Shown in pieces: positions 1 to 40,024 of a stretch of DNA of 40,024 nt. Source of the stretch: Lachnospiraceae bacterium. GTDB lineage: Bacteria > Bacillota > Clostridia > Lachnospirales > Lachnospiraceae. The position numbers and the translations under genes are program-made. The stretch lies in NCBI GenBank assembly GCA_024684215.1, contig JAIKXH010000050.1:1-40024 (forward strand), written 5' to 3'. The stretch's first letter is position 1. Each line of letters begins with the position of its first letter. The notes beneath the pieces were generated by a model. It worked only from the letters and a program-made list of their open reading frames with translations, was not told the DNA's origin and made no database searches.

Positions 1-141
<141 letters not shown>

Positions 142-343
142 AAAAGTTTATCCAAGGCCAGTCATAAACTGGCTTTTATCCATAACATTTACTGTTATTT
201 GGGTTGATCATTTCTGATCATGTTCTCTGAATTATTCTTATCTTAAAACCTCAGATGGAGTTTTAAGATTTTGGAATCTTCAGGGTTGCATTGCTGTTCA
301 GTTATCAAGGAACAAGCGGATAATCAGTTGATAATTATCCTGA
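142..343 (-). other. rRNA operon leader between tRNA-Ser and 16S
   Basis: This is about 200 nt without a gene, lying between the tRNA-Ser(GGA) 3' end and 16S. On the minus strand it carries a CCTTGATAACTGAACAGC-like stretch typical of Firmicutes rRNA spacers and leaders. It also has a perfect 10-bp stem (240-249 with 260-269) and a 6-bp stem (157-162 with 168-173). Neither stem is followed by a U-run on the minus strand, so I read them as leader or processing structures rather than terminators. Transcription from the tRNAs therefore probably continues into 16S. Confidence 0.6.
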
Positions 344-432
344 CGGAGAAGGAGGGATTTGAACCCTCGCGCCGCTATTAACGACCTGCACCCTTTCCAG
401 GGGTGTCTCTTCAACCACTTGAGTACTTCTCC
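344..432 (-). tRNA. tRNA-Ser(GGA)
   Basis: The 89-nt gene has a 7-bp acceptor stem GGAGAAG/CTTCTCC, a G discriminator, the long variable arm expected of a serine tRNA, and a GGTTCAAATCC T-arm. The anticodon loop CTGGAAA, closed by CACCC/GGGTG, reads GGA. No CCA is encoded directly after the discriminator. It is the second of two serine tRNAs ahead of the 16S gene. Confidence 0.95.
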
Positions 433-486
433 AAATGCTTAAATATATTTTACATATTTAATTTTAGGAGAAGCCTTCTCCCAGAG

Positions 487-572
487 CGGAGAGGGTGGGA
501 TTCGAACCCACGCGCCCTTTCGGACAAACGGTTTTCAAGACCGCCTCGTTATGACCGCTTCGATACCTCTCC
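487..572 (-). tRNA. tRNA-Ser(UGA)
   Basis: The 86-nt gene has a GGAGAGG/CCTCTCC acceptor stem, a G discriminator and a long variable arm. Its GGTTCGAATCC T-arm is intact, and the anticodon loop CTTGAAA within a CGGT/ACCG stem gives anticodon UGA. It is first in the tRNA-Ser/tRNA-Ser/16S unit, about 45 nt downstream of a strong promoter. Confidence 0.95.
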
Positions 573-616
573 ATTCACACTTTTTAATTGTTTGCCACGT
601 ATCAGCGGCGTTAAAT

Positions 617-646
617 ATAATAACAAACTTACCCCCAAAAAGTCAA
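617..646 (-). promoter_or_regulatory. sigma-A type promoter of the tRNA-Ser/rRNA unit
   Basis: On the minus strand, TTGACT (641-646) and TATTAT (617-622) are separated by 18 nt. Each matches consensus at five of six positions. The predicted start, near 610, is about 38 nt ahead of tRNA-Ser(UGA). No other promoter of similar quality is visible before the 16S gene. Confidence 0.7.
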
Positions 647-721
647 CACTAAATTTCAATAATTTTGATATTTTTTTAAAGGTATTTAATTCCCCATAAA
701 TTATACGGCTTTGTCCACTGT

Positions 722-1507
722 TTATACCTCTATTACATCCCCTTCTGCAAGGTAATGAAGCTTTTTCATATAAGGAAGCATATACTCGTATCTGTCCCTG
801 CCCGTGCAGTGGCATGTATAATACTGAGTATCGAATTTATCTAGAATTTTAGCGTACTCTGTTAATTCTTCATCCATGTCATGCTTCATAAAATGAAAAC
901 CGCCGATAAGAACATCGGGTTTGAACCAATTCATTATATTTATGATTCCCCGATGGGAGCATCCGCTTATCAATACATTTTTATCATTTTCCTTTATAGA
1001 TAAATAATGCTCGTGTCTAAAGTCCTCAGGGATGAATTTGCCATCTTCCTTTACACAAAGTCCGGCGGCTCCCATGTCGATTACCTTTTTGAATCCTTTT
1101 GCGTCGTTTAAAGTCAGCTCATCATCTATCCTTGTAACTCCCTCAGTATAGATAATTCTTCTGCAAAACTCATCATCATTAAGCCAATCCCTGTTAAGCC
1201 CTATATACCTTTCCTCACCATGATAATGATAACCGAAGGCATTTTTATTCATGTATACGGACGCTCTGTCGTTTATGCTCATAAAAGTCCTGAGCCCACC
1301 GCCGTGGTCATAATGCCCATGTGAAAGGATGCAAATATCAACATCTTTCAAGTTAATTCCTGCCCTTTTAGCATTCTCCTCAAAAAGGGAGCTCTGTCCC
1401 GAATCAAAAAGAATCTTATGTCTATTTGTCTCTATGAAAAGACTTAGCCCGTGCTCAACGGGCCAATCCTTATTTGTCGTGTTTTCGGTTAATGCAGTTA
1501 TTTTCAT
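722..1507 (-). CDS. MBL-fold metallo-hydrolase (COG1237-like)
   Basis: This 261-aa protein has the metallo-beta-lactamase metal motif SHGHYDHGG at residues 62-70, a GCSH block near 180, GGFHFMKH near 200, and a C-terminal YTCHCTGRD segment. That order of histidines is typical of the COG1237 subgroup, often annotated as dihydropterin ribofuranosyl-aminobenzene phosphate synthase-like hydrolases. That name comes from an archaeal homologue and is not evidence of the substrate here. The gene starts 6 nt after nadE and has an AGAGG site upstream, so it is probably co-transcribed with the NAD genes. It has no signal peptide and is predicted cytosolic. The true substrate is unknown. Confidence 0.85.
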   Translation of the reverse strand: MKITALTENTTNKDWPVEHGLSLFIETNRHKILFDSGQSSLFEENAKRAGINLKDVDICILSHGHYDHGGGLRTFMSINDRASVYMNKNAFGYHYHGEERYIGLNRDWLNDDEFCRRIIYTEGVTRIDDELTLNDAKGFKKVIDMGAAGLCVKEDGKFIPEDFRHEHYLSIKENDKNVLISGCSHRGIINIMNWFKPDVLIGGFHFMKHDMDEELTEYAKILDKFDTQYYTCHCTGRDRYEYMLPYMKKLHYLAEGDVIEV

Positions 1508-1513
1508 ACTTCA

Positions 1514-2335
1514 TTATCCTCTTTTATATGAAGGTATCACTTTTAATTTATGAAGATTTATAGCATGGAGCCTGTCAATTTTAGCCTTAACGGCTTCGTC
1601 GGGGCACTTACCGGTCAAAATATATTCGTCGAGGCATTCGTATGTAAAGCCCAGCTTTTCCTCGTCACTCATTCCGCTGAGGCCATCGGATGGAGTCTTA
1701 TGTACAAGCTTATCAGGAAGTCCCAGTGCTTCACCGATAGCCAGCACTTCCCTGACAGTAAAGTCCGATATTGGTGAAAAATCACCTGCCGCATCTCCGT
1801 ACTTTGTACTGTATCCGACGTAATCCTCGGATTTGTTGCATGTATTTGCAACTCTTCCTCCGCCCGGAAGTGACTGAGCAACAGCATACAAAGTGCTCAT
1901 TCTGATCCTGGGTGGCGTATTTATGAGCGAATCCTTGTACAGCTTAAATTCACTGTTTTCCCCGGCAGTATTTGTGTTTGCATCGGCTTTTTTTACGTCG
2001 CATGACAATTTGGCTTTTCCGTAGCTTTCGGATTTTTCGATGCAAGAAATAAGCTCATCCGCCGCGCTTCCGATATTTACAATAATTGCAGGTATACCAA
2101 GTGTATCAACCACAAGCTTTGAGTCATCTATATCAGACTGCACTCCCCTTGGCATCAATACGCCCAGCACTCTGTCAGCGCCCAGCGCTTCCTTTAAAAG
2201 CGCCGCTACGACACTTGAATCCTTTCCTCCGGAAAGCCCCACAACAGCTTTTGCCTTAGGTCCGTTTTCCGAAAACCAGTCACGGATCCACTTTACGATA
2301 TTGTCTTTTTCTTTTGCTGCGTTAAAATCGCTCAT
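1514..2335 (-). CDS. nadE: NAD synthase, ammonia-dependent type
   Basis: NadE amidates deamido-NAD to NAD using ATP. The adenylation loop SGGKDSS lies at residues 35-41. Downstream blocks are TPPRIRMSTLYAVAQ, NKSEDYVGYSTKYGD and DFSPI, followed by KTPSDGLSGMSDEEKLGF, all characteristic of the family. No nitrilase (glutaminase) domain is present, so the enzyme should use NH3. The frame remains open upstream to a GTG at 2404 through a low-complexity repeat. I chose the ATG at 2335 because AGAGGA lies 5 nt ahead and the extension is lysine-rich repeat translation. The gene follows pncB, so two successive steps of NAD salvage are encoded together. Confidence 0.93.
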   Translation of the reverse strand: MSDFNAAKEKDNIVKWIRDWFSENGPKAKAVVGLSGGKDSSVVAALLKEALGADRVLGVLMPRGVQSDIDDSKLVVDTLGIPAIIVNIGSAADELISCIEKSESYGKAKLSCDVKKADANTNTAGENSEFKLYKDSLINTPPRIRMSTLYAVAQSLPGGGRVANTCNKSEDYVGYSTKYGDAAGDFSPISDFTVREVLAIGEALGLPDKLVHKTPSDGLSGMSDEEKLGFTYECLDEYILTGKCPDEAVKAKIDRLHAINLHKLKVIPSYKRG

Positions 2336-2359
2336 ATTTATCCTCTCACTTATTCTTTT

Positions 2360-2428
2360 GCACTTTATCTTTTGCGCTTTATTTTTGCACTTTATCTTTT
2401 GCACTTTATCTTTTGCGCTTTATCTTTT
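2360..2428 (-). repeat. five tandem copies of a 14-bp repeat upstream of nadE
   Basis: On the minus strand the unit is AAAAGATAAAGYGC. Four copies are 14 bp and one is 13 bp, with Y alternating between C and T. The array fills the pncB-nadE spacer, ending 24 nt before the nadE start. It is open in the nadE frame and encodes a QKIKCK-type repeat, so copy-number change could alter spacing or an N-terminal extension. Confidence 0.85.
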
Positions 2429-2470
2429 TAATATATGCTCAGGCTTATAAGCAGCCTGCACCCATACATA

Positions 2471-3679
2471 TCAGTTCTCGTGCTGCATTCGCCAATCTAT
2501 ACATCTTTGCAGATACTTTACATAGTCCGGATTTTTACACATGCCTTTTCCTGCATCGTCGGATATCTTGGCAACATCCTGTCCGTTACATCCCGTAGTC
2601 TTCATAACTATATTAAGAGGCTCGGCAAATGTATCATTGGATATAAAGGTTCCTATTCCGAAAGCAACCTTTATCCTGCCTTTAAAATGCTTATTTATTT
2701 TATCGGCTCTTTCAAAATCAAGGCTGTCGCTGAATAAGAGCGTCTTAGCAGTAGCATCTATCCCAAGCTCTTTATAATGAGCAAGCATCTTTTCGCCCCA
2801 CTCTATGGGGTCTCCGGAATCATGTCTTACGCCGGAGAAAAGAGTTGCAAACTGCAAATCAAAATCTCTTAAAAAGCAATCTGTAGAAACAGCGTCGGTA
2901 AGCGCAATACCGTTTTGAACACCATACTCCTTCACCCAATATCTTAATGCATATCTGTTGGAATAAGCCGGATTATGTGCATGGTCACCCTGTCCGACAC
3001 ACATGATCCACTCATGCGCCATGGTTCCGACAGGTGTAACTCCAAATTTTTTTGCGAGATATACGTTTGACGTTCCGACAAATTTAGATTTTCCAAGATT
3101 GGATTCAGCCAGTTTTTTTACGGCCATCTCCTGCGCTTCGGCGCAAAGACGCCTTCTTAAACCGAATTCACTGAACGCGGAGATATCGTACATACCGCTC
3201 GAAAGAGACCCAATCTTGTCGGAAAGCCTTTCGAGGTAGCTTTTCATAAGCTCAGCATAATCATATTTTGTTCTGAAATATACTTCATTTACAATCGCCA
3301 AAGTAGGGATTTCGTACATGGACGTATTAAGCCAGGTACCGGTCGTCTCTATATTAAGGCCGCACTCGGCATTTGTATCTATAATAAAATCTTCATACCT
3401 CGGATGCCACAACCTTAAAAAGTCAATGTATGACTTTTTAAACCAAGATATTGTCCCAAGGTATGAAAGCTCCTCTTCCGTGAAGTGAAGGTCGCAATAG
3501 GCCTTTATCTGCTCTCTTATCTCCTCAACCATCTCGGCGTCAAAATGAACGCCCTCGTTGCGACATTTAAAAGTCCAGGTTGTCTCATAGGAAGGGAAAT
3601 TATGATAAATAGCCTGTCCCATGCTAAATTTATAGAGATCCGTTTCAAGTAAACTTACTATTATCTGTTTAAGTTTCAT
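2471..3679 (-). CDS. pncB: nicotinate phosphoribosyltransferase
   Basis: PncB converts nicotinate plus PRPP into nicotinate mononucleotide, the entry step of the Preiss-Handler salvage route. The 402-aa length is right for the family. Recognisable blocks are an N-terminal LLETDLYKFSMGQAI, then WLNTSMYEIPTLAIVNEVYFR, EFGLRRR, GTSNVYLAKKFGVTPVGTMAHEW and FSGVRHDSGDP, with LLFSDSLDF and FGIGTFISND near the C-terminus. The ATG is preceded by AGAGGG. The gene has its own promoter-like site about 50 nt upstream. It lies directly ahead of nadE, which acts two steps later. A nadD homologue is not in this window. Confidence 0.95.
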   Translation of the reverse strand: MKLKQIIVSLLETDLYKFSMGQAIYHNFPSYETTWTFKCRNEGVHFDAEMVEEIREQIKAYCDLHFTEEELSYLGTISWFKKSYIDFLRLWHPRYEDFIIDTNAECGLNIETTGTWLNTSMYEIPTLAIVNEVYFRTKYDYAELMKSYLERLSDKIGSLSSGMYDISAFSEFGLRRRLCAEAQEMAVKKLAESNLGKSKFVGTSNVYLAKKFGVTPVGTMAHEWIMCVGQGDHAHNPAYSNRYALRYWVKEYGVQNGIALTDAVSTDCFLRDFDLQFATLFSGVRHDSGDPIEWGEKMLAHYKELGIDATAKTLLFSDSLDFERADKINKHFKGRIKVAFGIGTFISNDTFAEPLNIVMKTTGCNGQDVAKISDDAGKGMCKNPDYVKYLQRCIDWRMQHEN

Positions 3680-3728
3680 TTAACCCTCTTTTCGAAAAAC
3701 ACCGTCCCGTAAAGCAATTCCGCTTCAC

Positions 3729-3756
3729 ACTATATTCAAAACCAACATACCGTCAA
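3729..3756 (-). promoter_or_regulatory. predicted promoter of pncB-nadE-MBL
   Basis: On the minus strand, TTGACG (3751-3756) and TATAGT (3729-3734) are separated by 16 nt. Each is five of six to consensus. A weak hairpin of the preceding gene (3762-3766 with 3775-3779) ends just upstream. Confidence 0.6.
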
Positions 3757-3796
3757 AACACCGGTACATGTATATACCGCATTACCATTATAGATA

Positions 3797-4450
3797 TTAC
3801 TGTCTGTCAAAATAAGCTTTACCGCCGTTTGGATTAAAATACGTTCTTATATAACCATCGGTTGACAGCACGACAAACTCATTTGTATCTTCCACATAAT
3901 AAACATCATCCCCGTCCTCTGCCTCAACCTTGTGAAGCGCGTCCGGATTATTTATTACGTCAGATGCAGCTTTTTCATAAGCCTCCTCAGAATCAAAGCC
4001 CATCTCTATGCCATGCTTTTCATAGTGTTGTTTTAAGAGCTTACTGTTTCTGAAATAATACCGGGTCTCCTTGCGATCCGCAGCTTCGGTATCATCACTG
4101 TAATTGCTATCTGACGTATCGTTGGAATATCCGCTTTCAGAGTCATCATAAAAATATTCTTCTGCAGTATCATTTCCAAAATAACTGTCTATAGACTCAT
4201 CCGAAAAATAGCTTTCTGCGGTATCATTTCCAAAATATTCATCAGCAGAATCATCTGAATAATCATAATCTTCTGCAATCTCAGTATCCTCGAGAGCATA
4301 CTCAAGCATCTCTCCCATCTCGGCACACCCTGAGAAAGAAATTGCCGCGAATAAAGCCGCGGCGCAGGTTAAATATCTAATTCCGGCTGATTTAATTTCC
4401 TTTCGCTCTCGTTTAAAAAAAGTTTCCAAGCGACGAATTATACTAATCAT
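3797..4450 (-). CDS. acidic lipoprotein with putative BECR-like C-terminal domain
   Basis: This 217-aa protein has a lipobox FSGC with Cys42, preceded by a hydrophobic stretch and a long basic n-region, so it is predicted to be membrane-anchored and extracellular. Residues 50-125 form an acidic Ser/Asp/Tyr-rich linker with two copies of a YFGNDTAE motif. The last ~85 residues form a compact domain with KQHYEKHGIEMGF, ALHKVEAEDGDDVYYVE and DGYIRTYF. From memory this resembles the small Barnase/EndoU/ColicinE5/RelE-like nuclease-fold domains of Firmicutes toxins and phage proteins, but I cannot confirm it. The start overlaps the stop of the CPCC gene by an ATGA, so the two are translationally coupled. 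Confidence 0.75.
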   Translation of the reverse strand: MISIIRRLETFFKRERKEIKSAGIRYLTCAAALFAAISFSGCAEMGEMLEYALEDTEIAEDYDYSDDSADEYFGNDTAESYFSDESIDSYFGNDTAEEYFYDDSESGYSNDTSDSNYSDDTEAADRKETRYYFRNSKLLKQHYEKHGIEMGFDSEEAYEKAASDVINNPDALHKVEAEDGDDVYYVEDTNEFVVLSTDGYIRTYFNPNGGKAYFDRQ

Positions 4451-4797
4451 TCTGCCCCACCATCACTTTCTTTTTTATCGTTCAAATCGCTATCAGCGGA
4501 AATTTCCTCGGGAAAAGGTTCTCTTACGAACTCCAAATATTTTTTATCGCAAGCACCAAACTCCTTATAATTCTCCCTGGCCTTATTGAGGCTTACGTGA
4601 TTTGCACCCTCCTCGTCGGGATGCCTTGTCTGAGTAGGATCGTTTTCCCAAAAACATACAGGGCAGATCTCGTATGCCGAGTCGTCCGGATCAAGAGTCT
4701 TAAAACCGCAACAAGGGCACACCGAATAATCGGCGTGCTCCCTGTTATACTCACTTTCTTTATATGAATTCTCGTTATTTATCGATTTATCTTTCAT
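4447..4797 (-). CDS. CPCC-type cysteine-rich zinc-ribbon protein
   Basis: The protein is about 116 aa. The core YSVCPCCGFKTLDPDD ... YEICPVCFWEND contains two CxxC knuckles, which should bind one zinc, and is the signature of the cysteine-rich CPCC family, whose function is unknown. A LNKARENYKEFGAC helix follows, and the C-terminal tail is acidic. The reading frame is open to a GTG at 4827. I prefer the ATG at 4797 because GAGG lies upstream and the upstream codons overlap another small frame. It overlaps the lipoprotein gene downstream by 4 nt. A role as cytosolic partner of that lipoprotein is inference only. Confidence 0.8.
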   Translation of the reverse strand: MKDKSINNENSYKESEYNREHADYSVCPCCGFKTLDPDDSAYEICPVCFWENDPTQTRHPDEEGANHVSLNKARENYKEFGACDKKYLEFVREPFPEEISADSDLNDKKESDGGAE

Positions 4798-4909
4798 ATA
4801 ATCCAAGTTCCTCATATTCGATGTCACTCATTGCCATAGGATTACTATTTTCAAAAAGATCGCTCTTTGCCATAGGTTTACTATTTTCAAAAAGATCGCT
4901 CTTTGCCAT
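4787..4909 (-). CDS. repeat-derived 40-aa mini-ORF (uncertain)
   Basis: Reading from an ATG at 4909, the frame encodes two near-identical 12-residue units (MAKSDLFENSKP, then MAKSDLFENSNP) and a tail MAMSDIEYEELGLYER. It stops 11 nt inside the start of the CPCC gene. It is built from 36-bp tandem copies of the 3' end of the purF-like gene, read in a different frame from purF. No convincing Shine-Dalgarno sequence precedes it. It could be translated by coupling from the purF-like gene 22 nt upstream, or it could be a by-product of the repeat. Confidence 0.3.
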   Translation of the reverse strand: MAKSDLFENSKPMAKSDLFENSNPMAMSDIEYEELGLYER

Positions 4910-4938
4910 AGGTTACTATTTTTTCAAAAGATCACTCT
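4831..4938 (-). repeat. three tandem 36-bp copies spanning the purF-like stop codon
   Basis: The copies are 4831-4866, 4867-4902 and 4903-4938, with only a few differences. The copy nearest purF contains its last codons and stop (GGCAAAGAGTGATC). In the other two the stop TGA has become CGA. The array therefore looks like tandem duplication of the gene end. There are no spacers, so it is not CRISPR-like. Confidence 0.9.
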
Positions 4939-6338
4939 TTGCCGTCCCAGCAATATGTGCAAAGTTTAGAAGGATCGATTCCGGTAGCTTCAAGCATATC
5001 ATCGAGGCGGTTAAACCTAAGCGAAGTAAACTTGAGTTCCTTACAAATTTCCTCCTCCATCTTAAGGTATTTTTCAGATTCGGGATTAGCGTATTCCTGT
5101 AAAACCTCCTCGGTAACCTTGCCATTCTCCAGTCTTTCAATAACTCTTCTCGCAATCAAATCCATCTCGGAATTGGATCTGGAGAAATTAAGATATTTAC
5201 AACCGTAAAGAAGCGGAGGGCAAGCAGGTCTAATATGAACTTCTTTTGCACCGTTTTCATACAGATATTCGGTGGTCTCACGGAGCTGAGTTCCTCTTAC
5301 AATTGAATCGTCAATAAGCAAGATACTCTTTCCGTTTATAAGCTCATTTACTGCAAGCATCTTCATTTTTGCAATAAGATCGCGCTTACTCTGAATTGTA
5401 GGCATAAAAGATCTGGGCCATGTAGGAGTATACTTGATAAACGGTCTGGAAAAAGGTATTCCGGATTCGTTAGCATATCCAACAGCGTGTGCGGTACCGG
5501 AATCAGGCACTCCGGCGACAATATCAGGCTTAACATTATCGCGCTTTGCCATCTTTGCTCCGCAGTCATATCTCATCTGCTCAACATTTACTCCCTCATA
5601 GGTACTGGCGGGATAACCATAGTAAATCCAAAGGAAAGTACAGATTTTCATGTCCTTTCCGGGATCTGCAAGTGTGATACAGTTTTTCTCGGTAAGCACC
5701 ACAATCTCTCCGGGGCCGAGTTCCTTATAGTCATGATATCCAAGGTTTTTATACGCAAAATTCTCAAAGGATACACAAAAAGCATCATCCTTTTTACCTA
5801 TCTGAACCGGAGTACGTCCAAGCCTGTCTCTTGCCGCATAAATTCCTGCCTGATTTAAAAGAAGAAGTGACATGGATCCGTCAACTACTTCCTGTACAAA
5901 CTGAATGCCTTCTATCAGATTTGCCTTGCTGTTTATAAGTGCGGCAACAAGCTCAGTGGCATTTACTTCACCGGAGCTCATCTCCTGGAAATGAACATGT
6001 CCCTGGTCAAAAAGCATCTGAGTTAATTCGTCGATATTATTGATCTTACCTACGGTAGAAATCGCATATGTACCATGATGAGACCTTATTATAAGCGGCT
6101 GAGCCTCGTAGTCGGAGATACAACCGATTCCGAACCATCCGCTCATATCTTGTATTTCTTTTTCAAATTTGGTTCGAAAGGGCGCATTCTCAATATTGTG
6201 AATCGCTCTTTCAAATCCATCTTTACCATAAACGGTGATTCCGCCCCTCCTGGTGCCAAGGTGTGAGTGGTAATCTATTCCGAAGAATAAATCAAACACA
6301 CAATCCTCTTTTGATGCAACGCCAAAAAATCCACCCAT
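4932..6338 (-). CDS. purF: PurF-like amidophosphoribosyltransferase lacking the glutaminase nucleophile
   Basis: This 468-aa homologue of PurF catalyses, or descends from an enzyme that catalyses, PRPP to phosphoribosylamine. The PRPP-binding motif ILLIDDSIVRGTQ lies at residues 339-352 and is intact. The four cysteines that usually bind the Fe-S cluster appear present: Cys233, one in RPACPPLLYG, and two in the LCTYCW tail. The N-terminus is MGGFFGVAS instead of MCGI.G, so the Cys1 nucleophile is glycine. The usual GHxRYST block and the HNG of the glutaminase site are also replaced (IGCISD and STVGK). It should therefore be ammonia-dependent or regulatory unless a glutaminase partner exists. 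The ATG is clear, with AGAGGA upstream. Neighbours are purB and purC. Confidence 0.88.
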   Translation of the reverse strand: MGGFFGVASKEDCVFDLFFGIDYHSHLGTRRGGITVYGKDGFERAIHNIENAPFRTKFEKEIQDMSGWFGIGCISDYEAQPLIIRSHHGTYAISTVGKINNIDELTQMLFDQGHVHFQEMSSGEVNATELVAALINSKANLIEGIQFVQEVVDGSMSLLLLNQAGIYAARDRLGRTPVQIGKKDDAFCVSFENFAYKNLGYHDYKELGPGEIVVLTEKNCITLADPGKDMKICTFLWIYYGYPASTYEGVNVEQMRYDCGAKMAKRDNVKPDIVAGVPDSGTAHAVGYANESGIPFSRPFIKYTPTWPRSFMPTIQSKRDLIAKMKMLAVNELINGKSILLIDDSIVRGTQLRETTEYLYENGAKEVHIRPACPPLLYGCKYLNFSRSNSEMDLIARRVIERLENGKVTEEVLQEYANPESEKYLKMEEEICKELKFTSLRFNRLDDMLEATGIDPSKLCTYCWDGKE

Positions 6339-6391
6339 TTTAGTAATCCTCTTTCTAAATCAAAAATATATAGATTATAATCAAAACTTTC

Positions 6392-6414
6392 GGGCAGCCG
6401 TTTTACAGCTGCCC
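6392..6414 (-). promoter_or_regulatory. hairpin in the purB-purF spacer
   Basis: A perfect 7-bp GC-rich stem (GGGCAGC/GCTGCCC, 9-nt loop) begins 18 nt after the purB stop and ends 54 nt before the purF-like start. The downstream sequence, CGAAAGTTTTGATT, is only weakly U-rich. It may be a partial terminator or an mRNA processing or stability element that lowers expression of the last gene. Confidence 0.45.
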
Positions 6415-6431
6415 AAATCATTACATTGTTA

Positions 6432-7886
6432 TTATACGTTAATCTCAGCAGTCATACCAAGTACATCCTTGTTGGCATTAAGAATAGGTCTTACTACCTC
6501 GTTAAGGAATACTTCAACCTGTCTGGGCGCACGTCCGACATACTTAGAAAGGTCCATAGTGGAGCTCTTTAATTCTTCAAGCGTAAGTCCGAATGCGGGA
6601 TCTGCAGCAATAAGTTCAAGGAGATTATTGTCCATTCCCTCTTCTTTAACATTTCTTCCTGCTTCCATGGAAAGAGTTCTGATCTTTTCGTGAAGCTCCT
6701 GACGGTTGCCACCGTTTTTAACGGCATCCATCATGATATTCTCCGTCGCCATGAAAGGAAGTTCTGCAAGCATATGCTTTTCGATAACCTTTGGATATAC
6801 TTTGAGTCCGTCAGTAACATTTAAGCAAAGATCCAATATTCCGTCTACGGCAAGAAATCCTTCGGGAATTGAAAGTCTCTTGTTGGCGGAATCGTCAAGA
6901 GTTCTCTCAAACCACTGGGTAGCTGAGGTGATTGCGGGATTGAGTGCGTCGATCATCACGTATCTTGAAAGAGACGCAATTCTCTCACTTCTCATAGGAT
7001 TTCTCTTGTATGCCATAGCGGATGAACCGATCTGGTTTTTCTCGAAGGGCTCCTCCACTTCTTTTAAATGCTGTAAAAGTCTGATATCATTGCTCATCTT
7101 ATGAGCAGATGCTGCGATTCCGGCAAGCACATTGGCAACACGTGTATCCACTTTACGTGAATATGTCTGTCCCGAAACAGGATAGCAGTTTTCAAATCCC
7201 ATTTTCTTTGCAATCATGGGATCGATCTTGTCAATCGTCTCGTGGTCACCGTTAAAGAGCTCAAGGAATGAAGCCTGAGTTCCTGTGGTTCCCTTTGAGC
7301 CGAGAAGCTTCATTGTTGAAAGCACATGATCAAGGTCCTCTAAATCAAGGCAAAACTCCTGAAGCCAAAGAGTGGCTCTCTTACCTACCGTGGTAGGCTG
7401 AGCGGGCTGGAAGTGAGTAAATGCAAGAGTGGGCTGATTTTTGTATTCGTCGGCAAAATCAGCGAGGGTCTTCATTACGTTGAGGAGCTTTTTACGTACA
7501 AGTTTTAATCCTTCGGTCATGATTATGATATCGGTATTGTCTCCGACATAGCATGAGGTTGCACCGAGGTGGATGATTCCTGCTGCCTTGGGGCACTGCT
7601 GTCCGTATGCATATACATGGCTCATTACATCGTGACGAACCTCCTTCTCACGAGCCTTAGCCACATCATAATTGATATCCTCGGCATGTGATTTAAGTTC
7701 ATCTATCATTTCCTGTGTGATAACAGGCTTTCCGTCCTTAGAAAGACCAAGCTCCATCTCGGTCTCAGCGAGAGCGATCCAAAGCTTTCTCCAAGTGCGG
7801 AATTTCATATCCTGTGAAAAAATGTACTGCATTTCCTTGCTTGCGTAACGCTCTGACAAGGGACTTGAATAAACATCTGTTGCCAT
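6432..7886 (-). CDS. purB: adenylosuccinate lyase
   Basis: PurB cleaves fumarate from SAICAR and from adenylosuccinate, at two points of purine synthesis. The 484-aa product has the fumarase/aspartase-superfamily signature GSSAMAYKRNPMRSERI near residue 290, a GATSCYVGDNTD block near 110, and THFQPAQPTTVGKRA near 160. The length matches the larger, eukaryote-like form common in Clostridia. The ATG is preceded by AGAGGA. The gene lies between purC, whose product forms its SAICAR substrate, and the PurF-like gene, so an operon is likely. Confidence 0.95.
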   Translation of the reverse strand: MATDVYSSPLSERYASKEMQYIFSQDMKFRTWRKLWIALAETEMELGLSKDGKPVITQEMIDELKSHAEDINYDVAKAREKEVRHDVMSHVYAYGQQCPKAAGIIHLGATSCYVGDNTDIIIMTEGLKLVRKKLLNVMKTLADFADEYKNQPTLAFTHFQPAQPTTVGKRATLWLQEFCLDLEDLDHVLSTMKLLGSKGTTGTQASFLELFNGDHETIDKIDPMIAKKMGFENCYPVSGQTYSRKVDTRVANVLAGIAASAHKMSNDIRLLQHLKEVEEPFEKNQIGSSAMAYKRNPMRSERIASLSRYVMIDALNPAITSATQWFERTLDDSANKRLSIPEGFLAVDGILDLCLNVTDGLKVYPKVIEKHMLAELPFMATENIMMDAVKNGGNRQELHEKIRTLSMEAGRNVKEEGMDNNLLELIAADPAFGLTLEELKSSTMDLSKYVGRAPRQVEVFLNEVVRPILNANKDVLGMTAEINV

Positions 7887-7969
7887 TTAAAAATCCTCTT
7901 TCTAAAAGTAATCAAAAATTATAATACATAGCTTCCCTAAATACATCCCCAAATGCATACTAAGCTTTT

Positions 7970-8042
7970 GTACAGCTTATATATTAAATCTTTTTGCAGC
8001 TATTATATTAAAGCCTTTATAGCTTTCATATCAAAGCTTTTT
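7970..8042 (-). repeat. three imperfect ~24-bp tandem copies at the end of purC
   Basis: Units at 8019-8042, 7996-8018 and 7970-7995 share the pattern AAA-A-GCTTTAATATAxxAGCT. The first unit includes the last two codons and the TGA of purC. A fourth, more decayed unit may follow toward purB. The copies are more diverged than those after purF. Confidence 0.75.
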
Positions 8043-8900
8043 GCCGGTAAGAAGCTCATATCCCTTGTGATAAATGTCGATGGTCTTGTTGACAACATCC
8101 TCGGGAAGAGTCCAGTTATGTCCGTCATTTGCCTTGAGCCAGTCTCTTGCAAACTGCTTGTCAAATGAAGGCTGTGAATGTCCTGCTTCATAACCGTCGG
8201 CAGGCCAGAATCTTGAGCTGTCGGGAGTGAGCATTTCATCTCCGAGCACAATATTTCCGCTTTCATCAAGTCCGAACTCAAACTTGGTATCTGCAATTAT
8301 AATGCCTTTTGTAAGAGCATAATCTGCACACTTTTTGTAGAGGGCGATAGTGTAATCACGGAGCTTTGAAGCATACTCTTCTCCCTTTCCGGGGAATCTC
8401 TCCTCAAGGTATGCAACGCTCTGTTCATAAGAGATATTCTCATCATGATCACCGATCTCAGCCTTGGTGGAAGGAGTATAAATAGGCTCAGGGAGCTTGT
8501 CGGATTCCTTTAATCCTTCGGGAAGAGTGATTCCGCATACAGTCTGAGTTTTCTGATAGCTTGCCCAGCCGCTTCCTGTGATATATCCTCTGACAATACA
8601 CTCAACCGGAAGCATAGTAAGCTTTCTGCACATCATGCTTCTTCCCTCAAATTTAGAATTTCTAAATCCTTCGGGCATATCATTTACATCTACGGAAACC
8701 ATATGATTGGGGATAATATCCTTAGTCATGTCAAACCAGAATTTTGACATCTGTGTGAGAACCTTTCCCTTATCCGTAACAGTGTTGTTTAAAATAACGT
8801 CAAAACAACTGATACGGTCTGTGGCAACGATGATGAGAGTGTCACCGTTATCATAGATCTCTCTTACTTTTCCTTCTTTAATGGGTTTTACTTCTTTCAT
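8031..8900 (-). CDS. purC: SAICAR synthetase
   Basis: PurC ligates aspartate to CAIR using ATP, giving SAICAR. The protein has the glycine-rich IKEGKVREIYD start, VATDRISCFDV, the PVECIVRGYITGSGW block, and TKAEIGDHDENIS with IIADTKFEFG near residues 175-235, all standard for the family. A frame-compatible ATG exists at 8918, but a GGAGG 11 nt ahead of the ATG at 8900 and a predicted transcription start near 8916 favour the shorter 289-aa form. It leads the purC-purB-purF-like unit. Confidence 0.93.
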   Translation of the reverse strand: MKEVKPIKEGKVREIYDNGDTLIIVATDRISCFDVILNNTVTDKGKVLTQMSKFWFDMTKDIIPNHMVSVDVNDMPEGFRNSKFEGRSMMCRKLTMLPVECIVRGYITGSGWASYQKTQTVCGITLPEGLKESDKLPEPIYTPSTKAEIGDHDENISYEQSVAYLEERFPGKGEEYASKLRDYTIALYKKCADYALTKGIIIADTKFEFGLDESGNIVLGDEMLTPDSSRFWPADGYEAGHSQPSFDKQFARDWLKANDGHNWTLPEDVVNKTIDIYHKGYELLTGKKL

Positions 8901-8921
8901 TTTTTCGGAATCCTCCATAAA

Positions 8922-8951
8922 ATATTAATAACCTTTGGTTATCGTTAACAA
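8922..8951 (-). promoter_or_regulatory. possible purC promoter with embedded inverted repeat
   Basis: On the minus strand, TTGTTA (8946-8951) and TAATAT (8922-8927) are 18 nt apart. The spacer contains a perfect 6-bp inverted repeat ATAACC-AAA-GGTTAT (8928-8942), which could be an operator. A weak alternative is a minimal terminator for the upstream operon. Confidence 0.4.
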
Positions 8952-8965
8952 GTTACAGTTTTTAG

Positions 8966-10126
8966 CTACGCCTCTTTGCTATTCAAAAGCTCTATTATTT
9001 CTCCGGCGTATTCGGGGTAAAGCTTTGCAATATCTTCTATTTCCTGCTTAGCATCTTCCGCAAGTTTTTTATTGTAATCGATCTGCTCTCTTACTCTTTG
9101 CCTTCTTATTATCAGTTCGTGCCTTATTTCAACCATTTCACGCTGGTCCTTTAAGGCTTCTATCTGATAAAGCCATCTGTCAGGGTATTTTACCCTATAT
9201 CCGGACAAAAGCTCAACAAGATGCTTTTGGAAATATTCACTTTGTGCCTGAGCCTCTGTAAACTGGCGCCTTTCCTCTTTCTCAAGCTGATAGGCTTTCC
9301 AGAGTTTTTCAAGTTTCTCACCGTTTTCGACATGATATTTGACATACAGATATTCCAATAGCTTTCTGTTGTTTACATATCTGATCTTTACTGTATTTTG
9401 AAGTGAGATAAGCTTATTTATCTCAACCTGAATCTGTTTTGATTCCTTTACCGCATCCATATATTTTATGGCGGTTACGGCTGCGGCTATCGCCACAAGA
9501 GCGGTAGCAAGAAAATACCCTATAAATACATTTAAATCGAGTGCAAACTGGAAAAACAAAAGAAGCAACATACAAAATATATAAGCGCTTATAAAAATAT
9601 AAGCCATGCCTTTATAATTGCTCATATTCTTTTGATTTTCACTTTTTCTGTACAGTCTGGCCTGACGCTCTCCGTCCAGTCTTCTTAGATCCCTCTTTAC
9701 GGCGATTCCGTACTTTTCGGCCTCGCGGATCTTTGCTATACCTTCCTCAACTTCCTGCTCACGCTTTTTTAAAGTGTAATATTCAATATCCGTCATCCTG
9801 CTTTTGCGGTCACGGTACTTTTGAATCTCGGCGCTGTAAGCCGTAAGCTGATTTGCCACAGCTTCAATCTCGGTTTTTTTCTCCGGAGGAAGCTCATCTA
9901 TCTCATCCGCATCCGTCAGATAATCCGTTACAAGCTGATACTCTCCCGCGAGAAGTTCCACCTCTCTTGAGGATTCCTCCATCTGGTCGAGGCAATCCAT
10001 AAAATATCTGCTCCGGTCCTCGGGGTTTGAAAGATTGACTCCGTTTCGGCCCTGCAAAAAACCGTCGTCTGAATCTTCGTTATTCTTTTTTGAAAACAGT
10101 AAAGCAAGCTTTTTAAATATATTCAT
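8966..10126 (-). CDS. coiled-coil membrane protein of the DUF5716/5717 operon
   Basis: This 386-aa protein belongs to no family I recognise. It has a basic N-terminus and a long charged helical region from about 35 to 165 with heptad-like spacing. Two adjacent hydrophobic segments follow at about 173-195 and 198-222. A second charged coiled-coil region runs to the C-terminus. There is no signal peptide, so both helical domains are predicted to face the cytosol, linked by a membrane hairpin. Its ATG overlaps the stop of the TPR gene (ATGA), which implies coupled translation. It is the last gene of the four-gene unit and probably its membrane anchor (inference). Confidence 0.8.
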   Translation of the reverse strand: MNIFKKLALLFSKKNNEDSDDGFLQGRNGVNLSNPEDRSRYFMDCLDQMEESSREVELLAGEYQLVTDYLTDADEIDELPPEKKTEIEAVANQLTAYSAEIQKYRDRKSRMTDIEYYTLKKREQEVEEGIAKIREAEKYGIAVKRDLRRLDGERQARLYRKSENQKNMSNYKGMAYIFISAYIFCMLLLLFFQFALDLNVFIGYFLATALVAIAAAVTAIKYMDAVKESKQIQVEINKLISLQNTVKIRYVNNRKLLEYLYVKYHVENGEKLEKLWKAYQLEKEERRQFTEAQAQSEYFQKHLVELLSGYRVKYPDRWLYQIEALKDQREMVEIRHELIIRRQRVREQIDYNKKLAEDAKQEIEDIAKLYPEYAGEIIELLNSKEA

Positions 10127-10980
10127 ACACTCACATTTTCTCTGTAACTGTCTTTTAGGCCTTTAAGAATACGGTCGTTTTCCTCGTAGTATTTATAAGC
10201 CTCGTCGGTATCTCTCATCTGTCTTCTCAGCTTAAGCTGATGTGTCTCTGCCAAAGACTCCCAATCGTTTTTGATTGTCTCTATGGTCTTTTCAAGCCTG
10301 AGCGTATCATCTCTGCTTTCGGTCATTCCCGCGGCAAAAGCTATATAATCGCTGTCGGAAAGCCCCATTCTCTTTGCTGCAATAAATGCCAGGAAATGTT
10401 CTCTGTTTCCGTCAAGCTTATAAGCTTCGTTAAACGAATCCGCAGCCTTTTCATAGAGCATAAGTCCCGTATATGCCACGCCAAGATTGTGATATATGGC
10501 AGCCAATACATCAATCCCCGGAAGGATCATCGTATTGTTTTCACTGACATAATTCCACTTGTCTATTAAAGCGCTGTAGCCTCTTACAGCAGATACATAT
10601 TTTTTCTTGGACACAAGGTAATCGATCTGGCTTTTGTGCCTTTCTATAGCGGAAAGACCGGTGTTTTTCTTTAATACCTTTCTCACAGAATCGATATAAT
10701 ACATATCCTGAAGTCCGGTGTATTCCATTATCAGACATACAAATGTGCTGACGGAACCCTGTCTTTGGATAATGGCATGCATCTGCGTAGCCAGTTCCGG
10801 GAGCTTGCACTCATATTCAACCCACTCCGCCAAGGATCTGTTCATAATGGACCTGTCCACAAGTACAGCGTTTTCACCAAGCAGATAGCAAAGCTCCTCA
10901 ACACAGTATACAGGAGCATCCAGTCCCGGAATAATATATGGAGTTTTCGCGTATTTTCCTACTGAAATGGTTACACGCAT
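10123..10980 (-). CDS. TPR-repeat protein of the DUF5716/5717 operon
   Basis: The protein is about 285 aa. The N-terminal ~100 residues (MRVTISVGKYAKTPYIIPGL ... VEELCYLLGENA) form a domain I do not recognise. From about 120 on it is helical. The helix pair around IYHNLGVAYTGLMLYEKAADSFNEAYKLD matches the TPR pattern, and a charged helix ends the protein. The frame is open to a TTG at 11004. I chose the ATG at 10980 because the upstream codons look non-conserved, though its AAGG site is rather distant. It lies between the Hsp70-like and coiled-coil genes. An adaptor role is inference. Confidence 0.82.
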   Translation of the reverse strand: MRVTISVGKYAKTPYIIPGLDAPVYCVEELCYLLGENAVLVDRSIMNRSLAEWVEYECKLPELATQMHAIIQRQGSVSTFVCLIMEYTGLQDMYYIDSVRKVLKKNTGLSAIERHKSQIDYLVSKKKYVSAVRGYSALIDKWNYVSENNTMILPGIDVLAAIYHNLGVAYTGLMLYEKAADSFNEAYKLDGNREHFLAFIAAKRMGLSDSDYIAFAAGMTESRDDTLRLEKTIETIKNDWESLAETHQLKLRRQMRDTDEAYKYYEENDRILKGLKDSYRENVSV

Positions 10981-11007
10981 TTTACTTAAGGTCAATCCTT
11001 TCAAAAA

Positions 11008-12297
11008 TTACTGGATTGGAATCTCTTCTCTCCAGATTTTATGGGTAGATGGTCTGAACTCTCCGAATCCCAGATCCTCGATCTCAGCTATAAGAATCTT
11101 TTCACTTTCCATATAAAGCTTACATCTGAGCCTTGTGATCTTCATTGAAAAATCATCGAGTGTTATTCTGGCGATTCTGTCGCCCGCACCCACCAAAGAG
11201 CGGATAATAAACTCAATATAATCCCCGTCCTGAATATAAAACTCAAAGGTTTCGTTTGCATCATACCAGCTTACTCCGGCATCAAGTATTGCAAAATACG
11301 TCTCATCATTTTGGTTTAGAATATTCATACCGATATTCGCCGTCAATTTATCATTGCCGAGGAATATATTCTTTTTCTCTATGGGCTGTGAAAGATTTCT
11401 GTCTATAAGTCCGTAGCAGGCACCCTTACTGTATAAATTGGAACCCTGAAATACCCTGTATTTGCTGCAAAGATATTTTTTTGATTCCTTCATCCATACA
11501 TCATCATATCCGGAACCGATCAAAAATACACTTGTGGTATCTTCTATCTCGCAGGCTTCCTTGGCTATATTCATAAAAGTACGGTCAAGCTGAATAAGTT
11601 CGTAATCCGTATCGGATGAATTATCCCTGCTGCCTCCAGGCATCGGATAGTGCTTTTCATCAATATAGACGACCACGGGAATCGTACCGAAATTCGATTC
11701 CATGCGGTATGCCGTTATCTCATCATTTTCATACTCTAAAAGTATGCTTCCGTTTCTCCAGAGTTCATCGGGCTGGTGAGTCATGAAATGATAATAGCTC
11801 TCCATCCTGCTCTGGAAATATATCTTTTCGGTCTTTAATTTAAGCAGTGAAACTGCTTCTTTTAATACGCCTATGTTCTCGTATGTGAGGTTCTCCGCGG
11901 TAAAGAGCACTCCGGCAACTCTGTCGGAATACACCGCTGTTACAAGCGACATACATCTTTTAATATACAAAGCGAGGAGTGACACCGGCTGGTAAGGCAC
12001 CTGATCCACCAATATAGGAGCACCGCGTCTTGCCAAAGTAAGCAAATGGTCCACAAGTATTCCGTCTTCATCCTTTGCGTGTTCTATAGCTTCTCTTCCG
12101 TAGAACCATTGGTTAACGCCTTCGCGTTTACAAAGGGCCGTGGGAATATTGTAATCCTCTTCACCTGTTGTGAGCGATACGGTCTCCACGGTTTTGCCGT
12201 CATGTGAAAAACTGATCTGGCAAAAATTATCTCCAATGTTAAAGCCGACAAATATTTTATTGTTACCTCCCGACATAAAGCCCGGCAACTTGATCAT
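11008..12297 (-). CDS. Hsp70/actin-fold-like protein (DUF5716-like)
   Basis: This 429-aa protein resembles a divergent DnaK. FVGFNIGDNFCQISF at the N-terminus matches the phosphate-1 strand pair (DLGTTNS-like, Asp changed to Asn). IPTAL...WFYGREAIEHA matches the TPS..G..A region, and VFLIGSGYDD with SKGACYGL matches the adenosine/GG region. A C-terminal beta-rich segment from about 320 (SLVGAGDRIARITLDDF) is like an Hsp70 substrate-binding sandwich. The phosphate-2 glycines are absent, so ATP hydrolysis is doubtful. From memory it corresponds to DUF5716. A TAGGAG site precedes the ATG, 11 nt after the large upstream gene. Confidence 0.8.
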   Translation of the reverse strand: MIKLPGFMSGGNNKIFVGFNIGDNFCQISFSHDGKTVETVSLTTGEEDYNIPTALCKREGVNQWFYGREAIEHAKDEDGILVDHLLTLARRGAPILVDQVPYQPVSLLALYIKRCMSLVTAVYSDRVAGVLFTAENLTYENIGVLKEAVSLLKLKTEKIYFQSRMESYYHFMTHQPDELWRNGSILLEYENDEITAYRMESNFGTIPVVVYIDEKHYPMPGGSRDNSSDTDYELIQLDRTFMNIAKEACEIEDTTSVFLIGSGYDDVWMKESKKYLCSKYRVFQGSNLYSKGACYGLIDRNLSQPIEKKNIFLGNDKLTANIGMNILNQNDETYFAILDAGVSWYDANETFEFYIQDGDYIEFIIRSLVGAGDRIARITLDDFSMKITRLRCKLYMESEKILIAEIEDLGFGEFRPSTHKIWREEIPIQ

Positions 12298-12308
12298 TGG
12301 TACTACTC

Positions 12309-15300
12309 CTACAACAGTCTGAATAATTCTTCGTTCATGTATCTGCGGAGATTATAGTCCTCATATTGGCTGTCAAATCTTCCGTAGTCTTTGGTTGTAT
12401 TGCTTATAAGCATATCGTTTATGCGCATATAGAGGTTTTTCTTGTCGTTTCCCATAGTGTTGTTACAAGAAACCTGTCCGTTGTCGGAAAGTGACGCCTC
12501 GTCATCGCCCTCTTCCGTAATGTAATACTGAAGAGTCTCTCCGAAAAATAAAATGAAATCTTTAAAACAAATACCGCCGCATACTTCTCTCATATTTTCC
12601 GAAGCGTAATCATAAGACTCAGTATTTCCGTTTTCATATACGTAATGAATCTTAGCGCTCTTTCCGGATTTAATACGATAATCTATAATGGTGCGGTCCT
12701 GTATCTCTCCGAGGATAATATCGCACTTAGCCTTGTTTTGGGGATTTTTAAATACCCCGGGACCAAGGAATTTTTTAAAGAAGCCAAGATATATTCTGTC
12801 TCTTATCTCAGTCTTTAAGAAAGCGATCACTATCTCTTCGGCTTCGTCATCCATCTCATACGGTCTCTCGGAATAATACTTTAAAAAGGCAAGTCTCGAC
12901 GGGAGCGCAACTTCAAGTTTACTCCTGTAAATCGACGCTATCGCTTCGTTGATATTCTTATCCTCTGCCGCTCTTCCGGCCAAATATCTGTATGAAGCCT
13001 GTATTATTACAGCTCTTGATATATCCGCGGTGGGATCATATAAGACGCATTCCTTTGCGATCTCATTTATCTCAGGGATGTACATATCACTGTGAAGATG
13101 TCTTGTAATAATCCGCCTGTCTATATCTATCAGAGGTAAATTGTATTCCTTTAGGGCTTTTCTGATTTCCACAAGTTCCCTGGAAGAGCCTCTAAAATTC
13201 TTTGCAAGGAACTCTAATATGAGTGAGTCCGCATTGTTCTCTCTAAATACATGGATGGCAGCTGCGAGCATGGAATTTTCATATGCACTCTCGTCGTAAG
13301 TTCCGTCTCCTTTGCCGATTTCTTTGATCTCCCTGTCAAGGAATCTCTTGAGATTTACCTTACCGACAAAATAGGGACCGAATCTGATCAGCCAATCTCT
13401 GATAACCTCCATATATCCGAATCTGTACAGATGAGGGAAAAGTCTTCCCATCTGCTCAGCGGTAAGTCCCTCACTTCCTAACATTCTAAAGCATCTTGAG
13501 AAGGAGTTTTCATCATCGTGATTACTGTAATACTCCATAGCCAAAGTAAGCATATTTCGTCTGATGTACGGTCTTATCTTCTCCGATTCGCCAAGCTGCA
13601 TAAATCTTGACACATTTCCGGATGTAACGGTAACAGTGCTGTTCCCCGTTCCCACAATATGCATATTAAGTCTCTCGTTGTCCCAGACAAGGTTCGTAAC
13701 AACCTGGAGATATTTTGACATCGGCATGAGATCTGTTTCGGAAAACTTAACCGAATTGATATATCTGTTGCCCTTTGAATCCTCAAATACAATGATATAT
13801 CCTCTGCCGTATGCGCATACGGCTCCCTCACCTTCTTTAAGTTCATATACGAAAGGCGATATGCATCCTTTTTGATATACATAGGCTCTTTCGAAATCTT
13901 TTCTCTCACAAACTACCCATTTCGAGAAAAGGATATTTGATATATGTATCGCCTGCTGCCTGCTGATGAGGTCAGGGCGAAAAACATCAGAATAAATAAC
14001 TGCCAAATGTTTGTTTACATTGCCCTTTGCAATCTCCGCATTTGCGAAAAATTCCATATTGGCAATGCTTGCTTCATAAAGTTCCTCGTATTTATCCTTA
14101 TGAGTGATGATGTAGTAATAAAAATATGCCAGCTGGTCTGCACCCAGATTATTTCTGTATCCGAAATACATAAGCACAACAAGTGGGATGTCCTCGTCAG
14201 CGTCCAAATCTATAGACTGGATAAAATACTCAAAAAGTCCGGTAAGTTTTATGTCCTTTTCTATAGCTTTCCTGTACCATGCATTGGCAACTTTATCAAT
14301 ACGATTTGCGTATATCAGCTGTGCACATATTTCCTGTAAAATCCTTATATCGTCATACTGCTCATACAAAAGCTCGAGCATATGAATATGCACATTGTTT
14401 CCGGTTTTGGTCCTCTGTGAAAAAGAAAGAACCATCTCGAGACATTTTTGATTTACAACGCCTCTTTTTGCGCCGAAATACACGGTCTGGATGAGAAATG
14501 AATCCATCTTTTTGGCGACCATGGGATTTTCATTCAAGGTTTTTATACCCTCGTAGTATATAACCGCGCTTCGGCTTCCGGCCTCAAAAAGTTTTTCCAA
14601 AAGACTCCACCTTGTATAGGTGTTTGCATTATATGTGGTGGGAAGCAGCAAAGCTATAAAGCCAATCTGCCAGTTGGAAGGTGCTTTTTTCAAAATTGCC
14701 TCAACCTTAGTAGCGGCAACCTTGGTGAATTCTTTATCCTGCTTGACTAAAGAGGCGGTAAGCCAATGATAAGCATATGCCTCCAAAAGCTTTTCCCCTT
14801 TAAGGGATCCCTCCCTCTCATCGTGCTCGATTATCTCCGCAGCCTGATCAACAAGCCATCCTGCCTCGTTATGCCTTTCCTCTATGCATAAAAGTCTTGC
14901 TTTAAATAATCTTACATAGACATCGTTTCCGGCAAGAGCGGATAACTTTTCTACGGTCTCACCGGTCTTTTTGAACCACTCGTGCTCATCCATGAGTCCA
15001 AGTCCGCGGAGAATATAATCCCTCGTGATGGTCTCAAGAAGAATCGCCTTTGACCTGGTGGCTTTTTGCGTAATGACCTCGGAACGTCCTTTAACGACCA
15101 CGGGGATTTCCAGGCGGGCAAAATTATTTTTAAGGATTATTCTGCCTTCTCTTCTACCCTTTAAGCATTTGTCGGTATCTATAAACAGCTTTAAAGTGCA
15201 TACATTTCCGGTAAAATCGGTATCACTGAGGACTTCTCTCCTTGTGAGCAAAAAGTCCCCTTCAATTTCTATATCTATATTCGAGTAACTCCATCCGTTT

Positions 15301-15965
15301 CTGAGGATTTCGATTTCTCTCTCAGCCAGGCGCTCTGAATATTCAACGCCCAAGATGGCTGTCTCGAAAGTTTTCTTCTCGTAAAAATATTCGACCTTCG
15401 GCTTTTTTCCTGTGCCGAGTAGGAATTCTTCAAGATTTTGAGAGTTGCCGGGATTGGCAGAAAGTGCTAGATACATTCCCATGAAATACTCGTCGCTTCC
15501 GCTGAGTATTCCCTTAAATTTGGGTGAATAAAATAAGTCAATGGCTTCGTTCCAATTATCTTTTGCAAGATTCACAAAGCTGAATAAATTTCTGATACGG
15601 CCCGCTGAGGATTCCAACTCTCCGGGTTCAATGCGTACATCAAAGGGAACGGACGATTCACCATGATCGCTTATAATGCTGAAATACCCCTTTATCTCAT
15701 CGCCCGGTTTGCATAAATCTCCGTGGAAATGATATGAAACAATCATCTCTGTGCCCGCAATCTCAGGATTAAGTACTTCCATCCTAAGGTCGGATGAGAT
15801 AACAAAAGCATCCGCCACACTTCCGTCGGATGTGAACACTCTAAAGGAACCCTCGTAATCGCAATCACAGGATACCTCTATCTCAACCTTTGAAAGCTGG
15901 CAGTTAAGGGAGCCGGTATTTTGTATGTAATTTCCATCTAAAATCCTGCTGATTATATCCCGCAT
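12309..15965 (-). CDS. 1218-aa beta-sandwich/alpha-solenoid protein (DUF5717-like)
   Basis: The first gene of the four-gene unit encodes a very large protein with no signal peptide and no membrane segment. Residues ~20-115 and ~225-295 look like Ig-like beta domains separated by a helical stretch. Residues ~310-690 and ~800-1080 are long arrays of helical pairs resembling TPR/solenoid repeats. A beta patch lies near 700-790 (AYGRGYIIVFEDSKGNRYI) and another at 1090-1175 precedes an acidic tail. From memory the family is DUF5717, found in Lachnospiraceae and of unknown role. A scaffold for the Hsp70-like partner is a reasonable guess. The ATG is preceded by GGGGAA and a well-formed promoter. 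Confidence 0.82.
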   Translation of the reverse strand: MRDIISRILDGNYIQNTGSLNCQLSKVEIEVSCDCDYEGSFRVFTSDGSVADAFVISSDLRMEVLNPEIAGTEMIVSYHFHGDLCKPGDEIKGYFSIISDHGESSVPFDVRIEPGELESSAGRIRNLFSFVNLAKDNWNEAIDLFYSPKFKGILSGSDEYFMGMYLALSANPGNSQNLEEFLLGTGKKPKVEYFYEKKTFETAILGVEYSERLAEREIEILRNGWSYSNIDIEIEGDFLLTRREVLSDTDFTGNVCTLKLFIDTDKCLKGRREGRIILKNNFARLEIPVVVKGRSEVITQKATRSKAILLETITRDYILRGLGLMDEHEWFKKTGETVEKLSALAGNDVYVRLFKARLLCIEERHNEAGWLVDQAAEIIEHDEREGSLKGEKLLEAYAYHWLTASLVKQDKEFTKVAATKVEAILKKAPSNWQIGFIALLLPTTYNANTYTRWSLLEKLFEAGSRSAVIYYEGIKTLNENPMVAKKMDSFLIQTVYFGAKRGVVNQKCLEMVLSFSQRTKTGNNVHIHMLELLYEQYDDIRILQEICAQLIYANRIDKVANAWYRKAIEKDIKLTGLFEYFIQSIDLDADEDIPLVVLMYFGYRNNLGADQLAYFYYYIITHKDKYEELYEASIANMEFFANAEIAKGNVNKHLAVIYSDVFRPDLISRQQAIHISNILFSKWVVCERKDFERAYVYQKGCISPFVYELKEGEGAVCAYGRGYIIVFEDSKGNRYINSVKFSETDLMPMSKYLQVVTNLVWDNERLNMHIVGTGNSTVTVTSGNVSRFMQLGESEKIRPYIRRNMLTLAMEYYSNHDDENSFSRCFRMLGSEGLTAEQMGRLFPHLYRFGYMEVIRDWLIRFGPYFVGKVNLKRFLDREIKEIGKGDGTYDESAYENSMLAAAIHVFRENNADSLILEFLAKNFRGSSRELVEIRKALKEYNLPLIDIDRRIITRHLHSDMYIPEINEIAKECVLYDPTADISRAVIIQASYRYLAGRAAEDKNINEAIASIYRSKLEVALPSRLAFLKYYSERPYEMDDEAEEIVIAFLKTEIRDRIYLGFFKKFLGPGVFKNPQNKAKCDIILGEIQDRTIIDYRIKSGKSAKIHYVYENGNTESYDYASENMREVCGGICFKDFILFFGETLQYYITEEGDDEASLSDNGQVSCNNTMGNDKKNLYMRINDMLISNTTKDYGRFDSQYEDYNLRRYMNEELFRLL

Positions 15966-16021
15966 CGGATTCCCCGCCGTCTACAAACTATTACGGAAGT
16001 ATGCAAACTACCGCAACTTTA

Positions 16022-16050
16022 ATTATACCAAAATAAAAAGGTCTAGGCAA
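16022..16050 (-). promoter_or_regulatory. promoter of the DUF5717-Hsp70-like-TPR-coiled-coil operon
   Basis: On the minus strand, TTGCCT (16045-16050) and a perfect TATAAT (16022-16027) are 17 nt apart. The predicted start near 16015 leaves a ~50-nt leader. The -35 box lies inside the terminator stem of ilvE. Confidence 0.65.
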
Positions 16051-16081
16051 CGATTGATTGACCAACCGTAGCCCGGACCTT
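16031..16081 (-). terminator. intrinsic terminator of ilvE
   Basis: On the minus strand, an interrupted stem AAGGTC-GGC-ACG pairs across a ~14-nt loop and is followed by TTTTTATTTT. It lies 31 nt after the ilvE stop. The U-rich tail is also the spacer of the downstream promoter. Confidence 0.65.
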
Positions 16082-16112
16082 CATGTTTTTTTTGTATAAA
16101 ATTATTAGCAGA

Positions 16113-17138
16113 TTACTCGATAACGTGAATCCAGCCCTTAGGTGCCTCGATACGACCCATCTGAATGCCGGTTAAAGTCTCATAGAGTTTCTTGGTAGTA
16201 GGTCCCATTTCGGTCATGCCGCTGGGAAGACAAATCTCTTTTCCGTGATCTACTATCTTTCCTACAGGTGAAATAACGGCTGCAGTTCCGCAAAGTCCTG
16301 CCTCTGCAAAATCCTTAACCTCGTCAAAGAATACTTCTCTCTCCTCTACTTTAAGTCCGAGATACTCCTTCGCTACATAGACAAGGCTTCTTCTGGTGAT
16401 TGAAGGAAGGATGCTGTCCGACTTGGGAGTTACAACTGTTCCGTCCTTTGTTACAAAGAGGAAGTTTGCTCCGCCGGTCTCTTCTACCTTGCTTCTGGTA
16501 CCGGGATCGAGATACATGTTTTCGTCAAATCCTTCAGCATGCGCGGTAACGATTGCATGAAGGCTCATTGCATAGTTAAGTCCGGCTTTGATATGTCCGG
16601 TTCCGCGAGGTGCCGCACGGTCAAAATCACTTACCTTGATGGTAAGAGGCTTTACACCGCCCTTAAAGTAAGGACCTACAGGTGTGGTGAATACTCTGAA
16701 CATGTATTCTTCCGCAGGCTTAACACCTATAACAGGATTAGTACCCATCATATAAGGTCTGATGTAAAGAGTAGCTCCGCTTCCGTAAGGGGGAACAACA
16801 TTTTCATTGGCCTTGACTACCTTTGTGACAGCCTCAATAAATCTTCCTTCGGGAAGCACGGGCATTTCAAGACGAGCCGCTGAGCTGTTAAGTCTGTCCG
16901 CATTTAAATCGGGGCGGAATGTAACAATGTGTCCGTCCTCGGTGGTGTATGCCTTAAGGCCTTCGAAAACGGTCTGTGCATACTGAAATACACCTGCGCA
17001 CTCATTAAGTGTAATATTGGCATCGGTGGTAATCTCACCGTCGTCCCACTTACCGTCCCTGTATACAGATACATAGCGGTAATCGGTAGGAACATAGCCA
17101 AATCCAAGGTTACTCCAATCAATGTTCTTCTTTTCCAT
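16113..17138 (-). CDS. ilvE: branched-chain amino acid aminotransferase
   Basis: IlvE transfers amino groups between glutamate and the 2-oxo acids of leucine, isoleucine and valine, using pyridoxal phosphate. The 341-aa product has QTVFEGLKAY near residue 60, RPYMMGT near 130, the PLP lysine in GHIKAGLNYA (Lys184), EETGGANFLFV and the GLCGTAAVISPVG block, as in fold-type IV BCATs of the long bacterial form. The open frame begins at TTG 17141, but the ATG at 17138 has AAGGA at good spacing. It has its own promoter and terminator and appears monocistronic. Confidence 0.95.
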   Translation of the reverse strand: MEKKNIDWSNLGFGYVPTDYRYVSVYRDGKWDDGEITTDANITLNECAGVFQYAQTVFEGLKAYTTEDGHIVTFRPDLNADRLNSSAARLEMPVLPEGRFIEAVTKVVKANENVVPPYGSGATLYIRPYMMGTNPVIGVKPAEEYMFRVFTTPVGPYFKGGVKPLTIKVSDFDRAAPRGTGHIKAGLNYAMSLHAIVTAHAEGFDENMYLDPGTRSKVEETGGANFLFVTKDGTVVTPKSDSILPSITRRSLVYVAKEYLGLKVEEREVFFDEVKDFAEAGLCGTAAVISPVGKIVDHGKEICLPSGMTEMGPTTKKLYETLTGIQMGRIEAPKGWIHVIE

Positions 17139-17196
17139 CAAAGTGTCCTTCTTTCGTAATCATTTGAAATTGTGGGAAATTTCATCTTTAGATATG

Positions 17197-17225
17197 ATTA
17201 TCTTACTAGGAGTGCCAAAAGTCAA
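17197..17225 (-). promoter_or_regulatory. ilvE promoter
   Basis: On the minus strand, TTGACT (17220-17225) and GATAAT (17197-17202) are separated by exactly 17 nt. The leader of ~50 nt contains no obvious T-box or attenuator. Confidence 0.7.
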
Positions 17226-17256
17226 TAAACCGAATTTAGCCAATTTTCGCAGTTTT

Positions 17257-17754
17257 TTATTTCGGTTTAACCCTTTCGTATCTCACAAAAGAATAAGATA
17301 AGTCAAAATATGTAATTTCATCACTGTCGGCGGTCTTTATCCACTCGGGATCCGCTTCGAGATCTTTTAGATAAGAATCCGCTTCGTATTCGTAATCTAT
17401 GGCAGTGATGTGTGCAGTGTCACAGTATGGCAAAAGCTGATTATAAATGCTTTCACCGCCTATAATATAGACATCCTCGCTCTTGTATTTTTTTAACTCA
17501 GTAAAAAGATCCTCAATCGAGTTAATAACAGTGGCACCTTTTACTTTGTAATTTTTGTCTTTGCTCAAAATAATATTGGTACGATTGGGAAGCGGCTGCT
17601 TTTGCGGAAACGTCTCCAAAGTCTTTCTGCCCAGCACCACTACCTTTCCGGTGGTTAAAAGTCTGAACTGCTTTTGATCGTTCGGAATCCTTACAAGCAG
17701 ATCTCCCTTGTTGCCTATCGCCCAATTGTTGTCTACCGCAGCAACAATATTCAT
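17257..17754 (-). CDS. folA: dihydrofolate reductase
   Basis: FolA reduces dihydrofolate to tetrahydrofolate with NADPH. The 165-aa product shows the family pattern: VAAVDNNWAIGNKGDLL at the start, IPNDQKQFR holding the catalytic acidic residue, VVVLGRKTLETFP, NRTNIILS, and VYIIGGESIYNQLLPY with the nucleotide-binding GG. It starts 5 nt after thyX with an AGAGG site, so it is co-transcribed. ThyX does not generate dihydrofolate, so the pairing with folA is somewhat unexpected (see findings). Confidence 0.94.
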   Translation of the reverse strand: MNIVAAVDNNWAIGNKGDLLVRIPNDQKQFRLLTTGKVVVLGRKTLETFPQKQPLPNRTNIILSKDKNYKVKGATVINSIEDLFTELKKYKSEDVYIIGGESIYNQLLPYCDTAHITAIDYEYEADSYLKDLEADPEWIKTADSDEITYFDLSYSFVRYERVKPK

Positions 17755-17759
17755 AAATA

Positions 17760-18437
17760 TTAATCCTCTTTTTTAGGGCGGCGTCCGCAGCTTTTTTTCT
17801 CTGTGCAATAACCATTTACATCGCATTTGGGCATGAAATAGTGATCCACAAGATATGCCCACTCCTCGGAATACTCTTTTAATGCGTTGCAAAGATCGCG
17901 CATAAGCTCTCTGTACTCCCAAAAAGCTCTGGTACACATTCTCTGATGCGACATTTCGATAAGATTTCTGAGATTTCTCTTGTCAACGATCTTGGTCTCC
18001 ATTCCGAGAGGTAAAAGCATAGCAGCATCCTCTCTGGGAATACCGAATTCATTCTCAAGCTTAGCCGCAGACTCCGCTATGGTTTTCATAGTTTCCTCAT
18101 AGACAGCCTTAGCTTCCAAGTTTTTCTCTACAGTGTGAGGAAGGACATATTTGAAATCCTCATACTTTATATACCTGGTGCTTGCCTGAAGTCTTGTGGG
18201 AGCACCGCCTATATGAGTGTACCACTCTCTGATAACGCGGGCGGAATATCCGTCAAGAATCATCTCAACATTCACATATTCCATAACTCTGTGATGGCCC
18301 GATATGATGCAATCGAGGCCTCTCTTATAATTTTTCTCCGCATCCTCTATATTGGCGCCCCAGCATACTCCTGCGCGCTGTCCCATAAGTGTGATCGGGT
18401 TTTTGGTAGTCTCTTCAATGATAATAACTTTAGCCAT
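17760..18437 (-). CDS. thyX: flavin-dependent thymidylate synthase, variant signature
   Basis: ThyX methylates dUMP to dTMP using methylene-THF and FAD/NADPH. The second conserved block, KRNLRNLIEMSHQRMCTRAFWEYRELM, is clearly present near residues 155-180. The first signature differs from the classical RHRxxSxNxxSxRY: here it is YTHIGGAPTRLQASTRY, keeping only the STRY end and a histidine. The C-terminus adds a CDVNGYC...CGRR cysteine cluster that could bind metal. It has an AAGGA site, lies 24 nt after the beta-CASP gene and 5 nt before folA. I call it ThyX on the second motif and on context. Confidence 0.88.
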   Translation of the reverse strand: MAKVIIIEETTKNPITLMGQRAGVCWGANIEDAEKNYKRGLDCIISGHHRVMEYVNVEMILDGYSARVIREWYTHIGGAPTRLQASTRYIKYEDFKYVLPHTVEKNLEAKAVYEETMKTIAESAAKLENEFGIPREDAAMLLPLGMETKIVDKRNLRNLIEMSHQRMCTRAFWEYRELMRDLCNALKEYSEEWAYLVDHYFMPKCDVNGYCTEKKSCGRRPKKED

Positions 18438-18461
18438 GTTAATTGTCCTTTTTTTATATAA

Positions 18462-20060
18462 TCAGTTATCCCATTTGTCGCACATGGAATTGATTTGATC
18501 TGCAAATTTGCCGATTTCCTTGTTAGGTCTGCCCTCAAGCTTTTTGATAAGAGCCATAAGTCTCTGGCCGGCAGAAACAAGTCTCGCATATACACCGTTT
18601 GTAATAGGCGTCTTCTTTTCAACCTTAACAGGCATCGCCTCATAAGTAAAGCGGTTTGCTCCGAGGTCAAAAACAGATCCGCTGTAAGGTGCATAGGCTC
18701 TCTGGCCGTACTCTATCTTCAATGTCTCGGCAAAAGATGTTGCAACAGAATCTTCACCATGAACTATAAATACCTTTTTTGGCTTTTCTTCAAATTCATT
18801 TATCCATTCGATAAGACCGTTTTTATCAGCGTGTCCCGAAAGTCCGGCAACCTGCTTGATTTGGGCATTTACACTAATGGTCTCACCGAAAAGCTTAACC
18901 TCTTTTGCGCCCTCAATAATAGCTCTTCCCAAGGTTCCGTTTGCCTGATATCCGACAAAGAGAATTGTGGATTCCTTTCTCCACAGGTTGTGCTTTAAAT
19001 GATGGCGTATACGTCCCGCCTCGCACATACCGGACGCGGAAATAATAACCTTTGGTGTGTCGATAAAGTTGATCTCTCTTGACTCATCGCTTGTGATAGT
19101 AAGCTTAAGTCCCGAAAAAGAGATAGGATTAATATTGTCTCTGACAAGCTCTAGAGCTTCCTCGTCAAAGCATTCACTTCTGTTTTCCTGGAACACCTCG
19201 GTGGCTTCCACCGCCATGGGGCTGTCCACATACACGGGGAAATTGTCATGACCCTTTATGAGTTTTCCAACTTTTATCTTTCTGATAAAATACAAAAGCT
19301 CCTGGGTCCTGCCGACAGCAAATGAAGGAATTACAACGTTTCCTCCTCTGTCAAAGGTCTCCTGGATAACCTTTGCTATCTCTCCGACATAATCGGGCTT
19401 TTCGGTAGAGTGCAGTCTGTCGCCGTAGGTGGATTCCATAACCACAAAATCCGCGGTTGCGGTCGGAATGGGATCCCTTAAAAGAGGCTGGTGCTTGTTT
19501 CCTATATCTCCGGAAAAAACTATCTTTTTGGAAGTATCTCCCTCGGTAAGCCAAACCTCTATAGAGGCAGAACCCAAAAGATGTCCGATATCCGTAAAAC
19601 GAATCTTTACGCCGTCACATACCTCCACATCGGTATCGTAGTGGCAGGGTACAAGTCTTTTTATGGCTCCGTCGGCATCCTCTAAAGTATATAAAGGCTC
19701 TATGGATGCGTTCTGCTCGCTTCGTTTTGCTTTTCGCTGTTTCCACTCCGCTTCCTGCATTTGAATATGCGCACAGTCTCTGAGCATTATACTGCACAGA
19801 TCGCAGGTTGCGTCCGTCGCGAATATCTGGCCCCTGAATCCCTTTGCATACAAAAGGGGTAAAAGTCCGGAGTGATCGACATGGGCATGTGTCAAAAACA
19901 CATAATCAATCTGAGATTCATGAACCGGAAGAGGTGCATTTTCAAAAATCTGTGTACCCTGCTGCATACCGTAATCGACAAGGATATGCTTGTCGTTTAC
20001 TTCAAGATAGTGGCAGCTTCCGGTTACCTGATGATCGGCGCCGATAAAAATTAACTTCAT
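18462..20060 (-). CDS. MBL/beta-CASP RNA-processing nuclease (YSH1/CPSF-like)
   Basis: This 532-aa protein has a metallo-beta-lactamase core with THAHVDHSG at residues 57-65, DIGHLLGSAS near 160 and FSGDIG near 185. It is followed by a beta-CASP insert (ESTYGDR, VVIPSFAVGRTQELLYF) and a C-terminal RMMBL segment (GLSGHADKNGLIEW, VFIVHGED). This order matches COG1236 exonucleases related to CPSF-73, which act on RNA 3' or 5' ends. The last ~60 residues are helical and not conserved to my knowledge. The gene starts the nuclease-thyX-folA unit, with an AGAGAGGA site. Confidence 0.9.
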   Translation of the reverse strand: MKLIFIGADHQVTGSCHYLEVNDKHILVDYGMQQGTQIFENAPLPVHESQIDYVFLTHAHVDHSGLLPLLYAKGFRGQIFATDATCDLCSIMLRDCAHIQMQEAEWKQRKAKRSEQNASIEPLYTLEDADGAIKRLVPCHYDTDVEVCDGVKIRFTDIGHLLGSASIEVWLTEGDTSKKIVFSGDIGNKHQPLLRDPIPTATADFVVMESTYGDRLHSTEKPDYVGEIAKVIQETFDRGGNVVIPSFAVGRTQELLYFIRKIKVGKLIKGHDNFPVYVDSPMAVEATEVFQENRSECFDEEALELVRDNINPISFSGLKLTITSDESREINFIDTPKVIISASGMCEAGRIRHHLKHNLWRKESTILFVGYQANGTLGRAIIEGAKEVKLFGETISVNAQIKQVAGLSGHADKNGLIEWINEFEEKPKKVFIVHGEDSVATSFAETLKIEYGQRAYAPYSGSVFDLGANRFTYEAMPVKVEKKTPITNGVYARLVSAGQRLMALIKKLEGRPNKEIGKFADQINSMCDKWDN

Positions 20061-20152
20061 AGCTTTTCCTCTCTTTTTTTCAAGAAAAAATAGACATAAA
20101 AGAAATTAATCTTTTATGCCTATTAGTATATCATACTTAATCTAATTTTTGT

Positions 20153-20188
20153 ATTATAATATGTCTCTAACTACAACATTTTGTAGTT
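20153..20188 (-). promoter_or_regulatory. -10 element plus ACTACA inverted repeat upstream of the beta-CASP gene
   Basis: On the minus strand, a perfect TATAAT (20153-20158) lies ~93 nt before the ATG and lacks a good -35. In that position is a perfect 8-bp inverted repeat, AACTACAA-CATT-TTGTAGTT (20169-20188). It looks like an operator or activator site. A related palindrome occurs at 20549-20569. Confidence 0.45.
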
Positions 20189-20232
20189 TTTAATAAAATT
20201 CCAAAAAAATTCCACAAAATCGCCGTTTTGGA

Positions 20233-20490
20233 TTAATACTGCATAGCCCAGGTAATTCCGTAGAGGGAAACCATCATTTTTCTGATTTCTTCCTTCATAA
20301 CCTTGCATGCTTCAAACTCGGTCTTTACATGGATGAGACCGATTTTTTTGTTATTGTCGCAAAAATAGATATCAAATCCGTTTCCGCTCTTTTCGAGGCA
20401 AATACGCTTATTCTGTTTTCCGCCCACTTTATACAGCTTTTTAGGAACAAGATGTGCCTTAAAAAATGAGTTTAATTCTTTTGTAGTCAT
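20233..20490 (-). CDS. small conserved-looking protein of unknown function
   Basis: This 85-aa protein has a basic character (KAHLVPKKLYKVGGKQNKRICLEK) in the first half. A beta-like stretch, GFDIYFCDNNKKIGLIHVKTEF, follows, and a helix, EACKVMKEEIRKMMVSLYGI, ends it. There is no signal peptide and no membrane segment. A strong AGAGGA site precedes the ATG. It stands alone, between a beta-CASP gene and tRNA-Gly, and is flanked by the two ACTACA/TGTAGT palindromes. I do not recognise its family. Confidence 0.7.
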   Translation of the reverse strand: MTTKELNSFFKAHLVPKKLYKVGGKQNKRICLEKSGNGFDIYFCDNNKKIGLIHVKTEFEACKVMKEEIRKMMVSLYGITWAMQY

Positions 20491-20548
20491 ACGCTTTCCT
20501 CTTTCTATAACAAGTATCTTTATTGAAAAAGTTTTTAAAAACCTCTTT

Positions 20549-20569
20549 ATGTAGTTTTTAAAACTACAT
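20549..20569. promoter_or_regulatory. perfect 21-bp palindrome, candidate operator
   Basis: Two perfect 10-bp arms (ATGTAGTTTT and AAAACTACAT) surround one central base. The site lies 59 nt upstream of the 85-aa gene. No U-run follows on the minus strand. It shares the TGTAGTT half-site with 20169-20188. Confidence 0.5.
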
Positions 20570-20656
20570 TCAATATATCATGGCAAACATGCTATGGCAA
20601 GAGCCTTAATAAATTTTTAAGATGTTTTACAAGATAAATTTTTGAGTTTTTTCAAC

Positions 20657-20682
20657 AAAAAAGCCGCTTTTAAAAAAGCGGC
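20657..20682 (-). terminator. terminator after tRNA-Gly
   Basis: On the minus strand, a perfect 9-bp stem GCCGCTTTT/AAAAGCGGC is followed by TTTTTT. It starts 44 nt past the tRNA-Gly 3' end. The symmetrical A-tract could also support termination on the plus strand. Confidence 0.85.
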
Positions 20683-20725
20683 ATGATTTCAAACAATAAT
20701 ACTAATAAAATTGGCATAAAAAAAG

Positions 20726-20798
20726 AGCGATAGACGGGGCTCGAACCCGCGGTCTCCACCTTGGCAAGGTGGCGCTTTACCAACTAAGCTACTATCGC
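20726..20798 (-). tRNA. tRNA-Gly(GCC)
   Basis: The 73-nt gene has a GCGATAG/CTATCGC acceptor stem and a U discriminator, as usual for bacterial glycine tRNAs. The anticodon loop TTGCCAA in a CCACC/GGTGG stem gives GCC, and a GGTTCGAGCCC T-arm follows. It has its own promoter and terminator. CCA is not encoded. Confidence 0.97.
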
Positions 20799-20831
20799 AT
20801 TTCGTTCGCTGTTTTCCAACGGACAAGTGCT

Positions 20832-20860
20832 ATTCTACTAAAATACTTTCATGTTGTCAA
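20832..20860 (-). promoter_or_regulatory. promoter of tRNA-Gly
   Basis: On the minus strand, a perfect TTGACA (20855-20860) and TAGAAT (20832-20837) lie 17 nt apart, ~33 nt ahead of the tRNA. Confidence 0.8.
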
Positions 20861-20902
20861 CATTTAATTTTATATTTTTTTAAATTTCTACAGGCCCCGC
20901 AG

Positions 20903-20931
20903 AAAAGCTCCCGAAACATGCGGGAGCTTTT
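20903..20931 (-). terminator. terminator of the 21762/20983 gene pair
   Basis: A perfect 11-bp stem (AAAAGCTCCCG with CGGGAGCTTTT) with a 7-nt loop lies ~50 nt beyond the stop of the membrane-protein gene. The U-run is short (CTTTTC) on the minus strand. Confidence 0.65.
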
Positions 20932-20982
20932 CCGTTTTTGCCCATACAAAGGAATTAAAAATACAAACACTCCGTTAACGGA

Positions 20983-21684
20983 TTAGAGCGTAAATCCTGA
21001 AGGAAGCGGAATGGTAAACATGTAAATGGTTCCGACAACAAGGAAAAGTACGGATACCAAAAATACAATCTTACGATTGGGGATATTCTTAAATATTCCG
21101 ACAATACCAAGAAGGAAAAGCACAAGTGAGAAAATTACGGTTACAAGGCCGAATCTGTCTCCGTTGGAGTTGTCTTCCTGGCCCTGTTCGAGATAAGCCT
21201 CTGCCTCATCAAGCACTTCCTGTGCCTCCGCATAATAGCTGTCAATATATCCTTCCATGTCAAAAGGACTAGCCCATTCATCCTGTTCAAATGCCCACTC
21301 GATAGCCTCTACAAACTCTTCGCTGCAGCTGTCATAGATAAGGATATCTATCTTTGACTGGATAAGCTCAGCCTTTTCTGTATCACCTTCCATTTCGGCA
21401 ATCTCAAGTTCAGTCTGGTAGTCTACGATACTGTTCCAAACCATAAGGTCCTGCATATACTGCTGTGAAGCCTCATTCCATCTTGAGTTTCCGTCTGCGG
21501 AAATATTGTTGCTGGTGGTATAATTTGTCGCCTGATTGCCGCCGTGAAGTGAGCCGATCCAGGTAGCCCATGCGGTAAGGAGTGCTGTAATGCCAAGAAA
21601 AATAGCCACAAACATCTCCAGGCGGCTCTCATTAAGCCAAGGGAAGAATCCCTTCTTTTCTTTAGTTTCGTTATTGTTTTCCAT
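20983..21684 (-). CDS. membrane protein of unknown function (DUF4337-like?)
   Basis: This 233-aa protein has one hydrophobic helix at about 24-44, a long acidic region (about 60-170) with ATNYTTSNNISADGNSRWNEASQQY, and two further hydrophobic helices at about 177-196 and 203-222. The W-N-x-A-S-x-Q pattern after the first helix recalls DUF4337-type proteins, but the match is from memory and weak. It follows the 21762 gene after ~77 nt that are filled with tandem copies of that gene's end. Its function is unknown. Confidence 0.8.
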   Translation of the reverse strand: MENNNETKEKKGFFPWLNESRLEMFVAIFLGITALLTAWATWIGSLHGGNQATNYTTSNNISADGNSRWNEASQQYMQDLMVWNSIVDYQTELEIAEMEGDTEKAELIQSKIDILIYDSCSEEFVEAIEWAFEQDEWASPFDMEGYIDSYYAEAQEVLDEAEAYLEQGQEDNSNGDRFGLVTVIFSLVLFLLGIVGIFKNIPNRKIVFLVSVLFLVVGTIYMFTIPLPSGFTL

Positions 21685-21695
21685 TATATAATCTC

Positions 21696-21776
21696 TCCGA
21701 TTTTTATATTAGATTTTCATCTCTTTGTTTATACCAAATATCCATATCTTTGGTTTTTATATTAGATATCCATCTC
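21696..21776 (-). repeat. three imperfect 25-28-bp tandem copies spanning a stop codon
   Basis: Units lie at 21749-21776, 21724-21748 and 21696-21723. They share GAGATGGATATCTAATATAAA, and the first contains the last codons and TAA of the upstream gene. A trace of a fourth copy (GAGATTATA) provides the ribosome-binding region of the membrane-protein gene. Confidence 0.75.
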
Positions 21777-22154
21777 TCCGAGCTCTTTTGCCACAGCTTC
21801 AACCTGCTGCTCGCAAAGCTTGCTGTTCTTTCCGCCGAGTGATCCAAGGTTACCCCAACCATCGGTTATAAATCCGATTGCGGCATTCTTTACAACATTC
21901 TCTGTTCCTGCAGCTTCTGCCTTCTGAATGTTCCACTTGTTTCCCTTTTTACCGTTTCCGGCCATAAATGCGGGAAGGATCTGAACCTGATTCTGTCTGT
22001 CAACCTCGGGGAAGCAGATAATATTTGTAAATGCATGCTTAACCCACATAGGTTTTCCGGGAGTGAACTCATGATCCTTTATTGCCTCATAGAGTTCCTC
22101 GGGAGTGTACTCGTTTTTTGTAACTACCTTTTTCATCTTAAATCCAAAAGCCAT
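21762..22154 (-). CDS. 130-aa soluble protein of unknown function
   Basis: MAFGFKMKKVV starts a protein with an acidic helix (TPEELYEAIKDHEF), an aromatic strand (MWVKHAFTNIICFPEV), a GNGKKGNKW turn and an AAIGFITDGWGNLGSLGG segment. There is no signal peptide and no membrane helix. The frame is open upstream to 22187, but the ATG at 22154 has a GGAGG at ideal spacing. It is probably paired with the membrane protein at 20983. I do not recognise a family. Confidence 0.72.
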   Translation of the reverse strand: MAFGFKMKKVVTKNEYTPEELYEAIKDHEFTPGKPMWVKHAFTNIICFPEVDRQNQVQILPAFMAGNGKKGNKWNIQKAEAAGTENVVKNAAIGFITDGWGNLGSLGGKNSKLCEQQVEAVAKELGEMDI

Positions 22155-22226
22155 AATAACCTCCAAATGAAATAAAATTTTACGCATTCCGCGTTTTACA
22201 TTTTAAAGTATATCTCCTGTTTTTCC

Positions 22227-22283
22227 GAAAAAAAAGTAACCCTAGGGCTACCTTACAATTTTTTAAGGCAGCCCCAGGGTTAT
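22227..22283 (-). terminator. strong terminator of the lipoprotein/LuxR operon
   Basis: On the minus strand, a long stem AATAACCCTGGGGCTGCCTTA pairs with GTAAGGTAGCCCTAGGGTTA around a short A/T-rich loop. An uninterrupted run of eight or more U follows. It lies just after the 88-aa gene. Confidence 0.9.
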
Positions 22284-22291
22284 TATTAATC

Positions 22292-22558
22292 TCAGGTCTC
22301 AAATACGGAGCTTTTTTCTCCCTCTTCCAATAGCAATGAATAGTCCTCCACAAACTGTGCAAGCCTAAGTCCCGCCTTTAGTTCGTCTCCCTCAAGTTTT
22401 TTGGAAACGATATCGAGGAGCATATCATCTTCACTTATTCCCGCAAGCATAAGCTCAGCTATATACCTGTCAGACTCGGGAATCGGTATTTTGTTGTTGT
22501 TGATAACCGCTATAAGCTTATCGCCCTCTTCGAAGCTTACATTTTGTTTCCATTTCAT
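22292..22558 (-). CDS. 88-aa acidic protein, last gene of the lipoprotein/LuxR operon
   Basis: A small helical, acidic protein with a KWKQNVSFEEGDKLIAVINNNKIPIPESDRYIAEL start and a second half of leucine-rich helices. It has a near-perfect GAGGAGG site before the ATG. It lies 100 nt after the LuxR-type regulator, with a strong terminator immediately downstream. There is no recognisable family. Its position suggests a co-regulated or regulatory partner of the LuxR-type protein (inference). Confidence 0.75.
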   Translation of the reverse strand: MKWKQNVSFEEGDKLIAVINNNKIPIPESDRYIAELMLAGISEDDMLLDIVSKKLEGDELKAGLRLAQFVEDYSLLLEEGEKSSVFET

Positions 22559-22657
22559 AGCGTCCTCCTCTCCGCCTCGGCAATTCTCTTACGAGACTGT
22601 CAAAGTCCTTTTATGAAGCTGTAAAAAAATTAATTAAACCATATAAGTCAGGATTCC

Positions 22658-25045
22658 TTATCCCCTGTGGAACAGACCCAGCCACTGTGCTTTTCTTTCC
22701 GCTTCGGCTCTGTTTGCGGCACCGAGCTTTTTATATATATTTCTGTTGTGCTTTTTTAGACCGCTGTAAGATATGCCGCACTCTTCGCATATGTCATCGG
22801 TGGATTTACCCTCGCAAAGCATACTTAAAATTTCCATCTCTCTGGAAGTAAGCTCCACTCTTTCTTTTGAAATATATTTTAGATAATCAGGATATGCGCT
22901 TGCTACCTTTTGAGTGACAGAGATGACCGTCTTGTAGAATTCATCACCGGTATTTAAAGAGGAATCTTCCTTCTCCAATTCTTTGAAAAGAGGAAGCACT
23001 GCTCCTCCTTCCATAGCGGGAATATTTACAAAATGATACTCTCGCGCATACTCTAAGCCGTTAGTAATATGGTCTTTCCAATGCTCATCGTCCATCCGGT
23101 ACAGAATCACAGCCTTTAAAAACTCATTTTCTATACGCAGGAAATACCTTTCGTATTTCTCATAATAAACGCCGAGGAAATTGGCAAGCTCAAGTGCTTC
23201 GTAGAATCTCTCCTCCACGATAAGACACCTTATCTTAACCATATAACGGTATCTGTCCGTAATACAAAAATCCACTCTCTCGCTCGGAAGCTTTGAAAGA
23301 TACTCATCAATCATATCGGTCTTGCCGCCGTATAACGAGAGCCAGACCTCCATAGCGGCAATATTCTGATACAGCTGAGTTGCATTTTCGGCATAAGCTT
23401 TTTCTTTAAACGAGGCAAGCACTCTTTTCGCGGAAGGATACTGCCCCTCAATTATATGCTGTCTCACCATTATTCCGACAGCGACAAAACCCATCTCAAT
23501 TTTTCCGCCGTGCAAAGCATCCTCGTAACCGTTTCCGCACCTTGTGGTCACTTCGTAGGGTGACATGGTACCTTTCTCAAAGCCGCTTTCCGCAAGAGCT
23601 AACGTAACCAGTCCGTTTCCAAATTTTCCGAGCATCACCTCCAAGGGACGTCCCATAAATTTTGCAATCTGATTATCGCTTTTTGACCACTCGCTAAAAT
23701 CAAGTCCGCCGTTCATAATTGATGCGGCATTTCCCGTAGCACACATTTCCGGCAATGATATATCACCGTTTCTTATAAGGGTAAAGACGTTTTTCATAAT
23801 GGTCAAAATACCCTTTGTTCCCTTGTGCGGTAGCGCTATATTCAAATATGCGGTACGTATTCTCGCTTCTTTTCTGAGTTCTTTACTGTTATTTTCGTCC
23901 TTCTCATATTTAATCAGTTCCTGCCTCCAGTATTCTGACTGTTCAGGCTCCATTATGAGATCGCACATCATGCTCATTCCGGCTATAAGAAGCGGTCTTT
24001 TTTTTATTTCATCCTCGGGGAGCGCCAGATAATATTCCTTCGTATCAAAATAGTGCCCGATTCCGGGGTGGGTAGTGACATTTTTTATAAGAAGTTCCTT
24101 GATCTTATCCTCGCAGTCCGCCTGTTTATAACAGTACAGAGCATTGGGTGTATCACCCTTTTCCTCATACCAGGCAGCCGCAGTCAAAAAGTTTTCTTTG
24201 TTTTTTTCATCGCTCCAGGAAAGATTTCTTTTCCATAAAAGATACTCCTTGAATTTGTCACCAATATAATAGTATTCCTCACCGTTTATCATCTCGGGAC
24301 CATGGAAAAATCTGCCGGTAATATTCCTGCAATACTCGGCCATTCTCGTAATGGTCACACCGCCTGATAGGACTTTTACCAATTCGTCACTGAAATACTT
24401 ATAAGGACATATGGTTAGGACAAACTCTCTGAATTCCTCGCTTACTTTATCTAAAAATGCCTCATCCCAATATCTGAACACTTCGTGCCAGACATATCGA
24501 TTCATATCCTCCGAAAAATTCTCTCCGAGTTCAAGTCTGTCGGCATAGTAAAACAATGCTCTCGGGTAGCCCAAAGACTCCCTCCACACCTTGTCCACCA
24601 CATCATCTTTTACACGGACTTCCACGCTCTCAAGATACTCTGATACCTCTGCCCTATCCAGATAAAAATCCTTTTCGGTGATTCTCACAAAATCCAGATC
24701 CATCTCCATATCGAAAAGATATTTCGGGAACATCCCCCTTGTTATCAAAACAACCTGAACTCCGTCAAAACGCAGAATATCTCTTATATAACCAATGGAT
24801 TCTTTGTCATCAAGTTCCTGCAAGTCATCGACAATAATTATGTTTTTCCTCATCTGATAGATATTGGGCATTGAGGAAAGCTTTCCGTCAGAGACGGTAA
24901 GCATAAGCGGATTTTTATATTTGTAAAAATTTTTAACCGCCGCGCTCTTTCCCCATCCTGTGGAAGCCATTATAATCACAGCCCTGTAATCAGCCTCTGC
25001 TCTTTTTAATTTGTCTTGTACGGCAGGAACTTTTATATAGCTCAA
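22658..25045 (-). CDS. MalT/LAL-type STAND regulator with LuxR HTH
   Basis: This 795-aa protein carries an N-terminal P-loop (ASTGWGKS, residues 27-34) and a Walker B (IIIVDDLQ, about 69-76). A winged-helix/NOD region follows. The long helical middle (about 330-720) is TPR-like sensor territory. The C-terminus is a LuxR HTH (LTSREMEILSMLCEGKSTDDI...ISYSGLKKHNRNIYKKLGAANR). It is therefore an ATP-dependent, signal-responsive transcription activator of the MalT class. The only good start is TTG at 25045 with GGAGAG 6 nt ahead, since no ATG lies before the P-loop. It starts 18 nt after the clostripain-like gene, so it may regulate its own operon. Confidence 0.9.
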   Translation of the reverse strand: MSYIKVPAVQDKLKRAEADYRAVIIMASTGWGKSAAVKNFYKYKNPLMLTVSDGKLSSMPNIYQMRKNIIIVDDLQELDDKESIGYIRDILRFDGVQVVLITRGMFPKYLFDMEMDLDFVRITEKDFYLDRAEVSEYLESVEVRVKDDVVDKVWRESLGYPRALFYYADRLELGENFSEDMNRYVWHEVFRYWDEAFLDKVSEEFREFVLTICPYKYFSDELVKVLSGGVTITRMAEYCRNITGRFFHGPEMINGEEYYYIGDKFKEYLLWKRNLSWSDEKNKENFLTAAAWYEEKGDTPNALYCYKQADCEDKIKELLIKNVTTHPGIGHYFDTKEYYLALPEDEIKKRPLLIAGMSMMCDLIMEPEQSEYWRQELIKYEKDENNSKELRKEARIRTAYLNIALPHKGTKGILTIMKNVFTLIRNGDISLPEMCATGNAASIMNGGLDFSEWSKSDNQIAKFMGRPLEVMLGKFGNGLVTLALAESGFEKGTMSPYEVTTRCGNGYEDALHGGKIEMGFVAVGIMVRQHIIEGQYPSAKRVLASFKEKAYAENATQLYQNIAAMEVWLSLYGGKTDMIDEYLSKLPSERVDFCITDRYRYMVKIRCLIVEERFYEALELANFLGVYYEKYERYFLRIENEFLKAVILYRMDDEHWKDHITNGLEYAREYHFVNIPAMEGGAVLPLFKELEKEDSSLNTGDEFYKTVISVTQKVASAYPDYLKYISKERVELTSREMEILSMLCEGKSTDDICEECGISYSGLKKHNRNIYKKLGAANRAEAERKAQWLGLFHRG

Positions 25046-25063
25046 CTTTCTCTCTCCAAAAAA

Positions 25064-27118
25064 CTATTCTGTATAAAAGCTGATTTCCTCACCATTTACA
25101 TTAAATACGGCAGGGTCCGCAAGATAATAATCTCCGTAAATATCGTCTATGTTAAATGAATAGAGGTAATCACCGTCTTCCATTATACCATATAAAACGG
25201 ATGTGTCGCCCGAAACCGTATATTCGGCTCCTTCGTAGGCGTATTCATCATCACCTTCAAGTGCGTATGCATAATACACAGGGATTATGATATCGCCGTC
25301 CTTAAGCTTTATTATCTCCCTTGCGGCAGAACCGTGCTCATCTATTCCATCCCACGCACCCTCGATTGATGTTTCTCCGCTATCAATACTTTGCTTAACA
25401 CGCAGGTTTGTCTCATTGCCGTTTAAAAGTATGGGAGAGGTGTAAATAATGCTGTCGTCGGTAACCTCTACAATATATGTTGCAAGATTTTGTCCGTCAG
25501 GAAGCGATAGCCAATATCCGTCGAAAGCATCATAGAAAGCACCGGTATCCCAGTCGCCGGCTACATCATAGGTCTCGCCGAGCTCTATAAGCGCATCCCC
25601 TTCGGGAGTAAGCTCGTAAACAATAGCATATACATCTGCTGCCGCATTGATACCGTTTGTATCAAGTTTGAATCCATAGATGCCTTCCTCATTGATTCCG
25701 GGCTCGTTTACAAATGTGATAACAGAACTTTCACCGGTCTCTTCTCCGGAAATAACGGCTCCGCCGCCTTCATATCCTTCGGTTTTACAGCTAAGGAAAT
25801 CGCTGTAGCTCTGACAGACGGAAATATCTCCGAAAATATCAAGTTCATTTGATCCCTGAATGCTTAAAGGATAATACATGGCAAGTCCGCCGGCATTTTT
25901 GTGGTTGCTTCCGCTGACGGAATATATAACCGCATCCTGCAAAGCTGATTTAACAGTATCTGCGCCGCTTGCGTATTCGGAACAGTTAGAAAGGATTGCA
26001 GCCATATCAACCATATTGGTATAGCCCTCTGATTTATTGTTTCCGCCAAAGTTCTCAGAACTTTCGATTGCTCTTATGATAGACGCTCTGGTAGCTTCGT
26101 CGCCCGATGCTGCGCATAAAGAACCCGAGAACTCATCAAACGCTGATACAAGAGCACTCATTTTACTTAAATCAACGACCGAAAGAGTCGTAAGATCGTC
26201 ATCGTTTTGTTCCTCACAAGCCTTTAAAAAACTGTCGCAAACAACCTGTCCAAGTGCAGCTCCGTCCGCTCCGGGATACTGTGAAAGAAAGCTTCCTATA
26301 GCGGAATAATCCCATCCCGAACCCGGCTCTGTCTCCTCTGAACCGTACATAAAAAGTGCGTAGGGCTCAAGTATATTTGCTGTCTCAACAGTTCCCATAA
26401 GACATGCATCAAAGCCTATAAAATCAAACTTTGCGGAAAGCGAGGCAGCTCCAAGCGCGTTTCCGATTTCTCTAAGCGACAAGGTGTCATAATTGTCAAG
26501 CTCATCCATACATACTCCGGAAATACTTCCGCCGCCGTGGTCCCAGAAAATGAGTCCGTTATGATCAGATTTGTAATTGGCCATTCCCCAGCTGACAAAA
26601 TCGGTAAGAGTCTCCTCTTTTCCCATTCCGGAAATACTCTGCTCATCAACCTTACTTATATCACCGTAATTTACGACGAACCTTTGGTTAGCATCGGCAC
26701 TTACAAAATCATTATTCCAGCTTTGTGTTCCTCCGGTCTGGACAACAAATTTCACATCGTCCGAACCGTCGGCGTTAAGCATTTCCTCGAAATCTCCGGT
26801 TCCCATAGAGTTAAAGGATTCCAAATCGGTTCCGCACATATATACAAATATGGTCCAGCTTCCGTCTTCGGAAATAGTTCCTATAGAACCTGCGCCATTT
26901 GAATCATAGTTGCTGCCGCCATCATAATCAGTTTCGTGATCGCCCTCTTCGGAATCCCAGTCGTCAAAGAAACCGCCCTCTTCATCTTCGAGGTATTCCT
27001 CGTCATATTCGCCTTCATCCCAGTCCTCTAAATCTCCGCAGGCTGAAAGTGAAAGGCAAAGGCTTGCGGAAGTTATCACCGCAAGTGCCTTTTTAATAAA
27101 TCCCACTCTTTTTTGCAT
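25064..27118 (-). CDS. clostripain-like (C11) cysteine peptidase lipoprotein
   Basis: This 684-aa protein has a signal peptide with lipobox LSAC (Cys27) and a very acidic linker (about 30-80). A caspase-like C11 domain follows. The catalytic dyad is visible as WDHGGG (His194) and GFDACLMG (Cys239). The C-terminal ~250 residues form beta-rich repeats of unknown role. It is predicted to sit on the outer face of the membrane. C11 enzymes usually cut after Arg/Lys. Its first ten mature residues (CGDLEDWDE...) match the lipoprotein next to it. It is co-transcribed with the transglutaminase-like gene and the LuxR regulator. Confidence 0.9.
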   Translation of the reverse strand: MQKRVGFIKKALAVITSASLCLSLSACGDLEDWDEGEYDEEYLEDEEGGFFDDWDSEEGDHETDYDGGSNYDSNGAGSIGTISEDGSWTIFVYMCGTDLESFNSMGTGDFEEMLNADGSDDVKFVVQTGGTQSWNNDFVSADANQRFVVNYGDISKVDEQSISGMGKEETLTDFVSWGMANYKSDHNGLIFWDHGGGSISGVCMDELDNYDTLSLREIGNALGAASLSAKFDFIGFDACLMGTVETANILEPYALFMYGSEETEPGSGWDYSAIGSFLSQYPGADGAALGQVVCDSFLKACEEQNDDDLTTLSVVDLSKMSALVSAFDEFSGSLCAASGDEATRASIIRAIESSENFGGNNKSEGYTNMVDMAAILSNCSEYASGADTVKSALQDAVIYSVSGSNHKNAGGLAMYYPLSIQGSNELDIFGDISVCQSYSDFLSCKTEGYEGGGAVISGEETGESSVITFVNEPGINEEGIYGFKLDTNGINAAADVYAIVYELTPEGDALIELGETYDVAGDWDTGAFYDAFDGYWLSLPDGQNLATYIVEVTDDSIIYTSPILLNGNETNLRVKQSIDSGETSIEGAWDGIDEHGSAAREIIKLKDGDIIIPVYYAYALEGDDEYAYEGAEYTVSGDTSVLYGIMEDGDYLYSFNIDDIYGDYYLADPAVFNVNGEEISFYTE

Positions 27119-27157
27119 TACTTTATATTCTCCTAAATCAATTCTGTGTAAATACTG

Positions 27158-28630
27158 TTACTCGGCAATCCATTCTCCGGACTCTTTGTCGTAATAATAC
27201 ATAATATCGCTTCCGTTGTCATAAACTGCAAACTGGTCATATTCCTCTATATAAATATATGTAGCTCCCATTTCATCATCTATGATATACCAGCTTTCGA
27301 TATCATCATCCCAGCTCCAATCATCCTTTGTCCAATCGGGATTAAGTGCGTTGTACCACCCCTGTTCTCCGGTGTTTTGCTCGTAGATATAGGTATCATC
27401 ACTGTAATCTTCGGTATAATTATCGGTTGTATCAGCTACAGGAGTCTGGCTCTCTGCAGGCTCGGGAGCAGCTGCGTTTTCAGCAGGAGCAGGAGCGGGA
27501 GTACTGTTAATTGCAGAAAAATCGGTACCGTATGCATTACCGCCGAAATAATTGTTATAGCTGTAATATGTACCGTTTGCTGCAGGTAAACGTGTTGAAA
27601 TCATCAAGTCATTATTACCTATTACGTGATCCTTGGCCATATCAGATCCTGTTATATTGAAATAATTGTATGTATATGTTCCGTCATCGGGATCGTCCCA
27701 GGTAACATCCATCATGTAATATTCACCGTCAAGCTCAACCATATCCCATGAATGATTTCCTCCGGCATCTCCTACTACTACAGAACAGGGAATACCCATT
27801 TTGTGCATCATGTACTGGAAGCATCTTGAATATCCGGAACATACTGTCTGTCCCATGGTAAATCCGCTGTACGCACTCTGATCATAGTTATTGTGAGTAT
27901 ATGTGATGTGATTGCAAAGATAATCGTGGGCATATTTAACTTTATCGATATCACTTCCCAGTGCCCACATAGCGTTAAGTACACCGTTAGTGGCATTTGC
28001 AACCTCAGATTTTGCTGATTCGATACTATAATCATAATAATGAGGCTTTAACTCGGTAACGATACCATCCTGGTTATAAGAATAGCTTAAAGTAAGATCT
28101 ACCCAAAAAAGCTCCGGATGATCGTATAAAATGGAATAATAAAGCTTATCAATATCGTCTTTGGAAATAGCTATAGACATAACTATCTTATCAGCGCCCT
28201 CCATAAGTGATGCGCATATTTGATCGTATGCTTTTTTCCCTCCCTCATCCCATATCTTTCTGTAAAAATAAAAATCTTCGGGAAGAGGAGCTCCGTCAAG
28301 TGTGGTCTCAACAGTCTGGCCATACTGAGTCATACTTCTTCTGATCTTTCTTGTAGGGTTAGCGTCCAAGCTCGCCTCTACTGTTCCCGTTTCAAGGCCG
28401 CATCGCTTAGTAAGGTCTGCCGCACCGGCTGAAGGCTGGTCATCTGCAGCATTCTGTTCCTCCTCTTCTCCTGATTCATCATCGTATGATTCTTCATCGA
28501 AGAATCCACTTTCATCTTCAAGGCTATATTCTTCATCATCCCAGTCCTCTAAATCTCCGCAAGCGGAAAGGGATGTGCAAAGCAATCCGCAGATAGCTAC
28601 TACCGATATTGTTTTTAAATACTTTCTCAT
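27158..28630 (-). CDS. transglutaminase-like lipoprotein
   Basis: This 490-aa lipoprotein (lipobox LSAC, Cys24) has an acidic linker, then a transglutaminase-like/cysteine-protease core. Candidate catalytic residues are Cys264 in QTVCSGYSRC, His293 in GNHSWDMVE and Asp308 in MMDVTWDDP. A Pro/Ala-rich linker (PAPAPAEN) and a Tyr/Asp-rich beta segment end it. Such proteins hydrolyse or cross-link peptides at the cell surface; whether this one is a protease or a transglutaminase is open. It leads the operon behind a good promoter and has a GGAGG site. Confidence 0.9.
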   Translation of the reverse strand: MRKYLKTISVVAICGLLCTSLSACGDLEDWDDEEYSLEDESGFFDEESYDDESGEEEEQNAADDQPSAGAADLTKRCGLETGTVEASLDANPTRKIRRSMTQYGQTVETTLDGAPLPEDFYFYRKIWDEGGKKAYDQICASLMEGADKIVMSIAISKDDIDKLYYSILYDHPELFWVDLTLSYSYNQDGIVTELKPHYYDYSIESAKSEVANATNGVLNAMWALGSDIDKVKYAHDYLCNHITYTHNNYDQSAYSGFTMGQTVCSGYSRCFQYMMHKMGIPCSVVVGDAGGNHSWDMVELDGEYYMMDVTWDDPDDGTYTYNYFNITGSDMAKDHVIGNNDLMISTRLPAANGTYYSYNNYFGGNAYGTDFSAINSTPAPAPAENAAAPEPAESQTPVADTTDNYTEDYSDDTYIYEQNTGEQGWYNALNPDWTKDDWSWDDDIESWYIIDDEMGATYIYIEEYDQFAVYDNGSDIMYYYDKESGEWIAE

Positions 28631-28648
28631 AAATTAACCTCCATAAAA

Positions 28649-28676
28649 ATGATATCTGTTTTGCATATCATCTCAA
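28649..28676 (-). promoter_or_regulatory. promoter of the lipoprotein/LuxR operon with embedded inverted repeat
   Basis: On the minus strand, TTGAGA (28671-28676) and TATCAT (28649-28654) are 16 nt apart, each one mismatch from consensus. A 7-bp inverted repeat ATGATAT...ATATCAT (28649-28671) covers the -10 and the spacer, suitable for a regulator site. The predicted leader is only ~12 nt. Confidence 0.6.
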
Positions 28677-28700
28677 GTACCATAATCTCAGAAAAAACGC

Positions 28701-28729
28701 AAAAAAAGAAGTAACCCTAAGGTTACTTC
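28701..28729 (-). terminator. terminator of the lepA/ABC exporter unit
   Basis: On the minus strand, a perfect 9-bp stem GAAGTAACC/GGTTACTTC with a 4-nt loop is followed by TTTTTTTGCGTTTTTT. It lies 73 nt past the last ABC gene. Confidence 0.9.
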
Positions 28730-28801
28730 CTTTTGTTTTAAATTATGATTTTTGCATTATTATTGCAGATTTACTTTTATGCAATGCACATAAGTTTGAC
28801 A

Positions 28802-30592
28802 TCAAGCACCCTTTTCATCCATCTGCGCGGTGTAAAGATGATAATAATGCCCATGCTTTGCCAAAAGCTCTTCGTGAGTACCGGCCTCCACGATACCTCC
28901 GTCATCTATGTACATGATGATATCGCAGTTTTTGATGGTTGAAAGTCTGTGCGCAATGATAAAGGTGGTTCTGCCCTTCATCATATTGTTAAGTCCGGTC
29001 TGTAGTGCCCTTTCTGTTTGTACATCGATACTTGAAGTAGCCTCATCAAGCACAAGAATCTTGGGATCGGAAATAAGGGTTCTCGCAAACGAAATAAGCT
29101 GCTTCTGGCCCTGAGAAAGAGTGGTACCTCTCTCTCTTACTTCGCTCTTGTATCCATCCTCCATAGCGCTTATAAACGAATCCGCACAAACGATCTTTGC
29201 GGCGTTTCTAATCTCTTCTTCGGTAGCATCAAGCTTTCCGTACCTAATATTGTCCTCGATGGTTCCGGAGAATATAAAGCTGTCCTGAAGCATAATGCCC
29301 ATCTGTGAACGTAGCGAATGGAGTGTCACCTTAGAGATATCTTCTCCGTCTATCAAAACCGTTCCGGAATTTACATTGTAAAACCTTGAGATAAGACTTA
29401 CTATCGTACTCTTTCCGGCACCCGTAGGGCCTACGAGAGCAACGCTTTGTCCGGGCTTAACTTCAAATGATACATTCTTAAGAACGGGCTTTCCTTCCTC
29501 ATAAGAAAAGTCAACGTTTTTAAATTCGACATTTCCCTTGATCTCAGGCATAATTCCCGCATTTTCCGCATCATCTACGGTAACGGGCTCATCAAGTGTC
29601 TGGAATATTCTCTCAAGGTAAGCAATATTGTTTATAAAGGTGTTGAAGATATTTCCAAGGTTCATGATAGGCTGCCAGAATCTTGAAGCATAGCTTGATA
29701 TTGCCACGATGGTACCTACGGTTTTAGCAGGTCCCTCCGCTGTCGAAAATACCACCATACCGAATACAAATATTGCGGCTCTTACTATTACTGAGATAGT
29801 ATCGATTCCGGGCCATACAAGGTTATTGTATCTGACCGCCGTCATCCAGGTCTTTCTGCAATCTCCGGAGAGTTCCTCAAATACCTTTGCATTATATTCC
29901 TCGCGTGCAAATATCTGAGTGATTCTCGCGCCTACGATGTTTTCCTGAAGATATGCATTGAGGTTTGAGTTTTTGTTTGAAACCGCCTGCCATGCCTTGC
30001 GCTGCTTGTTCTTTATCCAGAGCATAAATACCGCAAGCACCGGCACACCGCAAAGTACAACAAGTGAAAGCTGTACGTCCACCGCAAACATAAATATTAC
30101 TATAAATATTAAGTTAAAGATTTCAAGTATTACGTTTATGAGACCGTTTGAGAGCATATCCGATACGGAGTTGACGTAGTTTACAACTCTGATAAGGATC
30201 TTTCCGTGAGGTCTGTCATCATAATACTGGAATGAAAGCTTCTGTAAATGAGCAAATATATCTTTTCTGATATCGTAAATGATTCCCTGGGAAACCTTGA
30301 TCATAATGCGTGATCTTATAGTTGTAAGGATAACGCTTATAACGACGGTTCCCGCAAGAGCTATGCCCAAAATAATAAGCAGTCTCATGTTTGAATTGGG
30401 TATCGCATCATCAAGAGCCTTTTGGTTAAGCATAGGGGCAAGAAGTCCTATAGCGCCTCCAAGCGCTGAAATAACCAGTGCAAAAATCATCTTTACGGCG
30501 TACTTTTTAATATATACTCCGGCTCTGAGAAGATGTTTGAAATTAAAAGGCTCATCAAGTCGTTCGTCTTGTTTATAAGTATTTCTAGCCAT
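28802..30592 (-). CDS. ABC exporter half-transporter, LSQGQ subunit
   Basis: This 596-aa type IV half-transporter has six hydrophobic helices in the first ~330 residues, then an ATPase domain. Walker A is GPTGAGKST, Walker B is ILVLDEATS with the catalytic Glu, and the switch His is present in IIAHRLST. The ABC signature is LSQGQ rather than LSGGQ. This identifies it as the catalytically complete half of an asymmetric heterodimer with the gene 6 nt upstream. The substrate is unknown; the class includes LmrCD/BmrCD multidrug and peptide/lipid exporters. Confidence 0.94.
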   Translation of the reverse strand: MARNTYKQDERLDEPFNFKHLLRAGVYIKKYAVKMIFALVISALGGAIGLLAPMLNQKALDDAIPNSNMRLLIILGIALAGTVVISVILTTIRSRIMIKVSQGIIYDIRKDIFAHLQKLSFQYYDDRPHGKILIRVVNYVNSVSDMLSNGLINVILEIFNLIFIVIFMFAVDVQLSLVVLCGVPVLAVFMLWIKNKQRKAWQAVSNKNSNLNAYLQENIVGARITQIFAREEYNAKVFEELSGDCRKTWMTAVRYNNLVWPGIDTISVIVRAAIFVFGMVVFSTAEGPAKTVGTIVAISSYASRFWQPIMNLGNIFNTFINNIAYLERIFQTLDEPVTVDDAENAGIMPEIKGNVEFKNVDFSYEEGKPVLKNVSFEVKPGQSVALVGPTGAGKSTIVSLISRFYNVNSGTVLIDGEDISKVTLHSLRSQMGIMLQDSFIFSGTIEDNIRYGKLDATEEEIRNAAKIVCADSFISAMEDGYKSEVRERGTTLSQGQKQLISFARTLISDPKILVLDEATSSIDVQTERALQTGLNNMMKGRTTFIIAHRLSTIKNCDIIMYIDDGGIVEAGTHEELLAKHGHYYHLYTAQMDEKGA

Positions 30593-30598
30593 ATTTTC

Positions 30599-32392
30599 CT
30601 ACGCCTCCCCCATCTGAAGTTTAACGAGTTCGCTGTAGTATCCACCCTTCTTTATCAGCTCTTCATGAGAGCCCTCTTCGGTTATCTCGCCGTCTCTGAG
30701 GATAATGATCTTATCCGCAAATTTGGTGGTGGAAATTCTCTGAGCGATAATTATCTTGGTACAGTTAAAGTCAAGGCTTCTAAGGCTTTCCTGAATCTGC
30801 TTCTCGGTCTCCATATCAACCGCGGAAGTAGTATCATCAAGAATCAGTATGGAAGGCTCGATTGCGAGGGCACGGGCAAGAGATATACGCTGCTTTTGTC
30901 CGCCGGAAAGTCCGACTCCGCGCTCGCCGACTATGGTATCGTAGCCCTCGGGCATCTTTGCGATAAATTCGCTTGCAGCGGAATATCTTGCAAATTTAAC
31001 TACCTGCTCTGCTGTAATATGAGGGTCTCCGTATGCGATATTGCCCTCAATCGTATCCGAATAAAGGAGTACGTCCTGTGTAGCAAGTCCGATATTTTTT
31101 CGAAGCTGCTCCAATTTATACTTCTTTATATCAACACCGTCTATTAAAACCTCACCTCCGGTGGGCTCATAGAATCTGGGGATAAGATGAATGAGCGATG
31201 TCTTACCGCATCCGGTCTCTCCCATGATTGCCACGGTCTGTCCGGGCTCCGCTGTAAAGCTGATATTCTTTAATACAGGCAGATTTCCGTCGGAGTACAT
31301 GAAGCTGACATTCTTAAATTCAACCTTTCCCTTGAAACTCTCCGGATGATCGATTGCATCGGGCGCATCAACGATCTCGGGCTCGGAGTAATAAATCTCC
31401 ATAACCTTTGCGGACGCAGCGGAGAATCTCTGGAATTCGTTCATTATATTTCCCATCATTCTCATAGGGTTCTGAATAGCCCAGATAAGTCCGGAGAATG
31501 CAACGAACTGTCCCATGGTAAGCTGAACATTGTCTGGGTTTGCAATGCTGTATATAAGGAATGAACCGCCGATGAGCAAAAGTGCGATAGACATCATGCT
31601 GGCCATACCCTCTACGAAGGGATAGAACTTAACCCATACAAGTGCTGTCTCCTGGTTTGTTGTCTTGTAGCTGGTATTTGCCTGATCGAATTTATCGATC
31701 TCGTAATCCTCGCGGGCAAAAGCTTTTACAACACGGTTTCCGGAGATATTCTCCTGCGCGTATGTATTCATCTCGGCAAGCTTTTCACGCAGCTTTGCGT
31801 GCATGGGTCTTACCTTATTTCTGAACATGTAAATGACAATAAAGATAAAAGGTGAAAGCACCATTATGCAAAGAGCAAGCTTCCAGTTCATAATAAAGAA
31901 ATAAACCATTGCGGCTGTGTAAAGAGAAAATGATTCGATGATCATTCTGATTACCCATGCCACCATATGTCTTACGGCATCAAGGTCACCGGTAACTCTG
32001 GTCATGAGGTCTCCTGTACGGAAGGTGCTGTAAAACTTCATATCCTGTCTCTGAATCTTGTCGTACAGATAGTTGCGCACGCGGAATAAAACATGCTGTG
32101 ACACATGCTCGTATGACATACAGTCAAGGTATACGATGATAGTACGGATAAGTGTCACCCCTACCATCGCTCCTACAAGTATAAAAAACAGGTTTCTGTT
32201 ATTTGCCCAGTTAAATGCGGCATCGGCTCCCGTGAGGAACTTATCTACCAGTTCGCTGGAAACATAGGGAACGGTAAGCTGTAAAATGTTGTAAACAACG
32301 GTGCCCAAAAGAGCTATCATAAACAGCCCTCTCTTGCCCTTCATATTTTCCCAAAGCCACCCAAGCCTTGTTTTTGGGAATTTCTTGTCCAT
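30599..32392 (-). CDS. ABC exporter half-transporter, degenerate-site subunit
   Basis: This 597-aa half-transporter has the same architecture as its partner. Walker A is GETGCGKTS and the signature LSGGQ is canonical. However, Walker B ends in Asp (ILILDDTTS), and the switch histidine is Gln (IIAQRIST). Those changes, paired with LSQGQ in the partner, give one degenerate and one active composite site, the known asymmetric heterodimer pattern. It is therefore not a decayed gene. It starts 38 nt after lepA, with an AGAGG site. Its substrate cannot be inferred from context. Confidence 0.94.
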   Translation of the reverse strand: MDKKFPKTRLGWLWENMKGKRGLFMIALLGTVVYNILQLTVPYVSSELVDKFLTGADAAFNWANNRNLFFILVGAMVGVTLIRTIIVYLDCMSYEHVSQHVLFRVRNYLYDKIQRQDMKFYSTFRTGDLMTRVTGDLDAVRHMVAWVIRMIIESFSLYTAAMVYFFIMNWKLALCIMVLSPFIFIVIYMFRNKVRPMHAKLREKLAEMNTYAQENISGNRVVKAFAREDYEIDKFDQANTSYKTTNQETALVWVKFYPFVEGMASMMSIALLLIGGSFLIYSIANPDNVQLTMGQFVAFSGLIWAIQNPMRMMGNIMNEFQRFSAASAKVMEIYYSEPEIVDAPDAIDHPESFKGKVEFKNVSFMYSDGNLPVLKNISFTAEPGQTVAIMGETGCGKTSLIHLIPRFYEPTGGEVLIDGVDIKKYKLEQLRKNIGLATQDVLLYSDTIEGNIAYGDPHITAEQVVKFARYSAASEFIAKMPEGYDTIVGERGVGLSGGQKQRISLARALAIEPSILILDDTTSAVDMETEKQIQESLRSLDFNCTKIIIAQRISTTKFADKIIILRDGEITEEGSHEELIKKGGYYSELVKLQMGEA

Positions 32393-32430
32393 AAGCTTTA
32401 ATACCTCTTTGCTGTCTAAATACTGAAAAA

Positions 32431-34236
32431 TTAGCTTTCGTCAAGTTTCAGGACACTCATAAACGCTGCCTGCGGAATCTCTACGTTTCCTACCTGACGC
32501 ATTCTCTTCTTTCCTTCCTTCTGCTTTTCAAGAAGCTTCTTTTTACGTGAGATATCTCCTCCGTAACACTTTGCAAGTACGTCTTTTCTCATGGCCCTTA
32601 CAGTCTCTCTGGCGACGATACGTCCGCCGACGGCAGCCTGTATGGGGATCTCGAAAAGATGTCTCGGAATCTCTTCTTTAAGCTTTTCGCACATTCTGCG
32701 TCCTCTTTCATATGCAGAGTCCGCATGTACAATAAAGGAAAGTGCATCCACCTCTTCTTTGTTGACCAAAATATCAAGTTTAACAAGAGAGGATTTTTCG
32801 TATCCTTTTAAATCATAGTCAAATGATGCATAGCCCTTGGATCTGGACTTAAGTGCATCAAAGAAATCGTAAATGATTTCATTTAGTGGCAACTCGTATT
32901 TTAAAAGTGCCCTGTTTGCTTCGATATATTCCATTGAAATATATCTGCCTCGCCTTTCCTGGCAAAGCTCCATAATGGAACCCACAAACTCTTTTGTAAC
33001 CATGATCTCGGCGTTTACGATAGGTTCCTCCATATGCTCGATTTCCGAAGGGTCGGGCAGATTGGAAGGGTTTGTAAGCTCGATCATCTCACCGTTTGTC
33101 TTAAACACCTTATAAACTACGCCGGGTGCGGTGGTAACAAGGTCGAGATTGTACTCTCTTTCAAGTCTTTCCTGGATGATCTCTAAATGTAACAGACCAA
33201 GGAAACCGCATCTGAAACCAAAGCCAAGAGCTATGGATGTCTCAGGCTCATAGCTAAGGGATGCGTCGTTAAGCTGAAGCTTTTCAAGAGCATCTCTCAA
33301 ATCCGGATATTTCGCTCCGTCCGCGGGATATAATCCGCAATAAACCATTGACTGAACCTTTTTATATCCGGGAAGGGGCGCATCGCAAGGATTATCGTCA
33401 TCGGTAACGGTATCTCCGACGGCTGTCTCCTTTAAGTTCTTGATTGAAGCGGTAATGTACCCTACCATTCCGGCTGAAAGCTCGTCGCAGGGAATAAACT
33501 GACCTGCTCCGAAGGTTCCTACTTCGACAACATCCTCAACCGCTCCCGTCGCCATCATGCGCACTCTGGTTCCGCGTCTGACCGTTCCCTCTTTGATACG
33601 GCAAAATACTATTACTCCCTTATATGAATCATAAAGTGAGTCAAATATAAGTGCCTTAAGCGGGCTGTTCGGATCACCTGTGGGTGCGGGAATCTTGTGG
33701 ACTATTGCTTCAAGCACATCCTCAATGCCTATCCCGTTTTTGGCGGAAATAAGCGGGGCATCCTGAGCCTCGATTCCAATCACATCCTCGATCTCATCGA
33801 TAACCCTCTGAGGTTCGGCGCTTGGAAGGTCAATCTTATTTATAACCGGAAATACGTCAAGGTCATGATCGAGTGCCAGATAAACATTGGCAAGAGTCTG
33901 TGCCTCGATTCCCTGAGCCGCATCGACAACCAGTATCGCCCCGTCGCAGGCCGCAAGTGAACGTGAAACCTCATAGTTGAAGTCTACGTGGCCGGGAGTA
34001 TCGATCAGATTGAAAATATACTCCTGTCCGTCCTTAGCCTTGTAAACGGTACGAACCGCCTGGGATTTAATGGTAATTCCTCTTTCTCTTTCAAGGTCCA
34101 TGTTGTCGAGAACCTGCTCCTGCATTTCACGGCTTGTGAGCAGTCCCGTTTTCTCAATGATCCTGTCGGCAAGCGTCGACTTACCGTGATCTATGTGAGC
34201 TACTATACAAAAATTTCTGATTTTGCTTTGATCCAT
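32431..34236 (-). CDS. lepA: elongation factor 4 (LepA)
   Basis: LepA is a ribosome-binding GTPase that back-translocates or remodels stalled ribosomes. The 601-aa length is standard. The G1 motif AHIDHGKST is at residues 13-21, with G2 [12 protein letters not shown]3 DTPGHVDF and G4 NKIDLPSA. The LepA-specific C-terminal domain ends in [23 protein letters not shown] single promoter upstream may serve lepA plus the two ABC genes. An AGGA site lies ahead of the ATG. Confidence 0.97.
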
Positions 34237-34271
34237 ACAGTTTCATATCCTATCAAATAAAATTATCTATT

Positions 34272-34300
34272 AATATAAAAATAAAGTTCATATATGTTAA
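34272..34300 (-). promoter_or_regulatory. lepA promoter
   Basis: On the minus strand, TTAACA (34295-34300) and TATATT (34272-34277) are 17 nt apart, each one base off consensus. The ~30-nt leader is AT-rich. Confidence 0.55.
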
Positions 34301-34386
34301 AACAAAACGCAATATATCTCTATTTCATTCAAAATTGAGTTAAACATATAACACTGTTTCATTTTAAACTAAAATTAAGCGAAAAC

Positions 34387-36870
34387 TTAACCTTTCAGGC
34401 TCTTTTCAACCTCTTCGGCGTATCTAACGGTTTCCATAGCATCACGGCAGTATTTATCCGCTCCAATCCTGTCGGAATACTCCTGTGTCATAACGGCGCC
34501 GCCCACCGTAACCTTGGCCCAAGGAGCCTGTTCTCTCAAAAGTCTTATGGTTTCTTCCATAGCGGGAACCGTAGTGGTCATAAGCGCCGAAAGTCCAACG
34601 ATGGGCGCATGGAGCTCTACGACTTTATCGACAACCACCTGCTCCGGTACATCCTTTCCAAGGTCATGTACATCGAAGCCATAGTTTTCCAAAATAAGCT
34701 TTACGATATTTTTTCCTATATCGTGAATATCGCCGTGAACCGTGGCAATAACAAAGGAACATCTCTTGGGTCCGGCTCCGTCTGCACTTTTGGCCATTTC
34801 TTTTTTGATCTCTTCGAAAGCTTCCTTTGAAGCCTCGGCAGCCATCAAAAGCTGGGGCAGATAAACCTTTTTCTCCTCAAAATTTTTACCGACGATATCA
34901 AGTGCGGGTATAACCTCCTGCTGAACTATATCAAGAGGTTTTACTTCCTTTAAAAGCTCCTTTGTGATATTGCCGGCCTGTTCTTTAAGGCCACGGATAA
35001 TAGCATTTTGAAGCGCAGATACATTACCCGAAGAAGCATCACCTGCGCCGCCCGAAGTCATCTGTGAACCCTTTGCATTGCTTCCGGATGTGTTTGCATT
35101 ATTTGCGCCGGCGCCCGCATTTGCCCCGGCGGGAGCCATTGCCGGAAGAGACTGCGCATATGTAATATAGTCCGTGCAGTTCGCATCCATGTTGTGGAGA
35201 GCTCTGAATGCATAATATACATTCATCATCTCCATGGCATATGGGTTCATGATTGCGGCAGAAAGTCCCTGCTCCAAGGTGAGTGCAAAAAATGTGGATG
35301 TAATAATATTTCTCGAAGGAAGTCCAAAAGATACATTGGAAACTCCGAGGGATGTATTTGCTCCAAGGCCGTGTCTGATGTCATGAACCGCCTGTATCGT
35401 TGCCAGCGCGGCGGTGGTATCTGCGCTTATCGTCATAGCAAGCGGATCGAATATCAAATCCTTTTTAGCGATACCGTAGGAGGCTGCTTTTTTAACAATC
35501 CTCTCCGCTATCTCCACTCTCTTTTCGGCAGTCTCGGGGATTCCGCCCTCATCTAACGTAAGGCAGACCACAAAACCGCCATATTTTGCCACCAGCGGGA
35601 ATACCGCGTCCATTACTTCATCCTTGCCGTTTACGGAATTGACCATAGCTTTTCCGTTATAGCAGCGAAGTCCTCTTTCCATAGCAACCGGATCGGAGGT
35701 ATCAAGCTGCAAAGGCAGATCGGTGACCGCCTGGAGTTCTTTTGCCACACTCTCAAGCATTTCGGGCTCGTTTATCTCAGGAAGTCCTACATTTACATCG
35801 AGTACCTGCACTCCCGCATCTGCCTGCTTAAGTCCCTCGTTCAAGATATAGTCAATGTCATTATCTCTGAGCGCCTGCTGAAAACGCTTTTTACCCGTAG
35901 GATTGATTCTCTCACCGATAAGTATGGGAGAATGTCCGAATTCAACCGCATGAGTGTACGAAGAAACAAGAGATTTATTTTTATCTGTTACAGGTACGGG
36001 CGTAACCTTTGAAGCTTTATCTACTACGGCTTTAATATAATCGGGTGTGGTTCCGCAGCAGCCTCCTACAATCCTTACTCCCTTTTCGAGCAAAAGCTTT
36101 ATACAATCGGAAAACTCCGGAGGATAAACATCGTAAACGGTTTTTCCGCCCTCGTCCCTCGGAAGGCCCGCATTCGGCTTAATAAGAACGGGCACCGATG
36201 CATATTCCAAATACTCTTCCATAACGCCAATAAGCTGTTCCGGACCAAGTGAACAGTTTGCGCCTATTGCGTCTGCATGCATTCCCTCAAGCATCGCTAC
36301 CATTGACGCCGGAGAGGCGCCCGTCATAAGCTTTCCGTCACTTCCGTATGCGTTTGATACAAATACCGGAAGGTCACAATTTTCCTTAACTGCAAGAAGA
36401 GCGGCTTTTGTATCGTAACTGTCATTCATAGTCTCTATAAAGACAAGGTCGGCTCCTGCTTTTGCACCGATCTTTACGGTCTTTGCATATGCTGCAACCG
36501 CATCCTCAAATTCAAAATCACCGTAGGGCTTAAGAAGCCTTCCTAAAGGCCCTATATCAAGAGCTATAAACTTTTCCTGCTTACCGTTACTTTCTTCTTT
36601 TGCTTTTACCGCATTAGCAAAAGCCGCATTTATAAGCTTTTCAAGCTCTTCATCATCAAATTTTAAACAGTTTGCTCCAAAAGTATTTGCCAGCACGACA
36701 TTGCTGCCGGCGTCAAAATAGGCTTTTTGAATCCTGATTATTTCCTCGGGATGAGTAACATTCCATCTCTCGGGAAGCTCTCCGGGCTTAAGTCCGGCCT
36801 CCTGTAAAAGAGTACCCATTCCACCGTCAAGAAATATGAAATTATCGCGCATGTAATCAAGTATTTTCAT
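34387..36870 (-). CDS. metH: cobalamin-dependent methionine synthase without activation domain
   Basis: This 827-aa MetH transfers methyl from methyl-THF to homocysteine through cobalamin. Its modules in order are a homocysteine domain (1-300; zinc site GGCCGTTPD near 265), a pterin domain (about 310-575; GERINPTG, DVNVGLPEINE, QLDTSDP) and a low-complexity Ala/Gly/Asn/Ser linker (about 580-625). The B12 cap and Rossmann domains follow, with VHGDIHDIGKNIV. The C-terminal AdoMet-binding reactivation domain of full-length MetH (~1200 aa) is missing. A candidate for it is encoded separately at 37511-38215. It has a strong promoter and a GGAGAC site. Confidence 0.94.
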   Translation of the reverse strand: MKILDYMRDNFIFLDGGMGTLLQEAGLKPGELPERWNVTHPEEIIRIQKAYFDAGSNVVLANTFGANCLKFDDEELEKLINAAFANAVKAKEESNGKQEKFIALDIGPLGRLLKPYGDFEFEDAVAAYAKTVKIGAKAGADLVFIETMNDSYDTKAALLAVKENCDLPVFVSNAYGSDGKLMTGASPASMVAMLEGMHADAIGANCSLGPEQLIGVMEEYLEYASVPVLIKPNAGLPRDEGGKTVYDVYPPEFSDCIKLLLEKGVRIVGGCCGTTPDYIKAVVDKASKVTPVPVTDKNKSLVSSYTHAVEFGHSPILIGERINPTGKKRFQQALRDNDIDYILNEGLKQADAGVQVLDVNVGLPEINEPEMLESVAKELQAVTDLPLQLDTSDPVAMERGLRCYNGKAMVNSVNGKDEVMDAVFPLVAKYGGFVVCLTLDEGGIPETAEKRVEIAERIVKKAASYGIAKKDLIFDPLAMTISADTTAALATIQAVHDIRHGLGANTSLGVSNVSFGLPSRNIITSTFFALTLEQGLSAAIMNPYAMEMMNVYYAFRALHNMDANCTDYITYAQSLPAMAPAGANAGAGANNANTSGSNAKGSQMTSGGAGDASSGNVSALQNAIIRGLKEQAGNITKELLKEVKPLDIVQQEVIPALDIVGKNFEEKKVYLPQLLMAAEASKEAFEEIKKEMAKSADGAGPKRCSFVIATVHGDIHDIGKNIVKLILENYGFDVHDLGKDVPEQVVVDKVVELHAPIVGLSALMTTTVPAMEETIRLLREQAPWAKVTVGGAVMTQEYSDRIGADKYCRDAMETVRYAEEVEKSLKG

Positions 36871-36894
36871 AATGTCTCCACAAACCTCAATAAT

Positions 36895-36917
36895 CTATAC
36901 GAAAATAAAACGTATAG
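36895..36917 (-). promoter_or_regulatory. inverted repeat at the metH transcription start
   Basis: A perfect 7-bp inverted repeat CTATACG-N9-CGTATAG begins about at the predicted +1 and covers the first ~25 nt. It is suited to a repressor operator or a 5' stem. No SAM or cobalamin riboswitch would fit in the short leader. Confidence 0.45.
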
Positions 36918-36925
36918 TCTGTTTT

Positions 36926-36954
36926 AGTATAATTTAATATGAAAAAAATGTAAA
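36926..36954 (-). promoter_or_regulatory. metH promoter
   Basis: On the minus strand, TTTACA (36949-36954) and TATACT (36926-36931) are separated by 17 nt, each one base from consensus. Confidence 0.7.
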
Positions 36955-36975
36955 TGAACGGATATGATAAAAATA

Positions 36976-37004
36976 TTGACTTTACGGGTAAATAATAGGA
37001 TATT
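36976..37004 (+). promoter_or_regulatory. promoter of the zinc-ribbon gene
   Basis: On the plus strand, TTGACT (36976-36981) and GATATT (36999-37004) are 17 nt apart. It is divergent from and close to the metH promoter. The leader carries AAAAAGGAGG. Confidence 0.55.
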
Positions 37005-37042
37005 TATATAGATGAGTTTATGTATAAAAAGGAGGTTTTGAT

Positions 37043-37438
37043 ATGAGAATGAGATACAGATGTCCAAACGGACATGTTTTTAACGGAGACGAGAACACAA
37101 AGGTTTGCCCCGAGTGTAGCGCAGCGCTTGCTCTGGAGAACTGCGGAGCCATTCAGCTTTATCGTATGGGAAATATGATGGGTATGGCTGTAGGAATGGG
37201 AATTTATATTGACGAGGTTCCCTACGGTCACATTGGAAACAAGGAAAGCATTCGCATCGTCCTTCCTTTTGGAGACCACAAGATTCATGTTACTCACAGC
37301 ACCACAAGAAACTGCAACGATCCTGTGATAACACTCTCTGCAGAAGCACCCATCGCATATATGAAGTGTCACTTAGGCGCCATGGGCTTTAAGATTGTTG
37401 TTGAGCCTGCAAATCCCGCGGAAATGCCTCCAATTTAA
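37043..37438 (+). CDS. zinc-ribbon protein of unknown function
   Basis: The only plus-strand gene encodes 131 aa. An N-terminal zinc ribbon (RCPNGHVF ... KVCPECSA) has Cys/His spacing able to bind one zinc. It is followed by a beta-rich domain with VPYGHIGNKESIRIVLPFGDHKIHVTHS, resembling PEGA-like or small barrel domains. Met/Gly-rich GNMMGMAVGMGIY lies between. A strong AAGGAGG site at 37030-37036 precedes the ATG. It stands between metH and the MetH activation-domain gene but is oppositely oriented and has its own terminator. Its function is unknown. Confidence 0.82.
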   Translation: MRMRYRCPNGHVFNGDENTKVCPECSAALALENCGAIQLYRMGNMMGMAVGMGIYIDEVPYGHIGNKESIRIVLPFGDHKIHVTHSTTRNCNDPVITLSAEAPIAYMKCHLGAMGFKIVVEPANPAEMPPI

Positions 37439-37460
37439 TCATAATGATGTCCATAAAAAC

Positions 37461-37487
37461 AGCCCCGGCGATCATCGTCGGGGCTTT
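37461..37487. terminator. bidirectional terminator between convergent genes
   Basis: The stem AGCCCCG/CGGGGCT, with some pairing inside the loop, is followed by TTTATTT on the plus strand and preceded by AAAAAC, giving GTTTTTA on the minus strand. It lies between the zinc-ribbon gene and the convergent activation-domain gene. Confidence 0.85.
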
Positions 37488-37510
37488 ATTTACGTTTTGC
37501 ACCTGCTCAA

Positions 37511-38215
37511 TCACTCGATTCCGATGATCGCCGTGACTGATTTGGATGGTGACATCAGATATGATGCGTTTAAGGTAATTCCGAGGCGCTTTTCGGCATC
37601 AACAAGCTTGAGCAGATGGGGCTGAACCGTGATGGGCAAATCTCCGTATCCGGGTGAATACCTCGGATGAGCTTTAAGCCCCAGATCCGCTGCAGTCTTG
37701 TTTACCTCATCGTTAAACATATCAACCAATGACTCAACACGTTCTGCTCCTATGCCCTGAAGTAAAAGCCCGGTAGCCGCCTGAGTCCTCTCGTAACGTC
37801 TTATAAGTCTGTCTATCCCGGCGCCGATAGTGGCCGCCACGATTATCACTCCGCGGCAATTATTCAGATTCATTTTTAAATTCTCGGAGTGCTGCTCAAA
37901 GGGAAGTATCGGAAAACCCTCTTCATCCCTGTCTATCTTTGCACAAACATAAGAAATCCTATAGGTGAGCTCACCATCGGTTAGCTTTATAACTTCCTCC
38001 AAACGGTTCGCCAATTCCTCATCCGTAGGAACTTCCAGAGCAGATTCATCATCCTTGCCTTGTCCCTTTGCTCTGAGTGCAGCCGCGGGATAACCTGCAT
38101 AGCGAAGTATCTCACCCCTTTTAACCGGTGGCTTGTCATACTCTTGATGAATAGGGGTAAGTGCTCGTTTTTCACTTAGTTGTCCGTCTTTTAAAGCCTG
38201 AAAAAACTCTTTCAT
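37511..38215 (-). CDS. stand-alone MetH activation-domain protein
   Basis: This 234-aa protein has the C-terminal signature of the MetH AdoMet-binding reactivation domain: HPRYSPGYGDLPI, LLKLVDAEKRLGITL, and LMSPSKSVTAIIGI at the end. The N-terminal ~80 residues are a separate helical segment that includes an EILRYAGYP motif. In the full-length enzyme this domain binds AdoMet to remethylate oxidised cob(II)alamin. Here it should act in trans on the metH product of this window, which lacks it. It is convergent with the zinc-ribbon gene and starts 31 nt after the TPM gene. Confidence 0.9.
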   Translation of the reverse strand: MKEFFQALKDGQLSEKRALTPIHQEYDKPPVKRGEILRYAGYPAAALRAKGQGKDDESALEVPTDEELANRLEEVIKLTDGELTYRISYVCAKIDRDEEGFPILPFEQHSENLKMNLNNCRGVIIVAATIGAGIDRLIRRYERTQAATGLLLQGIGAERVESLVDMFNDEVNKTAADLGLKAHPRYSPGYGDLPITVQPHLLKLVDAEKRLGITLNASYLMSPSKSVTAIIGIE

Positions 38216-38246
38216 ATCTAAATAATCTTTTCCTGGTCAAATCTAA

Positions 38247-39110
38247 TTACCTAGAAGCTCCGCCACCGCCAAAGGATCCGCCTCCGCCGCTGTGGCCGCC
38301 TCCGCCGCCTGAATATCCGCCGCCAAAGAAAAAGCTTGAACTGCCGCCTCTGCCGCCTTTTCTGCCTCCAAAAAGACCTATAAAAAATCTGATAACAAAG
38401 AACAGAATAGCCGCAATGCCTATAAACATATAGCTGCCATCCTTGATAGCCGCCCATAGCTGACTTGCAAAAGGTGCATCATTTTCTTTTTCAGTAGCAG
38501 TCGGAAAATCCATATCTGCGAAAGTACCGACAGTTTCATACTCTCCGTCTCCCCAGCTGTCCGCTGCAACAAGGGTATCGGGAGCATCAATTCCATACTC
38601 GTCATATACTTCGTTTAAAACTGCTGTAAATGTATTTGCGGCGGCTTTATTAAACAGTCCGTCGTCTTTAGCTTCAACCGCATAATCATCGAGTAAGCGT
38701 CCGGCCTTACCGTCAGGTATGGCACCCTCCAACCCTTTACCGACTTCCATTCTCACATGAGCATCATTTTCCGTAGTGTCAAAAAGGATCAAAACACCGT
38801 TGTCCTTTTCGGCATCACCGATTCCCCAATTATTTGCCAGATTATAACTGAAATCCTCAAGAGAATCGCTTTGGGTTCCGGGCACGGTAACGACAACGAC
38901 CTGTGCACCTGTATAATCTTCAAGGCGCTCGGCCTCATTGTATATGTATTTTTCGGTCTGCTCATTCAGCACACCGCTGTAGTCTTCTACAAAAAAGTAT
39001 TGGCTGTGCTCAGGATAATTTGTCTCCACTACAATTTTGTTATCGTGGAAAGCAAAGATTATAGTACCAATCCACCCAATGACAGCCAATACAGCCAGTA
39101 TTTTTTTCAT
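38247..39110 (-). CDS. TPM-domain membrane protein (YgcG-like) with Gly-rich tail
   Basis: This 287-aa protein has an N-terminal signal/anchor helix (residues 3-20). An extracellular TPM domain (about 40-165) follows, with VEDYSGVLNEQTEKYI, GAQVVVVTV, NNWGIG, NGVLILFD and VRMEVGKGLEG. A second membrane helix lies near 225-245 (YMFIGIAAILFFVIRFF), and the tail is Gly/Ser-rich. TPM proteins have been linked to phosphatase activity and membrane-protein assembly, but this one's role is unknown. It follows lemA by 40 nt, a common pairing. Confidence 0.9.
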   Translation of the reverse strand: MKKILAVLAVIGWIGTIIFAFHDNKIVVETNYPEHSQYFFVEDYSGVLNEQTEKYIYNEAERLEDYTGAQVVVVTVPGTQSDSLEDFSYNLANNWGIGDAEKDNGVLILFDTTENDAHVRMEVGKGLEGAIPDGKAGRLLDDYAVEAKDDGLFNKAAANTFTAVLNEVYDEYGIDAPDTLVAADSWGDGEYETVGTFADMDFPTATEKENDAPFASQLWAAIKDGSYMFIGIAAILFFVIRFFIGLFGGRKGGRGGSSSFFFGGGYSGGGGGHSGGGGSFGGGGASR

Positions 39111-39150
39111 TAAAACCCGCTTTCCTTGTCTCTAGGTATATCGGTATTAA

Positions 39151-39705
39151 TTATAAATCAACCTGAGGTACTTCGTTTGCAGCCTCGGTGCTCTCAAACA
39201 TTTCAGCCTTTTCAAATCCAAACATCTTTGCAAATATAACTGCAGGGAAGGTCTTTATAGCCTTGTTGTATGTAGATACGGCAGAATTGTAATCCTGTCT
39301 TGCATATGCGATTCTGTTTTCGGTTCCCGCAAGCTCGTCCATAAGGTCAACATATACGGTGTCAGCCTTTAATTCGGGATAGCTCTCTGCGATTGCAACA
39401 AGTCTGTTTAATGCGGATGTCATCTCAGCATCTGCCTCTGCCTTTTCGCTGAGACTTCCTGCTGAAAGGAGCTTTTCACGAGCCTCTGTAACTGCGGTGA
39501 AAACCTCAGTCTCATGCTCTGCATAGCTCTTTACACATGTAACAAGGTTGGGGATGAGGTCAGCTCTTCTCTGAAGCTGAGTATTTATATTTGCCTCCTG
39601 CTCCTCTACATTAGTCTGTTTGTTTACAAGCGAATTGTAGCTGCCCACTGCTGCCACAACAATTAAAGCAATTACTGCAATTACTACGATAAGTCCCTTT
39701 TTCAT
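39151..39705 (-). CDS. lemA: LemA family protein
   Basis: A 184-aa protein with an N-terminal transmembrane helix (about 5-23) and the LemA coiled-coil domain: YNSLVNKQTNVEEQEANINTQLQRRADLIPNLV, then VAIAESYPELKAD near 105 and ENRIAYARQDYNSAVSTYN. The family faces outward or inward depending on species, and its function is not settled. AAGGAG precedes the ATG. It is followed by the TPM gene and lies downstream of metF, separated by ~100 nt of repeats. Confidence 0.94.
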   Translation of the reverse strand: MKKGLIVVIAVIALIVVAAVGSYNSLVNKQTNVEEQEANINTQLQRRADLIPNLVTCVKSYAEHETEVFTAVTEAREKLLSAGSLSEKAEADAEMTSALNRLVAIAESYPELKADTVYVDLMDELAGTENRIAYARQDYNSAVSTYNKAIKTFPAVIFAKMFGFEKAEMFESTEAANEVPQVDL

Positions 39706-39739
39706 AAATCTTCTCCTTAATGTTTTCCTTTTTATATGT

Positions 39740-39806
39740 AATCATTTAGATGATTTTTAACTTTTTACGTATTAATCATTTAGAGATTTTTAACTCTTAA
39801 TGTATT
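39740..39806 (-). repeat. two tandem 33/34-bp copies after the metF stop
   Basis: Copies at 39774-39806 and 39740-39773 share AAAGTTAAAAATC and TCTAAATGATTAAT. They begin 3 nt after the metF stop. A partial third copy (ACATATAAAAAGG) leads into the lemA ribosome-binding region. Confidence 0.8.
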
Positions 39807-39808
39807 AT

Positions 39809-40024
39809 TTATCTGTCGAAATCCTTGCCTAAAATATTGGAAAGATTTTGAAGTATAGCCTTTGCAACGTCAGGCTTATTCATCGAATACACATGCACAT
39901 TGGTTATTCCGTTGGCATACAGATCTATAATCTGATCGGTAGCATATGCGATTCCGGCCTGTTTCATAGCTTCGGGATCGCTTCCGAAATAATCCACGAG
40001 GCTCTTAAATCTCTGAGGCATAAA
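39809..40024 (-). CDS. metF: methylenetetrahydrofolate reductase, C-terminal part (truncated by window)
   Basis: About 71 codons at the right edge encode a MetF C-terminus: QAGIAYATDQIIDLYANGITNVHVYSMNKPDVAKAI is the last helix-strand-helix of the TIM barrel. MetF makes the methyl-THF used by MetH, encoded ~3 kb away. The ATG at 40021 is internal and the gene runs beyond 40024. Confidence in family is good despite the short fragment. Confidence 0.85.
   Translation of the reverse strand, partial: FMPQRFKSLVDYFGSDPEAMKQAGIAYATDQIIDLYANGITNVHVYSMNKPDVAKAILQNLSNILGKDFDR

Follow-up and report, generated by a model that had tools for sequence, protein, structure and literature searches.

A conserved four-gene operon of Lachnospiraceae that encodes a predicted pseudo-Hsp70 and may form a membrane-tethered scaffold

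Among the bacteria of the gut and rumen, Lachnospiraceae are a major family. A contig from one member carries four adjacent genes whose products were originally predicted, from the DNA alone, to be parts of one machine. Do these genes constitute a conserved system, and what might be expected of its Hsp70-related subunit? The four genes are a functionally undescribed set, and no publications on the DUF5717 or DUF5716 families were found in one open-licence library. In what follows, the window is the whole stretch of DNA that was analysed (40,024 nucleotides).

Results

Layout of the operon and its flanks

All four open reading frames lie close together on the minus strand; the positions, the gaps of 11 to 27 nt and the ATGA overlap in the original prediction all match their coordinates. 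The genes and flanking sites are:

16037..16082, minus strand: hairpin terminator of the upstream ilvE (RNA fold z -5.5; sequence)
16022..16050, minus strand: promoter-like site TTGCCT-17-TATAAT with extended TG, the one such site upstream of the operon
12309..15965, minus strand: DUF5717 gene, 1218 aa, proposed scaffold (Pfam and AlphaFold)
11008..12297, minus strand: DUF5716 gene, 429 aa, predicted pseudo-Hsp70 (Pfam, AlphaFold, Foldseek, motif loss and tree)
10123..10980, minus strand: TPR gene, 285 aa from the ATG at 10980, proposed adaptor
8966..10126, minus strand: coiled-coil gene, 386 aa, proposed membrane anchor (hydropathy, alignment and a homologue in family f4)

The intergenic gaps are, in order, 11 nt and 27 nt, followed by the 4-nt overlap. 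A TTG at 11004 offers an alternative start for the TPR frame (10123-11004, 293 aa), which would reduce the second gap to 3 nt; the proteins of relatives start near the ATG at 10980.

A single promoter had been proposed. One promoter-like site was indeed seen, but such sites are no more frequent in the region than chance allows (21 found, 21.5 expected in shuffles). Among five close relatives aligned, the site is unchanged in three (L094, L095 and L096), retained as TTGCCT with TATACT in L098 and absent from L097. The 3' arm of the ilvE terminator overlaps the operon's -35 site. At the other end, no terminator-like site was found by the scan between the coiled-coil gene and purC, 47 nt downstream, and the transcript may therefore extend into purC-purB.

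DUF5717 is predicted to be a multidomain protein with a long solenoid

The DUF5717 and DUF5716 assignments of the original prediction were borne out by Pfam, of whose families the window proteins are members far over the curated cut-offs; the families themselves carry no function. DUF5717 matched DUF5717_N (PF18984) at E 8.9e-217 (722 bits, cut-off 25) and DUF5717 (PF18983) at E 2.4e-62 (211 bits, cut-off 25). An AlphaFold model of residues 1-1200 (pLDDT 85.9, pTM 0.57) places two Ig-like beta domains before a long alpha solenoid, which a beta insert interrupts (residues about 681-745), followed by a C-terminal beta domain, in keeping with the Ig-plus-solenoid architecture that had been predicted:

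15591..15908, minus strand: Ig-like beta domain 1, residues about 20-125 (model strands)
15087..15398, minus strand: Ig-like beta domain 2, residues about 190-293 (model strands)
12705..15071, minus strand: alpha solenoid, residues about 299-1087 (model helix pairs)

Foldseek returned weak matches to Ig tandems for the two Ig-like domains and to TPR-type solenoids for the solenoid.

DUF5716 has a predicted Hsp70 fold and lacks ATPase-site residues

DUF5716 matched DUF5716_C (PF18980) at E 2.3e-83 (280 bits, cut-off 34.7), a profile that spans only residues 130-427 and whose name does not say Hsp70. The protein gave no Hsp70 (PF00012) match at E 0.1 and no MreB or FtsA match in Pfam. Its AlphaFold model (pLDDT 87.7) comprises an Hsp70 nucleotide domain and ends with a beta substrate domain, the alpha-helical lid being absent. 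The top Foldseek match was DnaK (E 1.5e-19), and Ssz1 of RAC was also among the matches listed. TM-scores by query length for the 50 matches listed were 0.45-0.63, values consistent with shared domains in a differing arrangement. The fold predicted for 11008-12297 is thus that of Hsp70 and not actin/MreB-like. A single-sequence search against PDB sequences yielded four weak matches, the best (0.0028) to a ubiquitin hydrolase, which we judged to be due to chance. The C-terminal part is nearly all beta:

11011..11370, minus strand: near-all-beta C-terminal part, residues about 310-429 (model secondary structure, long Hsp70 alignments)

In the model this part corresponds to the substrate-binding beta domain of Hsp70, its boundary being inferred.

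The active-site residues were then counted in columns set by motif patterns. In the window's family the catalytic lysine, the phosphate-1 threonine and the phosphate-2 aspartate were each found in 0/99 aligned DUF5716 sequences (97 distinct, the window's own row apart), while all three were present in 17/17 sequences of Hsp70-A/B/C, subunits of the larger cluster described below. Of 103 loci, the count leaves out three whose DUF5716 is missing at contig ends and one with a cut ORF of 232 aa. The E171 column was left unused because its alignment is ambiguous. As 8/99 sequences have a lysine one column away, the alignment at the catalytic lysine is not beyond doubt, and since the phosphate-1 aspartate is retained in 89/99, DUF5716 may still bind nucleotide. 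Taken together, the alignment and the model show DUF5716 to be a pseudo-Hsp70, predicted to have the Hsp70 fold without the lid and without the residues needed to hydrolyse ATP. The divergent DnaK-like protein with altered phosphate loops foreseen at the outset is therefore real, but it is not merely divergent, the ATPase residues being gone. For the same reason, a chaperone in the cycling sense, one of the roles first suggested, is unlikely.

In a phylogenetic tree, a 100/100 branch separates all DUF5716-type rows from DnaK and Hsp70-A/B/C, and the DUF5716 proteins of families f1 and f4 group at 100/100.

The TPR and coiled-coil proteins

The TPR protein gave only weak Pfam TPR matches, in one stretch and all under cut-off; it is homologous to a larger-cluster protein with clear TPRs (hhalign 99.2%), which upholds the predicted TPR character, adaptor being a proposed role. 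In the coiled-coil protein, hydropathy shows two hydrophobic segments close to each other, with starts at residues 174 and 200 (near 174-218). Of the double-coiled-coil membrane anchor that had been envisaged, the membrane segments and long helical parts were found; the coiled coil itself is putative and carries no program score. A homologue occurs in the family-f4 version of the larger cluster. Many larger clusters encode a membrane protein next to the Ig gene; it was rejected as a counterpart (hhalign 1.3%), and NCBIfam matches and weak non-TPR Pfam matches to the coiled-coil and TPR proteins were judged to be chance or compositional.

The operon is nearly universal in sampled Lachnospiraceae

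DUF5716_C was present in 195/200 genomes of the window's family. Three of the five genomes in which it was missing have DUF5717_N (one near a contig end, one in pieces); in the other two (G597 and G657, each at least 90% complete) neither DUF5716_C nor DUF5717_N was seen. Of 103 Lachnospiraceae-type loci, 98 kept the order DUF5717-DUF5716-TPR and the remaining five run into contig ends; the 103 include one contig twice (L036 = L104), leaving 102 distinct by DUF5717. The neighbourhood survey thus agrees with the predicted linked set. The coiled-coil gene comes next in 88 and is the least constant member; of 23 loci picked by hand from the family, 9 yielded no such gene, so that the anchor may not be essential. 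Within the family we encountered none of the outcomes named beforehand as counting against a system (unlinked genes, a fold unrelated to actin/Hsp70, assignment to a known pathway); outside it, linkage takes a different, larger form.

Compared with L094, the TPR gene has a dN/dS of 0.05 and the other three genes a pN/pS of 0.10-0.16 with synonymous sites saturated; by these ratios the operon genes are under purifying selection. Set against this, the values compared with the more distant L097 are 0.18 and, again with saturated synonymous sites, 0.25-0.44. They evolve faster than their neighbours (dN to L094 of 0.08-0.15 for the operon proteins, 0.02-0.03 for PurB/PurC). The window's genome (L181) has housekeeping DnaK and GrpE.

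A mobile origin was considered and rejected. DUF5716 gave no match to plasmids. DUF5717 matched four 'phage' records, of which two were fetched; as these unverified records hold all four genes, and one has valS (in two pieces), they look like bacterial contigs. In one of them the last operon gene is cut at the record end.

Other families carry a larger Hsp70 cluster

Outside the window's family, 19 of the 20 genomes read had a cluster of a larger type, comprising Ig and solenoid proteins, Hsp70-A, a GrpE fusion (GrpE match 3e-13), a DUF5716-like pseudo-Hsp70, Hsp70-B, an Hsp70-vWA protein (vWA match 1.9e-10) and a TPR protein; in G007 it is contiguous. It thus has three intact Hsp70s beside the GrpE fusion. 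The DUF5717, DUF5716 and TPR proteins all have homologues within it, the DUF5716 profiles of the two forms matching at 99.8%, and the DUF5716-like subunit lacks the catalytic residues even in clusters that still have the GrpE fusion. A search of 48 genomes from the window's family found no orthologues of the active Hsp70s or of the GrpE fusion. Judged by these homologies, the four-gene operon looks like a reduced form, or remnant, of the larger cluster. A class-wide profile search with the DUF5716-like alignment gave a tally of 252/291, which we rejected as a distribution of the system because it found mostly housekeeping-type Hsp70s.

Discussion

Our leading reading, held tentatively and at somewhat less than an even chance, is that the operon encodes a scaffold tethered to the membrane and based on a catalytically dead, Ssz1-like Hsp70, which may present clients to housekeeping DnaK, the mechanism being inferred. 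By analogy with Ssz1, the DUF5716 beta domain would hold client peptides or partner tails without cycling. DUF5717 would serve as the platform, the TPR protein as an adaptor, and the coiled-coil protein as the anchor that fixes the assembly to the membrane's inner face. Dedicated Hsp70s and the GrpE fusion would have been lost in this lineage, with housekeeping DnaK and GrpE supplying any ATP-driven step. A more far-reaching version, about which we are more doubtful, is that the dead Hsp70, once the pseudo-subunit of a dedicated three-Hsp70/GrpE/vWA machine, outlived its active partners. It would today be the core of a client-holding complex, essential or nearly so, membrane-tethered throughout the family and possibly handing clients on to DnaK. 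Client binding and any DnaK link are proposed purely by analogy. Counting against the leading reading are the missing DnaJ match among the proteins scanned, the inconstant coiled-coil gene, the lack of detectable homology between the coiled-coil protein and the membrane protein of many larger clusters, the lysines one column away, the retained phosphate-1 aspartate, the higher ratios against L097, and the two genomes that show neither family.

DUF5716 could instead be a non-folding exchange factor or holdase for DnaK, placed by the scaffold and resembling Hsp110/Sse1. The Foldseek matches listed include structures of Sse1 and of Hsp110:Hsc70 (ranks 34, 39 and 49), and, since the GrpE fusion was not found in the window's family, an exchange role could be open. 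However, Hsp110 keeps an extended lid region and the DUF5716 model has none; the catalytic residues are already missing where the GrpE fusion persists, and L181 has its own housekeeping DnaK and GrpE, all of which makes this reading quite unlikely. The Hsp70 nucleotide domain has the actin ATPase fold, and with a membrane-segment protein in the operon, an actin-fold protein that polymerises at the membrane, held there by the coiled-coil protein, might be imagined, a form of the cytoskeletal-like option of the original prediction. This we regard as very improbable: the model contains an Hsp70 beta substrate domain, the top structural matches are Hsp70s, MreB/FtsA matches are lacking in Pfam, and the loss of ATPase residues argues against nucleotide-driven polymerisation. 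That the operon is a decaying remainder of the larger cluster, now without function, is barely credible in view of its near-universal retention, kept gene order, open frames and purifying selection, even though the family yielded no partner genes and PurB/PurC evolve more slowly than the operon proteins.

A regulated system for stress or conflict, in which scaffold and TPR protein sense and the Hsp70-derived part acts as a threshold switch, is unlikely, if the least so of these alternatives. Such a switch has been proposed for GTPase systems bearing Hsp70 and GrpE, and Ter-type systems may be a further parallel. In the larger cluster a vWA domain is fused to an Hsp70, and G456 has a Ter cluster with a TerF-type vWA and three Hsp70s. 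Among six other-family proteins compared with PADLOC, Hsp70-B and -C matched PDC-M61B (8.7e-11 and 4.4e-7), and the larger-cluster TPR protein matched three models, down to 4e-6. GAP1-N2 neighbourhoods, with Hsp70, GrpE and FNIII-DnaJ/TPR proteins, point the same way (PMC7159879). Against this, presence in 195/200 genomes is unlike the patchy spread of conflict systems, the four window proteins matched 0 PADLOC families (E 0.01), DUF5716 had no plasmid match, and no variable effector gene was noticed next to the operon.

Whichever reading holds, a functionally undescribed set sits in nearly every sampled Lachnospiraceae genome. It is also a natural experiment in Hsp70 evolution: relatives keep active Hsp70s and the GrpE fusion, Lachnospiraceae only the pseudo-Hsp70 and scaffold. 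If the proposed membrane-tethered complex forms, a non-hydrolysing Hsp70 as an independent client-holding module would be directly testable in bacteria.

Comparison with known systems

Ssz1, the pseudo-Hsp70 of the ribosome-associated complex (RAC) in fungi and other eukaryotes, resembles the DUF5716 model in having a nucleotide domain and a beta substrate domain without a lid. It binds ATP without hydrolysing it (PMC7083937), and DUF5716 is likewise predicted, by residue loss, to be non-hydrolysing. Ssz1 works with a J-domain protein; no such partner was found for the DUF5716 set, there being no DnaJ match among the four window proteins and ten proteins of other families' clusters. Unlike Ssz1, DUF5716 is bacterial and accompanied by an Ig-solenoid scaffold, a TPR protein and a membrane protein. 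On present evidence it is not an Ssz1 orthologue.

With DnaK/Hsp70 (PF00012), DUF5716 has the fold in common, and a related subunit from another family matches PF00012 at 1.4e-17. Unlike DnaK, the window protein has no PF00012 match, lid, catalytic lysine or phosphate-2 aspartate.

GAP1-N2 neighbourhoods, as described by Kaur et al. 2020 (PMC7159879), include Hsp70, GrpE and FNIII proteins with a DnaJ or TPR fusion; a subset also has a second Hsp70 that lacks its peptide-binding domain. In that description they share with the larger cluster Hsp70, GrpE, the subset's reduced second Hsp70 and a beta-domain/TPR protein. No GTPase gene was found among the cluster proteins scanned (four from the window, ten from other families' clusters). 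Unlike the GAP1-N2 systems so described, the Lachnospiraceae set is near-universal in its family, includes a DUF5717-family Ig-solenoid protein, and retains a pseudo-Hsp70 without active ones.

Layout of the operon and its flanks

All four ORFs were found, on the minus strand, where the original prediction had placed them, and the tight spacing it claimed was borne out by the ORF positions, with intervals of 11 nt, 27 nt and then a 4-nt overlap. Its assignment of two products to DUF5717 and DUF5716 was also correct, since DUF5717_N, DUF5717 and DUF5716_C all scored far above the Pfam cut-off.

Operon genes and downstream genes in the window (purC, purB and ilvE are named from NCBIfam)
12309-15965, minus strand: DUF5717 gene (proposed scaffold), ORF with Pfam DUF5717_N and DUF5717
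11008-12297, minus strand: DUF5716 gene (pseudo-Hsp70), ORF with Pfam DUF5716_C
10123-10980, minus strand: TPR gene (proposed adaptor), ATG start fixed by relatives; an alternative TTG would extend it to 11004
8966-10126, minus strand: coiled-coil gene (putative membrane anchor), ORF
8031-8918: purC, 47 nt downstream of the operon
6432-7886: purB, downstream of the operon, after purC

No terminator-like site was found in the 47-nt gap between the operon and purC. Upstream, the promoter-like site at 16050-16022 is of a kind no more frequent than in shuffles; among five close relatives it was unchanged in three, carried TATACT in one and was missing from one. The ilvE terminator hairpin (z -5.5) adjoins this site. 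Terminator (16037-16082) and promoter-like site (16022-16050) overlap, and at least three close relatives share this layout.

DUF5716 has a predicted Hsp70 fold without catalytic residues

The AlphaFold model of DUF5716 (64 sequences; pLDDT 87.7, pTM 0.82) recovered the Hsp70-like fold anticipated for 11008-12297: a Foldseek search of the PDB returned Hsp70s, with DnaK at 1.5e-19, the RAC core (with Ssz1) at rank 11 and Hsp110 lower. TM-scores by query length were 0.45-0.63 across the 50 matches listed. The modelled chain stops at the beta domain, and the lid is therefore absent.

Motif columns were read from an alignment of DUF5716 with DnaK and other Hsp70s, comprising 99 rows (97 distinct) from the window's family, f1. 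The altered phosphate loops proposed earlier were evident throughout, with the catalytic lysine, phosphate-1 threonine and phosphate-2 aspartate replaced in 99/99 rows. The lysine column is a gap in two of these, and eight possess a lysine one column away. The phosphate-1 aspartate is retained in 89/99 rows (the window has Asn), while the adenosine motif keeps its first glycine in all 99 and its second in none. Given the missing catalytic residues, ATP hydrolysis by DUF5716 is unlikely.

For DUF5717 (residues 1-1200; 45 sequences; pLDDT 85.9, pTM 0.57), the AlphaFold model agreed with the suggested Ig-plus-solenoid build, containing two Ig-like beta domains and an alpha solenoid, together with a beta insert in the solenoid and a C-terminal beta domain. 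Our claim is limited to architecture because the Foldseek matches were weak and generic (TPR solenoids and Ig tandems; TM by query length at most 0.14, 50 listed).

The pseudo-Hsp70 gene is conserved with its neighbours across f1

A profile search detected DUF5716_C in 195/200 f1 genomes, and in 162 of the 165 with completeness of 90% or more and contamination of 5% or less; three of the five genomes missing it possess DUF5717_N. Gene order was compared in 103 loci: 23 hand-picked from search results, one per genus, and 80 from a search seeded with the window DUF5717 and six close relatives. The latter are the best 80 of at least 473 matches and are biased toward near relatives; one contig (L036 = L104) was counted in both sets.

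The pseudo-Hsp70 is conserved together with the scaffold, the adaptor and usually the membrane protein. The order DUF5717-DUF5716-TPR-coiled-coil occurs in 87/103 loci, and in one more with the TPR gene as two ORFs. Ten loci have the same order without the coiled-coil gene and five are shorter; all five, and one of the ten, end within 107 bases of a contig end. All 23 hand-picked loci have the three-gene core. The coiled-coil gene was found in 14/23, counting L051, whose 950-aa ORF includes it; for the remaining 9/23, the coiled-coil profile had no match in at least 6.6 kb past the TPR gene. The DUF5717 ORF is shorter in L052 (853 aa) and L053 (897 aa). Of the 103 loci, 63 have purB downstream, 20 have a purC like that of the window there, and in 4 valS comes directly after the operon.

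A contig titled Muribaculaceae (L162) bears a Lachnospiraceae-type operon, and this title is probably wrong. The operon is also present in two unverified "Bacteriophage sp." records, L186 (MT835486.1) and L187 (MT835988.1), and in one of them valS follows; both look like bacterial contigs.

Compared with close relative L094, TPR gave a dN/dS of 0.05 and the other three genes a pN/pS of 0.10-0.16 with synonymous sites saturated. The dN to L094 is 0.02-0.03 for PurB and PurC and 0.08-0.15 for the operon proteins. Against the more distant L097, TPR gave 0.18 and the others a pN/pS of 0.25-0.44, again saturated. The operon genes are constrained, yet evolve faster than their neighbours.

A larger Hsp70 cluster in related families

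DUF5717_N was found in 145/295 genomes of the order, 97 of them outside f1. Twenty of these 97 were hand-picked and fetched, and 19 carried, whole or in part, a larger-type cluster.

Parts of the larger cluster
Ig gene, about 400 aa
Solenoid gene, about 900 aa (fused in L057)
Hsp70-A
Helical protein with C-terminal GrpE (Pfam 3e-13)
DUF5716-like Hsp70
Hsp70-B
Hsp70-C fused to vWA (1.9e-10)
TPR protein

All eight parts are present in 9/19 (G038, G024, G034, G088, G045, G066, G255, G007 and G003), in order on a single stretch in G007 (L184), with gaps between genes in G034, and with Hsp70-vWA and TPR each as two ORFs in the G003 draft (L055 840-2884, L084 16205-17231). Seven clusters are truncated where the contig or the fetched stretch stops (G029, G006, G018, G243, G223, G004 and G023). 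In the fetched stretches, Hsp70-C and TPR were not found for G188, and only Ig and solenoid were found for G192 and G027. These last two are the exceptions to the placement of Hsp70-A next after the solenoid gene (17/19; a 1.4-kb gap intervenes in G034). The twentieth genome, G167 (family f8), has the reduced form without the coiled-coil (L183).

A protein with hydrophobic segments adjoins the Ig gene in L058, L061, L063, L064, L066, L067, L070 and L071. These proteins are mutually related, with three strong hydrophobic segments in those scored (L058, L067, L070). Their identity with the window's coiled-coil protein was rejected, profiles revealing no homology; perhaps they are an analogous anchor.

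Two further neighbourhoods were noted. Near the larger cluster of G038, a gene run (L079 1029-10340) is by eye a candidate type III CRISPR system. In a different family of the class, L180 (G456:C1:686000-705900) carries at 3325-15804 TerD/TerB and TerF-vWA genes, then three Hsp70 genes, two adjacent and the third after one further ORF, a second instance of vWA near tandem Hsp70s.

Kinship of the two forms

In a tree drawn with a midpoint root for display only, a 100/100 branch splits all DUF5716-type proteins from DnaK, Hsp70-A, Hsp70-B and Hsp70-C, themselves separate groups. DUF5716 of f1 and of family f4 (G003) form one group (100/100), and the DUF5716-like proteins of the remaining families another (91/91). 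Profile comparison matched f1 DUF5716 to the larger-cluster subunit at 99.8%, the two TPR proteins at 99.2%, and the f1 coiled-coil protein to its f4 counterpart at 99.8%.

In f4 the complete set is accompanied by the coiled-coil gene and, further downstream, by valS (NCBIfam), which also comes directly after the operon in 4 of 103 f1 loci; G003, the f4 genome, is a draft in which some ORFs are split. Because f4 joins these features, it looks intermediate between the forms, which would favour loss of the larger-cluster genes in f1. Searches of 48 f1 genomes for Hsp70-A/B/C orthologues gave long matches of about 28-38% identity only, a DnaK-like level, and shorter pieces of up to 44%; Hsp70-A identity is 57-84% between other families and 93% within f24. 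Nor did any match in these 48 genomes extend over both the Hsp70 part and the vWA part of Hsp70-C; for the GrpE fusion, only its GrpE tail was matched, in 5/48.

In the other families, the DUF5716-like subunit has the catalytic lysine in 0/11, Arg at the phosphate-2 Asp in 11/11 and a retained phosphate-1 Asp in 11/11, while Hsp70-A/B/C are intact at the catalytic lysine and phosphate columns (17/17). Since this subunit already lacks catalytic residues there, its predicted inactivity did not arise through the reduction.

Proposed mechanism and comparison with known systems

We propose that the four proteins assemble as one membrane complex, in which the DUF5716 beta domain may grip clients or partner tails. 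ATP-driven steps, if any, would come from housekeeping DnaK/GrpE, both encoded in the window's genome (L181). Interest in the system lies in its near-universality in f1 and its clear evolutionary contrast with related families.

In one open-licence library, a literature search on DUF5716/DUF5717 returned nothing relevant, and further searches turned up no account of the cluster. Its proteins fall into Pfam families that have names but no function, and in kind would form pseudo-Hsp70 assemblies. By analogy, the nearest working model for DUF5716 is Ssz1, described as lacking a lid and binding ATP without hydrolysing it (PMC7083937). The nearest published gene neighbourhoods found are those of GAP1-N2 systems, which share the Hsp70/GrpE theme but differ from the DUF5716 clusters in their GTPase core and conflict-type setting (PMC7159879).
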